Assembly (NCBI RefSeq): GCF_009729555.1
Contig: NZ_WODC01000005.1
Span: 186,001 to 250,000, forward strand
From: Pseudodesulfovibrio alkaliphilus
GTDB lineage: Bacteria; Desulfobacterota; Desulfovibrionia; Desulfovibrionales; Desulfovibrionaceae
DNA: 64,000 nt
Direction of reading: 5' to 3'
Part shown: positions 1-64,000 of the stretch, one piece after another
Layout: each line of letters begins with the position of its first letter
Numbering within the stretch: position 1 is the first letter of the stretch
Made by a program: the position numbers and the translations under genes
Notes under the pieces: generated by a model
Told to the model about the DNA's origin: nothing
The model's database searches: none
What the model saw: the letters and a program-made list of their open reading frames with translations, nothing else

Positions 1-1317
1 GATGTCGCCCGTGTAGAGCCAGCCGTTTCTGAGTACGTCGGCGGTGGCATCGGGACGGTTGTAGTAGCCCTGCATCACTTGGGGGCCGCGGATGACCAGT
101 TCACCGCGCTTGCCCGGCGGCAGGGGCTCGCCGCCCACTTCCATGTCCACGATCTTGGCATCGGTGTCCGGGAAGGGCAGGCCGATGGAGCCGGGTTTGC
201 GCACCCCCTTGATGGGATTGAAGTGGGTTACGGGCGAAGCTTCGGTCAGGCCGTAGCCTTCGGCGATGGCCGTGCCGGCGCGCTCCTTGAACTGCTCCAT
301 GTGTTCAACCGGCATGGGGGCGGAGCCGGACACGCAACAGTCGATGCTGGAGAGATCGTACTTGGCGATGTCCTTTTGCTGGAGCAGGGAGACGTAGAGC
401 GACGGTGCGCCGGGAAACACCGTGGGCCTGAGCTTGTGGATGCCCTTGAGCACGTCCAGGGGCACATAGCGCGGAAAGGGCGCCAGGGTCGCGCCCATGC
501 TCGTGGGCCAGGCCAGACAGGTGGTGAATCCGTAGATGTGGAAATACGGGAGCACACCGAGAAAGGTCTCTTGCCGTTGCCCCAGAGTGTGCATCATGGA
601 TTGGCACTGCTGGATGTTGGCTCCGATGTTGGCGTGGGTGAGGACACACCCCTTGGCCACGCCTGTGGTGCCGCCCGTGTATTGGAGCAGGGCGGTGTCG
701 TCAGGGCAGACGCGTTCGTTGGTGTAGGTCTTGCGTCCTTGCGTTAGGGCCTTGAAGGGGATGATGCTTGCGCCGTCGTAGGGCACCCGGGGGGCGGAGC
801 GGTTCTTGCGCGCCTGGAGCGCGTAGAGCAGGTTGAGCGGGAACCTGAGCCCCTCGCCTATGGTGGTGACGAAGAATTTGCGCACGGGAATGGCGTCGCG
901 CAGCCTGACGAGCTTGGGCCAGAGCAGATCCAGAGTGATGCAGACGCGCACATCCGCATCATTGAACTGATGGATGATCTCGGTCTCCATGTACAGCGGG
1001 TTGGTCATGGTCACGACGGCCCCGCTGCGCAGCGCTCCCCACACGGCCACGATGGTCTGGGGCAGGTTGGGCAGCATGACGGCGACCCGGTCCCCCTTGC
1101 GAACACCAGCATCGCGCAGGTTGGCGGCAAAGACTTCGGACATGGTCTTCAGCCTTGCATAGTTGACCGACCAGTTTTTGAAGACCACGGCCTTGCGTCC
1201 AGGCCATTTGTGGGCGGCCCTGTCCAGGTACTTGAAGAGGGGAATTTTTTCGTAGTCCAGGGTCGGGGAGACCTCGGCATCGTAAAACTTGAGCCAGGGG
1301 CGGTCCAGATGCTCCAT
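1..1317 (-). CDS. fadD: Long-chain acyl-CoA ligase, C-terminal part cut by window edge
   Basis: AMP-forming enzyme that activates a fatty acid to acyl-AMP and then acyl-CoA in the cytoplasm. 439 codons are visible without a stop. The phosphate-binding motif YTGGTTGVAKG is at about residues 213-223, the adenylate motif EGYGLTEASP near 340, and the visible end GWLYTGDI is the conserved region just before the hinge. About 110-130 C-terminal residues normal for the family lie beyond position 1. The ATG at 1317 is preceded by AAGGA at good spacing. Chain-length specificity cannot be read from the sequence; other acid:CoA ligases of the family are possible but the N-terminal part fits long-chain types best. 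Confidence 0.93.
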   Translation of the reverse strand, partial: MEHLDRPWLKFYDAEVSPTLDYEKIPLFKYLDRAAHKWPGRKAVVFKNWSVNYARLKTMSEVFAANLRDAGVRKGDRVAVMLPNLPQTIVAVWGALRSGAVVTMTNPLYMETEIIHQFNDADVRVCITLDLLWPKLVRLRDAIPVRKFFVTTIGEGLRFPLNLLYALQARKNRSAPRVPYDGASIIPFKALTQGRKTYTNERVCPDDTALLQYTGGTTGVAKGCVLTHANIGANIQQCQSMMHTLGQRQETFLGVLPYFHIYGFTTCLAWPTSMGATLAPFPRYVPLDVLKGIHKLRPTVFPGAPSLYVSLLQQKDIAKYDLSSIDCCVSGSAPMPVEHMEQFKERAGTAIAEGYGLTEASPVTHFNPIKGVRKPGSIGLPFPDTDAKIVDMEVGGEPLPPGKRGELVIRGPQVMQGYYNRPDATADVLRNGWLYTGDI

Positions 1318-1495
1318 GGGGCGTCCTTTGCGGGTGGATTTTGCCCGGAAGGGCTCGGCGACACTATAATAGCCGGCCTTTTCGGTCAATACGGCATGTT
1401 TGAAACACGCTTTGGCGCGTCGTCATCTTGACGGAGGAAGCTATGCGGCGAGCCAGGCCCAGGGATGCGGCCATGACTTCGTCTCTCATGTTATA

Positions 1496-1523
1496 ATAAA
1501 TACTTTTAATTACAAGTATTTAT
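1496..1523. promoter_or_regulatory. Palindromic operator candidate
   Basis: Perfect inverted repeat ATAAATACTT / AAGTATTTAT with an 8-nt spacer, about 180 bp upstream of the acyl-CoA ligase start. The size and symmetry suit a dimeric regulator. No regulator is assigned. Confidence 0.45.
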
Positions 1524-1643
1524 CTAGAAATAGTTGTATGTTGGGGGGCGATGCGATTGCGTTGGCAATGCTTTTGCAAAGGCAGAGTGCGTCGCTGAAG
1601 AGGAAATGATTGCCACTTTGTTATAAAGTAATGGGCGCAACCA

Positions 1644-1672
1644 ACCGATTATTCGTTGTGTCAACGATCGGT
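1644..1672. promoter_or_regulatory. Nested dyad upstream of winged-helix regulator
   Basis: ACCGAT (1644-1649) pairs with ATCGGT (1667-1672), and inside it CGTTG (1654-1658) pairs with CAACG (1662-1666); a 4-nt one-sided bulge separates the two stems. It could be an autoregulatory operator of the downstream winged-helix gene or an RNA stem in its leader. Confidence 0.35.
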
Positions 1673-1836
1673 ATCAGGGCGGGCCGCTCCGGTCCGGGCG
1701 GGATGATGACCGACAAGCCTTTGTCGGCCGCCAAGTTGACAGGTTTCCGATGCCGGAATAGGGTGAGAGGATAGGCGTCGGACATGGCTGCTGACCATCA
1801 TGAATCATTGACCAAGTGAACGACAGAGAAAGAACA

Positions 1837-2484
1837 ATGTCAGACCACGTCGCAACCGCCAACATGGGCATGCTGATCACAGACGGCCACTATTTGCGGC
1901 CAAGCAAGAGCACACGGGTGCTCGCCATCCTGGATGCCCTCTCCCGCGAAAGTGCGCTCTCGCAGTTCGAGCTTGGTCGCAAGCTCAACCTCTCCGGGGC
2001 CATGGTCAACCAGTATCTCAAGCAACTCCAGTCCGGGGGGCTGGTGGAGTTTTTGCCGGTCAACGGCAAGAGCTACCGCTACGCCCTGACCGATCAGGGG
2101 CGGCAGTCCCGGCGCACGATGTTTTCCGACTACTCGTCCGAAACCGTGCGCCTGTACACCACCATCAAGGATTACGTTCTCTCCCGGCTTGATGGCCTTG
2201 AAAGCCGGGGAAAAAAACGGCTGGCGCTTTTTGGCGCGGCCGAGACATGCGAGGTGGTCCTGTCCGCCCTTCGGGACAGTGATTTTCAGGTTGTCGCACT
2301 GCTCGACAACGATTTCAGGAAACAGGGGCAGATCTTCAACGGGTATGTGGTTTCCGCGCCACATGTCCTGGAGCAGGTCGATTGTGATGCCGTGGTCATC
2401 ACCTCGTTCGGCAAGCAAGCCGAGATATACGAGCAGATCAAGCCACTCTCCGAAAAGCGCGGATTCCAAATCGTGAGATTCTGA
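1837..2484 (+). CDS. Winged-helix regulator with Rossmann-type sugar-nucleotide domain
   Basis: 215-residue protein. Residues about 24-95 form a winged helix-turn-helix of the kind that starts with SRESALSQFELGRKLNLS. Residues about 128-215 form a small Rossmann-like fold (LALFGAAETCEVVLSAL) similar to the CoA/sugar-nucleotide-binding half of polysaccharide regulators. It lies 2 nt before neuB, so it is probably co-transcribed and may control surface-sugar synthesis. ATG at 1837 was chosen over an in-frame GTG at 1816 because of the purine-rich AGAGAAAGA just upstream; this is not certain. DNA target and ligand are unknown. Confidence 0.8.
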   Translation: MSDHVATANMGMLITDGHYLRPSKSTRVLAILDALSRESALSQFELGRKLNLSGAMVNQYLKQLQSGGLVEFLPVNGKSYRYALTDQGRQSRRTMFSDYSSETVRLYTTIKDYVLSRLDGLESRGKKRLALFGAAETCEVVLSALRDSDFQVVALLDNDFRKQGQIFNGYVVSAPHVLEQVDCDAVVITSFGKQAEIYEQIKPLSEKRGFQIVRF

Positions 2485-2486
2485 TT

Positions 2487-3578
2487 ATGAAACAGATCCA
2501 GTCCGTCACGCTTCGTTCCGGCGTCACCATCGGCCATGGCCACCCATGCTTTGTGGTGGCCGAAATAGGCAACAACCACCAGGGCGATTATCTGATGGCC
2601 CTGCGGATGATCGACGAGGCCGCCTCTGCGGGCGTCGACGGGGTCAAGTTTCAAAAACGCGATATGGAGGCGCTGCTCACCCGCGAGGGACGGGCCGCGC
2701 CCTACACCGGATGCAACAGCTTCGGCCCCACTTACGGCGAGCATCGCAACGCCCTTGAGCTTTCCATCGAGCAGATGGCCCGGCTCAAGGAGTACAGCGA
2801 GTCTCTCGGGCTGGTTTTCTTCGCCTCTGCCTGGGACGATCCGAGTCTGCGGCAGATTCTCGGTCTTGAGGTGGACCTGCTCAAGATATGCTCGGCCGAC
2901 CTGGTCAACGTGCCACTGGTGCGCAAGTATGCGGCCACGGGTGTGCCCATCATCCTGTCCACGGGCATGAGTTCGCTTGAGGACATTGATGTGGCCCTGG
3001 CTGAGATACGCGCCTTTCACGACGATGTGGTCCTGCTGCATTGCAACTCCACCTACCCCTGCCCGGACGAGAAGATCGGACTGCCGGTGATGGAGGGGTT
3101 GCGCGAGCGCTATGGTCTGCCGGTAGGCTACTCGGGCCACGAGCAGGGCCTCGGCCCCAGCGTGGCCGCCGTGGCTCTGGGCGCGTGCGTGGTCGAGCGC
3201 CATTTCACTCTGGACAAGACTCTCAAGGGCACGGACCATCAGGCATCCCTGGAGCCGGACGAGCTGGCCCGCATGGTGGTCATGATCCGCGAGGTGGAGA
3301 AGGCCATGCGGGTCAAGGGCAAGAAGGTCTTTCCCGAGGAGCAGGCCGCAGCCAAGAAGCTGCGCAAGTGCATCGTTTTTTCACGCGATCTGCCCGCCGG
3401 GCACGTGCTCACCGAGGCGGATCTGACCACTCGCAGCCCGCGTGTGGGGGTGTCTCCCGTGCACTGGGACGAGGTGCTGGGCGCGACCCTCAACCGCTCT
3501 GTCAAGCACGAGGAGCCGGTGCAGTGGGACACTTTGAATCTGCATGTGGAGGAGTGCGTGGGCGCAGCCTCCAGCTAG
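2487..3578 (+). CDS. neuB: N-acetylneuraminate synthase family protein (NeuB)
   Basis: 363-residue member of the NeuB family, which condenses phosphoenolpyruvate with an N-acetyl hexosamine to give a nine-carbon sialic-acid-like sugar. The TIM-barrel motifs EIGNNHQGD (about 26-34), VKFQKRD, LHCNSTYPCP and YSGHE are present, and the C-terminal 60 residues form the antifreeze-like SAF domain. Length is normal. It follows the winged-helix regulator by 2 nt and is closed by a strong terminator at 3609-3643. No neuA or neuC is visible nearby, so the exact sugar (sialic, legionaminic or pseudaminic acid) cannot be named. Confidence 0.9.
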   Translation: MKQIQSVTLRSGVTIGHGHPCFVVAEIGNNHQGDYLMALRMIDEAASAGVDGVKFQKRDMEALLTREGRAAPYTGCNSFGPTYGEHRNALELSIEQMARLKEYSESLGLVFFASAWDDPSLRQILGLEVDLLKICSADLVNVPLVRKYAATGVPIILSTGMSSLEDIDVALAEIRAFHDDVVLLHCNSTYPCPDEKIGLPVMEGLRERYGLPVGYSGHEQGLGPSVAAVALGACVVERHFTLDKTLKGTDHQASLEPDELARMVVMIREVEKAMRVKGKKVFPEEQAAAKKLRKCIVFSRDLPAGHVLTEADLTTRSPRVGVSPVHWDEVLGATLNRSVKHEEPVQWDTLNLHVEECVGAASS

Positions 3579-3608
3579 CCGGGCCCGGAAGCCGCAACAG
3601 TATGTTTT

Positions 3609-3643
3609 CCCCTCGCGCGGATTCCCGCGCGAGGGGTTTTTTT
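3609..3643 (+). terminator. Rho-independent terminator after neuB
   Basis: Perfect 12-bp stem (3609-3620 with 3625-3636), loop ATTC, then seven T. It ends the regulator-neuB unit. Confidence 0.95.
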
Positions 3644-3746
3644 GCGCCCGTCCGTGCGCGTGTGATTCGTGTGCGAAAAATCATTCATTTCGGGAAACAG
3701 GGATGGTATGGAATGCTGAAATGCGCGAACCACGTTGGGAGGATAG

Positions 3747-4703
3747 ATGAGTCAACAGGAAATTTTGCTGGAAACCGGCACCAACGAGCTTGAGATCATA
3801 GAGTTTTTCGTTCATGAGAAGACGGCGGACGGTCCCAGGACGCACTATTTTGGGGTCAACGTGGCCAAGGTGCTGGAGGTGGTGGAGGCCCCCGAGGGGC
3901 TGGAGGGCTCCGAGGCTGCTGCGCATCCGAGTTTTCTTGGCACCATTCCCTTGCGCGATCTGATCCTTCCGGTGATAGACCTGAGCGTGTGGCTGAGCAT
4001 GGAGCGGGAAAAGAGCCTCAACGAGCCCATCATCGTCACCGAGTTCAACGCCATGATCACAGGGTTTCTCGTCTCGGGCGTGACCCAGATCCACCGGGTC
4101 AACTGGCAGGACGTGGAGCCGCCGAGCAGGTATGTGGCCAACATGGACACCAACTGCATCACCGGCACGGTGCAGATCAACGACCGCTTCGTGCTCATGC
4201 TCGACCTTGAGAGGATGCTGGCCGATCTTGACAGCGCGAACCAGCGCCAGTCCGGGGCTGACGCGGTGTATTCCGAGGAGCGCTACCGCGCCTTGGTTGC
4301 GGACGATTCCACCTCTGTTCGCGAGCTGCTGCGCAAGAATTTTTCGGAGGCGAATTTCGAGGTGAGCGTGGTGGGCGACGGGGCCGAGGCGTGGGAGAAG
4401 CTGCTGGCCATCAAGGCCCTGGCCGAGCAGGAGGGATCAAGCCCGCTTGATCACCTTGATGTGGTGGTTTCGGATATCGAGATGCCGAGAATGGACGGTT
4501 ATACCCTGACCAGGAAAATCAAGGAGGACCCGGTCCTCAAGGCGCTTCCAGTGGCGCTGTTCTCGTCACTCATCTCCAAGGGGGTGGAGCACAAGGGCAA
4601 GGCGGTCAAGGCCGACGCGCAGGTAACCAAACCCGAGTTTCACGGCCTGACCCGAAAGGTCCTTGACCTGATTACAGAGTGGAAGGCGAAACCCCAGGAC
4701 TGA
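3747..4703 (+). CDS. cheV: Chemotaxis protein CheV (CheW-receiver fusion)
   Basis: 318-residue cytoplasmic adaptor. Residues about 15-165 are a CheW-like coupling domain and about 180-312 a response-regulator receiver with acidic pair D186/D187, phosphoacceptor D243 (VVSDIEMPRMDG) and K295. It would link chemoreceptors to CheA and adapt the signal through phosphorylation. GGGAGGA precedes the ATG. It stands alone, with no other che gene adjacent. Confidence 0.93.
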   Translation: MSQQEILLETGTNELEIIEFFVHEKTADGPRTHYFGVNVAKVLEVVEAPEGLEGSEAAAHPSFLGTIPLRDLILPVIDLSVWLSMEREKSLNEPIIVTEFNAMITGFLVSGVTQIHRVNWQDVEPPSRYVANMDTNCITGTVQINDRFVLMLDLERMLADLDSANQRQSGADAVYSEERYRALVADDSTSVRELLRKNFSEANFEVSVVGDGAEAWEKLLAIKALAEQEGSSPLDHLDVVVSDIEMPRMDGYTLTRKIKEDPVLKALPVALFSSLISKGVEHKGKAVKADAQVTKPEFHGLTRKVLDLITEWKAKPQD

Positions 4704-4827
4704 GGCCCGGCACCGCCATTGCGTGCTTGCCCATGCCGCGATCCGCAGCGATGGCGGGCAAGGCTCGTGAGTTCCCAATGTGCCCGGCCAGAGCGCCCGG
4801 ACACGACCCCATCTGCGAAACGGTCAT

Positions 4828-5109
4828 CTAGACCGTGGCTTCGCCCAGCGCCTCGCGCAGGGTGCTGACGCCGCAGGAGTGGCGCATGATCACGGGCACG
4901 TTGGTTCCGCGCAGGGCGGCCAGCACATCCTTGCGCGCCTTGTGCGAGACCTTGTTGGTGAAGAGCACCACGAAGTCCACGTTGCCGAGCGAACCCGAGA
5001 TGGAGCGCTCCTTGCCTGTGTAGCATTTGAGCTTGACCCCGCTCTTTTCCGCCTCGGTCATGTATTCCCGCTTGAGCCTGTCCATTCCGCCGATTAATGC
5101 CGCGCACAT
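4828..5109 (-). CDS. DUF2325 small protein
   Basis: 93 residues matching the DUF2325 family, with the pattern ALIGG, LFTNKVSHKARK and MRHSCGVSTL. The conserved His and Cys residues make metal or redox binding possible, but no function is established. GGAGG lies before the ATG. A Fur-type palindrome covers the promoter (5129-5147), so the gene is probably iron-responsive. It converges on cheV. Confidence 0.85.
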   Translation of the reverse strand: MCAALIGGMDRLKREYMTEAEKSGVKLKCYTGKERSISGSLGNVDFVVLFTNKVSHKARKDVLAALRGTNVPVIMRHSCGVSTLREALGEATV

Positions 5110-5128
5110 GCTGGCCTCCAGGTTTGAA

Positions 5129-5147
5129 ATTGAAAATCGTTTTCAAT
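5129..5147. promoter_or_regulatory. Fur box
   Basis: ATTGAAAATCGTTTTCAAT is a perfect inverted repeat around a 3-nt centre and closely matches the consensus reported for Desulfovibrio Fur sites (WTGAAAATNATTTTCAW). It lies 20-38 bp upstream of the DUF2325 start and touches the -10 box at 5147-5152. Confidence 0.8.
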
Positions 5148-5175
5148 CAATACGGCGAGGCGGACTGGTTGTCAA
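5147..5175 (-). promoter_or_regulatory. Sigma-70 type promoter of the DUF2325 gene
   Basis: On the minus strand TTGACA (5175-5170), a 17-bp spacer and TATTGA (5152-5147). The start of transcription would fall inside the Fur box, which is the layout expected for repression. Confidence 0.6.
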
Positions 5176-5223
5176 CCAGAGAAGTGGAGAAAAGTGAAAT
5201 TGTCACGAGAGGGGCTCCTCCCC

Positions 5224-6531
5224 CTACTCCCCCACATACTCCCAGGTTTCGCCTTCAGGATCGATCTCGGGCAGGGTGCAGGCCGGAACCGCGACCACTC
5301 GGTTGCCCTGACCCCGGTCGATGACTAGGGGCGGAGTGCCCACCAGCACGTTGGCCGTGCCCCCGAGAAAAACCTGGCTGGTGGTGCCGGTGAAGTCGCC
5401 AAGTTCGGTCCAGGCAAAGGTGTTGGCTGTGGCCGAGAGCGCTTCAAAGGGGTGGCAGTACACGGCGTAACGGGCCTGGCCGCGCACCCGGTTATTGGCG
5501 AAGAAGCCGCGGGACCCGGTCTGGATGATGCCGCGGGCCTCGGTGCCCCCGCCCATGAGGATGTCGTTGCAGGCGGCCACGATGTCGTTGGCATAGAGCA
5601 GCAGGCCGGACGACCCTTCCCCCCGGGCTTCGACCCGGTTGCCGGTCAGGGTGATGCGGTTGTTGCGGCTGAAGTCCGCGCCCCCGGATGTGTCGTTGTA
5701 CCATCCTGCCACGATGCCGTTGGGGCCGTACTTGTGCGGGTACTCTATGCCGCTGTCCGCTGTGACGATGCGGTTGGCATCGATGGCAATGGCGCCCTGC
5801 CCCTTGGCGCCCAGAGCGTTGTCCAGCACCTCAATGCCGTCTCGCGAAGCCCTGTGGATCGTGTTGCCTCGGATGGCCATGTCCGCCCCTGTCGTGCCGC
5901 TGGCGACCACCCCGAATCCGGCGGTGCGCTGCGGCTGGTCCGTCTCCATGAGAAAGCGGTTGTCCTCGATGCGTATGGTGCCGGTGGCCGCGTCCTTGAT
6001 CGGCCTGCCCGGTGAGTCGAGCCGGTTGCCCACCACCACACCTGCCAGGAAGCGCAGCGAATCACCGCCGGACCAACGCACGGCCAATTCCTGCGGGGTG
6101 ACGCGGGCCACGGTGCAGCCGCGCAAATCAAAGCCGCCCACATGGGGGAAGTGGAGCGGGGTGCCCTTGGCCCCCTCAAAGCGGATGGAGCGGATGACCA
6201 CAAGCGGCCCCTTGCCGGCCGGGGGCGCTCCCTTGACCGGAAGCGGCGAATGGAAGGTCCAGAAGCCGCCGATGATTCGGGTCAGCGGATCTCCCGTGGC
6301 GTCCGCCTCGCCCTGGATGCGCGTGTCGCGGGAAATGCGTACCCGTCCGTCCGGTCCGAAGTTGAAGGTGCCGCGCAAGATGATCTGGCCGCCCTGATCC
6401 ACGGCGGCCTGGACGTTTGGCACGTCCTGCCCAGGGTTGCCCGTGCCTGCGACGACGCGGCTGGCACGGGCTGGCAAAGCCGTCAGCAAGAGCGACAGGA
6501 AAAAGACGAGAGCGGGAGCGAGGTTGGGCAT
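5224..6531 (-). CDS. Secreted right-handed beta-helix (pectate-lyase-fold) protein
   Basis: 435 residues. A clear signal peptide (hydrophobic stretch followed by ALPARA-S, cleavage near 23) directs it to the periplasm or outside. The rest shows irregular short repeats of the parallel beta-helix type, with recurring GN-x-I/V and xRI-x-xNR elements (IRGNTIHRASRDGIEV, ITLTGNRVEARG). No catalytic residues of pectate lyases can be assigned, so carbohydrate binding or cell-surface function is only likely. The ATG at 6531 has AGGAGG at good spacing; the longer frame to 6600 lacks a signal sequence at its start. Confidence 0.8.
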   Translation of the reverse strand: MPNLAPALVFFLSLLLTALPARASRVVAGTGNPGQDVPNVQAAVDQGGQIILRGTFNFGPDGRVRISRDTRIQGEADATGDPLTRIIGGFWTFHSPLPVKGAPPAGKGPLVVIRSIRFEGAKGTPLHFPHVGGFDLRGCTVARVTPQELAVRWSGGDSLRFLAGVVVGNRLDSPGRPIKDAATGTIRIEDNRFLMETDQPQRTAGFGVVASGTTGADMAIRGNTIHRASRDGIEVLDNALGAKGQGAIAIDANRIVTADSGIEYPHKYGPNGIVAGWYNDTSGGADFSRNNRITLTGNRVEARGEGSSGLLLYANDIVAACNDILMGGGTEARGIIQTGSRGFFANNRVRGQARYAVYCHPFEALSATANTFAWTELGDFTGTTSQVFLGGTANVLVGTPPLVIDRGQGNRVVAVPACTLPEIDPEGETWEYVGE

Positions 6532-6761
6532 GTGTCCTCCTGTGGGGCCTTGGCGTTCACACCGCGCTTCCGTTTTACATGGTTCGGTGAGTATTCTCAA
6601 ATGTCTTCAAGTCTGCCATCTCGCCAATATCGTCAAGGGATTATTTTTTGCGTGTTCCGCTTGCGTCGGTTGTCCTGGCTGTCGTAATCAATGCAGAATC
6701 GATAAGTGTCAGCCATGTGGAACAACCCGCCCGAGGGACTCGGGTGCCATGGGAGGGAGTG

Positions 6762-8834
6762 ATGCGATTGAGTACCAGGATGACGCTGATGCAGGTCGCA
6801 ACGGTGACCGCCGCCATTGTGGCCCTGTGCTGGGTTTTTGTCAGCCAGATGACCGGGTATGCGGAAAACGAGATGGAGAGCTTCCGCCGTCAGGCGTTGG
6901 CAGACGAACAGGTCAAACTCACGGATTTCGTCCAGATGGCCGAGGGGGTCATCCGGGGCTACCATGAACGCTCCCAGGATGTGGATGGCCTCAAGGAGGC
7001 CAAGCGGGCGGAGCTCAAGCGCGTGGTGGACGCGGTGTACGGGCAGCTTGAGGCCCTTCGCGACCGTGGCGAGGGGACCATGACGCAGCGCCAGAGGCTC
7101 GCCGCCCTGGCCGACATCGTGCTCCCGGCCCGGTACGACGGCGACAATTATGTATGGGTCAACGATCTCGACAACGTCATGCTTGCCCATCCCACTCTCA
7201 TGGGCCGTGACGCCAGTGACCTGCAAGACAGCCACGGAGCCTATATCATCCGCGACATGGTCGAGGTGGCCAGGCGCCACGGCGAAGGCATGACCGTCTA
7301 CTGGTGGCCCAGGCCGGGCGAAACCGATCCGAAGCTGAAGATATCCTATGTCCGCCGCGTGCCAGGCACCGATTGGATGGTGGGCACCGGCGCATGGATC
7401 GAGGACATCACCGCCGAGATGCGTGCCGAGGCCCTGGCCGAGGTGGCTAAGATGCGGCAGAGTGACGGCAACTACTTCTGGATCACCGACCTGGACACAC
7501 GGATGGTCATGCACCCCGTCACGCCGCAGCTTGACGGCACCGATGTCTCGGGCATGCGCGACGCCCAGGGCAAGACCCTGTTTCTGGAGATGACGCGGAC
7601 AGCTAGGTCCGGCGGCGAGGGATTTATTGACTATTCCTGGGCCAAGCCCGGCCGACAGGGGGCTGTGCCCAAGCTGTCCTATGTCCGGCTCTTCGAGCCG
7701 TGGGGATGGATCGTTGGCATGGGCGTGTATCTCGACGACATCGAGGATGCCGTGCGCTCCAAGCAGTTGGCCCTTGAAAAGACCATCGACGCCATGCTGC
7801 TGCTGGTCATCGGCGTGTCCGCCGTGCTGGCGCTGTTCGGGGTTGCGGCGGGTGTGCTGAGTTCGCGATCGGTCACGGGGACCATCGGCGGCGAGCCGGT
7901 GGACATCGCCAATATTGCCGCCCGCGTATCGGACGGCGACCTGACCATCGCATCGTCAAACGGCGACAAGGCCCGCGGGATTCTCAGGTCCATGCGCGAG
8001 ATGGCGACCAATTTGAGCGGCGTGGTTGCGGAGGTCCAGGCGGCCACGGACAACGTGGCCAGCGGCAGCGAGGAGCTTTCGGCCGCATCCGAGACCCTGT
8101 CGCAATCCACGGTGGAGCAGGCCGCGTCCATTGAGGAGGTCTCGGCCTCCCTGGTGGAGATCGTGGGCTCCATCCGCAAGAACGCAGAAAACGCCGAGGC
8201 CACCAGCCGCATAGCGGCCAGCACCAACGAGGATATCGAGGCTGGCGGCGAGGCGGTGCGCAAGACCGTGGCCGCCATGCGCGAGATCGCCGACAAGATC
8301 GTCTTCATTGAGGAGATAGCCCGGCAGACCAATCTTCTGGCGTTGAACGCGGCCATTGAGGCGGCCCGGGCCGGAGAGCAGGGCAAGGGATTCGCCGTGG
8401 TCGCGGCCGAAGTGCGCAAGCTGGCCGAGCGTAGCGCGGATACGGCGCAGGAGATTCGCGACCTGTCGGCCGAAAGTGTGCTGGTGGCCGAGGAGACCGG
8501 CGAACTCTTCGACAGGCTGACCCCGGAGATAGCCAAGACCGCGGATCTCATCAAGGAAGTGGCCGAGGTCTGCTCCGAGCAGAATCACGGCGTGAGCCAG
8601 ATTGAACGGGCCATGCAGCAACTCGATACAGTCATCCAGCAAAACGCCATGGCTTCTGAGGAGATGGCCTCCACCTCGCAGGAACTGGCCGGGCAGGCCG
8701 CAGCCCTGCAGGAGGCGATGCGCTATTTCCGCGTGGATGCGGACGAAGGGCCGCTGCGGGGTGGTCATGCCGGGGGCGGCGGGGTCAAGGTCCGCCGCGC
8801 TGCCCCGGCGGCATTGCCCGGCCCCGTCCAATGA
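6762..8834 (+). CDS. Methyl-accepting chemotaxis protein with double cache domain
   Basis: 690-residue transmembrane chemoreceptor. First membrane helix about 11-30; a periplasmic region with two similar cache modules ([15 protein letters not shown] at 130-144 and [15 protein letters not shown] at 238-252); second membrane helix about 344-367; then a HAMP-like linker and the methyl-accepting signalling domain with the conserved hairpin around 518-558. Similar cache modules often bind small organic acids, but the ligand cannot be read here. ATG at 6762 follows GGGAGGGAG. No C-terminal CheR-tether motif is seen. It is divergent from the beta-helix gene. Confidence 0.93.
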
Positions 8835-8862
8835 CAGGCTCGGGAGGTCCGGGGAGCCGGCC

Positions 8863-9423
8863 TCAGTAGCCCCGATGGGGCGGCACAGGGCGGCTGTGGC
8901 GGAGAAAGGGCCGTTTTCGGGCGTTCTCCCGGTCCTGGGCGAGGACGGCCTTGGCCACGGATTCGCAGGCAGTGTCGAGAGTTGCGCCGTTTCTGATGTC
9001 CTCCACCAGGGCCTTGAGGGTCTTGGCGATGACAGGCTGATCTGCCCAGGGCGGATAGCGCGACCAGAGATCGGCCGCTCCCTCGCGGTCGCCCAGTTTG
9101 GCCGCGGCATACCCGGCGTGGAGCCAAGCGTCGGGAATGTCCCTGGCTTTGAGGGCTCGTCGCAGTAAGCGCAGGCCGTTCTCGTTGCGCCCTATCCGCA
9201 CATGGCAGATGCCCGCCATGGTCAGGGCCGACGGGAGGGGCTCCCGGCCGCTCCGGGCCAGGGCGACCAAGTGGTCGTCATACGCCTGTGCCCCTTGGCG
9301 GAAGCACGCCTCGGCCATGGCGAACTCCCCGCGCAACTCGGCCCTGCGGCCGCGTTCGAAGTTTGTTCGCCCGATGCGTCCGGGGTTGCGCCAGGGCAGC
9401 GTCAGGTTCGAGAAAAATCCCAT
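8863..9423 (-). CDS. TPR-like protein of unknown function
   Basis: 186 residues, helical, with TPR-like spacing: AELRGEFAMAEACFRQGAQAY, then MAGICHVRIGRNENGLRLLRRAL, then LHAGYAAAKLGDREGAADLW. This suggests a small protein-interaction scaffold. No signal peptide. It converges on the chemoreceptor gene with a gap of 28 bp; no obvious operon partner. Function unknown. Confidence 0.65.
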   Translation of the reverse strand: MGFFSNLTLPWRNPGRIGRTNFERGRRAELRGEFAMAEACFRQGAQAYDDHLVALARSGREPLPSALTMAGICHVRIGRNENGLRLLRRALKARDIPDAWLHAGYAAAKLGDREGAADLWSRYPPWADQPVIAKTLKALVEDIRNGATLDTACESVAKAVLAQDRENARKRPFLRHSRPVPPHRGY

Positions 9424-9534
9424 GGCGAAGCATAGCGCCCGAAGTGCCCGCGGGCAACCTTCAGGTCGTCGGAGGGCGCGGCGTGTCCGCGTCGCAACAG
9501 TTTAGCCACGGCGATGGCGACGGCAGGAGGAATG

Positions 9535-9571
9535 GCCTCCGCCCGGCTCCCCTGCAGGACCGGGCGGAGGC
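9535..9571 (-). terminator. Strong hairpin after CII-like gene
   Basis: 12-bp perfect stem (9535-9546 with 9560-9571) starting 13 nt after the stop codon of the CII-like gene. It has no T tract, so it is either a Rho-dependent end or an mRNA 3'-stabilising stem. Confidence 0.5.
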
Positions 9572-9583
9572 GCAGGGAAAGGA

Positions 9584-9832
9584 TCAGACGTGTCGGGCGT
9601 CGAGGGCGTAGCCCATTTCACTGGCCATGAACTGGAGCGGGCGGACATCGCGTGTCACCTTCATGATTTCGAGCAGGGTCTCTGCCCCGAGCTTGGCGCT
9701 GGCGTCAAAGGGATTGATCTCCCGCATCAGCGTGGAATAGGGCTTGTTGATTTTGGCGGCCACATCCTTGGCCTGGATGCCGCTGTCGAGAATGCAGTCC
9801 TGGACAACCTTGGTCACGTTCTTCTCAAACAT
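9584..9832 (-). CDS. Phage CII-like helix-turn-helix regulator, copy 1
   Basis: 82-residue protein resembling the phage CII/CP76 family: helices with INKPYSTLMREINPFDASAKLGAETLLEIM. It is clearly paralogous to the gene at 13841-14149: both start with MFEK, share KPYSTL-x-RE-x-NPFD and KLGAET, and end in a MA-x-E-x-GY-x-L segment. No other phage genes are adjacent, so it looks domesticated. ATG at 9832 (GGAGG at 5 nt) is preferred over GTG at 9844. Target DNA unknown. Confidence 0.75.
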   Translation of the reverse strand: MFEKNVTKVVQDCILDSGIQAKDVAAKINKPYSTLMREINPFDASAKLGAETLLEIMKVTRDVRPLQFMASEMGYALDARHV

Positions 9833-10021
9833 ACCTACCTCCACAGAGTGATGCTACAACAGGTGCGTATGATTCTCCCCACCATAAGCAACCCGTGTGC
9901 CAACCCGCGATAGCGGAGGGCTGTTCTCAAAAAATATAATGTTTATAACGCGTTGTCGCGGAGCTTTGGTTGCCAGACACAATGAGCGGCACAAGAAGTG
10001 TTGCAGCGATTCGCGACATTG

Positions 10022-10058
10022 TGCGACAAGAGTGTCGCAAGTGTCGCAATTGCAACAC
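10022..10058. repeat. Cluster of TGTCGCAA dyads and direct repeats
   Basis: TGCGACA (10022-10028) is the inverted partner of TGTCGCA (10033-10039). AGTGTCGCA occurs twice in tandem (10031-10039 and 10040-10048). GTGTCGCAATTGCAACAC (10041-10058) is itself a near-perfect palindrome. Multiple overlapping sites suggest cooperative binding of a regulator, perhaps the CII-like protein encoded downstream. Confidence 0.5.
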
Positions 10059-10070
10059 TGTAGAAACGTA

Positions 10071-10096
10071 GAGGGAGCCGCCGAAGCGGCTCCCTC
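10071..10096. other. GC-rich stem-loop without T tract
   Basis: 11-bp perfect stem (10071-10081 with 10086-10096) with tetraloop CGAA. It follows the small ORF at 10211 in the minus direction by about 115 nt and may mark the 3' end of the tetR-small ORF transcript. Confidence 0.5.
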
Positions 10097-10210
10097 AGTG
10101 GGGGGGAGGGCCCGGTATCCGGGCTGCCCGAACCATGTACACAGGCTGTCAGGGGTGTGGGTTGCGGTCCATTCCTCGGTGCCGTTTGGAGGTGTTCGGC
10201 CGGTTCGGGC

Positions 10211-10333
10211 TTAAGAGTCGGAAGCCTTGGTCCAATCCTGGGTCCAGGGTTTCCAGGACTCGTTGTACGGGTGCCAGCACTGGCGTCCGAAAATCGTGTC
10301 CAATATCTTGGAGAAATTGCGGCTCAAGCACAT
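10211..10333 (-). CDS. Unrecognised 40-residue protein downstream of tetR
   Basis: A 41-codon frame beginning MCLSRNFSKIL and ending in KASDS. It contains four Trp (CWHP, SWKPW, DWTK) and two Cys. AGGAG lies 6 nt before the ATG and overlaps the TAG stop of tetR, the typical layout of translationally coupled genes. No family is recognised. It could be a microprotein controlled by, or acting with, the TetR regulator. It was missed by a 60-residue length cutoff. Confidence 0.6.
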   Translation of the reverse strand: MCLSRNFSKILDTIFGRQCWHPYNESWKPWTQDWTKASDS

Positions 10334-10342
10334 GACGTTCTC

Positions 10343-10996
10343 CTATGCGTGCTGCGGGGTGTTGGGGTGCGAATCCATGAGAACCCTCGCAGTGCCGGGC
10401 ATTGTGTCGTCAGCGGTCTCGGCGTTCTCTGCTTGCAGGCTGCGTATCACGTGGCGGATGGTTTCTTCGCAGAGCCCCTCGCTGCCGAAGGGGGTAAGGA
10501 GGCTGGTGCGGACACTGCCTATGATGTTGCCATAGATGATAAGGGCGGTATCCTCAACCGGAAGAGGGCGGATGGAACCGTCGGCCATGCCCCGGCTGAC
10601 GCAGCGGGCGAGCACATCAATGAAGTGTCGGAATTTTGCAGCCACCTTGGTAACGTCCACCGAGGGCTCCATGTGGCTGAAGGGGGAGCAGCGCAGCAGG
10701 ATGGGGAAACGGTTGCGATGCCGCTGGGTGAAATCGAGGTACGTGGTCATGTAGTTTTCCACGCATGCAAGGCCGGATCTGCCCCCCCCCACGGCCTCTT
10801 CGAGACGGACGTAGAGACGGTCGGCCATGTCGAATCCGGCGGCCAGAAAGAGGGACTGCTTGTTCCCGAAATAGTGGGACACCAGGCCGAAGGATACCTG
10901 AGCGCGTTCGGCCACGTCCTTGACCGTGGTGGCCGAGAATCCCTGCTGGCCGAAGGCCTCCTGGGCTGCTCTGAGTATCGCTTCCTTCTTGGTCAT
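10343..10996 (-). CDS. TetR family transcriptional regulator
   Basis: 217 residues. The N-terminal helix-turn-helix (ILRAAQEAFGQQGFSATTVKDVAERAQVSFGLVSHYFGNKQSLF, residues 7-50) is classic TetR; the remainder is the variable ligand-binding region. Two palindromes upstream, one of them filling the promoter spacer, indicate autorepression. The only downstream gene in the same direction is the 40-residue ORF, whose ribosome binding site overlaps this stop codon. It is divergent from ychF, whose promoter might also be affected. Confidence 0.92.
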   Translation of the reverse strand: MTKKEAILRAAQEAFGQQGFSATTVKDVAERAQVSFGLVSHYFGNKQSLFLAAGFDMADRLYVRLEEAVGGGRSGLACVENYMTTYLDFTQRHRNRFPILLRCSPFSHMEPSVDVTKVAAKFRHFIDVLARCVSRGMADGSIRPLPVEDTALIIYGNIIGSVRTSLLTPFGSEGLCEETIRHVIRSLQAENAETADDTMPGTARVLMDSHPNTPQHA

Positions 10997-11029
10997 GTCT
11001 GCCTCTGTCGTCTCGGGTCACGTTTGGAC

Positions 11030-11043
11030 TGATTGCTCAATCA
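11030..11043. promoter_or_regulatory. TetR operator O1
   Basis: TGATTGCTCAATCA, a perfect 6+2+6 palindrome about 34 bp upstream of the tetR start. It shares GATTG-NN-CAATC with the second operator; the two centres are 34 bp apart. Confidence 0.7.
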
Positions 11044-11055
11044 GCCGCAATCAAG

Positions 11056-11084
11056 AGATAGATTGATTGTGCAATCAATGTCAA
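11056..11084 (-). promoter_or_regulatory. tetR promoter
   Basis: On the minus strand TTGACA (11084-11079), 17-bp spacer and CTATCT (11061-11056). The spacer is almost entirely the second operator, so regulator binding would block polymerase. Confidence 0.65.
11062..11079. promoter_or_regulatory. TetR operator O2 in promoter spacer
   Basis: ATTGATTGTGCAATCAAT, a perfect 8+2+8 palindrome between the -35 and -10 boxes of the tetR promoter. Confidence 0.75.
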
Positions 11085-11247
11085 GGGGAATGTGATGAAT
11101 TATTTCATGGGCTGGCCAACGGCCTGATTCCCTGAGTTTTGGCTGACAGGGCTTGGTCGAAAAAGATGCTTGCCTTGATGTCCCTTGAGCGGTAGTCAGT
11201 GCCCCGCCCGGGCATGGCCCGGTTCAATCCATTTCCCGGGAGTGTCC

Positions 11248-12345
11248 ATGTCGCTGAGCATCGGTATCGTCGGGCTGCCCAATGTGGGCAAGTCCACCCT
11301 TTTCAACGCCCTGACCAAGGCCCAGAACGCGGAAAGCGCCAATTACGCCTTTTGCACCATTGAACCCAACAAGGCCGTGGTCCCTGTTCCTGACCCCCGG
11401 TTGCAGATTCTTGCGGATCTGGTTCGGCCGCAGCGGGTGCAGCACTCCACGGTGGATTTCGTGGACATAGCCGGGCTGGTGGCCGGGGCGAGCCGGGGCG
11501 AGGGGTTGGGCAACAAGTTCCTGGCCACTATCCGCGAGACCAGGGCCATTTTGCACGTGGTCCGCTGTTTCGATGACGACGATGTCATCCATGTGGCCAA
11601 CTCCGTGGACCCGTTGCGCGACATTGAGATTATCGAAACCGAGTTGCTCCTGGCCGACATCCAGATTCTTCAGGCGCGTATTGGGCGCATGGAAAAGCTG
11701 CTCAAGGGCGACAAGACCCTCGGGCCGAAGCTGGAGGCGGCGCGGCGGCTGCTGGACCATCTGGACGGCGGCGAACCCGCGGCCACCTTCGGTGAGCCGT
11801 CTCGGGCGTTGGACGAGCTGCTGGCCGAACTGCGCCTGATAACAGCCAAGCAGATCATCTATTGTGCCAACGTGGATGAGGAGGGGGTGGCCGAGGACAA
11901 CGAACATGTGCGCCGGGTACGCGCTCTGGCGACCGACCGAGGTGCGGAATTCGTCAAGATTTCCGCGAAAATGGAAGAGGATCTGGTGGGCCTTGAAGAT
12001 GACGAGTATCAGGAGTTTCTGGAATCCTACGGCATTGCCGAGTCCGGCCTGGATCAGATCGTGCGAACCGGGTTCGGCTGCCTGGGGTTGATCAGTTATT
12101 TTACCGCAGGGGTCAAGGAGGTCCGCTCCTGGACCATCCACGACGGCGACAAGGCCCCACGGGCAGCGGCGGCCATCCACACCGATTTCGAGCGCGGCTT
12201 CATCCGGGCCGAGGTCATCGGTTACGACAGTTTCGTGGAACATGGCTCCGAGGCAAAATGCCGGGCAGCGGGCGCATTGCGCGTTGAGGGCCGGGAATAT
12301 GTGGTCCGCGACGGCGATGTGGTCCATTTTCTCTTCAACGTCTGA
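11248..12345 (+). CDS. ychF: Redox-regulated ATPase YchF
   Basis: 365-residue Obg-family P-loop protein that prefers ATP and associates with ribosomes. P-loop GLPNVGKST is at residues 8-16 and DIAGLV (switch) near 70. A coiled-coil insertion is followed by the TGS domain, with HTDFERGFIRAEV and the final REYVVRDGDVVHFLFNV. ATG at 11248 follows GGGAG; the frame to 11185 adds residues not found in the family. It converges on fba with a shared hairpin. Confidence 0.96.
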   Translation: MSLSIGIVGLPNVGKSTLFNALTKAQNAESANYAFCTIEPNKAVVPVPDPRLQILADLVRPQRVQHSTVDFVDIAGLVAGASRGEGLGNKFLATIRETRAILHVVRCFDDDDVIHVANSVDPLRDIEIIETELLLADIQILQARIGRMEKLLKGDKTLGPKLEAARRLLDHLDGGEPAATFGEPSRALDELLAELRLITAKQIIYCANVDEEGVAEDNEHVRRVRALATDRGAEFVKISAKMEEDLVGLEDDEYQEFLESYGIAESGLDQIVRTGFGCLGLISYFTAGVKEVRSWTIHDGDKAPRAAAAIHTDFERGFIRAEVIGYDSFVEHGSEAKCRAAGALRVEGREYVVRDGDVVHFLFNV

Positions 12346-12362
12346 GCAACATGCGGCCGACA

Positions 12363-12396
12363 AAGGGCCCCGTCCGCAGATGCGGACGGGGCCCTT
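12363..12396. terminator. Bidirectional hairpin between ychF and fba
   Basis: 15-16 bp GC-rich stem (12363-12378 with 12381-12396). T tracts are short on both sides. It probably ends both convergent genes. Confidence 0.75.
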
Positions 12397-12417
12397 GTCG
12401 TTGGCATAGACGGGGGG

Positions 12418-13686
12418 CTAGTCGTCGAAGTCGCCCTTGGGGCCTTTGTCTGTGTTGATTTCCGCAGCCCGGGCCTTGATTTTTTCCTCTGTCCAGTCGG
12501 CCGGGTTTTCGAAGAAGTCCACCTTGGGTCCCAGGTCGTGGGAGCCCGCCTTGACGAGGAGCTCGCAGGCGATGGGCGCAGTGTCCGCAGCGTTGAACAC
12601 GTCCACCAGCAGGTGGTGGACAAAGTCCTCCACGGCTCCGGCCATGCGCTCGCGCACACGCTTGTTTTGCCCCTGCCAGCGGCGCTCAAAGGGCAGATTG
12701 AGCTTCTTGTAGTCGCCGCCCTTGAGTTTTCTCTCGTCGGCGTAGGCCACCATCTCGGCCCACAGGGTGTCTTCGACGCCTTCCCCGGCAACTTTGTCAA
12801 ACCTGCCGTCCTCGGTCATGATGGCGTTGCCGAAGTCGTTGACGCGCACACCCCAGGAGATCATCTGCAGCGCGGTGGCCACATTTGCCTTGGTGGTTTG
12901 GGTTTTGGCCGCGATTTCGCGCAGACGCTGCGAATCATTGCCCGAGGTGCCGTGCTGGGCGCCCGAGGTGCCGTAGGGGGCCAGCGCCTTGTGGATGTCT
13001 GCGGTCAGTTCCACCTGGATGCCGGTGCCCGACGCCTCGATGCCGTGGGTGGTGCCGTTGTTCAGCGCGATCCAGTCGGGGCAAAGGCCGTGGGCGTTGA
13101 GGCCCTGACACAGGTACTTGGCCTCCACCGGAGTGGACAGCCCGAAGGAGCCCTTGATCTCGCCGATTTCGGTCTCGTAACCCGCCCAGGAAGGGATGGC
13201 CGAGGAGACCGCGATATTGGCCAACAGGTTGAGGTCGTCGGTCATGTGCGAGGCATCGATGGCGATGGAGGTGATGCCCGTGTCAAAGAGCGAGGGGATC
13301 TCGGCCTTGGCTTCGGCCACATCCTCCCATTTCTTCATATAATAGTGGTCGGCGTGGACAGCCACCGGCACGGTGATGCCGAGCATGTTGCACAGGTAGT
13401 CCACGCGCCGGGCGATGTTCCAAAGGGTGGTTGGGCAGTAGGTGGCCTCGCTGCGGGCGATTTCGATGATGATGGCCGCGTTGGCCTTCTGGGCCGCCCG
13501 GAGTGCGCCCTCAATAATGAAGAGGTTGCGGCCGTTGGCGGCGATGGTCATGGCCCCGCCCTTTTCGAGCATGGCCCTGTCGATCACCTTGCCGCTGACG
13601 ATGAGAGCCTCGGAATGGGGAAAATTCTGAACCACGTTCGGCGGCCGACCGACGGAGAGCGCTTTTCTGAAAAGATCCTGGGACAT
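12418..13686 (-). CDS. fba: Class II fructose-bisphosphate aldolase, long type
   Basis: 422-residue zinc-type aldolase that cleaves fructose 1,6-bisphosphate to dihydroxyacetone phosphate and glyceraldehyde 3-phosphate. Features seen are VAVHADHY (zinc-binding His after the catalytic Asp region), IDASHM, the GYETEIGEIKG segment and a WIALNNGTTHG segment. It is longer than E. coli FbaA and lacks parts of its pattern, fitting the longer class II group seen in deltaproteobacteria. GGAGG precedes ATG at 13686. The 13806 extension is rejected because it starts upstream of the promoter. Confidence 0.88.
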   Translation of the reverse strand: MSQDLFRKALSVGRPPNVVQNFPHSEALIVSGKVIDRAMLEKGGAMTIAANGRNLFIIEGALRAAQKANAAIIIEIARSEATYCPTTLWNIARRVDYLCNMLGITVPVAVHADHYYMKKWEDVAEAKAEIPSLFDTGITSIAIDASHMTDDLNLLANIAVSSAIPSWAGYETEIGEIKGSFGLSTPVEAKYLCQGLNAHGLCPDWIALNNGTTHGIEASGTGIQVELTADIHKALAPYGTSGAQHGTSGNDSQRLREIAAKTQTTKANVATALQMISWGVRVNDFGNAIMTEDGRFDKVAGEGVEDTLWAEMVAYADERKLKGGDYKKLNLPFERRWQGQNKRVRERMAGAVEDFVHHLLVDVFNAADTAPIACELLVKAGSHDLGPKVDFFENPADWTEEKIKARAAEINTDKGPKGDFDD

Positions 13687-13721
13687 GCCCTTCCTCCTTG
13701 GAGAGTTTGTGTGCAACAAGC

Positions 13722-13751
13722 AAATTACAACGAATTGTCCCGGAAAGTCAA
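13722..13751 (-). promoter_or_regulatory. Possible fba promoter
   Basis: On the minus strand TTGACT (13751-13746), 18-bp spacer and TAATTT (13727-13722), about 36 bp upstream of the start codon. Confidence 0.45.
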
Positions 13752-13840
13752 AACGGATCGTCGGCTTTCCCCGGTCGGCGGCCGCAACAGCCCGTCCTCT
13801 TCGCAACGGAGTGACAGAGCCCGGTCATCTGCGCGGACGG

Positions 13841-14149
13841 CTACATGGTTGCTTCGAGGCGGCGGGTCTCGGCGTCGGCCTTGGCGGCCGATTCTGAGCG
13901 CGTCTCCTCCACGGGCATCAGGGTGTAGCCGAGCTCCCTGGCCATGAATTCGAGTACCGAGACGTTGCGCGTGGTCTTGACGATCTCGAACATGGTTTCT
14001 GCCCCCAGCTTGGCATGGACATCAAAGGGATTGAGTTCGCGAAGCAGGGTTGAATAGGGCTTCTTGATCCTTTTGCATACCAGCTTGGCGGGAATGCGGC
14101 CTTCGAGCACCATGTCCTGCACCTTCTTGGTCAAGCTCTTCTCAAACAT
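13841..14149 (-). CDS. Phage CII-like helix-turn-helix regulator, copy 2
   Basis: 102-residue paralogue of the 9584-9832 protein: MFEKSLTKKVQD, RIKKPYSTLLRELNPFDVHAKLGAETMFEIV, LEFMARELGYTL. It has a 20-residue charged C-terminal tail that copy 1 lacks. A dyad at 14173-14204 covers its likely promoter. GGGGGGT precedes the ATG. No neighbouring phage genes. Target unknown. Confidence 0.75.
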   Translation of the reverse strand: MFEKSLTKKVQDMVLEGRIPAKLVCKRIKKPYSTLLRELNPFDVHAKLGAETMFEIVKTTRNVSVLEFMARELGYTLMPVEETRSESAAKADAETRRLEATM

Positions 14150-14172
14150 GTCTTACCCCCCACATGTTGGAA

Positions 14173-14204
14173 ATTGCGGACTAGTTTCTATTATTAGCCG
14201 CAAT
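14173..14204. promoter_or_regulatory. Dyad upstream of CII-like copy 2
   Basis: ATTGCGG (14173-14179) and CCGCAAT (14198-14204) form a perfect inverted repeat with an 18-bp, AT-rich spacer that contains a TAATAATAG stretch on the minus strand. It is a candidate operator or activator site overlapping the promoter. Confidence 0.5.
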
Positions 14205-14238
14205 GGGAGTTTTTCGTCAACGAAAAAGCAGATGGCCT

Positions 14239-14265
14239 AAAAAAAACGCCCGGACGGGCCGGGCG
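14239..14265 (-). terminator. Rho-independent terminator of the partner-switch operon
   Basis: On the minus strand CGCCCGG, 5-nt loop, CCGGGCG, then eight T. It follows the stop of the RsbW-like gene by 25 nt. Confidence 0.9.
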
Positions 14266-14290
14266 GAATGACGGAGGGACCAGCGGCGGG

Positions 14291-14707
14291 CTATGCCGAC
14301 TGGGCGGGCAGGGCGAAACAGATGGTCAGTTCATTGGCGTTGTCGGCGCGGGTGTAGCGGCAGTGGTCGGCCATGGTGGTCACCAGGAATATGCCGAGGC
14401 CGCCCACGGCGCGCTGGTCCATGTCTGCCCCGGTGTCAGGCGGGGGGGCGGCAAGGGGGTCAAAGGGGGTGCCCCGGTCGCGGATCAGGCAGCAGAACAG
14501 TCCGTCGCGCACTTTGCACTCGATCTCGAAGGTCCCCGGAGCCCCGCCATAGGCGTGGCGGGCCACGTTGACCAGAACCTCCTCCAGAGCGAGGTCCAGG
14601 CGCGGCAGCGTGGACGGGTCGAGGCCCGCCTGTGTGGCCATGGCCAGGACATGGTCGCGGGCCGGTTGCAGACTCGAGAGGTCCGGGGTGGCGGCGAAGA
14701 CCGGCAT
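14291..14707 (-). CDS. RsbW-like anti-sigma factor / serine kinase
   Basis: 138-residue GHKL ATPase of the HATPase_c_2 type. N box LALEEVLVNVARHAYG, G1 box IRDRGTPFDP and G2 box GGLGIFLV are visible. Such proteins bind a sigma factor or another partner and phosphorylate the STAS antagonist. It starts 3 nt after the STAS gene. No sigma factor gene is adjacent, so the target may be encoded elsewhere. Confidence 0.87.
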   Translation of the reverse strand: MPVFAATPDLSSLQPARDHVLAMATQAGLDPSTLPRLDLALEEVLVNVARHAYGGAPGTFEIECKVRDGLFCCLIRDRGTPFDPLAAPPPDTGADMDQRAVGGLGIFLVTTMADHCRYTRADNANELTICFALPAQSA

Positions 14708-14710
14708 GGG

Positions 14711-15040
14711 TCAGCCGGCCAGGGCGTCTTCCAGGGTGGGATGGATGGTGAACATGGCGGCGAAGCCAGAGACCACGAACACCTCTTCCACCATGCCCGA
14801 GAGGTTGCAGAAGGCCAGACTGCCCTGGGCGCCCTTGAGCTGTTTGGCAGCCGAGAGGATGCTGCGCAGTCCGGCGGAGCTGATGTATTCGAGGCCCGAG
14901 AGGTCGGCGATGATATGGGTATCGCCCGCCGCGAGCCAGTTTCGGCACTGGGTGTCGAACTCCTGGGCTGTGATGGCGTCCATGCGTCCGGTCACGGTGA
15001 CCACGAGTTTCCCCTCGTGTTTGCTGCTGCTGAATTTCAT
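14711..15040 (-). CDS. STAS-domain anti-sigma factor antagonist
   Basis: 109 residues, single STAS domain. DLSGLEYISSAGLRSIL (residues 46-62) carries the phosphorylatable serine (S54 or S55) typical of SpoIIAA/RsbV proteins. In the usual scheme the RsbW-like kinase phosphorylates it and the SpoIIE-type phosphatase of the same operon reactivates it. AAGGAGA lies before the start; the gap to the phosphatase gene is 12 nt. Confidence 0.9.
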   Translation of the reverse strand: MKFSSSKHEGKLVVTVTGRMDAITAQEFDTQCRNWLAAGDTHIIADLSGLEYISSAGLRSILSAAKQLKGAQGSLAFCNLSGMVEEVFVVSGFAAMFTIHPTLEDALAG

Positions 15041-15052
15041 GAATGTCTCCTT

Positions 15053-16987
15053 TTATTTGTCACACTTGCCGCAGAACTGCATGGCGAGCATGGTGATGTC
15101 GTCCGAGGGCTCTGCCCCGCGTGCGAAGGCGGCCACCGAGTCGTTGACCGTTTTGACCAGGGTTGGGGCGAAGCGTTGCGAGGCCTCGGCCACGGTGCGC
15201 AGGAGCCGTTCCTCGGAGTAGAGGGCCTGTTCCGGGTTCATGGCCTCGGTCACGCCGTCGGTGTAGATGAAGAGGATGTCGCCCGGAGCCATTGTCATGG
15301 TCCGGGTGGAGTATTCCATGCCCTCCATGACGCCGGCCACTGGTTCGCCCAGGGGGGCGACCCAGCGGGGCTCGCCACCGCATGGCAAATGAATGGGAGG
15401 GTTGTGTCCCGCGTTGGCATAGCGGGTTTCGCCGGTTTCGATGTCGATGATGGCAAGAAACAGGGTGACGAACATGCACGAGTCGTTTTCCGCAGCCAGG
15501 TCGGCGTTGACCTTGCTCAGAATCTGGCCGGGGTCGAGGCCCTTCTCGGCCACCACCTTGAGCAGGGTCTTGGTCACGGCCATGAAGAAGGCGGCGGGTA
15601 CGCCCTTGCCCGACACGTCGCCCACCAGAAAGCAGAAGTGGGTTTCGTCCACGAAGAAGAAGTCGTAAAGGTCGCCGCCCACCTCTTTGGCCGGTTCGAT
15701 GGAGGCGAAGACCTCGAACTCGGTGCGGTCCGGGAAGGCCGGGAAGAGCTTGGGCAGGATGCCCATCTGTATGTCCCGTGCGATGCGCAGCTCGGACTCG
15801 ATGCGCTCTTTGGCCGCCGTGGTGGTGGTCAGGTTGGCGATATACTCCTTGAGGGATTCCTTCATGACCCGGAAGGAACCGGCCAGATCCCCGACCTCGT
15901 CGTTGGTGTGCACCTTTGGCAGCATCAGGTCGAGATTGCCCGAGGCGATTTCCAGGGCTGACCGGGAGAGTTCGCTCAGCGGGCGGGTGATGCGTCTGGC
16001 GATGTAGATGATGACCAGCGCCAGCAGGGCGAAGCCGACAAGGCCGATAAGGACCATGACATTGGAGAGCCGGTGGACCTCGGCCAGCATCTCGGCCCTG
16101 GGGAAGAGGACGCCTAGGGACCAGCCCCCGTATTCCAGGCCGGTGTGGAATAGGTAGCGCTCGTTGCCGAAGACGTTTTCGTCGATGCGGACAAAGGCGC
16201 TTTTGCCCGCGATCATGTCGCGGCCCACCTGCCGAAATTCGGGGGCCTCCATCTCCTCGGCCATGGAGAAGAAGGTGTGGTTCATGATCAGCTTGCGGTT
16301 GGGGTGGGCGATGAAGGTGCCGTGGCGCGAGAGCAGGAAGGCGAAGCCGGTGTCGAAGATGCGAATTTCTTCGAGCATGTCCTGAAGCCACTCCAGGGAG
16401 ATGTCTGCCGTGACCACGCCCGCGAAGGTCTTTTTGCCGTCCTGGTTGCGATAGAAGGGCACGGCGTAGGTGGCCATGACCACGCCCCCGCCGCCCTGAT
16501 CGTTGTAGGGCTCGGTCCATACGGCCTGCTCAAGCTCCTTGGGCAGTTGATACCAGTCCATGTAGAAGTAGCGGTAGTCAGGGCTGCCGAGCATGGTGAA
16601 GGCGATGCGCCCGCCCGAGCGGAAGTGGTAGGGCGCGAAATACAGGCGCTCCGGCTCCTGGGTATAGGGCTCGAAGGCGATGGCCATGCCGAATATCTCG
16701 GGGTTGTTGGCGATGACGCGTTTGTTGAGGTTGAGGATGTCCTCGCGGCTCAAGGTGGCGTCCTCAAGGGAGTATGCGATGTTGTTGGCCACCTTTTGCA
16801 CGGAGAGCAGCACCGAGTCGATGCGGCTGGCCGTCTCCTGAGCCAGGTGGCGCGAGTTGGTCTCGGACTGGCGCAGGATGATGGTGCGCGAATAGGCGTA
16901 GTTGTAGGCCACGATGGCCGCGAGGATGACAAAGGCGCAGGAGAGGATGAGGGCCGCGAGCCGAAAGGCGATGCCGTATCTTTTCAC
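15053..16987 (-). CDS. Membrane SpoIIE-type (PP2C) phosphatase with double cache and HAMP
   Basis: 644 residues. Membrane helix about 9-28, a periplasmic double cache region about 35-290, second helix about 300-325, HAMP about 325-380, then the PP2C/SpoIIE domain about 420-640 with GGDLYDF, GDVSGKGVPAA, YTDGVTEA and EPSDDITML, the metal-binding pattern. It would sense a periplasmic ligand and dephosphorylate the STAS protein. It overlaps the solute-binding-protein gene by 4 nt, so both are translationally coupled. Confidence 0.93.
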   Translation of the reverse strand: MKRYGIAFRLAALILSCAFVILAAIVAYNYAYSRTIILRQSETNSRHLAQETASRIDSVLLSVQKVANNIAYSLEDATLSREDILNLNKRVIANNPEIFGMAIAFEPYTQEPERLYFAPYHFRSGGRIAFTMLGSPDYRYFYMDWYQLPKELEQAVWTEPYNDQGGGGVVMATYAVPFYRNQDGKKTFAGVVTADISLEWLQDMLEEIRIFDTGFAFLLSRHGTFIAHPNRKLIMNHTFFSMAEEMEAPEFRQVGRDMIAGKSAFVRIDENVFGNERYLFHTGLEYGGWSLGVLFPRAEMLAEVHRLSNVMVLIGLVGFALLALVIIYIARRITRPLSELSRSALEIASGNLDLMLPKVHTNDEVGDLAGSFRVMKESLKEYIANLTTTTAAKERIESELRIARDIQMGILPKLFPAFPDRTEFEVFASIEPAKEVGGDLYDFFFVDETHFCFLVGDVSGKGVPAAFFMAVTKTLLKVVAEKGLDPGQILSKVNADLAAENDSCMFVTLFLAIIDIETGETRYANAGHNPPIHLPCGGEPRWVAPLGEPVAGVMEGMEYSTRTMTMAPGDILFIYTDGVTEAMNPEQALYSEERLLRTVAEASQRFAPTLVKTVNDSVAAFARGAEPSDDITMLAMQFCGKCDK

Positions 16988-17958
16988 CGGATCGGCCCCC
17001 TGTAGAATTCGGGAAAGATGGGTGCGTCGTCCACGAAGCCGGTCTCGACGAGGGCGGTCCTGACCCGTTCGTAGTCCTCCTGGCGCAGGACCCCCATGGC
17101 GGGAACCTTGTCCGAGAGGATGATGTTTTCCATGCGCCTGAGCATCCAGCGTTGGTGGGGGCGGTTGGCCGGGGCTCCGGCCCGGTCCATGCGGGCCATG
17201 ACCGCGTCCAGCGCCTCCTCGCGGTGGGCAAAGGCGTAGTGCCAGCCTCGCACCGTGGCCCGGACCACGGCCTGGGGCAGTTCGGGTCTGGCGTTGGCCG
17301 TGCGCTCCAGGCAGTAGATGCCGTCCTCGGGAAAGTCGAGGCCGTGGTTGCTGAAGAAAATGGGCTTCAGGTCGGCTTCTTCAAGGCCGTAGGAGAGCAG
17401 GGTGTGGTATTCGTTATACCACATGCCAGACGCGGCCTGGACCCCGCCGCGCATGAAAAGATCAAGGGAGTCGGACTGCGGGACCACGGTGACCTTGAGC
17501 CCGCGCTGGCGAAACAGGGCCCGCGCCTGGATCTGGAACTCGTTGGCCCACAGGCCGATCCTTTTGCCGTTGAGGTCGTCCACGGTCTCAATGTTGTCGC
17601 TGGTCTTGGTGATGAGCATCAGGGCGGAGTGCTGCACGAACTGGCCCACATTGACGATGGGCAGGGTGGTGCGCCGCTGGATGGCCGTGCTCAGAAACAT
17701 GGTGGCGAAGTCGGCGCGACCCGCTTCGAGGAGTTCGCTGGCCAGCACGTCGGGGCCGCCATGGATGAGGGTCATGTCCACACCCTCGTCCTGGTAGAAC
17801 CCCTTGTCCTGCGCCATGTAGAACCCGGCGAACTGCGCCTGGGGCAGCCACTGAAGCACGAGGGAGGTCTTTTCCAGCGCCTGCGCCGGAAAGGCGAGGA
17901 ACAGCATGGCCACCAGGGCCAGAGCGGCGGCGCGGCCATATTCAGGGAGATGGCGCAT
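16984..17958 (-). CDS. NMT1/THI5-like periplasmic solute-binding protein
   Basis: 324 residues with signal peptide (cleavage after AFPAQA near 28). LQWLPQAQFAGFYMAQDKGFY and DEGVDMTLIHGGPD are the typical start of the NMT1/ThiY family, which binds pyrimidine, taurine or similar ligands for ABC importers. No permease or ATPase gene is in the operon. Together with the 4-nt overlap with the cache phosphatase this suggests a role as sensor component rather than transporter part. Start at 17958 is 2 nt after the rhodanese stop. Confidence 0.87.
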   Translation of the reverse strand: MRHLPEYGRAAALALVAMLFLAFPAQALEKTSLVLQWLPQAQFAGFYMAQDKGFYQDEGVDMTLIHGGPDVLASELLEAGRADFATMFLSTAIQRRTTLPIVNVGQFVQHSALMLITKTSDNIETVDDLNGKRIGLWANEFQIQARALFRQRGLKVTVVPQSDSLDLFMRGGVQAASGMWYNEYHTLLSYGLEEADLKPIFFSNHGLDFPEDGIYCLERTANARPELPQAVVRATVRGWHYAFAHREEALDAVMARMDRAGAPANRPHQRWMLRRMENIILSDKVPAMGVLRQEDYERVRTALVETGFVDDAPIFPEFYRGPIR

Positions 17959-17960
17959 GG

Positions 17961-19142
17961 TCAGCGTCCCACCGTCTTGTCGAATTCGGCCATCTTGTCC
18001 TCCCAGGTCTTGTCTCCGACCTTGCCTTTCCAGCCCAGGCGCGGGTCCACCTGGACGATGAGGGTTTCCTGCATGACGGTATGGGTGGCATAGCGGTGAC
18101 GGGTCAACTTGCGCACCGAAGTCATGAACAGGTCCTGGGGTATGCACAGGATCTTGCCTGCGTCGGCGAGGTCCACGACGATGTAGTTGTTGAATTTGAC
18201 GTTGGCCAGCAGGAAACTGAGCACCTTGCGGTCACTGTTGTCCAGATTGGGGTCGCCCGTGAGCTTCAGCAGCATCTCCTGGCTGCTGACGATGGAGCGG
18301 TTGGTTTCGATGACCGGCCTGACCCTGCCCGGGTCGCCTGCAATGGCGGCTACGCCGCCTTCGAGAAAGGCGTAGTCGAAGTAGCCGTATGCCTCGAGAA
18401 AATACTGGAGCCAGCGGACCTGGCTGCCCACGGCATCGAAGAAGAGCAGGCGCTTTTCGGTCCAGATGCGCGAGACAACGAGGGAGAGCAGGGGGTCGAG
18501 GGCGATGGGCCTGATGCCGTCGATGTCGGGGACCACGTCGCGCTGGAAGGGGTCGCGGATGTCGATGACCACCGCGTCAGTGGCCTTTGCCGCCTCGGCG
18601 AAGGCGTCGTAGGAAAGCACGCGGATCAGGTAGTCGCGGGGCGGAATGACGCGCCCGGCCCGCGCCGGGGTTTCGCCCATGAGGGTGGCCTTGTCCGGGG
18701 CGGCGTCGATCCAGTCGAAGATGCCGCCATCATAGACGAAGACGTTGGTGAATCCCAGCGACAGGGCCACCTGGACCGCCTGATAGCTCTTGGCGCAGGT
18801 GTGGCCGTTGCAATAAAAGGCCATGGGCGTGGCCGACTCCCTGGGCCGGACCCGTACCAGCCTGTCGCCGAAGTCCGGTTCGTTGAGGGGCAGGAGCACG
18901 GCATTGTTGATCCGGGCCACGTCGTATTCCAGCCGCGAGCGGATGTCGAGGACGATGATCTCGCCATATCCGGCCAGCAGGTCGGCGGTGGAGATGAAGG
19001 GCACCTCGGGGTAATAGTGGCGCAGGGGAAAACCCTCGGAGGCTCTGGCCGACGGGCCGGGGGCCGCAAGGGCGAACGCAAGGGCGACCAGGAGGGCGCC
19101 CAGGGCGCGGGGGAGGCCGGAGAGTCGGGAGCGTCGGATCAT
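17961..19142 (-). CDS. Exported protein with two rhodanese domains
   Basis: 393 residues with signal peptide (hydrophobic 12-28). Domain 1 (about 45-160) has a rhodanese loop with C111 and C116 (YCNGHTCAKS). Domain 2 (about 185-295) keeps the fold (VVIDIRDPFQRDVV) but the catalytic loop reads FFDAVGSQV without Cys, so it is likely inactive. The last 100 residues are a separate conserved extension. A role in periplasmic sulfur or persulfide chemistry or sensing is inferred. It overlaps the hydrolase gene by 4 nt. Confidence 0.85.
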   Translation of the reverse strand: MIRRSRLSGLPRALGALLVALAFALAAPGPSARASEGFPLRHYYPEVPFISTADLLAGYGEIIVLDIRSRLEYDVARINNAVLLPLNEPDFGDRLVRVRPRESATPMAFYCNGHTCAKSYQAVQVALSLGFTNVFVYDGGIFDWIDAAPDKATLMGETPARAGRVIPPRDYLIRVLSYDAFAEAAKATDAVVIDIRDPFQRDVVPDIDGIRPIALDPLLSLVVSRIWTEKRLLFFDAVGSQVRWLQYFLEAYGYFDYAFLEGGVAAIAGDPGRVRPVIETNRSIVSSQEMLLKLTGDPNLDNSDRKVLSFLLANVKFNNYIVVDLADAGKILCIPQDLFMTSVRKLTRHRYATHTVMQETLIVQVDPRLGWKGKVGDKTWEDKMAEFDKTVGR

Positions 19143-19651
19143 GCCCGCCCCCGGCAGGATTCGAGAAAACTGGCGAAGAGGAGGTCGATCCGTTCCAGAC
19201 TGTTCGCCAGGGAGTGGTCATCGTCCAGGATATGCAGGCTGGCCCGGTGGCGGCGGGCGAAGCGCAGGACGTTGTCCACCGGCACCACCTCGTCGCCCCA
19301 GCCGTGGACCACCGTGACGGCGGGGGGCAGGCCCGTGAAGGTGTCAAGGGCGTAGCCGGGCAGGAAAAAGGCCGGGGCCACCAGGAAGAGTGCTGCCACC
19401 TCGCTCCGGGCGCAGGCGGCTGCGGCCACATAGCCGCCCATGCTCGATCCTGCCAGGATCACGGGGCGCGTCTCTTGGGCCAGGGCATCCGCCAGCCGCT
19501 CCACCCTCTGGTCCGGGCCGTCCAGATCGCGGAAGTCCGGTGCCTCCATGGACAGGCCGAGCCGCCCGGCGGTCCTGGCCAGGGCCGTGCTCTTGCGGCC
19601 CCAGGGTGCGGCGAGGGAACCATGGCACCAGATCAGGCGGGAATCGGTCAT
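19139..19651 (-). CDS. Small alpha/beta hydrolase (YqiA/esterase-like)
   Basis: 170 residues. CHGSLAAPWGRKS is the oxyanion region, AGSSMGGYVA carries the nucleophile Ser, HGWGDEVVPVDN the catalytic Asp region and DDDHSLANS the His, so the triad seems complete. Cytoplasmic. It is the first gene of a six-gene operon ending at 14291. AGGAG precedes the ATG at 19651. Substrate unknown. Confidence 0.85.
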   Translation of the reverse strand: MTDSRLIWCHGSLAAPWGRKSTALARTAGRLGLSMEAPDFRDLDGPDQRVERLADALAQETRPVILAGSSMGGYVAAAACARSEVAALFLVAPAFFLPGYALDTFTGLPPAVTVVHGWGDEVVPVDNVLRFARRHRASLHILDDDHSLANSLERIDLLFASFLESCRGRA

Positions 19652-19716
19652 TGTCGGCTCCTGCGCGGAGCAGCCCGCGCTTTTTGCGCCCTGTATAGTA
19701 CACTGCGCCCGTTCGT

Positions 19717-21780
19717 TCAACACGTTTGCTTCCCAGGAGCCTGCGCCTCGGTCGAATCTGCCGTGGTTTCCCGGGGCCGTATAAGCCTGAGGACGATCTC
19801 GATCAGGGCGCTCTTCCTGACGGGCTTGGCCAGATAGTGGTCCATGCCTGCCTCCAGGCAGCGCCCTGCGTCGTCGTCGTGGGCGTGGGCGGTCAGGGCC
19901 ACCACCGGGGTCCGGGAGAGGCCGTGTTCGTTCTCCCATTGCCTGATGGCGCGGGTGGCCTCGCACCCATCCATATCCGGCATCCGCACATCCATGAGCA
20001 CGAGGTCGAAGCCGCCGCTCCGGAAGAGGTCCAGTCCCTGGCGGGCGTTTTCCGCCACTGTCAGACGCCACGGCGTGTCATTGAGGTAGGTGCGGATCAC
20101 GAAGGCGTTGTAGCGGGAGTCCTCGAACATCAGGATGGAGGCGGCGGGCAGGTCAAGGCCGCCTCGGGCCGGGGGTGCGTCGCGGGATGTCCGGTCCGGG
20201 CCGGTGCGAGGGTTGGCCACAGCCTGGGGTGCGGAGAAGGGAACGGTGAAATGGAAGGCGCTGCCTCGGCCCGGTGAGCTTTCGGCCCAGATGCGTCCGT
20301 CCATCATGTGGATCAGCCGCTTGCTGATGGCAAGCCCCAGTCCGGTGCCGCCGTGGCGGCGGGTGGTGGTGTTGTTGGCCTGGGTGAAGGCGTCGAAGAT
20401 GGAGGCCAGCTTGTCGGCCGGAATGCCGGGGCCGGTGTCCGACACTGAAAACTGTGCGACAATACCCCCGTCGCGGCTTGGGGCGCGGGCCACTTCCAGG
20501 CGCACGTCGCCGCTGTCGGTAAACTTGACCGCGTTGTCCAGCAGGCTGGCGAGGACCTGCCCGAGTCTGGCCGGGTCGCCTGTGAGCCTGTCGGGCATGT
20601 CCGGGGCCAGGGTGCAGGTGAATTCCAGGGACTTGTCCGCTGCTTTGGAATCCACGGCCGCACAGGCTTTGTCCACGGTCTCGGCCAGGCTGAAGGCGGT
20701 GCGCTCCAGGGTCAGGTCTCCCGCCTCTATCCTGGCGAGATCAATGAGGTCGTCAAGGATGTGGAGCAGATTCTCGCCCGCATTTCTGATGATCTCGACA
20801 TAATTTGCTTGATCCTGGGTCAGGGGGGATTCGCGCAGGATGTCGGCCATGCCCAGGATGGCGTTCATGGGGGTGCGGATTTCGTGACTCATGCCCGACA
20901 GAAACCGGCTCTTGGCGAGGTTCGCCGTCTCGGCCGCGAGCCTGGCGTTGTCCAGTTCGGCCAGGGCCGCATTGAGGGAGGCGTTGTTGCGCTCAAGTTC
21001 CTCGGTGCGTTCGGCGACCATGCTCTCCAGGTGGGTGCGGTGGTCCGTCAGGCGCGAGTTGGCCACCTGGAGGTCTTTGATGAGGTGGCGCATTGCCTCG
21101 CGCATGTCGTCAAAGGCGCGGGAAAGATTGCGCAACTCGCAGGCGGGCGCCATTTCCACCGGAGTGTCCAGATTGCCCTCGGCGATGGCCTCGGCGGATT
21201 GCTCGAGCTTTTGCAGCGGGATGAGCAGCCGCTTGCGGGTGAAGTGGCCCGTGGCCTGGGTGATGATCAGGATCAGAATCAGGCCCAGGGCCAGGGTGGA
21301 GCCCGCATTGACCAGAATATCCCGGCGCAGGGGGGCGCTGGAGACGACAAGGGTGAAGGAGCCGATGGCTTCGCCGTGTCGGGTGATGGGCGTGGTTCTG
21401 GTCAGGGTGCTGGACAGGGGAGTTTTCCGCCCGTCGTCGACAGGCCGGATGCGCTCGGCCATGACCTCGGCTCCGGCGCTGACCCGGGCCAGGATCACGG
21501 CGTTGTCCACGAGGATGGCGTCGAGGAGGTCTCCCACCGAGGCGTGGTCCAGTTGCCAGACTGCGGTGGACAGGCCGGTCTGGGCCACGGCCAGGAGATT
21601 GTCGATGCGCCGTTCGAGCTGGCTGGAGAGGCTGTGGGCGTTCCAGGCGATGGCGGCGGCCGAGAAGGCGAGCACCACTGCCGCGATGACCGCCGACAGA
21701 AGCAGCACCGCCTTTTGTCCCGGCGGTGCTGATGCGCGTCGCGGGCCGCTTGCGGATTTCGACTGATTGATCGCGCACAT
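19717..21780 (-). CDS. Hybrid sensor histidine kinase
   Basis: 687 residues. Membrane helices at about 24-46 and 158-176 enclose a small periplasmic sensor region, then HAMP, a coiled coil, the kinase core with H299 ([12 protein letters not shown]), N box, G boxes (DTGPGIP, GGTGLGLAISK) and a C-terminal receiver (LVLMDVRMPDMDG). No output domain; a phosphotransfer partner must be elsewhere. Its stop lies 65 nt upstream of the hydrolase start on the same strand, so the promoter of the following operon may be within or just after this gene. Confidence 0.92.
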   Translation of the reverse strand: MCAINQSKSASGPRRASAPPGQKAVLLLSAVIAAVVLAFSAAAIAWNAHSLSSQLERRIDNLLAVAQTGLSTAVWQLDHASVGDLLDAILVDNAVILARVSAGAEVMAERIRPVDDGRKTPLSSTLTRTTPITRHGEAIGSFTLVVSSAPLRRDILVNAGSTLALGLILILIITQATGHFTRKRLLIPLQKLEQSAEAIAEGNLDTPVEMAPACELRNLSRAFDDMREAMRHLIKDLQVANSRLTDHRTHLESMVAERTEELERNNASLNAALAELDNARLAAETANLAKSRFLSGMSHEIRTPMNAILGMADILRESPLTQDQANYVEIIRNAGENLLHILDDLIDLARIEAGDLTLERTAFSLAETVDKACAAVDSKAADKSLEFTCTLAPDMPDRLTGDPARLGQVLASLLDNAVKFTDSGDVRLEVARAPSRDGGIVAQFSVSDTGPGIPADKLASIFDAFTQANNTTTRRHGGTGLGLAISKRLIHMMDGRIWAESSPGRGSAFHFTVPFSAPQAVANPRTGPDRTSRDAPPARGGLDLPAASILMFEDSRYNAFVIRTYLNDTPWRLTVAENARQGLDLFRSGGFDLVLMDVRMPDMDGCEATRAIRQWENEHGLSRTPVVALTAHAHDDDAGRCLEAGMDHYLAKPVRKSALIEIVLRLIRPRETTADSTEAQAPGKQTC

Positions 21781-21877
21781 GGAACGAGACTACGGGGTTG
21801 CGGCTCGTAGCGCAAGAATGCACGTCAGAATCGGGAGATTGTCACGACAGGGCCGGGGCCAGGTGTCGCCGGACCCG

Positions 21878-22354
21878 CTATTCCCTGTCCATGAGCGGCT
21901 TGTAGTACATCCCGATCTTGATGCGGTCCGTGGTGTACTGGCTCTTGAGCTTGATGCGCAGGGTGTCGTTGTCCCACTGGTAGATGTCCCAGCCGCCGTG
22001 TTTTTTGTGGTCGGGCAGACCGTACTCGTCCATGAGCAGTGCGATGACATCCCCCACGTCCCTGGCCTTGTCGATTTCCACGATGGTAGTGTAGAGCCTG
22101 TTGTTTTTGAAGCCGTATGTGACGCGGGTGTCCTCGATTTTCGAGAGGCCGCAGGCCTCCACCTTGGTCACCCGGTAATAGTGGACGCCGTCGCCCACAT
22201 GGGAGAATTCGATCAATTCCACGGCCGACAGCGGCTCGCCCCAGGGGATGGCGTTGCACTCCCCGCCCTGGGCCGCGGCCCCGGGCGCGGCGAGCAGAAG
22301 GATCAGCAGGATAAGGGGTGCGCAGACAGCGTTCTTCAAAGCGATTCCCTCCAT
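21878..22354 (-). CDS. Exported protein of unknown function
   Basis: 158 residues in the longest form, with a signal peptide ending AAPGAAAQ and two Cys in the mature part. No family is recognised. ATG at 22354 has a poor ribosome binding site, whereas GGAGGGA at 22352-22346 is placed for a TTG start at 22339, which would give a cleaner signal peptide (MKNAVCAPLILL). It is divergent from the diguanylate cyclase gene. Confidence 0.7.
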   Translation of the reverse strand: MEGIALKNAVCAPLILLILLLAAPGAAAQGGECNAIPWGEPLSAVELIEFSHVGDGVHYYRVTKVEACGLSKIEDTRVTYGFKNNRLYTTIVEIDKARDVGDVIALLMDEYGLPDHKKHGGWDIYQWDNDTLRIKLKSQYTTDRIKIGMYYKPLMDRE

Positions 22355-22363
22355 TTCAGTCCA

Positions 22364-22397
22364 GTGAAAGGCTTTGTGCCATGGGATGCACTTTCAC
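22364..22397. promoter_or_regulatory. Inverted repeat between divergent genes
   Basis: GTGAAAG (22364-22370) and CTTTCAC (22391-22397), with a nested GTGC/GCAC pair (22376-22379 and 22388-22391). It sits next to the start of the exported protein and may be an operator. Confidence 0.35.
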
Positions 22398-22525
22398 GGT
22401 TGAGCGCTTTCGTGTCAACCTGTTTGCGAAATCCATGGGGCAGAGCGATACGCACCATACGGATATTTGCGTAAAATCCACTATTTTTGCTGGAAACGCC
22501 GGGTGCTTCGTTGTATGAACCCCGC

Positions 22526-23464
22526 ATGGATGTCAACTGGTTGCTCAACGAGTGCTCCGATCCCTACACTCTGGAGCGGCTTTTCTATGTCGAACGCTAT
22601 GCGTGGCTTTCGCTCTCGCCCGACATGTGCGCCGTCATCTCGCTGGACGGCCAGTTCGAGGATGTCAACACCCACTGGGAGCGGACCACGGGCATCAGCC
22701 GGGAGAAGCTTCAGGGCGCGTACCTCATCGAGCACATCCATTTTGATGACCGCGAACGCGCCCTGGCCGACATGCAGCGGCTGATCACCTCGGACATCGG
22801 TTCCACCACCTTTTCCTTCCGTTTTCTCTGCAAGGGCGGCAAGCATGTGGAGTTGAACTGGAACGTCATCTTCTCGCCCGATCACAACGCCTATTTCTGC
22901 ACTGTGCTCGACCCGGCCCGCGACGCCGACCGCCTGGCCTACACCGACGTGCTCACCGGCCTCAAGAATCGGCTGGCCCTGGGCAAGGATCTGCCCGATG
23001 TCCTGGCCCAGGCCCGGGAGGCGGGCTCGGGCGCGGCAGTGCTCTTCATCGACCTCGACGGCTTCAAGTCTGTCAACGACACCCTGGGCCACAAGGCGGG
23101 AGATACCCTGCTGGTGCGTGCGGCGCGGCGCATGAAATATGTGATCGGCCAGCAGGGCACTGCGTATCGGCCCGGCGGGGACGAGTTCGTCATCGTCCTG
23201 CCCCGGGCGGACCGCAATGTGGCTGCGGGCATGGCCGGGCAGCTGGTGGAGCGGCTTCGCTCCCAGTATGTCATCGAGGAAGAGCGGGTGGGCACGGGCG
23301 CCTCCCTTGGCATCGCCATGTTCCCGGCCGACGGAGAGAGCGCCGAGGCGCTCATGGAGGCGGCGGACAAGGCCATGTATTCGGTCAAGCATTGCGGCAA
23401 GAACAATTTCGCCTTTTTCGCCAGCGGTACAGACGACGACCCGGACTGTCCGCAAACCTGCTGA
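22526..23464 (+). CDS. PAS-GGDEF diguanylate cyclase
   Basis: 312 residues from ATG 22526. A PAS domain lies at about 30-135 (VISLDGQFEDVNTHWERTTGIS), followed by the diguanylate cyclase domain with DALT-like YTDVLTGLKNR and the active-site motif GGDEF (RPGGDEFVIV). An inhibitory RxxD motif (RAADR-like region) is not clear. It should make cyclic di-GMP. The start is uncertain: neither ATG 22526 nor TTG 22487 has a good ribosome binding site. No membrane segment. Confidence 0.9.
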   Translation: MDVNWLLNECSDPYTLERLFYVERYAWLSLSPDMCAVISLDGQFEDVNTHWERTTGISREKLQGAYLIEHIHFDDRERALADMQRLITSDIGSTTFSFRFLCKGGKHVELNWNVIFSPDHNAYFCTVLDPARDADRLAYTDVLTGLKNRLALGKDLPDVLAQAREAGSGAAVLFIDLDGFKSVNDTLGHKAGDTLLVRAARRMKYVIGQQGTAYRPGGDEFVIVLPRADRNVAAGMAGQLVERLRSQYVIEEERVGTGASLGIAMFPADGESAEALMEAADKAMYSVKHCGKNNFAFFASGTDDDPDCPQTC

Positions 23465-23487
23465 TCCCGTGCTTCATCCCGTCTGCG

Positions 23488-23721
23488 TTAACCGCCCTGC
23501 TTGGTTCCCGAGTAGGTGAAGGCCTTTTTGTCCATGGCGTAGTGCCCGCCCCGGTCTATTCCCAGGGCCCGGCCGCACGGGCACCAGACCTTGCCCTGGC
23601 GTTCCTCCATGTTCCATATCCTTTCGATGCGGTCCTTGTGGCAACGATGGACCTCGCCCGGCCCGATCTTGCGGTATCGCCAAAGCTTGCGGCGACAGGC
23701 GGCGCATTTAAGCACGAGCAC
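23488..23721 (-). CDS. Small zinc-ribbon-like protein
   Basis: 77 residues with CAAC (C6/C9), HRCH and CPCG motifs suggesting bound zinc. No known family assigned. GTG start at 23721, 3 nt after the otsA stop, so co-translated with otsA; another in-frame GTG is at 23715. Function unknown. Confidence 0.65.
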   Translation of the reverse strand: MLVLKCAACRRKLWRYRKIGPGEVHRCHKDRIERIWNMEERQGKVWCPCGRALGIDRGGHYAMDKKAFTYSGTKQGG

Positions 23722-23724
23722 GGT

Positions 23725-25197
23725 TCATCCACGCGTGTAGGTCATGGCGTCCGCTGCCGGGAAGTCGCCGAGATTCTTTGCAATGCCTGCCTGGAGAAAG
23801 GAATCGACCCACCAGTATATGTTGTTGCGGCGGATCTGGTCGCGCAATCGGCTCATGTGCCGTCTGCGTTCCTCCTTATCCCAGTGGAAGACGCGGTGCA
23901 GGGCCTTGGCCACTCCCTCCAGGTCGTAGGGGTTGACCAGGTAGGCGTTTTTCTGGAGCTGGGCCGCGGCTCCGGCGAACTCGCTGAGAATCAGGGCGCC
24001 GTCCTCGTCCACGTTGCAGGCGCAGTATTCCTTGGCCACCAGGTTCATGCCGTCGCGCAGCGGAGTGACCAGGGCCGTGTCGGCGGCCAGATAATAGGCT
24101 GCCAGCTCGTCGGGCGGGAAGCTGCGATAATGGTAATGGACGGGCACCCAGCCCGGAAAGGAGAACTCGCCGTTGACCCGGCCCACCAGCTGTTCGATTT
24201 CGGTGCGCAGCTCCCTGTATTCGTCCACCTCCTCGCGGCTGGGTACCGCGATCTGGACGAAATTGACCTGTCCCTTGAGGTCCGGGTAGCGCCTGAGCAG
24301 GGTTTTGATGGAGCGGATGCGCTCGGGGATGCCCTTGGTGTAGTCGAGTCGGTCAACGCCCAGGATGATCTTGCGGTGGCGCAGGGCCTCCTTGATGCCG
24401 AAGGCCCTGTCCGCCACCTCGCGCCGCCGGGCCATGTCCGCGAACTGGTTGAAGTCGATGGAGATGGGGAACGCGCCCACGCGAAGAGTCCGGCTGCCCA
24501 TGTCCACAGACACCACCGCGCCGCGGCCCGAGACCCTGGCCTCGGGCATGAGCCGGTGCAGACAGCCGGTGAAGTTGCGCCTGTCCTGGAGGGTCTGGAA
24601 GCCCACGAGATCGAACTCTGTCAGGGCCTGGATGAGTTTCCAGCGCCAGGGCAGCTTCATGAAGATGTCGGGCGGCGGAAAGGGGATGTGCAGAAAGAAG
24701 CCGGTTCGCCGCTTGACCCCCATGCTTTTGAGAAAGAGCGCCTGGTGCATGAGATGATAGTCGTGAATCCAGACATAGTCGTCAGGCGTGGTCTTGCGGG
24801 CGACCACCTCGGCGAACTTGAAGTTCACGTCGAGGTACATGCGCCAATAGTCCGGGTCGAAACGGCAGCGTGTTTGCAGATCGTGAAACAGCGGCCAGAT
24901 GATCTCGTTGGAAAAGCCGAAGTAGTACCCCGCCACTTCATCCGCCGTCAGGGGCACGGTGTAGAGGTCATACCCGGCCTCGGACGAGAAGTCCGCCAAT
25001 AGCCCGGCTGCGTCCACCTCCGGGTCCGAAGTGCCGGACCAGCCTATCCACATCCCCCCCCGGTCGCGCAGCACTGGCGCCAGGGCGGAGACCAGCCCGC
25101 CAGCTCCGGCCCTGACCTGCCAGCGGCCGTCCTCCAGGGCCAGGGCCGCCGGGAGGCGGTTGGACACCACCACCAAACGTCGAGTATTCGATTCCAT
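23725..25197 (-). CDS. otsA: Trehalose-6-phosphate synthase (GT20)
   Basis: 490 residues. It transfers glucose from a nucleotide sugar to glucose 6-phosphate. Family landmarks are [57 protein letters not shown] and [14 protein letters not shown]. Length is normal. No otsB phosphatase is seen in the window, so trehalose formation needs a gene elsewhere, or the product enters another compatible-solute pathway such as glucosylglycerol-type synthesis. Confidence 0.93.
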
Positions 25198-25534
25198 GAT
25201 TCCCCCCGGGTGTTTCTTGCTCTGATTTTTCAGGATACACGGTAGCGTCCCCGGCCGGGTATGACAAGGCCGCTTCCCGGACGCCGCAGGACAGGCGCAT
25301 CAAAAATCATGAAATCAGACAAGGCCTTCCCCTCAAAGCCGCAGCCGTTGCAATCGACGGGTTTGCCAAGCTCTATTTCCGATCCCTCTCTCTCCTGCCC
25401 TGCCGGTCGCCGCAGGGATGAAAAAAAATCCTGGGGCGCGGTTGACATGGCGGCCAGGGTTCTTATCTGTCTGCGCAGTCAACACCAATGCGCCGCCGGA
25501 AGGCGGCCTGTCTCGTTCATAAAGGAGAATACCG
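25198..25534. other. groES upstream region
   Basis: Holds the promoter candidate at 25442-25469. No CIRCE element (TTAGCACTC-N9-GAGTGCTAA) is present. A minus-strand 72-codon frame here has no ribosome binding site and is not called. Confidence 0.5.
25442..25469 (+). promoter_or_regulatory. groES promoter candidate
   Basis: TTGACA (25442-25447), 16-bp spacer, TATCTG (25464-25469), about 65 bp before the groES start. It resembles a housekeeping promoter; no clear heat-shock sigma-32 pattern was found. Confidence 0.55.
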
Positions 25535-25795
25535 ATGAGTTTGAATCCCCTGCACGACCGCGTCATCGTCAAGAGGAAGGAAGGAGAGGAGAAGACCGCC
25601 GGGGGCATCTACATCCCGGACTCCGCCAAGGAAAAGCCCCAGGCGGGGACCGTTCTGGCCGCCGGCCCTGATTGCAAGACCGTCAAGAAGGGCGATGCCA
25701 TTCTCTTTGCCAAGTATGCCGGAAGCGAGTTTCGGATGGACGGCGACGATCTCGTCATCATGCGCGAGGACGACATCCTTGGCGTGTTCGCCTAG
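25535..25795 (+). CDS. groES: Co-chaperonin GroES, short form
   Basis: 86 residues; starts [11 protein letters not shown], has the mobile loop [12 protein letters not shown] and ends [10 protein letters not shown]. The protein is about nine residues shorter than usual, because the stretch between AAGPDC and KKGDAILF (roof/linker region) is shortened. AAGGAG precedes the ATG. The stop codon's last base is the first base of the inverted-repeat element that separates it from groEL. Confidence 0.94.
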
Positions 25796-26000
25796 CAGGC
25801 TGTTGAAAAATGGCAATCTGCGTCGTTGCTTCAAAAAAGTTCTCAAATCCGCAGGACAGCGGATTTGGATGTCGGCTTCTGCCGACGCCCCGAAGGGGTG
25901 AGCCCCAGGACGGGGCGAATCAACCCCTCGCGTACAGGAAGTACGCTTCGGCCTTGAACTTTTTTCGCGCCTCGCATTTCACCATTTTTGAACAGTCTGC
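25795..26000. mobile_element. MITE-like inverted-repeat element between groES and groEL
   Basis: Terminal inverted repeats GCAGGCTGTTGAAAAATGG (25795-25813) and its near-complement (25982-26000), 17 of 19 matching. A second matching pair lies inside: AAAAAAGTTC 25833-25842 with GAACTTTTTT 25956-25965. In between are at least four hairpins: 25845-25866, 25871-25886, 25888-25898 and 25930-25946. No coding sequence. The structure fits a non-autonomous repeat of the MITE or REP-cluster kind. Confidence 0.75.
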
Positions 26001-26029
26001 ATGATTGGACTTTTTCAACGGTCAGTTAA

Positions 26030-27658
<1,629 letters not shown>

Positions 27659-27686
27659 GAGCGGAAACGCACACAAATAGCATGAA

Positions 27687-27716
27687 AGAGGCCGGACAGC
27701 GATGTCCGGCCTTTTT
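27687..27716 (+). terminator. groEL terminator
   Basis: 10-bp stem (27689-27698 with 27703-27712), loop GCGA, then T run. Confidence 0.92.
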
Positions 27717-27779
27717 CTGTGGCTGCCGAAGGCCGGAGATGCCAGGGGCAGGTGCCCCGGTCATTCCGGCCGCTTCCGT

Positions 27780-28052
27780 TTAACCGATCTTCACGCCTGT
27801 GTCCGGGCCGGTGTCGCCCTCGGCCCATTCCAGTTCGATTTCAAGGGAGCGTTTGAGGGTGCGGCCCTCTTCCTCCTCGGCCTTGATCTCCAGAGTGACC
27901 TGGGGCGGGATGACGAGGGAGACTTCCCCTCCCTGGCCCGTCAGGGTGATCTGGCCGGATTCGATCCTGTCGGCGATGGTCCGTAGCACTGCGGCCGCTT
28001 CGGCCGCGGATTTTCTTTCCTCACTCTTGAAAAGCACGGTCTCGCGTCCCAT
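27780..28052 (-). CDS. Amphi-Trp domain protein
   Basis: 90 residues: MGRETVLFKSEERKS, ADRIESGQITL, GGEVSLVIPPQVTLEIKAEEE, LEIELEWAEG. This is the pattern of the small amphi-Trp family (function unknown). GGAGG at 6 nt before the ATG at 28052 fixes the start. It is convergent with groEL and divergent from the ethanol operon. Confidence 0.8.
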   Translation of the reverse strand: MGRETVLFKSEERKSAAEAAAVLRTIADRIESGQITLTGQGGEVSLVIPPQVTLEIKAEEEEGRTLKRSLEIELEWAEGDTGPDTGVKIG

Positions 28053-28192
28053 GGTTTCCTCCATTTTTTGGGTTTCAGGATACCCTACCCGGTCGTGTCT
28101 GGCAAAACAAACCGGGAAAATTCCATCAAGTGCCCGGCCATTTGGTCCGGCTACAGGGTCGGCCTTTGCCGAGAAGGAGAGGCATGGGCGGA

Positions 28193-28225
28193 TTTGACCC
28201 AAAAGGGAGAATGGTTCGGGTCAAA
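28193..28225. promoter_or_regulatory. 8-bp-arm inverted repeat, possible regulator site
   Basis: TTTGACCC (28193-28200) and GGGTCAAA (28218-28225) with a 17-nt spacer, about 190 bp upstream of the sigma-54 promoter. It could equally serve the divergent amphi-Trp gene. Confidence 0.4.
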
Positions 28226-28274
28226 ATGACACGATGGCTAAATGTCATGAAACAAAGGAGAAAATTGCTGGCGT

Positions 28275-28287
28275 GGGGTGAAACCCC
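28275..28287. promoter_or_regulatory. Enhancer dyad 1
   Basis: GGGGTGAAACCCC. Together with dyad 2 it is placed about 100-130 bp upstream of the expected transcription start, the usual position for enhancer sites of sigma-54 activators. Confidence 0.5.
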
Positions 28288-28304
28288 TGAGCCGTTGCCT
28301 GGAT

Positions 28305-28319
28305 GGGGCAAAATGCCCC
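28305..28319. promoter_or_regulatory. Enhancer dyad 2
   Basis: GGGGCAAAATGCCCC. Its centre is 31 bp from that of dyad 1, about three helical turns, so two activator dimers would bind the same DNA face. Confidence 0.5.
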
Positions 28320-28382
28320 CTCCACAAAGCCCACTTCAAGCTGTCTTGTTCTTAACGCGCTAAAATGATGTGATATTATGTC

Positions 28383-28399
28383 TTGGCACACTGTTTGCC
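28383..28399 (+). promoter_or_regulatory. Sigma-54 (RpoN) promoter
   Basis: TTGGCAC, five bases, TTGCC: the -24/-12 consensus with correct spacing. It lies 72 bp before the adh start. The sigma-54 response regulator at 43664-45007 is the obvious candidate activator. Confidence 0.88.
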
Positions 28400-28471
28400 T
28401 ATGGGGTGTGAGTTGCGGCTCCAGATTGATTGAGACACCTCAACCCAGCATAAACCCTAAGGAGATGTGTT

Positions 28472-29653
28472 ATGGCAGTGCTTGAACAAGTTAACGGTTT
28501 CTTCATTCCCAGCGTGACCCTTATCGGCATTGGGGCCTCGAAGGAGATTCCCAAGAAGATCAAGGCCCTTGGAGGCAAAAAGCCCCTGATCGTCACCGAT
28601 CCCGGTATCGTGGCCACCGGAATCCTCAAGCAGATCACGGACATCCTTGACGCCGCCAAGATCAAGTACGAAGTCTATGACAAGACCATCCCCAATCCGA
28701 CCGACGCCAACGTGGCCGAGGGTGTGGAGTTCTACAAGAACGCCAAGTGCGACAGCCTCATCACCCTGGGCGGCGGCTCTTCCCACGACTGCGGCAAGGG
28801 CATTGGTCTGGTCGTGTCCAACGGCGGCACCATCCACGACTACGAGGGAGTGGACAAGTCCACCAAGCCCCTGCCTCCCTATGTCGCGGTGAACACCACT
28901 GCCGGTACCGCCTCTGAAATGACCCGTTTCTGCATCATCACCGATCTTTCGCGCAAGGTGAAGATGGCCATTGTGGATTGGCGCGTGACGCCCGGCATCG
29001 CCCTGGACGATCCGCTGCTGATGGTGGGCATGCCCCCGGCCCTGACCGCCGCCACCGGCATGGATGCCCTGACCCATGCCGTGGAGGCTTACGTCTCCAC
29101 CATCGCCACTCCCATGACCGACGCCTGTGCCGAAAAGGCCATCGAACTGATTTTCCAGCACCTGCGCCCCGCTGTGGCCAACGGCAAGGACATCGTTGCC
29201 CGCGAAGGCATGTGCTTTGCCCAGTATCTCGCCGGTATGGCCTTCAACAACGCCTCTCTGGGGCACGTTCATGCCATGGCCCATCAGCTCGGCGGCTTCT
29301 ATGACCTTCCCCATGGCGAGTGCAATGCCATCCTGCTGCCCCATGTTGAGAAATTCAACCTCATCGCGAAGGTCGATCGTTTCGTCAAAATGGCTGAAAT
29401 CATGGGTGAAAACACCGAAGGTCTGTCTCCGCGAGACGCGGCCGAGCTGGCCCTTGACGCCATCAGGAAGCTCTCTGCGGATGTGGGCATCCCCTCCGGG
29501 CTCGTCGAGCTTGGGAAGCGGTACGGTAAGGAGGTCAAGGCCGAAGACATCGCAATCATGACCGGAAACGCCCAGAAGGACGCCTGCGGCTTCACCAACC
29601 CGCGTTGCCCCAACGACAAGGATGTGGCCGATATCTACGCTGCGGCGTTGTAG
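28472..29653 (+). CDS. adh: Iron-containing alcohol dehydrogenase
   Basis: 393-residue group III (iron) alcohol dehydrogenase oxidising ethanol to acetaldehyde with NAD. The cofactor motif GGGSSHDCGKG is at 100-110. Metal ligands are in GMDALTHAVEAYVS and in MAHQLGGFYDLPHGECNA. AAGGAGATG precedes the ATG. It is first in the sigma-54-controlled operon; a hairpin after its stop (29664-29692) could uncouple its level from the downstream genes. It corresponds to the adh gene in front of hdr-flx in D. vulgaris. Confidence 0.96.
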   Translation: MAVLEQVNGFFIPSVTLIGIGASKEIPKKIKALGGKKPLIVTDPGIVATGILKQITDILDAAKIKYEVYDKTIPNPTDANVAEGVEFYKNAKCDSLITLGGGSSHDCGKGIGLVVSNGGTIHDYEGVDKSTKPLPPYVAVNTTAGTASEMTRFCIITDLSRKVKMAIVDWRVTPGIALDDPLLMVGMPPALTAATGMDALTHAVEAYVSTIATPMTDACAEKAIELIFQHLRPAVANGKDIVAREGMCFAQYLAGMAFNNASLGHVHAMAHQLGGFYDLPHGECNAILLPHVEKFNLIAKVDRFVKMAEIMGENTEGLSPRDAAELALDAIRKLSADVGIPSGLVELGKRYGKEVKAEDIAIMTGNAQKDACGFTNPRCPNDKDVADIYAAAL

Positions 29654-29663
29654 GTCGTGAAAC

Positions 29664-29692
29664 GGACCGGGGGAAGGCGCCTCTCCCGGTCC
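29664..29692 (+). other. Intercistronic hairpin after adh
   Basis: GGACCGGG (29664-29671) pairs with CCCGGTCC (29685-29692). No T run follows, so it more likely stabilises the adh message or partly attenuates than terminates. Confidence 0.5.
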
Positions 29693-29788
29693 TGAGCGCA
29701 CGGCAGGAGAACGTCTTTGGCGGGTTGGGCGCAGATCCCGGGCGGGCTTTCGGCAGCGGCCGACCAAGAAACGATACGGACGCGACAC

Positions 29789-30349
29789 ATGAACACAATA
29801 TCTCTCGACGCCTCCCATGATGCGGACTTCGTCCGTCAGGTGGAGGCGGAAAGCGGGCAGAACCTGAGTCTTTGCTATCAATGCGGCAACTGTACGGCGG
29901 GGTGCCCGTACACATCCTTTTACGACATTCCCGTCAGTCAGATTATGCGCCTTGTGCAGGCTGGCCAGCGGGATACGGTCCTTTCCTGCAAATCCTTGTG
30001 GCTGTGCGCCACCTGCGAGTCGTGCACGACCCGCTGCCCGAACAATATCGACGTGGCGCGGATCATGGACGTGCTGCGTCATATGGCCCGGCGGGCCGGG
30101 CATGCTCCAGAGCCAGCGATCAAGGCGTTTTGGGATAGTTTTCTTGATTCGGTCAAAAAACACGGACGGGTCTTCGAGATGGGAGTCGTCGCCGGGTACA
30201 TGCTCAAGACCGGGCGAGTCCTGACCGACGCGGATCTGGCCAAGGACATGCTCCCCAAGGGCAAACTGAGCTTCAGACCGCACCCCATTGTCGGCAGGCA
30301 GAGCGTGATCGAGATTTTCAAACGCTACCATGAGGAGCGCAAGTCGTGA
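29789..30349 (+). CDS. hdrC: Heterodisulfide reductase subunit C
   Basis: 186 residues with two [4Fe-4S] sites: C29-x2-C32-x2-C35-x3-C39 and C73-x2-C76-x2-C79-x3-C83, each followed by Pro. Small electron-transfer subunit between HdrA and HdrB. It overlaps hdrB by 4 nt (GTGA). The start is at 29789, where the ribosome binding site is weak; the longer frame from 29717 enters the hairpin region. Confidence 0.94.
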   Translation: MNTISLDASHDADFVRQVEAESGQNLSLCYQCGNCTAGCPYTSFYDIPVSQIMRLVQAGQRDTVLSCKSLWLCATCESCTTRCPNNIDVARIMDVLRHMARRAGHAPEPAIKAFWDSFLDSVKKHGRVFEMGVVAGYMLKTGRVLTDADLAKDMLPKGKLSFRPHPIVGRQSVIEIFKRYHEERKS

Positions 30350-31269
30350 GTGCAACCTACGCATACTACCCCGGGTGCTCAGGGCTGGGAACCTCGGCCG
30401 AGTACGACCGATCCACCCGCGCCATCTGCAAGGCGCTGGGGGTCGGCCTTGTGGACATCCCGGACTGGAGCTGTTGCGGCTCCACTCCGGCGCACACGGT
30501 TGACCATGTGCTTTCCTGTGCGCTTTCAGCCCGCAACATCGCACAGGCGGAGACCCTGGATGTGGCGGGAATCGTCACCCCGTGCCCCAGCTGTCTGACC
30601 AATCTCAAGACAGCCAGTCATCGCATGCGTGACGACGCGTTCAAGGGCAAGGTCGAGTCGTTGCTTGGACATCCCGTGGAAAACAGACTGCCGGTCATGT
30701 CGGTGCTGCAGCTTCTGGCGGAGGCAATCGGCCCGGATAGGGTCGCCGGAAAAGTCGTCCGGCCTCTGACCGGGCTGCGGCTTGCTCCCTACTATGGCTG
30801 CATCATGAACCGGCCGCCAGAGGTCATGGAATTTGACGACTGCGAGAATCCCGTGGCCATGGATCGGCTGATGGCCGCCCTGGGTGCCGAGGTGGCACCC
30901 TTTGCGCTGAAGGTCGAGTGTTGCGGGGCCTCATTCGGCGTGGCCAGAAGAGACGTGGTCATGAAGCTTTCCGGCAAGCTGCTGGACGCTGCCGAGGATG
31001 TCGGTGCCCATGCCATGGTCACTGCCTGCCCTCTGTGCCAGATGAATCTGGACCTCAGGCAAGGGCAGATCAACGCCGCCAACAACGCCCGGCACGACAT
31101 GCCGGTGTTCTACTACACCCAGCTCATCGGCAAGGCCCTGGGCCTGGGAGATGAAAGTCTGATGCTGGACAAGCTGGTCGTTTCCCCTGCCAGGGTCTTT
31201 CACACCATGGAGGAGGCGCAGCGGGCCGCATTCCAACGAGCCGAATCCCAAGGAGCGTCAGTCGCATGA
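30346..31269 (+). CDS. hdrB: Heterodisulfide reductase subunit B
   Basis: 307 residues, GTG start. Two CCG-type cysteine-rich domains: YPGC, WSCCGS, CPSC in the first half and YYGC, ECCGAS, CPLCQ in the second, the ligands of the non-cubane [4Fe-4S] clusters that reduce heterodisulfides in methanogens. In sulfate reducers the substrate is unknown; the DsrC disulfide has been proposed. It overlaps hdrC and hdrA by 4 nt each. Confidence 0.95.
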   Translation: MSATYAYYPGCSGLGTSAEYDRSTRAICKALGVGLVDIPDWSCCGSTPAHTVDHVLSCALSARNIAQAETLDVAGIVTPCPSCLTNLKTASHRMRDDAFKGKVESLLGHPVENRLPVMSVLQLLAEAIGPDRVAGKVVRPLTGLRLAPYYGCIMNRPPEVMEFDDCENPVAMDRLMAALGAEVAPFALKVECCGASFGVARRDVVMKLSGKLLDAAEDVGAHAMVTACPLCQMNLDLRQGQINAANNARHDMPVFYYTQLIGKALGLGDESLMLDKLVVSPARVFHTMEEAQRAAFQRAESQGASVA

Positions 31270-33245
31270 AAATAGGTGTCTTTGTCTGTCATTGCGGGAG
31301 CAACATCGCTGGCACCGTGGATGTCAAGGCGGTCGCCGATCAGGCCCGAACGCTCCCCGAGGTGGTCTTTGCCAGCGACACGATGTACGCCTGTTCCGAA
31401 CCGGGGCAGGAGGGAATCATTGAAGCCATCAAGGAACATGGGCTTGATGGCGTGGTGGTGGCCTCGTGCACCCCGCGCATGCACGAGCCCACCTTCCGCC
31501 GCACGTTGGAGCGGGCCGGTCTTAACCGATACATGTTCGAGATGGCCAATATCCGCGAGCATGTCTCCTGGATCGGCAAGGATATCGAGGCTAACACCAG
31601 AAAGGCCGTTGACCTGGTGGCAATGGCCGCTGCCAAGCTGACCCACGACAAGGGGCTCACCTCGAAGAAGTTCAGCGTCAACAAGCGCGTCATGGTTATC
31701 GGCGGCGGCGTGGCCGGCATCCAGGCCGCCCTGGATTGCGCCGATGGCGGGCTTGAGGTGGTTCTCGTCGAAAAGACCCCCTCCATCGGCGGCAAGATGT
31801 CCAAGCTGGACAAGACCTTCCCCACCATCGACTGCTCAAGCTGCATCCTCGGCCCCAAGATGGTCGATATCGCCCAGCATCCGAACATCACCCTGTACGC
31901 CAGCTCTGAAGTTTCCGGGCTCAAGGGCTATGTCGGCAATTTCGAGGTGACGGTTACCAACAAGGCCTCGTATGTGGACTGGGATGCCTGCACGGGCTGC
32001 GGCCTGTGCATGGAGAAATGCCCCAGCAAGAAATCGCGGGACGTGTTCAACGAGGAAATCGGCACGACCACGGCCATTAATATCCCGTTTCCGCAGGCCA
32101 TACCAAGGAAGGCTTCCATTGATCCCGAGTACTGCCTGAAGCTGACCAAGGGCAAATGTGGCGTGTGCGAGAAGCTTTGTCCCACCAAGGCGATCCGGTT
32201 TGACCAAGTGGACCGGGAAGTCGTGGAATCGGTCGGTGCCATCGTGGTGGCCACGGGGTACGATCTGTTCGACCATACTCGCTACGGGGAATACGGGGGT
32301 GGCCGTTATGCCGATGTCATCACCTCCATGCAGTACGAGAGACTGCTCTCGGCTTCCGGCCCCACGGGGGGGCACATCAAGCGGCCTTCCGACGGCAGGG
32401 AGCCGGAAAACATCGTCTTCATCCAATGCGTCGGCTCCAGGGACAAGAGCGTGGGCCGACCGTACTGCTCCGGCTTTTGCTGCATGTACACGGCCAAGCA
32501 GGCCATCCTGACCAAGGATCATCTTCCCGAGTCGCAATCCTATGTCTTTTACATGGACATCCGCGCTCCGGGCAAGATGTACGACGAGTTCACCCGCCGC
32601 GCCATGGAAGACTACGGCGCCAAGTACATCCGGGGCCGCGTTTCCATGATCCATCCCAAGGGCGGCAGATACGTTGTGCGCGGCGCGGACACCCTCATGG
32701 GAACCGCCGTGGAGATCGAGGCCGATCTCGTGGTCCTGGCCGTTGGGGCCGAGTCCGCCAAGGGCGCCCCCCAGTTGGCCGAGAAGCTCCGCATATCCTA
32801 CGACGCATACGGCTTCTACATGGAGAGCCACCCGAAGCTCCGCCCCGTGGAGACGAACACCGCGGGCGTCTACCTGGCCGGAGCCTGCCAGGGGCCCAAG
32901 GACATTCCCTCTTCTGTCGGGCAGGGCAGCGCTGCGGCCGCCAAGGTGCTGGCTCTTTTCTCCAAGGACCAGGTGGAAAGCGACCCGCAGATATCAGAGG
33001 TGGACATCAAGCGCTGCGTCGGGTGCGGCAAGTGCATCGAGACCTGCCCCTACAGCGCCATCGAAGCCATCGACTTCCGCGGCGAGCCCAAGGCCAGCGT
33101 CATCGAAACCATTTGCCAGGGGTGCGGCATCTGCACTTCCACCTGCCCGCAAGGGGCGATCCAACTCCAGCACTTCACCGACAATCAGATCCTCGCGGAG
33201 GTCAATGTCTTATGTCAGCAGTCGATGCAACAGAACTACGAATAG
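31266..33245 (+). CDS. hdrA: Heterodisulfide reductase subunit A
   Basis: 659 residues, the flavin subunit where electron bifurcation is thought to occur. An N-terminal region (CHCGSN, CTPRMHEPTFR) is followed by an FAD-binding fold with VMVIGGGVAGIQAA near 142-155, a ferredoxin insert with CTGCGLCMEKCP and CGVCEKLCP, and two C-terminal [4Fe-4S] sites, CVGCGKCIETCP and CQGCGICTSTCP. Length is typical of the short HdrA. It overlaps flxD by 34 nt. Confidence 0.96.
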   Translation: MKIGVFVCHCGSNIAGTVDVKAVADQARTLPEVVFASDTMYACSEPGQEGIIEAIKEHGLDGVVVASCTPRMHEPTFRRTLERAGLNRYMFEMANIREHVSWIGKDIEANTRKAVDLVAMAAAKLTHDKGLTSKKFSVNKRVMVIGGGVAGIQAALDCADGGLEVVLVEKTPSIGGKMSKLDKTFPTIDCSSCILGPKMVDIAQHPNITLYASSEVSGLKGYVGNFEVTVTNKASYVDWDACTGCGLCMEKCPSKKSRDVFNEEIGTTTAINIPFPQAIPRKASIDPEYCLKLTKGKCGVCEKLCPTKAIRFDQVDREVVESVGAIVVATGYDLFDHTRYGEYGGGRYADVITSMQYERLLSASGPTGGHIKRPSDGREPENIVFIQCVGSRDKSVGRPYCSGFCCMYTAKQAILTKDHLPESQSYVFYMDIRAPGKMYDEFTRRAMEDYGAKYIRGRVSMIHPKGGRYVVRGADTLMGTAVEIEADLVVLAVGAESAKGAPQLAEKLRISYDAYGFYMESHPKLRPVETNTAGVYLAGACQGPKDIPSSVGQGSAAAAKVLALFSKDQVESDPQISEVDIKRCVGCGKCIETCPYSAIEAIDFRGEPKASVIETICQGCGICTSTCPQGAIQLQHFTDNQILAEVNVLCQQSMQQNYE

Positions 33246-33676
33246 TCGGTTTTCTCTGTAACTGGTGCTCATACGGCGGAGCGGACACGGCCGGTGTCGG
33301 GCGCTTTCAGCAGCCTACGGATCTGCGAATCATCCGGGTTCCCTGCTCCGGGCGCATTGATCCCCTTTTTGTGGTCAAAAGCCTGATCAACGGGGCCGAT
33401 GGCGTCCTCGTGTCAGGGTGTCACCCCCGGGACTGTCACTATAGCGAGGGCAACTTTTACGCCCGCCGTCGGCTTGAGGTGCTCAAGAAGTTCCTGCCCA
33501 TACTGGGCATAGACCATCGGCGGTTCGAATACACCTGGGTTTCGGCGTCAGAAGGGCAGAAGTGGAAGACCGTGGTTTCGACATTCACCGAACACATTCA
33601 TCAGCTCGGCCCTGCCCCCAAGATCAACAGGGAAGCGCTTGTCCTGGCCAGGACCCTGGCCGCCAAGGCCGTGTAA
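33212..33676 (+). CDS. flxD: MvhD-family protein FlxD
   Basis: 154 residues. Cys pattern C16-x2-C19, C45, C70-x4-C75 (FLCNWCSYGGAD, VPCSGRID, SGCHPRDCHYSEGN) is that of the [2Fe-2S] protein MvhD, which carries electrons into HdrA. It starts inside the end of hdrA. In the Flx-Hdr complex it replaces the hydrogenase link and receives electrons from FlxCBA. Confidence 0.94.
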   Translation: MSAVDATELRIVGFLCNWCSYGGADTAGVGRFQQPTDLRIIRVPCSGRIDPLFVVKSLINGADGVLVSGCHPRDCHYSEGNFYARRRLEVLKKFLPILGIDHRRFEYTWVSASEGQKWKTVVSTFTEHIHQLGPAPKINREALVLARTLAAKAV

Positions 33677-33699
33677 CCGGGTATCAACGGAGTGAATCG

Positions 33700-34653
33700 A
33701 TGCAGCATCTGGAAGAATTGAAACAACAGATAAGAGACAGGCTTCCCGCTCTCGACCTTGTCATCGGTTGGGAGGCGGGTTTCGACCCTCTGCGGGCAAC
33801 GCCCCTGTTCATGCGCCAGCCTGACGACGTGGACAGGCTGATCATCGGGCCGCAATGCGTGCACAACCTTGCAACGCACCTGACCGGCCTCAAGGGCAGG
33901 AAGATAGGCATCGTGGTCAAGGGGTGCGACAGCCGCACCATCGTCGAACTGCTTCAGGAAAAGCTGATCAACCGGGAAGATCTGGTCGTTTTTGGTGTGC
34001 CATGCTCCGGGGTCGTCTCGGTCGGGAAGATCGGCCGGAAAATGGGCTCTCTTGACTATGTGGAGGGCGTCGAGTTCTCGGCCGACAGCGTGACTGTCGC
34101 CAGCGAGGGCGTTCAGAATTCCTTTGCGCTGGAAGAGGTGGCCGCAGACAAGTGCGGGCGATGCCAGTACAATACCCCGCTGCTGTTCGACGTGCTTGTC
34201 GGGGAGCCGAGGCCCGGCGATGTCGTCGACGACTATGCCGATGTGGCGACGTTCGAGGAGCAGCCCCTGGAGGCGCGGATGAACCACTGGCTGGAGGCCA
34301 TGGACCGCTGCGTCCGCTGCTATGCGTGCCGCAACGCCTGTCCCATGTGCGTATGCCGTGATCACTGCGTGGCCCAGAGCCGCGATCCGCACTGGATGAC
34401 CCAGGAAGACACCGTCGAAAACAAGCTGCTCTTCCAGATAATCCACACCATGCACCTGGCCGGACGCTGTACCGAGTGCGGCGAATGTGAGCGCTCCTGT
34501 CCCATGTCCATTCCGTTGTTGCTGCTCAGGCGCAAGATGAACAAGGAGATCGATGCGCTTTTCGATTACAGGGCCGGAACCCGTATCGATGCCACGCCGC
34601 CTTTGCTTTCGTTCAAGGTTGAAGAGGAAAAAATCAACGAGAGGGGCTGGTAA
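33700..34653 (+). CDS. flxC: Iron-sulfur protein FlxC
   Basis: 317 residues. An N-terminal FrhB-like region is followed by two ferredoxin sites, CVRCYACRNACP (with extra Cys in CVCRDHC) and CTECGECERSCP. It is an electron-transfer subunit of the NADH-oxidising Flx module. The stop overlaps the flxB start by one base (TAATG). The name rests on position and similarity to the D. vulgaris order. Confidence 0.88.
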   Translation: MQHLEELKQQIRDRLPALDLVIGWEAGFDPLRATPLFMRQPDDVDRLIIGPQCVHNLATHLTGLKGRKIGIVVKGCDSRTIVELLQEKLINREDLVVFGVPCSGVVSVGKIGRKMGSLDYVEGVEFSADSVTVASEGVQNSFALEEVAADKCGRCQYNTPLLFDVLVGEPRPGDVVDDYADVATFEEQPLEARMNHWLEAMDRCVRCYACRNACPMCVCRDHCVAQSRDPHWMTQEDTVENKLLFQIIHTMHLAGRCTECGECERSCPMSIPLLLLRRKMNKEIDALFDYRAGTRIDATPPLLSFKVEEEKINERGW

Positions 34654-35711
34654 TGGCTGCCAAATTCATTGCTCATACTGAACTCGATGCTTGGCTGGGC
34701 CGGATCTCCGAACGATACCGGGCGCTTGTGCCTCGTCGCGAGGGCAATGCCGTGGTCTTTCGTCCCTTTGACCCGGCCATGCCCGTGGAGCTGAAGGCCC
34801 GCCCCACCGAGTCGCCCAAGGCTGCGGTTTTTCCCCGGTGCGAGGCGCTGCTTGCCTACAAGTACGAGAAAGACCCCGAGGAACCGGGCCGCGTCGAGGT
34901 CGAGGTGGCGGAGCGGCGTGATGGTGTGCCCACTGTGGTGATCGGCGGGAGGCCCTGCGACGCTGCCGCTTTCAAGACCTTTGACCGGGTTTACGACTCG
35001 GATCGGGTCAGGGATCTTAACTACCTGAACCGTCGGGAAATGACCGTTCTCGTGAGCCTGGTCTGTAGCAAGCCCGCCACTACCTGCTTCTGTCATTGGA
35101 TGGGAGGAGGGCCGGCCTCCACCGCAGGGTCGGATGTGCTCATGACTCCCGTTGCCGACGGCCATGTGTTTGAAACACTCACCGCCAGAGGAGACGAGGT
35201 GATCGGGACGGAACTCCCTGACGCCTCGGATGCCCAGATGACCGAGGCCCGCAAGGTGCAGGCCGCCGCAGAGGCCGCAATGGGGGAGCCCGTCGATGTG
35301 GGCGCGGCCAGAGAAAAGCTGCTCGCGCTTTTCGACGACGCAGGGTTCTGGGAAGCGGAGTCTGCGAAGTGCATCAGTTGCGGGGTGTGCACCTATCTGT
35401 GCCCCACCTGCTATTGCTTCAACATCACAGACGAAAAATTCGGTCACGAGGGCGTCCGGCTGCGCACCTGGGACTACTGCATGTCCCATCTTTTCACCAT
35501 GGAGGCCAGCGGCCACAACCCCAGGCCGACCAAGGCGCATCGGCTCAAGAACCGCGTGGGTCACAAGTTCAGCTACTACCCGTCGCTTCATGGCGGCAAC
35601 ATTGCCTGCTGCGGGTGCGGCAGGTGCATCAGGAGCTGTCCGGCCTCAGTGGACATTCGGGCCATCGTACTCAATGCCATAGCCGCCCCGGCCCCTCGGC
35701 CCAAGGGGTAG
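34653..35711 (+). CDS. flxB: AsrA-like iron-sulfur protein FlxB
   Basis: 352 residues similar to the AsrA subunit of anaerobic sulfite reductase. C-terminal ferredoxin pair CISCGVCTYLCP and CCGCGRCIRSCP; N-terminal region with GGRPCDAAA and a Cys-rich TTCFCHW. It passes electrons between FlxA and FlxC/FlxD. 21 nt before flxA. Confidence 0.9.
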   Translation: MAAKFIAHTELDAWLGRISERYRALVPRREGNAVVFRPFDPAMPVELKARPTESPKAAVFPRCEALLAYKYEKDPEEPGRVEVEVAERRDGVPTVVIGGRPCDAAAFKTFDRVYDSDRVRDLNYLNRREMTVLVSLVCSKPATTCFCHWMGGGPASTAGSDVLMTPVADGHVFETLTARGDEVIGTELPDASDAQMTEARKVQAAAEAAMGEPVDVGAAREKLLALFDDAGFWEAESAKCISCGVCTYLCPTCYCFNITDEKFGHEGVRLRTWDYCMSHLFTMEASGHNPRPTKAHRLKNRVGHKFSYYPSLHGGNIACCGCGRCIRSCPASVDIRAIVLNAIAAPAPRPKG

Positions 35712-35732
35712 GCCCATGCACAGGAAACCAAG

Positions 35733-36569
35733 ATGAAACAAGCAATAAATCCCTATCTTCCGTCTGTCGCCACCATTGTGGAGACCATTCAGGAGACGCC
35801 GACCATCAAGACCTTCCGCGTGGTGCTCAACAGCGAGGAGGCAATGCGCAACTTCACCTTTCATCCGGGGCAGGTTGGTCAGCTTTCGGTTTTCGGAACC
35901 GGGGAGTCCACCTTTGTCATCAATTCGCCGCCCACGCGCATGGACTACCTGCAGTTCAGCGTCATGTGCGCCGGAGAGGTCACGGCCAAACTGCACTCCC
36001 TGTCTGCAGGGGATCAGATCGGCGTCCGCGCTCCCTTGGGCAATTGGTTTCCCCATGAAGAGCTCAAGGGCAGGGACATCGTGTTCATCGGGGGCGGAAT
36101 AGGCATGGCCCCCTTGAGGACGCTGCTGCTCTACATGCTCGACAATCGGGGCGACTATGGGGATATCTCCGTGCTTTACGGAGCCAGGACTCCCCAGGAC
36201 ATGGCCTTTCAATACGAGCTGCCAGAGTGGCTTGAGCGCGGCGACATGAACACCGTGCTGACCATCGATGTCCCGGCCGAGGGGTGGGAGCATTCAGTGG
36301 GGCTGATTCCCAACGTCCTTTTGGAGATGGCTCCTTCTCCGGGCAATGCCGTGGCCGTCACCTGTGGCCCGCCCATCATGATCAAGTTCACCCTGCAGGC
36401 CCTGCAGAAGCTCGGTTTTCAGGATGACCAGATCATCACCACCCTGGAAAAACGCATGAAATGCGGCGTGGGTATCTGTGGCCGCTGCAACATCGGGGGG
36501 AGCTACGTTTGCGTGGATGGTCCGGTCTACACCTATGCGCAGCTCAAGGCGCTGCCCAACGAACTTTAG
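35733..36569 (+). CDS. flxA: FAD/NAD-binding oxidoreductase FlxA
   Basis: 278 residues of the PyrK/AsrB type: FAD domain (about 1-105), NAD domain beginning IVFIGGGIGMAPLR, and a C-terminal [2Fe-2S] motif with C244, C249, C252 and C260. It is the NADH entry point; NADH from alcohol and aldehyde oxidation would be oxidised here and the electrons split by HdrA toward ferredoxin and the HdrB disulfide site. Confidence 0.93.
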   Translation: MKQAINPYLPSVATIVETIQETPTIKTFRVVLNSEEAMRNFTFHPGQVGQLSVFGTGESTFVINSPPTRMDYLQFSVMCAGEVTAKLHSLSAGDQIGVRAPLGNWFPHEELKGRDIVFIGGGIGMAPLRTLLLYMLDNRGDYGDISVLYGARTPQDMAFQYELPEWLERGDMNTVLTIDVPAEGWEHSVGLIPNVLLEMAPSPGNAVAVTCGPPIMIKFTLQALQKLGFQDDQIITTLEKRMKCGVGICGRCNIGGSYVCVDGPVYTYAQLKALPNEL

Positions 36570-36655
36570 GCGTCATCTGGCAAGCGGGTTGGAGCGGCCC
36601 TGCCGAAGCCGTTTCCTTTGTCCGGCAACACACAAGCACCATCACGGGGTATGCC

Positions 36656-37141
36656 ATGGCTCATTTTTTCAGCGCCAGCGAAATTGCGAATATCGCCATA
36701 GAGATAGAGAAGAAAGGTCGGGAGTTCTACTTGCAGGCCGCGGAAAACGTCACAAGTCCCCGCGTCAGGGAGATCTTTCGGTATCTTGCCGATGAGGAGG
36801 CGAAGCACGAGGAGTTCTTCCGCAGCATGGTTTCGCGCCTTGGCAAGGTGGGCATTCCGGCCTGGGCGACGCAGGACGAATACATGCAGTATCTTTCCGC
36901 CCTCATCGAATCGCACATGCTCTTCAATGATCTGGCGCGGCAGTACATGATCCAGGCTGGGGACGAGCTGGAAGTGCTCAGGATGGCAATGAATTTCGAG
37001 AAGGACACCATGCTTTTCTTTCTTGAGATGAAGGAGCTGGTGCCTGACTCGGAGAAATCCGCCGTGCAGCAATGCTACGAGGAGGAACGTCGGCATCTCA
37101 AGGAACTCGGCAAGGTGAGCGCACAACTGGGCGCAGAGTGA
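36656..37141 (+). CDS. Ferritin-like (rubrerythrin-type) di-iron protein
   Basis: 161 residues, four-helix ferritin-like fold: EIEKKGREFY, LADEEAKHEEFF, then NFEKDTMLFFLEMKE and EEERRHLKEL. The Glu and ExxH residues for a di-iron site are present in both halves. No rubredoxin domain. Probably an oxidant or iron-protection protein for the oxygen-sensitive enzymes encoded on either side. It lies 86 nt after flxA in the same operon. Confidence 0.85.
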   Translation: MAHFFSASEIANIAIEIEKKGREFYLQAAENVTSPRVREIFRYLADEEAKHEEFFRSMVSRLGKVGIPAWATQDEYMQYLSALIESHMLFNDLARQYMIQAGDELEVLRMAMNFEKDTMLFFLEMKELVPDSEKSAVQQCYEEERRHLKELGKVSAQLGAE

Positions 37142-37241
37142 AGGCGGCCGAAATTTATGGCGTCGGCCGCCCTCAGGATATGCGCGGTCTCGACTGCATC
37201 AGGTGGCCGGGTCGATTTTCAACAGTCATCAGGAGGACACA

Positions 37242-38984
37242 ATGGACAGAATTATCAGGATCGATGTTGGAGCACCCGGCGGCCCCAGGGTCACGGAAGA
37301 GGGCCTTGGCAAGTATGCCGGTTTTGGCGGACGCGCCCTGACCTCGGCTATTGTCTGCGCCGAGGTCCCTCCGACCTGCCACCCGCTTGGCCCGGAAAAC
37401 AAGCTGGTCATCGCGCCCGGCCTGATGGCGGGTTCTGCTGCCAGCACCTCCGGCCGCCTCTCGGTGGGCTGCAAGAGCCCCCTGACCGGCGGCATCAAGG
37501 AAGCCAATTCGGGGGGCCAGGCCGCGCATTATCTCGGTCGGCTCGGAATCGCGGCCATAGTGCTCGAAGGGGAGCATAACGGCTCGGATCTTTACAAGAT
37601 CACCGTCAACACCGACGGGGTCAAGGTGGAGGTGGACAAGAGCCTGGCCCTGCTGCCCAACTATGCCTTGTGCGAAAAGCTCAAGGAAACCTGCGGCGAC
37701 AGCGTGGCCGTCATCTCCATCGGGCCTGCCGGCGAAAGGAAGATGTCCAACTCCACCATCGCCGTCACCGACCCGGAATTCCGTCCCTCGCGCCATGCTG
37801 GCCGCGGCGGTGTCGGCGCGGTCATGGGGTCCAAGGGCGTCAAGGCCATCATCGTCGATCCCGCAGGGACCAAGATGCGCAAGCCTGTTGACCCGGAAAA
37901 GTTCAAGGCCGCCAACAGAGCCTTTGTCGAGGGGCTCAAGCGCCACGGAGTCACCGGCCAGGGGTTGCCCGTATACGGCACCAACATCCTGACCAACGTA
38001 CTCAACGAGGCAGGCGGCTACCCCGCCTACAATTTTGGCCAGGGTCAGTTCGACAGGGCCGCGGACATCAGCGGCGAGACCCAGGCCGCCCTGGAAGACG
38101 AGCGGGGCGGACCGGGCTCTTCCACCCACGGTTGCCACCGGGGATGCAGCATTCAGTGCTCGGGCACCTATTACGACAAGGACGGCAACTACCTGACCAA
38201 GCAACCCGAGTATGAGACCGTCTGGGCCCACGGGGGCAACTGCGGCATCAGCGACCTTGATGTTGTCGCCAAGCTCGATTTTCTGGACGACAATTACGGA
38301 TTCGACACCATCGAGATGGGCGTGTCCATCGGTGTGGCCATGGAGGCCGGAGTCATCGAGTTCGGCGATGCCGAAGGCGCCATCCGCCTTGTGGAGGAGG
38401 CCGGCCAGGGCACTCCTCTTGGCTGCATCCTCGGCGCGGGAGCGGCCACGGTGGCCCGGTGCTTTGGTGTCGAGCGCGCCCCGGTGGTCAAGGGCCAAGC
38501 CATGCCCGCCTATGATCCCCGGGCGGTCAAGGGCATCGGCGTTACCTACGCCACCTCGACCCAGGGGGCGGACCATACCGCCGGATACGCGGTCGCTCCC
38601 AACATCCTGAAGGTCGGAGGAGACATTGATCCCCTTTCTCCCGAGGGCCAGGCAGACGTTTCACGCAATCTTCAAATTGCGACGGCGGCTCTGGATTCCA
38701 CGGGTTTCTGCCTCTTCGTCGCCTTTGCCATCCTCGATCAGCAGGACACCTTCGACGCTATGGTCGAAACCATCAACGCCATGCACGGTCTCAGCCTTAC
38801 CGGCGATGACGTGGTCGAGCTGGGAAAAACCATCCTGCGCATGGAGCGCGGGTTCAATGCTTCCGCCGGTTTCACCAAGGAACACGACAGACTGCCCTCC
38901 TACTTCACCCGGGAACCTTTGAAGCCCCATAACGTGGTCTTCGATGTTCCGGGCGAAGAGTTGGATCAAGTCCACGCCTTCTAA
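37242..38984 (+). CDS. aor: Aldehyde:ferredoxin oxidoreductase
   Basis: 580-residue tungsten/molybdenum pterin enzyme that oxidises acetaldehyde to acetate and reduces ferredoxin. The [4Fe-4S] ligands C298-x3-C302-x3-C306 (CHRGCSIQC) and a later Cys (DSTGFCLF) are present, as are the pterin-binding regions near 60-90 and YATSTQGADHT. AGGAGG precedes ATG 37242. Its place after adh and flx-hdr completes the path from ethanol to acetate. Confidence 0.96.
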   Translation: MDRIIRIDVGAPGGPRVTEEGLGKYAGFGGRALTSAIVCAEVPPTCHPLGPENKLVIAPGLMAGSAASTSGRLSVGCKSPLTGGIKEANSGGQAAHYLGRLGIAAIVLEGEHNGSDLYKITVNTDGVKVEVDKSLALLPNYALCEKLKETCGDSVAVISIGPAGERKMSNSTIAVTDPEFRPSRHAGRGGVGAVMGSKGVKAIIVDPAGTKMRKPVDPEKFKAANRAFVEGLKRHGVTGQGLPVYGTNILTNVLNEAGGYPAYNFGQGQFDRAADISGETQAALEDERGGPGSSTHGCHRGCSIQCSGTYYDKDGNYLTKQPEYETVWAHGGNCGISDLDVVAKLDFLDDNYGFDTIEMGVSIGVAMEAGVIEFGDAEGAIRLVEEAGQGTPLGCILGAGAATVARCFGVERAPVVKGQAMPAYDPRAVKGIGVTYATSTQGADHTAGYAVAPNILKVGGDIDPLSPEGQADVSRNLQIATAALDSTGFCLFVAFAILDQQDTFDAMVETINAMHGLSLTGDDVVELGKTILRMERGFNASAGFTKEHDRLPSYFTREPLKPHNVVFDVPGEELDQVHAF

Positions 38985-38998
38985 CCACCCTCAGCCTT

Positions 38999-39035
38999 CC
39001 CCGGTCCCGGGCGGATCTTCCGCCAGGGGCCGGGG
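38999..39035 (+). terminator. Long stem-loop after aor
   Basis: About 17-bp stem (38999-39015 with 39019-39035) with one mismatch and one G-T pair, loop of 3 nt. It starts 15 nt after the aor stop. No T run, so termination may be partial or Rho-dependent; downstream genes may get reduced read-through. Confidence 0.6.
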
Positions 39036-39074
39036 CCTGCTGAAAGGCAACCCACAGGATGGAGGGTGTGTTTC

Positions 39075-39713
39075 GTGAAGACGCACGGTGGCGGGAATGA
39101 CGGCGGCGTTGCGGGCGCAGTCGTGGAATTCAGGACCTCGCGGCCTGAAATCTTCGACTTTCTCCTTCAGGAGGGTTTCCAGGTGAGTTTTGTCGACAGG
39201 TGCACCATCAGGGAGTTCCTGTGTTGTCAGTTGGCCCTGTGCGGGGACTATACGGAGAAGAACATCCAGACAATTTTTCTCAACAGCAGGCCTGTGGATG
39301 ACGTGGATGCGGCGGTCCTGCGCGGGGACGACCGCCTGGCACTGTCTGCGGCCATGCCCGGCCTGGTGGGGGCCACCATGCGCAAACGAGGGTTTTTCGC
39401 CAAGATGCGGCACTCCATCAGCCATGATTCCGCAGGTGGGGATGACAGGGCTGCGGGCAGGGGAAAGCGGTGCCTGATCCAGGTGAAGCTGTTCAACCTG
39501 CTGGCCAGGGATCTGGCGCGGGATTTTCTTGCACGCGGGATATTTTTCCCTGTGGAACGGCTATGCACATTGCTCGGCCGTCGCCCGGTCCGATTTTTTG
39601 CCGATCTGAATGCGGTGAGTGTGAACGGCGAACCACTCGATTCGCCAAAAGAGATGGAGGATCGTCTGCGGCCCTTGTCCGGTTGCGTGCAGCTCAGACT
39701 GCTCGGCGACTGA
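39075..39713 (+). CDS. Uncharacterised protein with MoaD/ThiS-like segment
   Basis: 212 residues, GTG start at 39075 (GGAGGG at 8 nt). Residues about 34-90 (IREFLCCQL, IQTIFLNSRPVDDVDAAVL, DDRLALSAAMPGLVGAT) resemble the beta-grasp fold of MoaD-like sulfur carriers, and a similar shorter motif closes the protein (AVSVNGEPLDS, VQLRLLGD). There is no C-terminal Gly-Gly, so it is not a normal sulfur carrier. Its place after aor suggests a role in cofactor insertion or maturation of the tungsten enzyme; this is inference. Confidence 0.65.
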   Translation: MKTHGGGNDGGVAGAVVEFRTSRPEIFDFLLQEGFQVSFVDRCTIREFLCCQLALCGDYTEKNIQTIFLNSRPVDDVDAAVLRGDDRLALSAAMPGLVGATMRKRGFFAKMRHSISHDSAGGDDRAAGRGKRCLIQVKLFNLLARDLARDFLARGIFFPVERLCTLLGRRPVRFFADLNAVSVNGEPLDSPKEMEDRLRPLSGCVQLRLLGD

Positions 39714-39749
39714 TGCCTGGAACCGCTTTGGCGACACCGAGGAGGCGCT

Positions 39750-40607
39750 ATGTTTGAGTCCTCATTTGCGAGCGAGATCAGTGGAATGCCCGGCCTGTTC
39801 TCCGTCCCGGACAGCAAGGGGTTCTTCGAGGCTTCCCGCCCCGGCAGGGAGTTCCGACAATTGCGGATCGGCACCTACCTGCTTTCGAACCTCTTTGCCG
39901 CATCCTTCATGGGCAGATCGGGTTTCGTGAAAGACAAGGATCTCGTCGGATTGAGCCGGAACAAGAGAGTCGCTTTTACCGGCGAGACTTTTGATCAGTG
40001 GGATCTCGATGTTCTCCTTCATTGCGCCATGCGCTCCCCTGGTGCGCGGGGCGCGGCCGGGAAGGTGCAGGTCGACGCGGCGGCCCTGCTTCGAGAAGCA
40101 AGGCTCCGCAACTCCGAGGAGAACAGGGAGCAGGTCTATGCAAGCCTGTTTCGCTTGCACACCGGCTCGTTGTGCATAGAAGGCGATGGCTACCGATCCA
40201 TGACCCGACTCCTCGACCGAGTGCTTCTTGACCAGACCAAGGAGCGCTGCCTTGTCGAGGTGAACCGCGATATTGTGAATGCACTGAGTGCGCAGCGGAG
40301 CTGGTACAGGGCCTTTGACAGCCGTTTCGCCTTGCGGCGCAACGGCTTGGCCAAGTGGCTCCAGGGGGTGGTCCTGGCGTTCTCGGGCGGCTTCAAAGCC
40401 GATATTCCCAGTCTGCACACGCTGTGCGGCATGAGCAGCCGCACCCGGTACATCTTTCCCAAACTGGTTGTGAAGGCCCTTCACGCCATGGAAGAAGCCG
40501 GTATCGTCGATTCCTGGCAGGTCGAGGGAGGCAGGGTCGTGGTCCTGCCACGAAACCGTCAGCGGTCCGACGGCGCATGCGGGGTCATCACCTTCGGCTC
40601 CTTTTAG
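39750..40607 (+). CDS. TrfA-like replication-initiator homologue
   Basis: 285 residues. NKRVAFTGETFDQWDLDVLLH resembles the first motif of plasmid TrfA/RepA initiators (a TGE-x-L-x-Q-x-D-x-DV pattern). The second half (LAKWLQGVVLAFSGGFKADIPSLHTLCG, then a helix pair ending AGIVDSW) resembles their winged-helix part. No plasmid genes, iterons or partition genes are nearby. It may be a domesticated initiator acting as a DNA-binding regulator of the ethanol locus. 36 nt after the preceding gene, likely co-transcribed. Confidence 0.6.
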   Translation: MFESSFASEISGMPGLFSVPDSKGFFEASRPGREFRQLRIGTYLLSNLFAASFMGRSGFVKDKDLVGLSRNKRVAFTGETFDQWDLDVLLHCAMRSPGARGAAGKVQVDAAALLREARLRNSEENREQVYASLFRLHTGSLCIEGDGYRSMTRLLDRVLLDQTKERCLVEVNRDIVNALSAQRSWYRAFDSRFALRRNGLAKWLQGVVLAFSGGFKADIPSLHTLCGMSSRTRYIFPKLVVKALHAMEEAGIVDSWQVEGGRVVVLPRNRQRSDGACGVITFGSF

Positions 40608-41317
40608 TCCGGGGGCGACAGCCCCATGACTCGGCAGGCCAGTCAGGACTCTGTCATCGGGGCCGGCGTGGGCTGCGCCTACTGAGTGCTGCGGATTACG
40701 GCCCAGGGCCTGCGAGGATATGCGGCGTCTCGCCAGAGACCTGATCGGCTTCTACAGGACGCCGCCGCCCTGGGAAACAGGAAACTCCCGGGGTGTCATC
40801 AGCAGGACATCGACCGACCGTGGACGGCCAGCCATGGCTTTGCAGCCCGACGCATGGCTCCCTGGCGACGTATGCTTTCCGGTACGCTGCCTCCCCCTTT
40901 CCGACCCGGAAAAACGGCACCATTGCAATACCCGGCAAACGTCTTATATTGCATTCAGTCGCCGCCTTGCAGGTGTTACAATAATGTCAAAAGTGGCGCG
41001 GAAAGCGGCGTTGACAACCCCCTGGGTATATGAATAGCCAATAACAAGACGCAATGTGAGTGTCGCGGGGAAACTGCATGATTCCGGTTGTTCTTGATGC
41101 GTCGCATCCCGTATGGTTGGACAGCTGCTGCATGGTCGCCTGGGTCAAATGATGACCCGCTGTGCAGGGGCTGTCCGGGGAGGCCATATGGTGGAGGAGA
41201 TTGGGGCGAGTCGTTCCAATGGGTACGGGGATGATGCAATGTCGGTGGCCCTTCATGGTGTCGGGCCCGGAGCCTTAAACACGGTTGTCAAGCCGGGCAA
41301 CTTTGGTGGTACGTGTG
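40608..41317. other. Long intergenic region before second adh
   Basis: 710 bp without a credible gene: short frames have no ribosome binding site and no family resemblance. A TTGACA at 41012 has no matching -10 at normal spacing, and no sigma-54 motif was found. It must hold the promoter of the adh-kinase-regulator unit, but I cannot point to it. Confidence 0.4.
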
Positions 41318-42460
41318 ATGCTCAGTACGAAATTCGCCATACCGGATGTCATTTTCGGTCGCGGCGCTATCACCCATCTGGCGCAATGCGCCAAGCGGGT
41401 AGGTGCCCAACGGGTGTTCTTTGTCAGCGACAAGGGTGTTGAAGATGCCGGCTGGGTCGGATTGGTCAAGGGAATCCTGAGGGCCAACGGGCTGGAGTGC
41501 GTGTATTTCAACGATGTCAACTCCAACCCCAGGGACACACAGGTCCAACAAGGGGTCGAAGCCTACCGCGAGGGGGAGTGCGACGTTGTGGTCGCCATCG
41601 GGGGCGGCAGCCCCATGGATGCGGCAAAGGGCATCGCCACCATTGTAGGCAACGGGGGGGAGATCAGGGACTACGAAGGAGCCAACAGGATCATGCGGCC
41701 CCTGCCGCCCATGATCTTCATCCCCAGCACCGCCGGAAGCAGCTCCGACATCTCGCAGTTCTGTATCATCACCGACATAAAGAGACGAGTGAAGATGTCC
41801 ATCATCAGCCGCTCGTTGGTGCCGGGCATATCCATCATCGATCCGCAGCTCCTGGTCACCCAGGACCGTAGCCTGATCCTCGCCTCGGGCATCGACGCCC
41901 TGGCCCACGCCATTGAGTCCTATGTGTCCAGGCTCGCCTCGCCGTTCACCGAGCTGCATGCCCGCAACGCCATCCGGCTGATCATTGACAATCTCATCCC
42001 CGCAGCCGAGGATAAGGACATACAGGCTCTGGAGCAGCTCTCCATCGCCAGCACCTCTGCCGGAATGTCCTTCAGCAACGCGGGGCTGGGAGATCTGCAT
42101 GCTCTGGCCCACGCCCTCGGCGGGGTGTGCGACGTGCTTCACGGCTGGGTTCATCCGACGCTTCTGCCCTCGGTCATGCGTTACAACATGCCGTCGTGCA
42201 TGGCGAAGATGGGGGATATCGGCCGATTGATCGCCTTAACTGACACGGCTTCAGACAGGGAGGCCGCCCACATGGGGATCGAAAGGCTCGAGCGGCTTTT
42301 TGGGGAGTTGAATCTCAATACCAAGCTGCGGGAACTGGTGCCGGAGAAGTCCGATCTTGAACAGATATGTGCCACGGCGACCTATGATGCCTGCCACCTG
42401 ACCAACCCGAGGCCCGCCTCGGCGGAAGACCTCATGTCCATTTGCGAGGAAGCCTGGTAA
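41318..42460 (+). CDS. Second iron-containing alcohol dehydrogenase
   Basis: 380 residues, same family as the gene at 28472 but clearly distinct. Cofactor motif GGGSPMDAAKG; metal ligands in GIDALAHAIESYVS and LAHALGGVCDVLHG. It is the first gene of a unit with the histidine kinase (TAATG overlap) and the sigma-54 regulator. Possible roles are a different alcohol substrate, or an alcohol/aldehyde-linked signal input to the kinase; both are inference. Confidence 0.93.
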   Translation: MLSTKFAIPDVIFGRGAITHLAQCAKRVGAQRVFFVSDKGVEDAGWVGLVKGILRANGLECVYFNDVNSNPRDTQVQQGVEAYREGECDVVVAIGGGSPMDAAKGIATIVGNGGEIRDYEGANRIMRPLPPMIFIPSTAGSSSDISQFCIITDIKRRVKMSIISRSLVPGISIIDPQLLVTQDRSLILASGIDALAHAIESYVSRLASPFTELHARNAIRLIIDNLIPAAEDKDIQALEQLSIASTSAGMSFSNAGLGDLHALAHALGGVCDVLHGWVHPTLLPSVMRYNMPSCMAKMGDIGRLIALTDTASDREAAHMGIERLERLFGELNLNTKLRELVPEKSDLEQICATATYDACHLTNPRPASAEDLMSICEEAW

Positions 42461-43698
42461 TGACTGCGGCAACCACTCTGAGCGACCTCATCGGCATCGA
42501 GCACTCCAAGCTCGGGTTTTTTCAGGAGCTTCAGCAGACCGTGACCAAGCTCCAGCAGTCCAACAGGGAGCTGGAGGAGCAGCGGCGCGAGATTGCGGCC
42601 ATTATCGACGGCATAACCGATGTGATGATGGTCCTCTCGGAGGATCTGCGGATTCTTTCGGTCAACAATGAGTTCCATAAGCTTTTTCCCGAGGGCAACC
42701 CCATCGGCAGACATTGCTATGAATTGTTCCGGCACAGTGGCATAGCCTGCCCGGAGTGCCCGGCGTTCCGTTCCATCTCCACCAACACGGTCTGCAAGGA
42801 GACCGCGGTGTTTCGGATAGGAGACTGCAACCACCAGTTCGAGATGCTCGCCTCGCCGCTGAAGAGCCCTGGCGGGGAAGAAAACAGGGTGTTGATCTTC
42901 AAGCGGGACGTGACCATGGAGAAGGAGCTTCAGGCCAAGTATTACCAAGCCGAGAAGATGGCCACGGTCGGCACCCTGGCCACTGGCATCGCCCACGAGG
43001 TCAACAATCCGCTCATGGCCATTTCCGGCTACGCGGAAGGCATCCAGCGTAGGCTGAAGAAGTACGCGGAGTGCATGCCCGAGGATGTGGCCCGCGAGTT
43101 TGTGGACTACACCGAGACCATCATCGGGGAGTGCTCGCGTTGCCAGAGAATCGTGCGGAGCCTGCTCCATTTCGGCCACCCGGAAACATCGATTTTCGGA
43201 GTGGTCAGCCTCAACGACATCATTCGGGAGAGCCTGACCATCCTCGGCTATCATCTGAAGAAATCTCGGAAGATATCCCTGAAGCTTGAGCTGGCAGAGG
43301 ATCTGCCGTTTATCTTTGCCGACGAGCCGAGGCTTAAGCAGGTCATGCTCAACCTGGTGACCAATGCCATGGACGCCCTGGACGGCATGGAGGGTGTCAT
43401 CACCGTCCGAACCCGCCTGGAGGGGGAAACCATGGTCGTCATGGAGGTGGAGGATACCGGGACGGGCATCGCTCCGGCCATCATGGACAGATTGTTCGAC
43501 CCGTTCTTCACGACCAAATCCATGGGCAAGGGCATCGGTATCGGGCTTGCCACCTGTTATGGCATCATCAAGGACCATGACGGGGACATTGATATCCACA
43601 GCGTTGAGGGCGAGGGTGCCTGCTTCAAGGTTACAATCCCGATTCAATTGGAGAAAGAGACAGATGCAGTCTCCCTATCATGTGCTTGTTGTCGATGA
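42460..43698 (+). CDS. PAS-domain histidine kinase of the ethanol locus
   Basis: 412 residues, soluble. N-terminal coiled coil, then a PAS domain (about 45-150) with Cys at 86, 97, 100, 112 and 123 (HCYELF, IACPECP), which may bind a metal or Fe-S cluster or act as a redox switch. The kinase core has H179 (TGIAHEVNNPLMA), an N box and G boxes (DTGTGIAP, GIGIGLATCYG). It overlaps the regulator gene by 35 nt and the adh stop by one base, so the three proteins are made together. Confidence 0.93.
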   Translation: MTAATTLSDLIGIEHSKLGFFQELQQTVTKLQQSNRELEEQRREIAAIIDGITDVMMVLSEDLRILSVNNEFHKLFPEGNPIGRHCYELFRHSGIACPECPAFRSISTNTVCKETAVFRIGDCNHQFEMLASPLKSPGGEENRVLIFKRDVTMEKELQAKYYQAEKMATVGTLATGIAHEVNNPLMAISGYAEGIQRRLKKYAECMPEDVAREFVDYTETIIGECSRCQRIVRSLLHFGHPETSIFGVVSLNDIIRESLTILGYHLKKSRKISLKLELAEDLPFIFADEPRLKQVMLNLVTNAMDALDGMEGVITVRTRLEGETMVVMEVEDTGTGIAPAIMDRLFDPFFTTKSMGKGIGIGLATCYGIIKDHDGDIDIHSVEGEGACFKVTIPIQLEKETDAVSLSCACCR

Positions 43699-45007
43699 TG
43701 AAGAGAACATCCTCAGGCTCCTGAAAAACGAACTCAGTTCCTGCGACCGCATTGTCCACACGGCGGAAAATGCACAAAGTGCCCGCCAGGCGCTCAAGAA
43801 ACAGCAATACGATGTCATCATTCTTGACATCCGTCTGCCGGATGCGGACGGGCTTGATCTGTTCGCCGAATTCAAGATGGTCACCCAGGATGTGGAGCTG
43901 GTCCTCATCACCGGGCACGGCGACATCGACAATGCCGTGGAGGCCATGCGTATGGGCGTTTTCGACTATATCACCAAGCCATTCAAGCTGGACAGGCTGG
44001 AGGTGGTCATTGAGCGCGCCTATCAGCGTGTCTGCCTGCAACGGGAAAACAGGGGCCTGCGGCACACCCAGGCGGCGACCTCGGAACGGTGCAATCTCAT
44101 CGGACGTTCCGCTCCCATCCAGGAGATCAAATTTCTCATCGACAAGTTGACCCATTCCGAGGTGCCTGTTCTGATCACTGGCGAAAGCGGAGTGGGCAAA
44201 GACGTGGTGGCGCAGGCCATTCACACCCGCTCGCAGAGGGCGACGCAACCCTTTATCGTCAAGAATTGCGCCATGCTCTTTCGGGAGATGGTCCGCTCCG
44301 AGCTCTTCGGCCACAAAAAGGGTTCCTTTACCGGGGCCACGGAGGCCCACGAAGGACTTGTCGCGGTGGCGCATAAGGGAACGCTGTTTCTCGACGAGAT
44401 CGGCGACTTGCCCGAGGATGTCCAGGCCTCGCTGCTTCGTCTGCTGGAGACGAAGATGTACCGGCGCATGGGGGAAAACAAGGAGCGCAGGGCCGATGTC
44501 CGCTTTTTGTTCGCGACCAATCGCGACCTGGCAAAGGCCGTTGAGGACGGCGCTTTCAACGAGGCCCTGTTCCATCGCATCAACGTCTTCAACATCCATA
44601 TCCCCAGGCTGAGGGAACGCAAGGAGGACTTGCCGCTGCTCGTTGAGCACTTCCTCAACCTTCTGAGCAATGGCCGACCTGTGGCGGACATGCCGGAAAA
44701 AACCTTGAAACGCCTTTTGGCCTACGACTGGCCCGGCAATGTCCGGGAGCTGCGAAACGTGCTGGAACGGGCCCTGATTCTCTCGGACGGCAAAGCCATA
44801 ACCGAGAACTGCCTACCCAAGGAGTTGCTCGACAGCGGTCAGGGCAACACGAACGCGCCGCCTCTTTCTCTTGAAAACATGGAGCGCGAGCATATCGCCA
44901 GGGTTCTCGCCATATGCCACGGAAGCAGACAAAGGGCCGCCCAGGTTCTCAACATCGGGCGCAAGACCCTGTACCGCAAGATTCAGAAATACGGGCTCGA
45001 GCCCTGA
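43664..45007 (+). CDS. Sigma-54-dependent response regulator (NtrC family)
   Basis: 447 residues. Receiver domain (1-120; LVVDDEEN, phosphoacceptor in VIILDIRLPD, K in YITKPF), AAA+ domain with Walker A GESGVGKD, the sigma-54 contact loop as GSFTGA and Walker B LFLDEIGD, then a Fis-type helix-turn-helix at the end (RQRAAQVLNIGRKTLYRKI). GGAGA precedes the ATG. The only sigma-54 promoter found in the window is in front of adh-hdr-flx, making that operon its likely target. Confidence 0.95.
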   Translation: MQSPYHVLVVDDEENILRLLKNELSSCDRIVHTAENAQSARQALKKQQYDVIILDIRLPDADGLDLFAEFKMVTQDVELVLITGHGDIDNAVEAMRMGVFDYITKPFKLDRLEVVIERAYQRVCLQRENRGLRHTQAATSERCNLIGRSAPIQEIKFLIDKLTHSEVPVLITGESGVGKDVVAQAIHTRSQRATQPFIVKNCAMLFREMVRSELFGHKKGSFTGATEAHEGLVAVAHKGTLFLDEIGDLPEDVQASLLRLLETKMYRRMGENKERRADVRFLFATNRDLAKAVEDGAFNEALFHRINVFNIHIPRLRERKEDLPLLVEHFLNLLSNGRPVADMPEKTLKRLLAYDWPGNVRELRNVLERALILSDGKAITENCLPKELLDSGQGNTNAPPLSLENMEREHIARVLAICHGSRQRAAQVLNIGRKTLYRKIQKYGLEP

Positions 45008-45083
45008 ACCGACACACGCCTTTTGTTGCGGCGGCGGTGTCGTCCGGGCCGCGCTTTTCGCCACAGCCCTGTCCGGCCAGGCG

Positions 45084-47912
45084 TCAGCGGTTCTTGAGGA
45101 CCAGGCGAAGCTGTTGGCGCATTTCCTCCCTGTCCACGGGCTTGGCCAGATAGCCGTTCATGCCCTGGTCGAGGAAGGATTCCCTGTCTCCGGCCATGGC
45201 ATAGGCGGTCAGGGCGATGATGGGGATGTCCCTGTGGTAGTGCCCGGCCGCGCCGTTTCGGATGGCACGGGTGGCCTCAAGACCGTCAATGACCGGCATC
45301 TGGATGTCCATGAATACCACGTCGAAGCGGGTGGCGGACAAAGCGTCAAGGGCCTGTCGGCCATTCTCCACGGCCACCACCGTATGGCCGTCCTTTTCGA
45401 GCAATCGGGTCGTTGCCAGCCGGTTCACCCGCGAATCCTCGGCCACCAGGATGCGGCAGGGGGCGATAGGGCTATCTGTTTGTTTCCCTGGGGCCGCTTC
45501 TTTTGCAATGGCCCGGCCAAGGCCGAAGGGGATCTGGAAATGGACCGTGGTGCCGACGCCGATCTCGCTCTCGATGGACATGGTCCCGCCCATGAGTTCC
45601 ACCAGCCGTTTGCAGATGGACAGCCCGAGCCCGGCGCCCTGGTGCTGGCGGCGCGTGCCTTCGCCCAATTGGGTGAAAGGCTGGAAGAGCCGGCTCTGGG
45701 CTTCGTCGGGAATGCCCGGCCCTGTGTCGGAGATGCTGAAGAGTATCCGGCATTGGGCATGCGGTTTGGCGTTGGTATCGGCCGGGGCGTCGGCCTGCTC
45801 GGAAGAAAGAAGCGACACTTGCACGGTCACGGCCCCGCCACGGGTGAACTTGAGGGCATTGCCCACAATGTTGCTGGCCACCTGCTGGAGCCGGACGGCG
45901 TCGCCGATGACCAGGGCCGGAATGTCCTTTGCGATGCGGAATTCGAGACTGTTTCCGGCCTGGGTGGCGCCGGGGCGGAAGAGTTGTTCCAAGGAGCGTA
46001 GCGACTCGCGCAGGTCAAAGGGATCGGTCAGGATCGTCAGCTTGCCCGCCTCGATGCGCGAAAGATCAAGGATGTCGCCCAGGAGCCGGGTCAGTCGCTT
46101 GGCAGCGTCCATGGCGAATCCCGCATATTGGCGCTGCTCCTGGTCCAGTTGAGTGGTTTGCAGGAGTTCGAGCATACCCTGCATCCCGCCAAGGGGGGTT
46201 CTTATCTCATGGCTCATGTTGGCCAGAAATTCGGACTTGGAGCGGCTGGCTGCTTCGGCTGCGGACTTGGCGGCCAGGAGCGCCTCCTCTGCCTGTTTGC
46301 GGACCGTGATGTCGCGCACGGCGGCCACGCGGCAGACCTCGCCCCTGAGCAGGAAGTTTCGTGCCTCTATCTCGGCCTGAAAGTACGAGCCGTCCCGCCT
46401 TCTGATTCGCGCTGTGTAGGGCGCGACCACCTCCCTGTCCATGCTCTGTCGAACGAGGCCCTGGTCCTCCTCGTGGATGAAATCGAGCAGGTTTCGTCCG
46501 AGCAGCTCATCGTGGGAGAATCCGAACAAGGCGGCCATGGAGGCGTTGAGGTCGATGGCGATGCCCCTTCGGTGGACCACGACGCCCTCGGTGGTCAGAT
46601 CGGCCAGCAGGCGGTTGCGCTCCTCGCTTTCGCGCAGCCATTCCTCGGCCGTGTCCCTGGCCTCGAGCATGGCGTTGACCGAGGTGGCTATGGTCTTGAA
46701 TTCGGCCAGGCCAAGCCGAGTGGGGTCAAGGCGGGTTTTATGCTTGGCTGCGCTGGACAGAAAGCCTGTCAGCTCGTCCAGTTGGCGGCTCACGCGCCCT
46801 GACAGCAGACGGGCGGCAAACAGAGCCAGGACCACAAGCAGCACGCACAGCATCGCAGCCCGAAGCAACCCGTTGAGCAGGTCGTCGTGGAGCAGTACGC
46901 GCCGTGCGGCGATTTCCGATTCCACCTCGTCCACATAGAACCCGGAGCCGATGATCCATCCCCACTCCGGGACGCCGCGGACAAAGGCGATCTTGGGCGA
47001 GGGGGCGGCACCGTCGAGCTTGTTCCACAAGTATTCCAGGAAGCCGCCGCCCGGGAGCAGCGCCTTTTCGTGCTGGAGCTGGATGATCTTGACGCCGTCA
47101 GGGTCGGCCATGTCCCATATGGAGGGTTGCCCCTGGGTGATCACGCCGTTGGTGAAGAGGGGGTCCCCCTCCATGGTGGAGCCGAAGAGATAGCCGCTTG
47201 CGCCGAAGCGGACCCTGACCAGCCAGTCCAGCGTGGTCTGCCTGAGCAGCCGGGCGTGATCCTCCACATATTCCCCGGTGCCGATTAAGCAGTCAAAAGG
47301 TTCGAAATATTTGATAAAAGCTATTTTTGGATGGTCGTTGCCCCTGGTGTCCGGCTTGGTCCAGGTGTATTCATAGAATCCCTGTCCGTGCTCACGGGCC
47401 AGGGCGATCATGTCGCGGATGACTGAGCGGCCGTCGCCGCTGCGCATGTCGAGAAGATTGACCCCTTCCAGCTCCGGCTTGTCGGTGAAGAGCAGCTCGG
47501 TGCCGTCCATTCTGGTGGCGAAGTAATAGCCCAGGCCGTCGTTGAACCGAATGGACCGCAGCGTTTCCAGCACGAGGTTCTGGAGTGCGGGTTTGTCCAT
47601 GCTTCCGGCGTAGCGGTCCACCAGACTCTGGGCAATGGCAACGGCTTCAAGGGTGCGTCCGCGTACCGATTCCCTGACCCGGCCGCGGGTCAAGGCGCTC
47701 TGGTGGGCGATGTATTCCACGGCCCGATCCACCTGGTAGGTGATTTCGCTTTTGTTGCGCTCCACGAACTCAAGGCGGACCCTTGTTGCCTCGTCCTGGA
47801 AATCTCCATATTTTTCAATGGCCCACAAGATGATACCCGCGAAGGACACCAGGACGGACATGGTCGCGATGCTGAGGAAGATGATGGCTGAAAAGCTCCG
47901 CTCTCTCAGCAT
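45084..47912 (-). CDS. Double-cache, PAS hybrid histidine kinase
   Basis: 942 residues. Membrane helix about 9-33; periplasmic region with two cache modules ([23 protein letters not shown] and [17 protein letters not shown]); second helix about 335-360; HAMP; PAS with PAC ([30 protein letters not shown]); kinase core with [15 protein letters not shown]-terminal receiver with [14 protein letters not shown] broad environmental sensor; no cognate regulator is adjacent. AAGGGAT precedes ATG 47912. Convergent with the sigma-54 regulator gene. Confidence 0.93.
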
Positions 47913-48214
47913 GACACATCCCTTGAACGGCTCTGGGCCGGAACGTCCGTGCCGTTGCCCGAGAGCCAGCGCACCACGCCGCTCCCACGGCTCGTGCCGC
48001 GACCATTGTGCGTTCGCATGTTCCTCCCCTGACGGCAGTTCCCGTTGCCCATTCGAACAGCGTTTAAAACTTAACACGAAAGCGGGCGCTCCGCCACTGT
48101 CAAGCGACAGAAACACGCAGGTCTGCCGGTTGGCCCTGCAAGACGAAAAAGCCCGGGCCAGCGGCCCGGGCTTGATCGGCGGTCGTCCCGCCTCGGGGAG
48201 AGGCTTTGGGGAGG
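47913..48214. other. Intergenic region between two minus-strand genes
   Basis: About 300 bp containing the terminator of the GltB-like gene (48146-48173) and the leader of the hybrid kinase. Nothing else is recognisable. Confidence 0.5.
48146..48173 (-). terminator. Terminator of GltB-like gene
   Basis: 11-bp stem (48149-48159 with 48163-48173), 3-nt loop, followed on the minus strand by a T run. Confidence 0.92.
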
Positions 48215-49840
48215 CTACATGTCGATGATGTTCTTGGCGGTGTCGTCCATCATGTCGGTGATGAACTTGATGCCGGTCTCGCGCTCGGTTTCGCGGTTGC
48301 CCGAGGCGATGTCGGCGCGGGAGATCTCTTCGAGGGAGAACTTGCGGGCGCCGCACAGAAGCTGCTGGAGCTCGGCCGAGAGCTTGTCCACGAGGCACCA
48401 GATGGCCACTGCGCCCAAGGGCAGGTGGGCCATCTCGTTCTTGCCGACCTTCTTTGCCACATCGTGGTAGCTGGCGAAGATTTCCTCGGGGCTGCTGCCG
48501 TAGGCGGCCACTGCGGCGGGGAGCTTTTCCCAGTTGCCGCTGAGGCGTTCGCGGCGGTCGGGGAAGAGGGCTCCCTCGATGTTGGAGCCCAGGAAGCCGG
48601 GAATCATCATGGCCCGGCCCATGCAGATAAGCTTGGTATAGGGAGCGCCCATGGCCAGTGCCTTGAAGATGGTGCTGCCCTTGGTGAAGCCGCCCGCAAA
48701 GGACATGTCCACCACGCGCTTGCCGCGAGCGGCCAGTCGGGTGGCGTACTCGTGGGCCTTGGCATGGAGGAGGATGGAGGGAACGCCCCAGCTCTCCATC
48801 ATGTTCCAGGGGCTCATGCCGGTGCCGCCGCCAGAGCCGTCCATGGTCAAAAGGTCGAGTTCGGCTTCGGAGGCGAACTTGATGGCCATGGCCAGGGCCT
48901 CCATGCCGTAGGAGCCTGTCTTCAGCGAGATGCGCTTGAAGCCGAGTTCGCGCAGGTACTTGACCGAGTTCATGAACTCGTCGTGGACCTGTTCATAGGT
49001 GGAGAGGTTGGTATAGCCCAGACGGCTGTGTCGGGCAAAATGCTTGATCGCGCCGCGCCTGTAGCCTTCCTCCACCTCGGGTTTCTCCGGGTCCGGGTCG
49101 ACAAGGTAGCCGCGCTGCTTGAGGAACAGGGCGTAGTCGAGGCTCGAAACCTCGATCTCGCCGCCGATGTTCTTGGCCCCCTGTCCCCACTTGAGTTCGA
49201 TGATGACCTTGTCGCCGTATTTCTCGGCCAGGTATTCGGCCACGCCGTTGCGGGTGTCCTCCACGTTCATCTGGACGATGATGGCGCCATAGCCGTCGTA
49301 ATAGCGTCTGTATATGTCGATGCGGCGTTCCAACTCGGGGGCTTTGGTGATGCGGCCGTTGGCCAGTACGGACTCACGGTCCACGCCGACCACGTTCTCT
49401 CCCACCACGATGGGAGCGCCCACCAGGGCACAGCCCACGGCAAAGGAATCCCAGTATTTGGCGGCAATGAAGGTCGATCCGAGTGCGCCGGTCATGAAGG
49501 GCACGCGACACTTGGTCTTTTCCTTGGCACCGAAGGAGGTTTCGAGATTGACATCGGTGAAGAGCAGGTCCTGCTCGGTGTTCACCGGCCCCATGGCGCC
49601 GTAGTTGAGGCCCTGGATACGTAGCGAGTTGTAGGAAACGCCCAGGTGGGTGGTGTTGCCGCTGCCGGCGGTGACCATGCCGAAGTCACGCGGGTAGAGC
49701 ATTTCGCGTCCCCGAAGCGAAGACATCCAGGTCTCGCACTTGCCCTGACAGTCGGCCCGGCACAGGGTACACAGGCCGGACTCTATGGCATTGCCGCGAT
49801 TGACACTTCCGAGCACATCATTGCTTTTGAGCCAGTTCAT
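48215..49840 (-). CDS. Glutamate-synthase-like FMN protein (GltB2 type)
   Basis: 541 residues corresponding to the FMN/[3Fe-4S] synthase half of glutamate synthase. It contains [64 protein letters not shown]. An N-terminal cluster [12 protein letters not shown] could hold a further Fe-S cluster. The glutamine amidotransferase half is absent, so ammonia must come from elsewhere; such stand-alone proteins are common in anaerobes and their exact activity is uncertain. GGGGAG lies before ATG 49840. Confidence 0.88.
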
Positions 49841-50336
49841 TGGATTGATACTCCCCTTCAAAAATGTAGATTTTCGGCTGACACATTTAGCAATAACGGC
49901 GCAACTTGTCACCAATAATTATCAGGCAAAACTAAAAAAGAACAAAGTTGTAGGAAGTGTGGGTTTTTGGCCGAGACAAGCCGATGATTTTGCACTTTTG
50001 TGAAAACGCGGTGCCTGCGGGGGCGTTGCGCCGGATTGCGGCGCCGCGCACAAGCCCTTTGCCGGGGCGCTTTGACAAGGCGGCCGATCTTCGCATACTC
50101 ACCGACAGGGAGGATGTCCCGGCTGCGGGCCGGAGCGCCGCCCTGATCGTGTTTTCTGTGATCGTAATCTGAGTCTGGATATAGGCAGCAATGGTCTTTT
50201 GTGCGGCAGGGCGAATCCTGGCGTGCTGTGACCGTCAATCTCGGAAGCCGTGCCGCCTTCGGGCGGCAGGGCGGAAAACAAGCCGTTGAGGGCCGGTGTC
50301 CCCTGGGGCATCCGGCAGCCGGAGGAACAACGTATC
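49841..50336. other. Intergenic region between divergent GltB-like gene and hslU
   Basis: About 500 bp. AT-rich near 49860-49960, likely the promoter zone of the GltB-like gene. No hslV gene is present, although hslV usually precedes hslU. Short frames lack ribosome binding sites. Confidence 0.5.
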
Positions 50337-51713
50337 ATGAGCAATCTGACTCCCCGGGAGATCGTTTCGGAGCTGGACAGGTATATCATCGGTCAGGACG
50401 CGGCCAAGCGGATGGTGGCCATTGCCATGCGCAACCGCTGGCGCCGCCAGCAGCTCGACCCCGAGCTGCGCGACGAGATCGCGCCCAAGAACATCATCCT
50501 CATGGGGCCTACGGGCGTGGGCAAGACCGAGATCGCCCGGAGGCTGGCCAAGCTGGCCAACTGCCCTTTCTTCAAGGTCGAGGCCACCAAGTTCACCGAG
50601 GTGGGCTATGTGGGCCGCGACGTGGAGTCCATGATCCGCGATCTGATGGAGATCGGCGTGAGCATGGTCCGCGCCGAGGAGACCCAGAAGGTGCGGATCA
50701 AGGCCGAAAAGAACGCCGAGGAGCGGCTGCTCGATCTCCTGCTGCCCAGGGCCAAGCCCGCCAGCAGCCCGGCAGGCTTTTTCGCAGGCACCCAGGGGGG
50801 CGGGGTGGAGCAGAAGCGGGGGGCGGAAGAGGATGCCACCCGCGAGAAGTTTCGCCAAATGTTCCGGGCGGGTCAGCTGGACGAGCGCGAGGTGGAGCTT
50901 GAGGTCAAGGTCCAGTCCGGAGCCCAGGTGGAGATCATGGCCATTCCGGGCATGGAGGAGATGGGCGCGAACCTGCAGAACGCCTTTGCCAACATGTTTC
51001 CGGGCAAGCGCAAGCAGCGCAAGATGAAGATTCGCGACGCCTATCAGGTGCTGGTGGACGAGGAGGCCGAGAAGCTGATCGATCCCGAGGCGGTCAACGA
51101 ACTGGCTCGGGAACGGGTGGAGCAGCAGGGCATATTGTTTCTGGACGAGCTGGACAAGATCGCCTCGCGCCACGATCAGGCGGGCGGGGCCGACGTGTCC
51201 CGCGAGGGCGTACAGCGCGACCTGCTTCCCGTGGTCGAGGGCAGCGTGGTCAACACCAAGTACGGCATGGTCAAGACCGACCACATCCTGTTCATCGCGG
51301 CCGGGGCCTTCCACTTTGCCAAGCCCTCGGACCTGATTCCCGAGCTGCAGGGGCGGTTTCCCCTGCGCGAGGAGCTTGATTCGCTCCACAGGGAGGAATT
51401 TTATCGCATTCTGACCGAGCCGCGCAACGCCCTGACCGTGCAGTACAAGGCCCTGCTCGGCACCGAGGGCGTGACCGTGGACTTCACCAGGGAGGCGCTG
51501 GAGGAGATCGCGGCCACGGCCGAGAAGATTAACGAGGAGACCGAGAACATCGGTGCCCGCAGGCTCTATACCATCATGGAAAAGATCCTGGCCAGTCTCT
51601 CTTACGAGGCCCCGGACAAGTCGGGCCAGACCGTGGTCATCGACCGCGCCTATGTCCGCGACGAACTGGCCGGCATTGTCGAGGACCGCGACCTGTCGAG
51701 ATATATCCTTTAG
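50337..51713 (+). CDS. hslU: ATP-dependent protease ATPase subunit HslU
   Basis: 458 residues of the AAA+ unfoldase that feeds HslV. Walker [10 protein letters not shown], pore region around GYVGRDVES, Walker [10 protein letters not shown], sensor [12 protein letters not shown] and the C-terminal DLSRYIL that docks into HslV are all present. A variable I-domain with a Gly-rich insertion lies in the middle. ATG 50337 follows GGAGGAA at long spacing. The partner hslV is not adjacent. Confidence 0.96.
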
Positions 51714-51733
51714 CCGCTTGCGCGATGTGGGCC

Positions 51734-52534
51734 ATGAAGCGAAAGATAGCCCTGATGGGGGTTCCCCTGGACGAGAACTCGTCCTACCTGCGCGGCGCGG
51801 CCGCCGGGGCGGCCGCGGCCATCGAGGCGGTCTGGTGTGAGTCGGCCAACTTGTGGACCGAGACCGGCTTTGATCTCGGCCCGGTGCTGGAGCGGGCCGG
51901 GAATGTGGACTTCGCGGGGACGGATTCGCCAGCAGAGCGCATGGGGCGCATCGCGGAGGCGGCGCGGGATCTGGGCGGTTCCGGGCGGCTGCCCCTCTTC
52001 GCGGGCGGGGACCATTCCGTCACCTTTCCCCTGGTGCGCGGCCTGCGCGAGGCCGTGGGCGAGTTCGACATCCTGCACTTCGACGCCCATCCCGACTGCT
52101 ACGAATCCTTTGAGGGAAACGCTTTTTCCCACGCCTCGCCCTTTGCGCGGATCATGGAGCAGGGGCTGTGCGCCCGGCTGGTGTCCGTGGGCATCCGCAC
52201 GGCCACCGGGCACCAGCGGGAACAGCGCGAACGGTACGGTATTCAGTGGCTGGAGATGCGCCACCGGGCCGACTGGCCCGTCCTCTCGTTCTCGCGGCCG
52301 GTCTATGTCAGCTTTGACCTGGATGCGCTGGACCCGGCCCATGCGGCGGGCGTGTCCCATCACGAGCCGGGCGGGCTGACCACCCGCGAGGCCCTGGCCA
52401 TCATCCAGGCCATTGACGCGCCCCTGGTGGGCGCGGATGTGGTGGAACTCAACCCCTCCCGCGACCGCGACGGGGTCACGGCCATGACCGCGGCCAAGAT
52501 CATCCGCGAACTGGCCGGGATGATGCTGCGATGA
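51734..52534 (+). CDS. Arginase/agmatinase family ureohydrolase
   Basis: 266 residues. Metal-binding motifs of the family are complete: GGDHS, FDAHPD and SFDLDALDP, with HHEPGG and ELNPSRD later. Agmatinase is most likely because the protein ends and spacing fit SpeB-like enzymes, but arginase or formimidoylglutamase cannot be excluded. ATG 51734 is used; an in-frame ATG at 51725 is also possible. It starts 20 nt after hslU, likely in one transcript, and ends at a bidirectional terminator. Confidence 0.9.
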   Translation: MKRKIALMGVPLDENSSYLRGAAAGAAAAIEAVWCESANLWTETGFDLGPVLERAGNVDFAGTDSPAERMGRIAEAARDLGGSGRLPLFAGGDHSVTFPLVRGLREAVGEFDILHFDAHPDCYESFEGNAFSHASPFARIMEQGLCARLVSVGIRTATGHQREQRERYGIQWLEMRHRADWPVLSFSRPVYVSFDLDALDPAHAAGVSHHEPGGLTTREALAIIQAIDAPLVGADVVELNPSRDRDGVTAMTAAKIIRELAGMMLR

Positions 52535-52577
52535 CCTGACCGATGCCGTCAGTGCTATTGCCGTGGCTTACAGGAAA

Positions 52578-52610
52578 GAAGGGCGACCAGTGATCTGGCC
52601 GCCCTTCCGT
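52578..52610. terminator. Bidirectional terminator
   Basis: 13-bp stem with one mismatch (52578-52590 with 52595-52607), loop TGAT, short T-rich tail. It lies between the convergent ureohydrolase and autotransporter genes. Confidence 0.85.
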
Positions 52611-52630
52611 TTCGTCGTATTACAAGTGTG

Positions 52631-54694
52631 CTAGATGTCCCAGCCCAGACCGATGGTCAGGGCGAGGTCCGGCTCGGCGTTGTGCTGGCTGTCTATGCCG
52701 AAAGAAAGCCGGGAAAAGGTCTCGAAGCCTTCGTAGGGCCGCCACTTGGCGCCGACTCCGGCATCGCCCCAGTTCCGATCCACAGGGCCACCATCGTAAT
52801 TGAAGGCGTAGAGGCCGGTCAACTGTCCGCCCATGGAGGCTCCCTTGTTCTCGAATCGATGGGACCATGCGGCCCAGCTCCAGAGGTTCAGGGATTCACT
52901 GTAGGAGTATTGCGCCTGAAGGCCGAGGCGGGCGCGGTTGCTGGTGTCTGTTCTGGAATCGAACCGGGCCGGGAAGGGGCCGCCGGATTCGGTGTAGCCG
53001 TCGATTTTCACCCGCTGCCAGTTGTACTGGGCAAAAGGCTGGAGCGCGACCCGGCTGGCAACGGGAAAGGCCCACCCAATGCGGCCATAGATGCCGAAAG
53101 CCTGGGCCTGGGTGCTGCCGCTCGACTGCGCGGAGCCGCCTGCGTTCTGGTAGCCCCGCTTCAGGTCCATGTTGACGTAATGCCAGGTGCCGCCGCCCTC
53201 AAGCCGCAGACCATACGCCTCGGGCGCATAGGCCACGAAGACGCCGGGGCCGATCAGGCTCGTTTTCTGGTTGCCGCCATGCGAAGTGTCCAGGGACCGC
53301 TTGCCGGAAAAAGCACCGCCGCCGACGCTCAGGCCGTTGGCAAGGTAGCGGGTCAGGCCAACGCCCCCTTCGCCGCCGAAATCGTCGCCAGACAAGGAGC
53401 TGTCGCTGATGACTGTGCCGACAACCCAGAGCTGGGTCCTGCCGTTCATCTCGTCGCCGCTTGACAGCCCCTCGCTAGTGTTGAGCTGGGCGCTGTGGGA
53501 GGCGTCCATCATGGAGGAGGTGATGGTCTGGCTCATGGAGGAGACAGTGGAACTCACCTGCCCCATGGAGGCCAGGGAGTTGTTGAGGGTCGCTGTGGTG
53601 ATAACGCCAGTGTTGCGGGCGATGAAGGCTTCGGTTCCGTTGGGACTTGTGCCGATGCCGACTATGGTTGTGCCGTCGCCGGAAACGCCCGTAGCTTCAG
53701 TTAGCGTCCAGCCGGTCAAGTCCACTCCGTTCGCGGTCAGAATGTCCTTGAGAGACTGCATGCCCGTGCTTTCGGTCCAGCGAAAGGCCTCTTGTCCAAC
53801 GTCTGTGGTGCCATATCCTACGATCACAGAGCCGTCTGAGCTTATGTCATAGCCCCAAGAGTCAACTGCTCCGCCAGGGAGGTCGCCCAATCCAACCATG
53901 CCGCCAGCCTGTGTCCACCGGAAAGCCTCCCACCCGGAAGCCGATTCGCTTGTCCCCACAATGACCGATCCGTCGTCGTTGGTTCTCCAGGCGTACGACT
54001 CGTTCCCTCCGGCCAGGAACCCCAGAGCAACCATTCCGCTGGCCTGTGTCCAGCGGAAAGCCTCTCTGCCCGTATCGGTGGTGCCGTACCCAACGACAAC
54101 AGAGCCGTCTCCACTCACTCCCCTGGCAGCGGATTCAATTATCCCTCCGGGAAGATCTCCCAATGAGACCATTCCATCTTCCTGTGTCCAGCGGAAGGCT
54201 TCCCTACCGCCTGCGATGGACCCGTACCCCACCACGACCGATCCGTCCGCGTTCACGTCGTGGGCCTGGGAATTAAAACTGCCGCCTTCAAGGTCTCCCA
54301 GCCCGACCATGCCGCCAGCTTGTGTCCATCGGAATGCCTCCTGCCCTGAGGCTGAGGAGCCACTTCCGACGACCACGGAACCGTCCGAGTTAACGGCATC
54401 GGCGCCAGAATTAAGACCCCCGCCAGGAAGGTCCCCCAAAGAAATCATCCCGCCGGCCTGTGTCCAGCGGAAAGCATTAAGGGGCCCATCCACCGAGCTG
54501 GTCCCTATGACGACAGATCCGTCAGAACTCACTCCCCAGGCTTGGGACGAAAAAGACCCGCCAGGAAGGTCTCCAAGTCCCTCAAAGTCCGAAGAGGAGG
54601 CGGTGGTGCCACAACAAAATATGAACAGGATTACCGATAGAATACAGGTTGCAGCTAATTTTCCTGCGCGAGGAGAGGAGGCGGGAACAGCCAT
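52631..54694 (-). CDS. Autotransporter with HAF repeats
   Basis: 687 residues. Signal peptide (hydrophobic 14-30). Passenger with six 45-46-residue HAF-family repeats (residues 39-313; core GLGDLPGG, SDGSVVVGY, EAFRWTQAGGM) and a seventh degenerate one. A linker about 350-420 is followed by a C-terminal beta-barrel of the autotransporter type (about 425-687, ending GLGWDI). Cell-surface display is expected; ligand unknown. AAGGAC precedes ATG 54694. Third positions in the repeat part look less GC-rich than in neighbours, hinting at transfer. Confidence 0.88.
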   Translation of the reverse strand: MAVPASSPRAGKLAATCILSVILFIFCCGTTASSSDFEGLGDLPGGSFSSQAWGVSSDGSVVIGTSSVDGPLNAFRWTQAGGMISLGDLPGGGLNSGADAVNSDGSVVVGSGSSASGQEAFRWTQAGGMVGLGDLEGGSFNSQAHDVNADGSVVVGYGSIAGGREAFRWTQEDGMVSLGDLPGGIIESAARGVSGDGSVVVGYGTTDTGREAFRWTQASGMVALGFLAGGNESYAWRTNDDGSVIVGTSESASGWEAFRWTQAGGMVGLGDLPGGAVDSWGYDISSDGSVIVGYGTTDVGQEAFRWTESTGMQSLKDILTANGVDLTGWTLTEATGVSGDGTTIVGIGTSPNGTEAFIARNTGVITTATLNNSLASMGQVSSTVSSMSQTITSSMMDASHSAQLNTSEGLSSGDEMNGRTQLWVVGTVISDSSLSGDDFGGEGGVGLTRYLANGLSVGGGAFSGKRSLDTSHGGNQKTSLIGPGVFVAYAPEAYGLRLEGGGTWHYVNMDLKRGYQNAGGSAQSSGSTQAQAFGIYGRIGWAFPVASRVALQPFAQYNWQRVKIDGYTESGGPFPARFDSRTDTSNRARLGLQAQYSYSESLNLWSWAAWSHRFENKGASMGGQLTGLYAFNYDGGPVDRNWGDAGVGAKWRPYEGFETFSRLSFGIDSQHNAEPDLALTIGLGWDI
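53756..54580 (-). repeat. Six tandem HAF repeats (about 138 bp each)
   Basis: Five units of 46 codons and one of 45 codons encode LGDLPGG, SDGSVVVG and EAFRWTQ blocks. Units differ at many positions, so they are old or under diversifying change, not recent copies. Confidence 0.85.
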
Positions 54695-54794
54695 GCGAGC
54701 GTCCTTAAGGGTATGTGTATACTTATACCTGCGGTTGTGTACGAATTCAACGGTGGATGTCAATCTATTTGTAAAACCCCTTCCAAATTGGTTT

Positions 54795-55610
54795 TTATTC
54801 GGTTGGATGGGAATGCTCCTGCCATACTTTTACCCAACCCGTATGTCCGTGGTCCGCACCATCGACAGTTTTAACGATGACAAGCGTCTCCGGCAGGAGC
54901 TGATCTACAAAGGATTGAACAACCTCAGGCGGAACGATCGTATCCTTGCTTCCCACATAGTGAACCTGGGGAATATCCGATAGCCGTTCGGCGATAGAGG
55001 CCGGGTTCAGCGATCCATCCAGCGGGGTGAGGCCGTGCAATCGGGTCCATGCCGCATGGTCGAGATTGCCGCAGATGGTGACGAGCAGGTCCACGTCCGT
55101 CCGCCGTGCCGCAAGCAACGCAGCCACGGCCCCGCCGCCGGAATAGCCGAAAAGGACGACGCGCTTTGCCCCGGCCAGCCCCTTGGCCTCATCCACGAGT
55201 TGGTTTTGTGCTTGAAGTACGGTTTCGGAGAACCGCCCGGTGGTCCAATGGACCGGACTGCAGGCCTCGCCCGTCACATATTGGCAGGGGCGGCCAAGGT
55301 AGGACACTGCCGGGGCATTGTCCTCGTGCGCCAGCAACAGGCCAGTGGGCGTTCGCGGAGTGGGGTCCAGGGATGGCCGGTGTCGGCTGGCGTAGGCCAC
55401 CCCGTCGCCCTCTATGTAGATATGGATCGTGTCGGCCTGACCGCGCACCCAGCCCACGGCGGGAAGCGGAGCATTGACTATGACCTGCCTCCAAGCTGGG
55501 TCGGATTGGAGCGTTTTGAAAGTCTTGTTACCCGCGCAACCGAGCTGCCCGACGACGATCAGCAGGAAGGCGAACCCGATGAAATTGAGGTGCAGTGCGC
55601 TTTGCTTCAT
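54795..55610 (-). CDS. Lipoprotein serine hydrolase (alpha/beta fold)
   Basis: 271 residues. Signal peptide with lipobox (GQLGC, lipidated C25) anchors it to the envelope. The nucleophile elbow GYSGGG is near 155, an Asp in GSKDTIVPP and a His in DHGHTGW complete the triad. Two Cys in the middle (CQYVTGEAC) may form a disulfide. Substrate unknown; a periplasmic esterase is plausible. It lies upstream of the autotransporter on the same strand, 100 nt apart. Confidence 0.85.
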   Translation of the reverse strand: MKQSALHLNFIGFAFLLIVVGQLGCAGNKTFKTLQSDPAWRQVIVNAPLPAVGWVRGQADTIHIYIEGDGVAYASRHRPSLDPTPRTPTGLLLAHEDNAPAVSYLGRPCQYVTGEACSPVHWTTGRFSETVLQAQNQLVDEAKGLAGAKRVVLFGYSGGGAVAALLAARRTDVDLLVTICGNLDHAAWTRLHGLTPLDGSLNPASIAERLSDIPQVHYVGSKDTIVPPEVVQSFVDQLLPETLVIVKTVDGADHGHTGWVKVWQEHSHPTE

Positions 55611-55724
55611 AGGGCTTCCGGTACCCTAGGTTGGGTGCACAAGGCAACGCTGCTGATGATTCAGTTTATGCTGTTGGCTGCCAGGGATGTGTCGCGAGAA
55701 AGGTATCGCCCAGGTTGCCCGGGT

Positions 55725-57623
55725 TCAGCGCCGTTCGGGCCGGGTGCCACCCTGGGGGGTGTCTGCGTCGTCGTCGCCCTCGGCCGTGCCCTTGACCGTG
55801 GCGATGGCCTCGGCATAGGCCTGGAACACGTCGTCGCGGTTGATCAGGCCGATGATCTCGTTGGTGTCGGTCTGGGAGACCACGGGGATCTGGCCGTAGT
55901 CGGTGTTCACGAAGCGCAGCAGGGCCTGATAGAGGTCGTAGTCCGGCCGGACATAGACCGGCCGCGACATGAGGTCGCGGACCACCACCAGGGCGTGCAG
56001 GCCGTCATCGAACATCCAGTTGCTCACGTTCTGGATGGAGACCATGCCCGCGTAGGTGCCGTCGGCCCGTTTGACCGGGAAATAGAGCTGGTTCGAGTTG
56101 GCGATGACGTCGGTCAGCTCCTTGAGGGTGGTGGACTCCTGGAGCACCACCACCTCGCCGGGGTTGTAGAAGTCCGTGACGTGCATCTGCTCGAGGATGT
56201 TGATGGTGGCGTCCTCGGCGTGGGCCGGGGAGCTGAACTTGTTGTCCACCTGGTGTTCGTAGAGGGAGACATTGCGGCACAGCACCAGGCACAGGGCCGA
56301 CGCGAGCATCAGCGGCGCGAGCAGGCCGTAGCCCTGGGTCAGCTCCGTGACCATGATCAGCGGACCGATGGGGGCGCTGGCCACGCCCGCGAAAAAGGCG
56401 GCCATGCCCACCAGGATGTACGCTCCGGGCTGGGTGACGATGTCCGGGAACCATGCGTGGCCGAGCTTGCCCACCAGACCGCCGGACATGCCGCCCACGA
56501 ACAGGGCGGGCGCGAACATGCCGCCGGACATGCCCGAGCCGATGGTGACCGAGGTGGCCACGGTCTTGCCCACGATGAGGTAGCACATGCCAAGGGCGGG
56601 CATCTGGCCGAGGATGGCCAGCTCGAGCCAGCCGTAGCCGCCCGAGAGTACGCCCCCGGTGATCATTCCTTCGCTGGCCGTGTAGGGGTAGAGGATGCCG
56701 ATGAGCCCCATGGCCAGCCCGCCGATGCCCATGGACCAGATCAGCCCCAGCTTCTCGCGCAGAGGGAAGAAGACGTGGTATTTCATGAAGTAGAAGGTGC
56801 GTACATACATCCAGCCCGCTGCCGCGCAGACCAGGGCGAGCAGGGCGTAGAACAGAAGCTCGCGGGGGTCATGGAAAGTGAAGCGCGGGATGCCGAAGAT
56901 GGGGTCTGTTCCGTAGAAGAAGGTGAAGATGGAGTAGGAGACCACGGAACTCATGACCGAGGGCAGGATGGCCTCGGCCTCGAAGTCTTCGCGGTAGATG
57001 ACCTCCACGGCGGTGAGGGCACCGCCGAGGGGGGCGCGGAAGATGGCGCCCAGGCCGCCGGCCGCGCCTGCCAGGAGCAGGATGCGTCGCTCCTTGGCCG
57101 AGAGATTGAAGATCTTGGCCAGCCATGCGCCCGCGCCCGCGCCCATCTGGGTGATGGGCCCTTCGCGGCCCGCGCTGCCGCCAGAGGCGATGGTCAGCAC
57201 CGAGCAGATGCCCCGGATGATGGCCACTCTGGCCCGGATGATTCCGCCCTGGTTGTGGAAGGCGTTGATGGTGGCGTCGGTGCCGTCGGTGCCTCCTGCG
57301 ATGGTCTCCGGGATGAAGCGGCTGACCAGCCAGCCCGTGAGCAGGGCCGTGCCGGTGGTGAAGACCGGAATGACCCAGGGCCGGTAGTCTCCCACCGGGC
57401 CGTGGAAGATGCCCTCTCCCGCGGGCTCGGGCGAGACGATGCCCGCCAGATAGTGCTGGAGGAAATAGGTGCCCGCCTCCACCAGCAGGAAAAACGCCGC
57501 GGCCACCAGCCCCGACAGGCAGCCCGCCAGCACCCCGATGACCAGCCAGCGGAACGAGGTGATGGTCCGGTAGGATTTGACGAAGGAGAGCCAGTAGTTG
57601 GCGATTCGTCGGAAGGGCGACAT
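55725..57623 (-). CDS. ClC-family chloride channel/transporter with CBS domains
   Basis: 632 residues: about 12 membrane segments (residues 25-440) and a cytoplasmic CBS pair (about 460-610). The gating motif GREGP (with the key Glu) and GSGMSGGMFAPALFVGG are conserved, but the first selectivity motif GSGIP is replaced by a GGTDGTD segment, so ion preference may differ. The C-terminal tail is acidic. It probably moves Cl or another anion across the inner membrane, regulated by nucleotides through CBS. 5 nt downstream of ribF. Confidence 0.92.
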   Translation of the reverse strand: MSPFRRIANYWLSFVKSYRTITSFRWLVIGVLAGCLSGLVAAAFFLLVEAGTYFLQHYLAGIVSPEPAGEGIFHGPVGDYRPWVIPVFTTGTALLTGWLVSRFIPETIAGGTDGTDATINAFHNQGGIIRARVAIIRGICSVLTIASGGSAGREGPITQMGAGAGAWLAKIFNLSAKERRILLLAGAAGGLGAIFRAPLGGALTAVEVIYREDFEAEAILPSVMSSVVSYSIFTFFYGTDPIFGIPRFTFHDPRELLFYALLALVCAAAGWMYVRTFYFMKYHVFFPLREKLGLIWSMGIGGLAMGLIGILYPYTASEGMITGGVLSGGYGWLELAILGQMPALGMCYLIVGKTVATSVTIGSGMSGGMFAPALFVGGMSGGLVGKLGHAWFPDIVTQPGAYILVGMAAFFAGVASAPIGPLIMVTELTQGYGLLAPLMLASALCLVLCRNVSLYEHQVDNKFSSPAHAEDATINILEQMHVTDFYNPGEVVVLQESTTLKELTDVIANSNQLYFPVKRADGTYAGMVSIQNVSNWMFDDGLHALVVVRDLMSRPVYVRPDYDLYQALLRFVNTDYGQIPVVSQTDTNEIIGLINRDDVFQAYAEAIATVKGTAEGDDDADTPQGGTRPERR

Positions 57624-57628
57624 GGCTA

Positions 57629-58618
57629 TCAGCGTTGGCCTGGGTTGGAGCCCGGCTCGAGAAAGGGTGTTGTCAGGCGGATCTCCGCCTCGGGTTGGGC
57701 CAGGATGCGTCGGCCCAGATCGACATCCTTGGCAATGCGCGTCTTGAGTTCGTCGATGCCCGAGAACTTGTGCTCGTCGCGGATGCGCTGGACGAAATGG
57801 ACGCGGATGTCCGCGCCGTAGAGGTCGCCGCGGAAATCGAGGATGTGGGCTTCCACCGAGAGGGCATGGTTGCCGAAGGTGGGGTTGATGCCGATGTTGG
57901 CGACCCCCATGCGTACCTCGCCAGCCATCTCGACCCAGATGGCGTAGACTCCGGGCATGGGGAACAGCTCGTCCACCAGCTTGAGGTTGGCCGTGGGAAA
58001 GCCGAGCAGCCTGCCGCCCCGGTTCATTCCATGCACCACCTGGCCCCTGACCTGATAGAACCGGCCCAGCAGCGGGCGGGCCTCCCAGACCCGGCCGGAC
58101 TGGACCAGATCGCGGATACGGGTTGAGCTGACCACCGCGCCGTCGATAGTGACAGGATCGAGCCGGTCCACGGTGAAGCCGTGGAGTGCGCCCAGTTCGG
58201 TCAGGGTTTCGAAGTTGCCCGAGCGGCCCTTGCCCATGTGGTAGTCGTAACCGATGATCAGCTCCTGCATGCCCAGGCCATCAAGCAGGTATTTCCCAAT
58301 GAATTCCTCCGGGGTGAGCCGGGCCATTTCCAGGGAAAACTCAAGGAGCAGACAGAGCTGAGGCCCGTGCTGCGAGATGAGTTCGAGTTTCTGCTCGGTG
58401 AGGGTGATGAAGGGCGGGGGTGCCCCCTTGCCGAGCACCTTGAGGGGGTGGGGGTCGAAGGTGACAACCACGCTGACCAGCCCCTGGGCCTTGGCCCGCG
58501 AGCAGGCCAACTCAATGAGCCGCTGGTGTCCCTTGTGCACGCCATCGAAGTTGCCGATGGTCACGCAGGCTCCCGCGACCACGCCGCGTATCTCTTCTAT
58601 GTCTCTTACGATGATCAT
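57629..58618 (-). CDS. ribF: Riboflavin kinase / FAD synthetase
   Basis: 329 residues, bifunctional. The N-terminal FMN adenylyltransferase has IGNFDGVHKGHQ, TFDPHP and SSTRIRDLV; the C-terminal riboflavin kinase domain has GRLLGFPTANL, YGVYA-like GVYAIWV, and NIGINPTFG. It makes FMN and FAD, needed by the many flavoproteins here. Start at ATG 58618; the extension to 58669 lies upstream of it. Confidence 0.95.
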   Translation of the reverse strand: MIIVRDIEEIRGVVAGACVTIGNFDGVHKGHQRLIELACSRAKAQGLVSVVVTFDPHPLKVLGKGAPPPFITLTEQKLELISQHGPQLCLLLEFSLEMARLTPEEFIGKYLLDGLGMQELIIGYDYHMGKGRSGNFETLTELGALHGFTVDRLDPVTIDGAVVSSTRIRDLVQSGRVWEARPLLGRFYQVRGQVVHGMNRGGRLLGFPTANLKLVDELFPMPGVYAIWVEMAGEVRMGVANIGINPTFGNHALSVEAHILDFRGDLYGADIRVHFVQRIRDEHKFSGIDELKTRIAKDVDLGRRILAQPEAEIRLTTPFLEPGSNPGQR

Positions 58619-58683
58619 TGGTCTGATGTTTTTGGATGAAGGAGGGGAACCTACGCCAATTACGCGCAAGGTTCAAGGCGCGA

Positions 58684-60123
58684 CTACATCGGCCCCTTTT
58701 CGCGCTCTTCCATGGTGGTGTGCAGCTCCTTGAGCTGTTCGCGCTGGGCGTCGGTCTGGGCGCTTTGGCCCGCCTGTTGCGCGTGGAAGCGCGCTTTGCG
58801 CGTGTTGTTCGAGTAGACGGCGGCGTAGGCGAGGTTGAGGTTGCCGCCAAAGGTGTCGCCGGACTCGCCGAGGATCATGCCCAGGTGATGGTAGACCTCC
58901 GAGTCCTCAGGCACGAGTTCCAGCACCCGGCGCATGCTGGCTGCGGCCTGGTCATACTGCTTGTTTCGAGCCTGGAGCCGGGCCATGTAAAACAGGGCCA
59001 GGGCGTCTCGCGGGTTCTTGATGGCGGCCTTCTGGAGATAGGGGGCGGACCTGTCGAACTCCCCGGCCTTGAAGAAGAAAATACCCGCCTCGCGGACCAC
59101 GATGGGGTCTTCGCCGTCAAGGCGCAGGGCCTGTTCAAAGGATTCGGTCGCCTCGGAGCGGTTCTTGAGCCGTTCGAGGACGATGCCCCGGCCCACGAAA
59201 TCGATGGGCGTGTAGGTGTTGATGTTCTTGTCGTTCCAGTAGGCCATGGCCGTGGTGGCCGGAGACATCTTGGCCCGGACCAGCATCTGTACCTTGACCA
59301 GGGTGGTGTTGTCGTCCTCTCGCCCGGTGAAGGACTCGGGCATGCGCCTGATGCGGTCGTTGAGGTAGGAGATCCGCTCATTCAAGCCAGGGTGGGTGGA
59401 AAGATAGGTGGGCATATCCGAGCCGGAGTCGAACCAGCGGTTTTTGAGCATGATTTCGAATGTTTCCGGCATTCCCTTGGGGTTGAACCCCGCCTTGACC
59501 ATGGAATTGAGACCCACCTGGTCCGCCTCGCGCTCGTCTTCCTGGGAGTAGTTGAGCATGGCTGCGGTGGCCGCCCCCTGGGAGCCCATCATCAGGGCCT
59601 GGCCCATTTTTGCGGCCGAGTTGTTTCCGGCCACGCCGAGAAAGACTCCGGCCAGCAGTCCTGCCATGGAGAGCAGTGCCAATTTTCCCTGTTTTTCCAG
59701 GCGGCTGGCCACATGGCGCTGCGAAACGTGACCTAGTTCGTGGGCGATGACCCCTGCCAGTTGCGACTCGGAGGTCACGTCCTGGATCAGGCCGGTGAAG
59801 ATGTATATGTAGCCGCCGGGGATGGCGAAGGCGTTGAGGGCGGGGTTGGCGATGACCGCGCTGGTGATCCTAAACGGCATGGGTTGCTTGGCATCCACCA
59901 CGCGCTGGACCAGATGGTTCACATACTGGGTGATATAGGTGTCGCCCACCATGTGCATCTGGGCGCGGATGATGCGGTCGAAGTTGCGTCCCAGCTCGTT
60001 TTCCTGGCGGATGGTCAGTCTGCTTTCAGGCAAAATCCCTGGATGCGCCGTGGTCACTGGTGCCAGGATCAGGGCGAGGGCGGCCACCAGGGCCGGAAGT
60101 ATGGAGAGGCGATGTCTGCGCAT
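58684..60123 (-). CDS. M48 metalloprotease with TPR domain (BepA-like)
   Basis: 479 residues, signal peptide (cleavage near 26), zinc motif HELGH at 128-132 with a third ligand Glu in EREADQVG, then a C-terminal TPR region (about 300-450). BepA-type periplasmic proteases handle misfolded outer-membrane proteins. GGAGGGACC precedes the ATG. A clear promoter lies at 60153-60180. Confidence 0.93.
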   Translation of the reverse strand: MRRHRLSILPALVAALALILAPVTTAHPGILPESRLTIRQENELGRNFDRIIRAQMHMVGDTYITQYVNHLVQRVVDAKQPMPFRITSAVIANPALNAFAIPGGYIYIFTGLIQDVTSESQLAGVIAHELGHVSQRHVASRLEKQGKLALLSMAGLLAGVFLGVAGNNSAAKMGQALMMGSQGAATAAMLNYSQEDEREADQVGLNSMVKAGFNPKGMPETFEIMLKNRWFDSGSDMPTYLSTHPGLNERISYLNDRIRRMPESFTGREDDNTTLVKVQMLVRAKMSPATTAMAYWNDKNINTYTPIDFVGRGIVLERLKNRSEATESFEQALRLDGEDPIVVREAGIFFFKAGEFDRSAPYLQKAAIKNPRDALALFYMARLQARNKQYDQAAASMRRVLELVPEDSEVYHHLGMILGESGDTFGGNLNLAYAAVYSNNTRKARFHAQQAGQSAQTDAQREQLKELHTTMEEREKGPM

Positions 60124-60152
60124 GGTCCCTCCGGCTTGCCGGGGTTTCCCCT

Positions 60153-60180
60153 ATTGTAAACATTTATGTCCTGGTGGCAA
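60153..60180 (-). promoter_or_regulatory. Promoter of the M48 protease gene
   Basis: On the minus strand TTGCCA (60180-60175), 16-bp spacer, TACAAT (60158-60153), 30 bp before the start codon. Confidence 0.65.
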
Positions 60181-60243
60181 CCATGTGGCCCTGGCTGCAC
60201 AAAAAATGTCGCGGCCATCCGGTCTGCGGCATTGCGGCAATGA

Positions 60244-60280
60244 CAGGACCGCCCGCGACGATCGGGCGCGGGCGGTCCTG
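60244..60280 (-). terminator. Hairpin after rho
   Basis: 14-bp perfect stem (60244-60257 with 60267-60280), loop of 9 nt, just after the rho stop. No T run follows in either direction, so its efficiency as an intrinsic terminator is doubtful. Confidence 0.6.
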
Positions 60281-60299
60281 GGTGGGGGGCTGGGCCGGG

Positions 60300-61619
60300 T
60301 TATTTGCTCATGGAGTCGAGGAACTGCCTGTTGTTCTTGGTCCCCTTCATCTTGTCGCGCAGAAATTCCATGGAGTCGATGGAACTCATGGGAGCCAGGA
60401 GCTTGCGCAGTATCCAGACGCGGTTGAGCACGTCCTCGCCGAGCAGCAGCTCTTCCTTGCGCGTACCGGAACGGTTGATGTCGATGGCCGGGAAGACACG
60501 CTTTTCAGCCAGATGGCGGTCAAGGTATATCTCCATGTTGCCCGTGCCCTTGAACTCCTCGAAGATGACCTCGTCCATGCGCGAGCCGGTGTCGATGAGG
60601 GCCGTGGCGATGATGGTCAGGCTGCCGCCCTCCTCGATGTTGCGTGCCGCGCCGAAGAAGCGCTTGGGCCGTTGCAGGGCGTTGGCGTCGATGCCGCCGG
60701 ACAGCACGCGGCCGGACGAGGGGGTCACGGCGTTGTAGGCGCGGCCGAGCCGGGTGATGGAGTCGAGCAGGATGACCACGTCGCGTTTGCGCTCCACCAG
60801 CCGCTTGGCTTTCTCGATGACCATTTCGGCCACCTGCACATGGCGGGTGGGCGGTTCGTCGAAGGTGGAGCTGACCACCTCGGCCTTGACCGTGCGCTGC
60901 ATGTCCGTGACTTCCTCGGGCCGCTCGTCGATGAGCAGGACAATGAGGTCCACGTCCGGGTGGTTGGCGTTGATGGAGTTGGCGATGGTCTGGAGCATGA
61001 TGGTCTTGCCGGTGCGCGGCGGAGCAACCAGGATGCCGCGTTGCCCCTTGCCGATGGGGGCCAGCAGGTCGATGATGCGGGAGGCGTAGTTCTTGTCCCC
61101 GTTTTCCATGGTCAGCATGGATTCGGGATAGAGGGGGGTCAGGTTGTCGAAGAGGACGAGATTTTTGGAATGTTCCGGGGGTTCAAAGCCTATTTCGCTG
61201 ACGCGCAGCAGGGCGAAGTAGCGCTCGCCCTCCTTGGGCGGGCGAATCTGGCCAGAGACCACATCGCCCTTGCGCAGGCCGAATCGGCGTATCTGGGATG
61301 GGGAGACGTAGATGTCGTCCGGCCCTGGCATGTAGCTGTACATGGGCGAGCGCAGGAAGCCGAATCCGTCCGGCAGGATTTCCAGAACGCCGTCGCCGAA
61401 AATCTGGCCGTTCTGGGAGGCACATTGTTGGAGCAGCTCGAAGATCAGCTCCTGCTTGCGCAGACTGCTCGGGTTTTCGACCTCCAGTTGTACGGCGAGG
61501 TCTGTCAGCTCCTGCATGTTTTTGAGCTTGAGTTCGGCCAAGTAGAGCTTGTCCACGCCGTTGCCGTTTTCGGAGCCATTGCCCTGGATGGGTTCTTTGG
61601 CTGTCTTTTTTCTTGCCAT
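60300..61619 (-). CDS. rho: Transcription termination factor Rho
   Basis: 439 residues, RNA-dependent hexameric ATPase. The RNA-binding cold-shock-like domain ([32 protein letters not shown]), Walker A APPRTGKT, Walker [12 protein letters not shown]-loop region and the C-terminal GTRKEELLL are conserved. The N-terminal extension is short and polar. Located after the CarD-family gene on the same strand with a 490-bp leader. Confidence 0.97.
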
Positions 61620-62113
61620 GTGTGGAGTTTACCGTTTGAAGGTTGATGAAGGGAAATCCAAGTATGCCACGAGTCTCTCTCGAGACTTTCAAGCGGAATC
61701 GGTGGTCTGGGGCCGTGGGGCTGTCCGTCTGAAAACGGGGAACCGCTCGCTGGATGCGGTTCAAGATGGTAAGTCGGAACTACCTCTTGTTGTATGGTTG
61801 GTGAGCCGGGCGCAACCCGTCAAAAAATACGTGTATAGCGGGATGTATTTGATCAAGCCGCAGGTGCGGCGACACCTTGGGGCTTACCCTAAACGCTCGG
61901 GCTTGACAAGCCCTTCACGCCGCACTTTGTTCGTGTTTTTCCTGGCCGTCCGAAAGGTTCGGGGAGCGCGTGGAGGAGGGCGGCTGTAGTGGGCGGTGCG
62001 TTGAAGCAGTGGCTCTCGGAAAATAATGAATAATTATTGCAGATTGTGGTTCGTAAACAGGGTCTGTTTCGGGTGAGTGCGCTTTGATGCGGGGCGGGGT
62101 GGCCGTTGCCGGG
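61620..62113. other. rho leader region
   Basis: About 490 bp without a gene. It has a small palindrome GGGCTT-GAC-AAGCCC (61899-61913) and an AT-rich patch near 62020-62040. rho messages in other bacteria have long regulatory leaders (autogenous Rho control), and this gap fits that, but no specific element can be named. Confidence 0.4.
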
Positions 62114-62629
62114 CTATTCCTTCTCCTCCTGGGCCTGCAGGACATCGGCGAACATCTCGTTGATGTCGGCCTTGATGTCGTCCTGGGGACGGTCCACGGA
62201 ATAGGCAAGCTCCATGGAGACAAGGCCCATGGCCTGCTCAAGCAGCCTGCGCTCGCCAAAGGAGAGCTCCTTGTCCCGGCCTATGAGGAAAAGTTCCTTG
62301 AGGACGTAGGCCACATCGGAGAGGTCGCCGCTCTTGAGTTTCTCCGAGTATTCTCGATACCGGCGGTTCCAGTTCTGTCCGGTGTAGCCGGTGAAGCCGG
62401 TGCGGTCCTTGAGGGATTCGAAAATCTCCTGGCCCACACGCAGGCTGCACACCGTTCGCAGCCCGACGTTCCTGGCATTGGCCACAGGCACCATCAAGGT
62501 CACGTTGTTGCTCAGGATGCGGACTATGTAAAAATCGGCCTTCACTCCACCGATTTCCTGGGATTCCACACGCTCAACGCGCCCGACACCCTGGGACGGA
62601 TAGACGACCAACTCATTGACCTTGAACAC
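62114..62629 (-). CDS. CarD/CdnL family transcriptional regulator
   Basis: 171 residues with the RNA-polymerase-interaction domain at the start (VNELVVYPSQGVGRVERVE, ADFYIVRI) and a helical DNA-binding tail (WNRRYREYSEKLKSGDLSDVAYVLKEL, SFGERRLLEQA). Such proteins bind the polymerase beta subunit and stabilise open complexes at ribosomal and housekeeping promoters. GTG start. Confidence 0.93.
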   Translation of the reverse strand: MFKVNELVVYPSQGVGRVERVESQEIGGVKADFYIVRILSNNVTLMVPVANARNVGLRTVCSLRVGQEIFESLKDRTGFTGYTGQNWNRRYREYSEKLKSGDLSDVAYVLKELFLIGRDKELSFGERRLLEQAMGLVSMELAYSVDRPQDDIKADINEMFADVLQAQEEKE

Positions 62630-62737
62630 TTGGGGAGAGGCTCCTTGCTACTGGCTGTTGAAGAGGCAGAAGGACAGCATACCGAAATCCGGCGCAAGAG
62701 TCCATGCCTTGGGTCGTTTCCGGTGGAATTGCGTTCT

Positions 62738-63370
62738 TCAGGCGGGCTCGGCGGATGTCTTGTCCGGCGTTTCGAGCGCGAAACCGTTGATGTGCTGCAC
62801 GGCAAAGGAAATCCCCCGCCGATGGAGAATGTCGATGCCCTTGATGGCATGGGTCAGGATGGCGGGGAGGTGGATGGCGTCGTCGTTGGCAAAGGGCTCG
62901 AGCACCCAGGCCGAGATGTCGGCGAACCGGACCGCCGGACGGCCGATGCCCATGCGCAGCCTGAAGAATTCCGGGGTGTTCAGATGTTCCTCAATGGATT
63001 TGAGTCCGTTGTGCCCGTTGTTGCCTCCGCCCATCTTGAGTTTGAGGCGGCCAAAGGGGAGGTCCAGCTCATCGTGGACCACCAGGAGCTGTTCCGGGAC
63101 AAGCCCGTGGCGCCCGCAGATTCTGGCAACGGCCTTGCCGCTGAGATTCATATAGGTCATGGGCTTGACCAGCAGACGGTAGGCTCCGGCGAACCTGACG
63201 CGCCACAGGGCGTAGTCGCCCGATTCCTCAATGCGTTCAAGGTGCATGCTCTTGCGTTCGCCAGCCATGGACACGAGGCTATCCACGAGCATGAACCCGA
63301 TGTTGTGCCGGGTCTGTTCGTACTTGGGGCCTGGGTTGCCCAGGCCGATGATGGCGCTTTTGCAGTCCAT
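62738..63370 (-). CDS. pth: Peptidyl-tRNA hydrolase
   Basis: 210 residues. IIGLGNPGPKYEQTRHNIGF holds the catalytic His; KPMTYMNLSG, VHDELDLPFG and GGGNNGHNGLKSI are the other family signatures. It recycles peptidyl-tRNA. The C-terminus is slightly longer than in E. coli. Located downstream of rplY, as in many genomes. Confidence 0.97.
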   Translation of the reverse strand: MDCKSAIIGLGNPGPKYEQTRHNIGFMLVDSLVSMAGERKSMHLERIEESGDYALWRVRFAGAYRLLVKPMTYMNLSGKAVARICGRHGLVPEQLLVVHDELDLPFGRLKLKMGGGNNGHNGLKSIEEHLNTPEFFRLRMGIGRPAVRFADISAWVLEPFANDDAIHLPAILTHAIKGIDILHRRGISFAVQHINGFALETPDKTSAEPA

Positions 63371-63420
63371 GGGCTGTGGCGCGGGGGTGTTTGTCGGGGC
63401 ATAACCCCGCCCGCGCAGAG

Positions 63421-63454
63421 AAAAAAAACCGGGACGCGACTGGCGCGCCCCGGG
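63421..63454 (-). terminator. rplY terminator
   Basis: 10-bp stem with one mismatch (63429-63438 with 63444-63453) followed on the minus strand by eight T. pth starts only 51 nt further, so either read-through or a separate pth promoter is needed. Confidence 0.85.
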
Positions 63455-63481
63455 AATGCGTATTCTTGAGAGCGCGGTTCG

Positions 63482-64000
63482 CTATGCGTCTTCTTCGCCT
63501 TCGCCTTCTTCCTCGTCGGTCTGCTTTCCGGCGATGGTAAGCACGGCGTAGTTTTCGTCATACACCGGGGTGACGCCCTCGGGGAAGACGATGTCGGCGA
63601 TGTGTATGGAGTCGAGCACGTCGAGTTCGGTGATGTCGATGACGATGGACTCGGGGATGTTCATGGGCTTGCAGATGACCTCGATGGTGTCGCGGAACAG
63701 ATCCAGGCGGCCGCCGAGCTTGACTCCCTTGGAGGAGCCCTTGAGCTCGTAGTGGACCGCGACCTTGATGTCCTTGGTCAGGTCGATGCCGAAGAAGTCC
63801 ACATGCTCGGGCATGCCGGTGATGGGTTCGTTGCGCACCCGCCAGAGCAGGGCGGGCATGGTTTCGGTCTTGCCTTCGCGCTCCAGGACCAGATCAAAGA
63901 CCTGGGCATTGCCCAGTTTGGCATACGCCTTCTGCAGGGGGATCAGCTTGACCTGGACAGGGATGTTGGTGCCCTTCTGGTCGTAGTAGATGCCGGGGAC
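63482..64000 (-). CDS. rplY: 50S ribosomal protein L25/CTC, N-terminal part cut by window edge
   Basis: 173 codons visible of the long CTC-type L25. It contains VPGIYYDQKGTNIPVQ, GMPEHVDFFGIDL, VAVHYELKGSSKGVKLGG and VIDITELDVLDSIHI, and ends in an acidic tail (EEEGEGEEDA). It binds 5S rRNA. About 15-20 N-terminal residues lie beyond 64000. Confidence 0.94.
   Translation of the reverse strand, partial: VPGIYYDQKGTNIPVQVKLIPLQKAYAKLGNAQVFDLVLEREGKTETMPALLWRVRNEPITGMPEHVDFFGIDLTKDIKVAVHYELKGSSKGVKLGGRLDLFRDTIEVICKPMNIPESIVIDITELDVLDSIHIADIVFPEGVTPVYDENYAVLTIAGKQTDEEEGEGEEDA

Follow-up and report, generated by a model that had tools for sequence, protein, structure and literature searches.

An NMT1-type binding protein as the proposed periplasmic co-receptor of a dCache-HAMP phosphatase in Pseudodesulfovibrio alkaliphilus

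Results

The window, a 64,000-nucleotide stretch of the Pseudodesulfovibrio alkaliphilus genome on contig 5, carries six closely spaced genes that end in a terminator-like hairpin and are preceded by a histidine kinase gene. In the direction of transcription these features are:

19717..21780, minus strand, hybrid histidine kinase, same strand, 65 nt upstream of the hydrolase gene
19139..19651, minus strand, small alpha/beta hydrolase of 170 aa (Pfam Abhydrolase_6, 9.9e-08)
17961..19142, minus strand, rhodanese protein (Pfam Rhodanese, 3.5e-18)
16984..17958, minus strand, NMT1/THI5-like periplasmic binding protein, proposed co-receptor (Pfam NMT1, 2.8e-39)
15053..16987, minus strand, GTG start, membrane phosphatase, proposed receptor (Pfam dCache_1/MCP-like PDC, HAMP and SpoIIE, 1.4e-49)
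14711..15040, minus strand, STAS anti-anti-sigma-type protein with the Ser motif YISSAGLR (Pfam STAS, 6.3e-22; TIGR00377)
14291..14707, minus strand, RsbW-type GHKL serine kinase (Pfam HATPase_c_2, 2.9e-27)
14247..14265, minus strand, intrinsic terminator-like hairpin with 7 GC pairs and 8 T (terminator scan)

The hydrolase and rhodanese genes overlap by 4 nt, as do the NMT1 and phosphatase genes; 2 nt separate rhodanese from NMT1, 12 nt the phosphatase from STAS and 3 nt STAS from RsbW. Coordinates, Pfam matches and the hairpin thus confirm the preliminary description of six genes on one strand, joined by 4-nt overlaps or gaps of 2-12 nt and followed by one terminator. The terminator call derives from the 7-GC stem of the hairpin and its location past the end of the RsbW gene, since the number of terminator-like sites (4 in 8.2 kb versus a mean of 5.2 in shuffled sequences) gives no support. 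The transcript may be longer than the six genes, because the histidine kinase gene lies on the same strand at a distance of 65 nt and is matched by a homolog at this upstream position in 19 of the 22 related loci, namely in all 19 same-genus relatives read (L046-L062, L065, L067) and in none of the three loci of g37, a second genus of the family.

The three promoter-distal genes have the characteristics of an RsbU/V/W-type partner switch. Five Asp residues of the PP2C part (D44, D62, D182, D234 and D235), which we take to be metal-binding, were present in 65/65 sequences. Likewise, the STAS motif S54-S55-A-G-L-R, containing the putative phospho-acceptor Ser, was conserved in 38/38 sequences, and N47, D77, G79, G102, G103 and G105, representing the N, G1 and G2 boxes of the GHKL kinase, in 36/36. 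The combination of a PP2C phosphatase, a STAS protein with conserved Ser and a GHKL kinase in one operon resembles RsbU-RsbV-RsbW and SpoIIE-type switching as outlined in the available text of two reports (PMC8256260, PMC11619594). Unlike RsbU-RsbV-RsbW, however, the binding-protein gene overlaps the phosphatase gene, the STAS-RsbW genes often do not adjoin, and no sigma factor gene was seen beside them. In the window, no sigma-factor gene was recognised near the operon, and the five Sigma70_r2 matches of the genome all lie outside contig 5.

Among NCBIfam models, the phosphatase was matched best by SiaA of the Pseudomonas aeruginosa SiaABCD system (PMC7647112), with 6e-21 across its HAMP-PP2C part. 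With 74.6 bits, this match fell short of the cut-off (700), and it covered residues 309-638 only. Moreover, STAS and RsbW types replace SiaC and SiaB, and none of the six genes encodes a diguanylate cyclase. Membership of the locus in the SiaABCD type was rejected on the basis of this score and these partners.

To define the distribution of the NMT1 subfamily (threshold E<=1e-40), 395 genomes from 246 genera of the phylum were sampled. The subfamily was detected in 66 of these genomes and 44 genera, with one match per genome. A dCache-HAMP receptor gene was located directly downstream of NMT1 in 63 of the 66 genomes, comprising 57 of 60 fetched loci, the window, and all five unfetched loci among the 65 further matches, these five judged by coordinates only. 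The coupling between binding-protein and Cache phosphatase genes proposed from the window is therefore conserved in the phylum sample. With starts chosen by script, the NMT1 and receptor genes overlapped in 72 of the 84 loci read. Two loci (L136, L137) contained NMT1 and no recognisable receptor, and two Omnitrophota genomes gave no NMT1 match. Nine of the 60 fetched phylum loci included a molybdenum hydroxylase gene, a raw count that serves as a lead only.

For the tree, the distances and the conservation counts of NMT1 and PP2C, 77 of the 84 pairs were used. Two pairs were dropped by length, namely L065, from a draft genome, with a frameshift and too short a piece of NMT1, and L122, whose receptor runs into a contig end. 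L056, L057, L102, L113 and L126 were dropped because the extracted receptor showed a stop close to its terminus. Fifteen NMT1 positions were invariant in 77/77 sequences, among them Q106, N182, E183, E211, D212 and Q269. Distances between NMT1 proteins correlated with those between the Cache domains (r=0.82, compared to a maximum of 0.23 in 1000 permutations), a value inflated by shared descent. A predicted model of NMT1 based on five sequences had a pLDDT of 43 and was discarded.

Membership in the NMT1 family favours an ordinary importer subunit with permease and ATPase encoded elsewhere, in which case the operon would reflect mere co-regulation. The solved relatives by sequence, an ABC binding protein (4nmy), THI5/THI13 and a formylaminopyrimidine-binding protein, agree with such a role, and the genome itself has 28 BPD_transp_1 matches. 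However, a binding protein of the SsuA/ThiY type is expected to have its cognate permease and ATPase nearby, and an SsuC-type permease was found at none of 87 loci of the NMT1 subfamily and ABC ATPase matches at five. In contrast, among 20 fetched Pseudomonadota NMT1 matches serving as controls, an ABC ATPase occurred within 3 kb in 20/20 and a permease in 17/20, while Cache-HAMP was near none. Furthermore, seven regions of the P. alkaliphilus genome (L076, L077 and L176-L180), which hold 8 of the 28 BPD_transp_1 matches, each apparently have a binding protein of their own as judged by eye. The permease count, the controls and these permease regions make an importer subunit highly unlikely. 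The permease count and the controls also support the earlier claim that the binding protein has no adjacent ABC partner. With no transporter gene next to NMT1 but a membrane sensor gene adjoining it, the pair probably constitutes one receptor.

The receptor carried a PP2C output domain in 65 of the 77 pairs and a class III cyclase in the remaining 12. Three output changes mapped to the NMT1 tree, a quick tree without bootstrap, and at least two of them are forced by well-supported branches. We rather favour the view that a two-protein receptor, consisting of NMT1 and the dCache-HAMP protein, gates both types of output, which would have been swapped at least twice while NMT1 was kept. Of the 60 phylum loci, 20 had STAS or RsbW in the fetched stretch and none of the 12 cyclase loci did, as expected if STAS-RsbW serves the PP2C output. 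Both genes were absent from the stretch in the other 40 loci, 28 of which are not cyclase-type, and STAS-RsbW was also missing beside 9 of the 23 near loci in Pseudodesulfovibrio and g37.

In the phylum sample, 17 of 79 Cache matches had no adjoining NMT1 match. Fifteen of these were without recognisable NMT1 in the fetched stretch, and in seven of the 15 RsbW precedes the receptor in the place of NMT1; the remaining two comprised one internally shortened NMT1 and one starting at a contig end. The existence of such relatives implies that the Cache group can function without NMT1. This favours direct binding of the ligand by the Cache domain, in which case NMT1 would make no contact with the receptor and only deliver, buffer or scavenge that ligand. 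Of the five PctA pocket residues given in the available text of PMC7584622, four also have apparent counterparts, mapped by eye, in W145, Y161, D163 and D195. However, position 143, which corresponds to PctA R126, is variable (mostly M, W, Q or L), an argument weakened by the AI-2 binding that the same text reports for domains lacking the five residues. D144, L152, E244 and R252 occur in 94-96% of 83 paired Cache domains but in 31-47% of 13-15 unpaired ones, a small and more divergent set. Both the overlapping genes (72 of 84 loci) and the retention of NMT1 through the output swaps point to a tighter link than delivery, and we therefore consider direct binding without NMT1 contact rather unlikely and retain the two-protein receptor.

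The rhodanese protein has a signal peptide, as judged by eye, and a rhodanese domain with Cys111, followed by a second rhodanese-like domain in which Asp236 occupies the expected place of the catalytic Cys (placement by eye). Both C111 and D236 were invariant in 10/10 aligned sequences. Hence, of the double rhodanese described previously, the second domain is visible in the alignment, although Pfam detects only one. A third, C-terminal domain (about 285-370), absent from that description, appears winged-helix-like from its predicted order of helices and strands. The C-terminus of one ortholog (L008) matched RepL (1.2e-4, over the cut-off), and that of the window's protein gave no RepL match. 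In a fold search with the rhodanese model, the best 50 rows were nearly all rhodanese-type and did not inform the C-terminal domain.

The order rhodanese-NMT1-Cache/PP2C, with full-length rhodanese, was found in 23/23 loci read in Pseudodesulfovibrio and g37. This speaks for joint action of rhodanese, NMT1 and phosphatase in sensing a sulfur compound, as proposed in the preliminary description. However, no rhodanese gene was seen once Pseudodesulfovibrio and g37 were set aside (0 of 60 phylum loci), and four Pseudodesulfovibrio genomes with NMT1-phosphatase-STAS-RsbW had no rhodanese match in the 12-kb stretch. A hydrolase match was obtained in 19 of the 23 loci, the exceptions being L067 and the three g37 loci; among loci with the NMT1-receptor pair, the hydrolase was seen only in part of the genus Pseudodesulfovibrio. 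Only 10 of the 23 loci keep all six genes. Conservation of gene order, on which the earlier proposal had been staked, thus holds for NMT1-phosphatase and fails for the six-gene set. Rhodanese and hydrolase are additions seen in Pseudodesulfovibrio, the former also in g37, outside the conserved NMT1-receptor pair. Accordingly, the six-gene sulfur-sensing unit was rejected, and a sulfur compound sensed with the help of the rhodanese is scarcely credible.

Discussion

The sequence data are best explained if, as suggested in the preliminary description, NMT1 presents a ligand to the Cache domain, given the lack of an ABC partner (permease 0/87) and a coupling conserved in the phylum sample (63/66). 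NMT1 is thus probably a ligand-binding periplasmic co-receptor that gates the dCache receptor. It would bind a small molecule in the periplasm and dock on the dCache domain of the membrane receptor specified by the next gene downstream, and docking or undocking would be relayed through HAMP to the inner output domain. At the window's locus, the PP2C phosphatase would then dephosphorylate the STAS protein, which in this state may capture the RsbW-type kinase and thereby free the target of the kinase. Equivalent pairs of other genomes would drive a class III adenylate/guanylate cyclase.

NspS-MbaA, DctP-DctB and ChvE-VirA are binding-protein-stimulated receptors. LuxP-LuxQ and BctC-BctE are further examples, described in the available text of PMC7584622 and PMC9602780, respectively. 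The proposed receptor resembles LuxP/LuxQ and its kin in pairing a periplasmic binding protein with a membrane receptor, in the proposed signal from the binding protein to the outer domain, and in the coupling of the two genes in many taxa. The receptor types named as binding-protein-activated in the available part of PMC9602780 are chemoreceptors, sensor kinases, c-di-GMP enzymes and Ser/Thr kinases; the output here differs in being a PP2C phosphatase or class III cyclase. Neither an NMT1-PP2C nor an NMT1-cyclase pair was found in the literature among the matches listed (titles and abstract openings, with few subscription journals). Counting against a co-receptor, neighbouring genes for solute-binding proteins and sensors are not always functionally linked, according to the available text of PMC11113362.

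If the proposal is correct, binding-protein-assisted sensing extends to partner-switching phosphatases and cyclases, and a function is found for orphan binding proteins that occur, within one phylum, in 44 of the 246 genera sampled. The invariant NMT1 positions and the candidate contact surface of the Cache domain would then provide handles for identifying the extracellular cue of a sulfate-reducer partner switch.

In favour of a co-receptor, the P. alkaliphilus genome additionally encodes an NMT1-PAS-histidine-kinase fusion of 937 aa with 28% identity in the NMT1 part. As proposed for the NMT1 protein of the window, this fusion would use an NMT1 domain as sensor but do so in one chain, and histidine kinase sensor domains with a solute-binding-protein fold are already documented in the available text of PMC3831638.

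The operon and its near relatives

The six genes of the operon, with the spacing and terminator given in the preliminary description, were borne out in the window sequence, where the end of the NMT1 gene shares 4 nt with the beginning of the phosphatase gene. The genome is Pseudodesulfovibrio-like, and the nearest named record found was P. pelocollis (L005), with 78-93% identity for five of the window genes and 75% for RsbW. A search of 288 genomes of the family detected full-length orthologs of the rhodanese, with best E-values under 1e-80, in 20 of 36 genomes listed for the genus and in all 3 listed for g37, a second genus of the same family. At all 23 near rhodanese loci (the window's own and L046-L067) the order rhodanese-NMT1-phosphatase was intact; the hydrolase was present at 19, STAS-RsbW lay downstream at 14 and was missing from nine, and 10 had the complete set. 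Four more genomes of the genus (G228, G235, G239, G233) carry NMT1-phosphatase-STAS-RsbW without an adjoining rhodanese match. This gene gain and loss indicates that the rhodanese and switch genes are variable, while NMT1 and receptor remain paired.

Nine Pseudodesulfovibrio loci retained the phosphatase without adjoining STAS-RsbW (L049, L053, L055-L057, L059-L062). Elsewhere in these nine genomes, an RsbW close to the window's was found only in G224; each of the nine retains another STAS gene and contains, within an open reading frame of at least 860 aa, a weaker RsbW-like match. The window's genome has two further PP2C/STAS/RsbW-like modules, L074 (PP2C part, RsbW-like part close behind, then STAS) and L075.

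The NMT1-receptor pair across the phylum

Of the 395 phylum genomes sampled, 66 carry a match to the NMT1 protein (P0003) at E<=1e-40, always a single one; they represent 44 of 246 genera. Besides the window's own, 60 of 65 loci were fetched, and in 57 a Cache receptor relative directly followed NMT1. Of the three exceptions, L101 runs into a contig end, and L136 and L137 have, along with L138, the poorest NMT1 matches of the set. Judged by coordinates, the five unfetched matches also adjoin a Cache match. The pair was present at 84 of 87 loci read (23 + 4 + 60), and its genes overlap in 72 of the 84 pairs, single values of which may be off with script-chosen start codons. The window's genome also encodes a 937-aa NMT1-PAS-PAS-histidine kinase fusion (L078:5863-8676), a one-chain relative of the binding-protein-receptor idea.

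An SsuC-type permease query matched none of the 87 loci and an ATPase query five. In a Pseudomonadota control (20 of the best 21 of 52 listed NMT1 matches, near-copy G1058 left out), the same queries matched at 17/20 and 20/20, respectively, and the Cache-HAMP query matched near none of the 20. Since the best Pseudomonadota match reached only 6e-45 (49/398 genomes at E<=1e-35), the receptor-type NMT1 subfamily was not seen there.

Conversely, 72 of the 395 genomes yielded a total of 79 matches to the Cache-HAMP query at E<=1e-45; by coordinates, 62 of the 79 adjoin an NMT1 match. All other 17 were fetched, and 15 had no recognisable NMT1 in the stretch, so NMT1 often, though not always, accompanies this group of Cache receptors. 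RsbW precedes the receptor in seven of these 15. At L165 (G576) the NMT1 gene lacks a large internal part and adjoins a receptor gene that looks complete; the L164 stretch starts at a contig end, with no adjoining NMT1 match. Cache positions D144, L152, E244 and R252 are conserved at 94-96% in paired (n=83) versus 31-47% in unpaired domains (n=15), and Q147 in 67/83 versus 1/15. Because the unpaired domains are few and have diverged further, these positions constitute a candidate surface, not proof.

Receptor output and ligand

At 12 loci the match to the window's phosphatase was confined to the Cache-HAMP half, the remainder being a class III cyclase, as checked by Pfam in two (Guanylate_cyc, 6.9e-27 and 2.4e-16) and assigned from the sequence in the other ten. 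The PP2C/cyclase label required 3 changes on the NMT1 tree (77 rows; shuffled mean 11), at least two of them forced by well-supported branches, and likewise 3 on the Cache tree. The stretches read at the 12 cyclase loci showed no STAS and no RsbW; of the remaining 48 phylum loci, 20 had one or both. NMT1 thus stays with the sensor half of the receptor, and STAS-RsbW with its phosphatase half.

The PP2C Asp residues (65/65), STAS Ser54-Ser55 (38/38) and RsbW N/G boxes (36/36) are intact. Fifteen NMT1 positions are invariant across 77 sequences, as expected if the ligand type were common to the subfamily; 4nmy has W, W and E at the places aligned to W37, W180 and E183. Six solved NMT1 relatives by sequence include THI5, THI13 and a formylaminopyrimidine-binding protein. 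In 9/60 phylum loci the pair has a molybdenum hydroxylase gene nearby; at four of them (L080, L092, L098 and L105) this gene lies upstream in the same orientation, as part of a gene row that also holds a GNAT gene and STAS-RsbW. From these relatives and neighbours, a nitrogen-ring ligand is a reasonable first guess, no more. Neighbours that also recur among the 60 loci are a GNAT protein (5), a putative MFS transporter called by eye (3) and a 450-aa protein without Pfam match (6); at L085, L112 and L127 the recurring neighbours are accompanied by an aminotransferase.

A binding-protein-gated Cache receptor with exchangeable output best explains these data. It would work like LuxP/LuxQ-type systems, and the window's receptor would feed a partner switch. 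Gene neighbourhood can deceive as evidence of such a link, since three P. aeruginosa binding proteins showed no binding to the two sensor kinases encoded nearby (PMC11113362). A survey passage on the kinds of receptor known to respond to binding proteins mentions no PP2C phosphatases and no cyclases (PMC9602780), and the titles and abstract starts listed by the literature searches contained no description of the NMT1-Cache pair.

The rhodanese C-terminus

17961-18290, minus strand, putative winged-helix-like domain, C-terminus of the rhodanese protein

No RepL match was found in the window's own rhodanese C-terminus; that of the L008 ortholog gave one at 1.2e-4, over the cut-off. The helix and strand order of the modelled C-terminus agrees with a winged-helix-like domain. 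A DNA-binding-type fold would here end a rhodanese protein that seems to carry a signal peptide.
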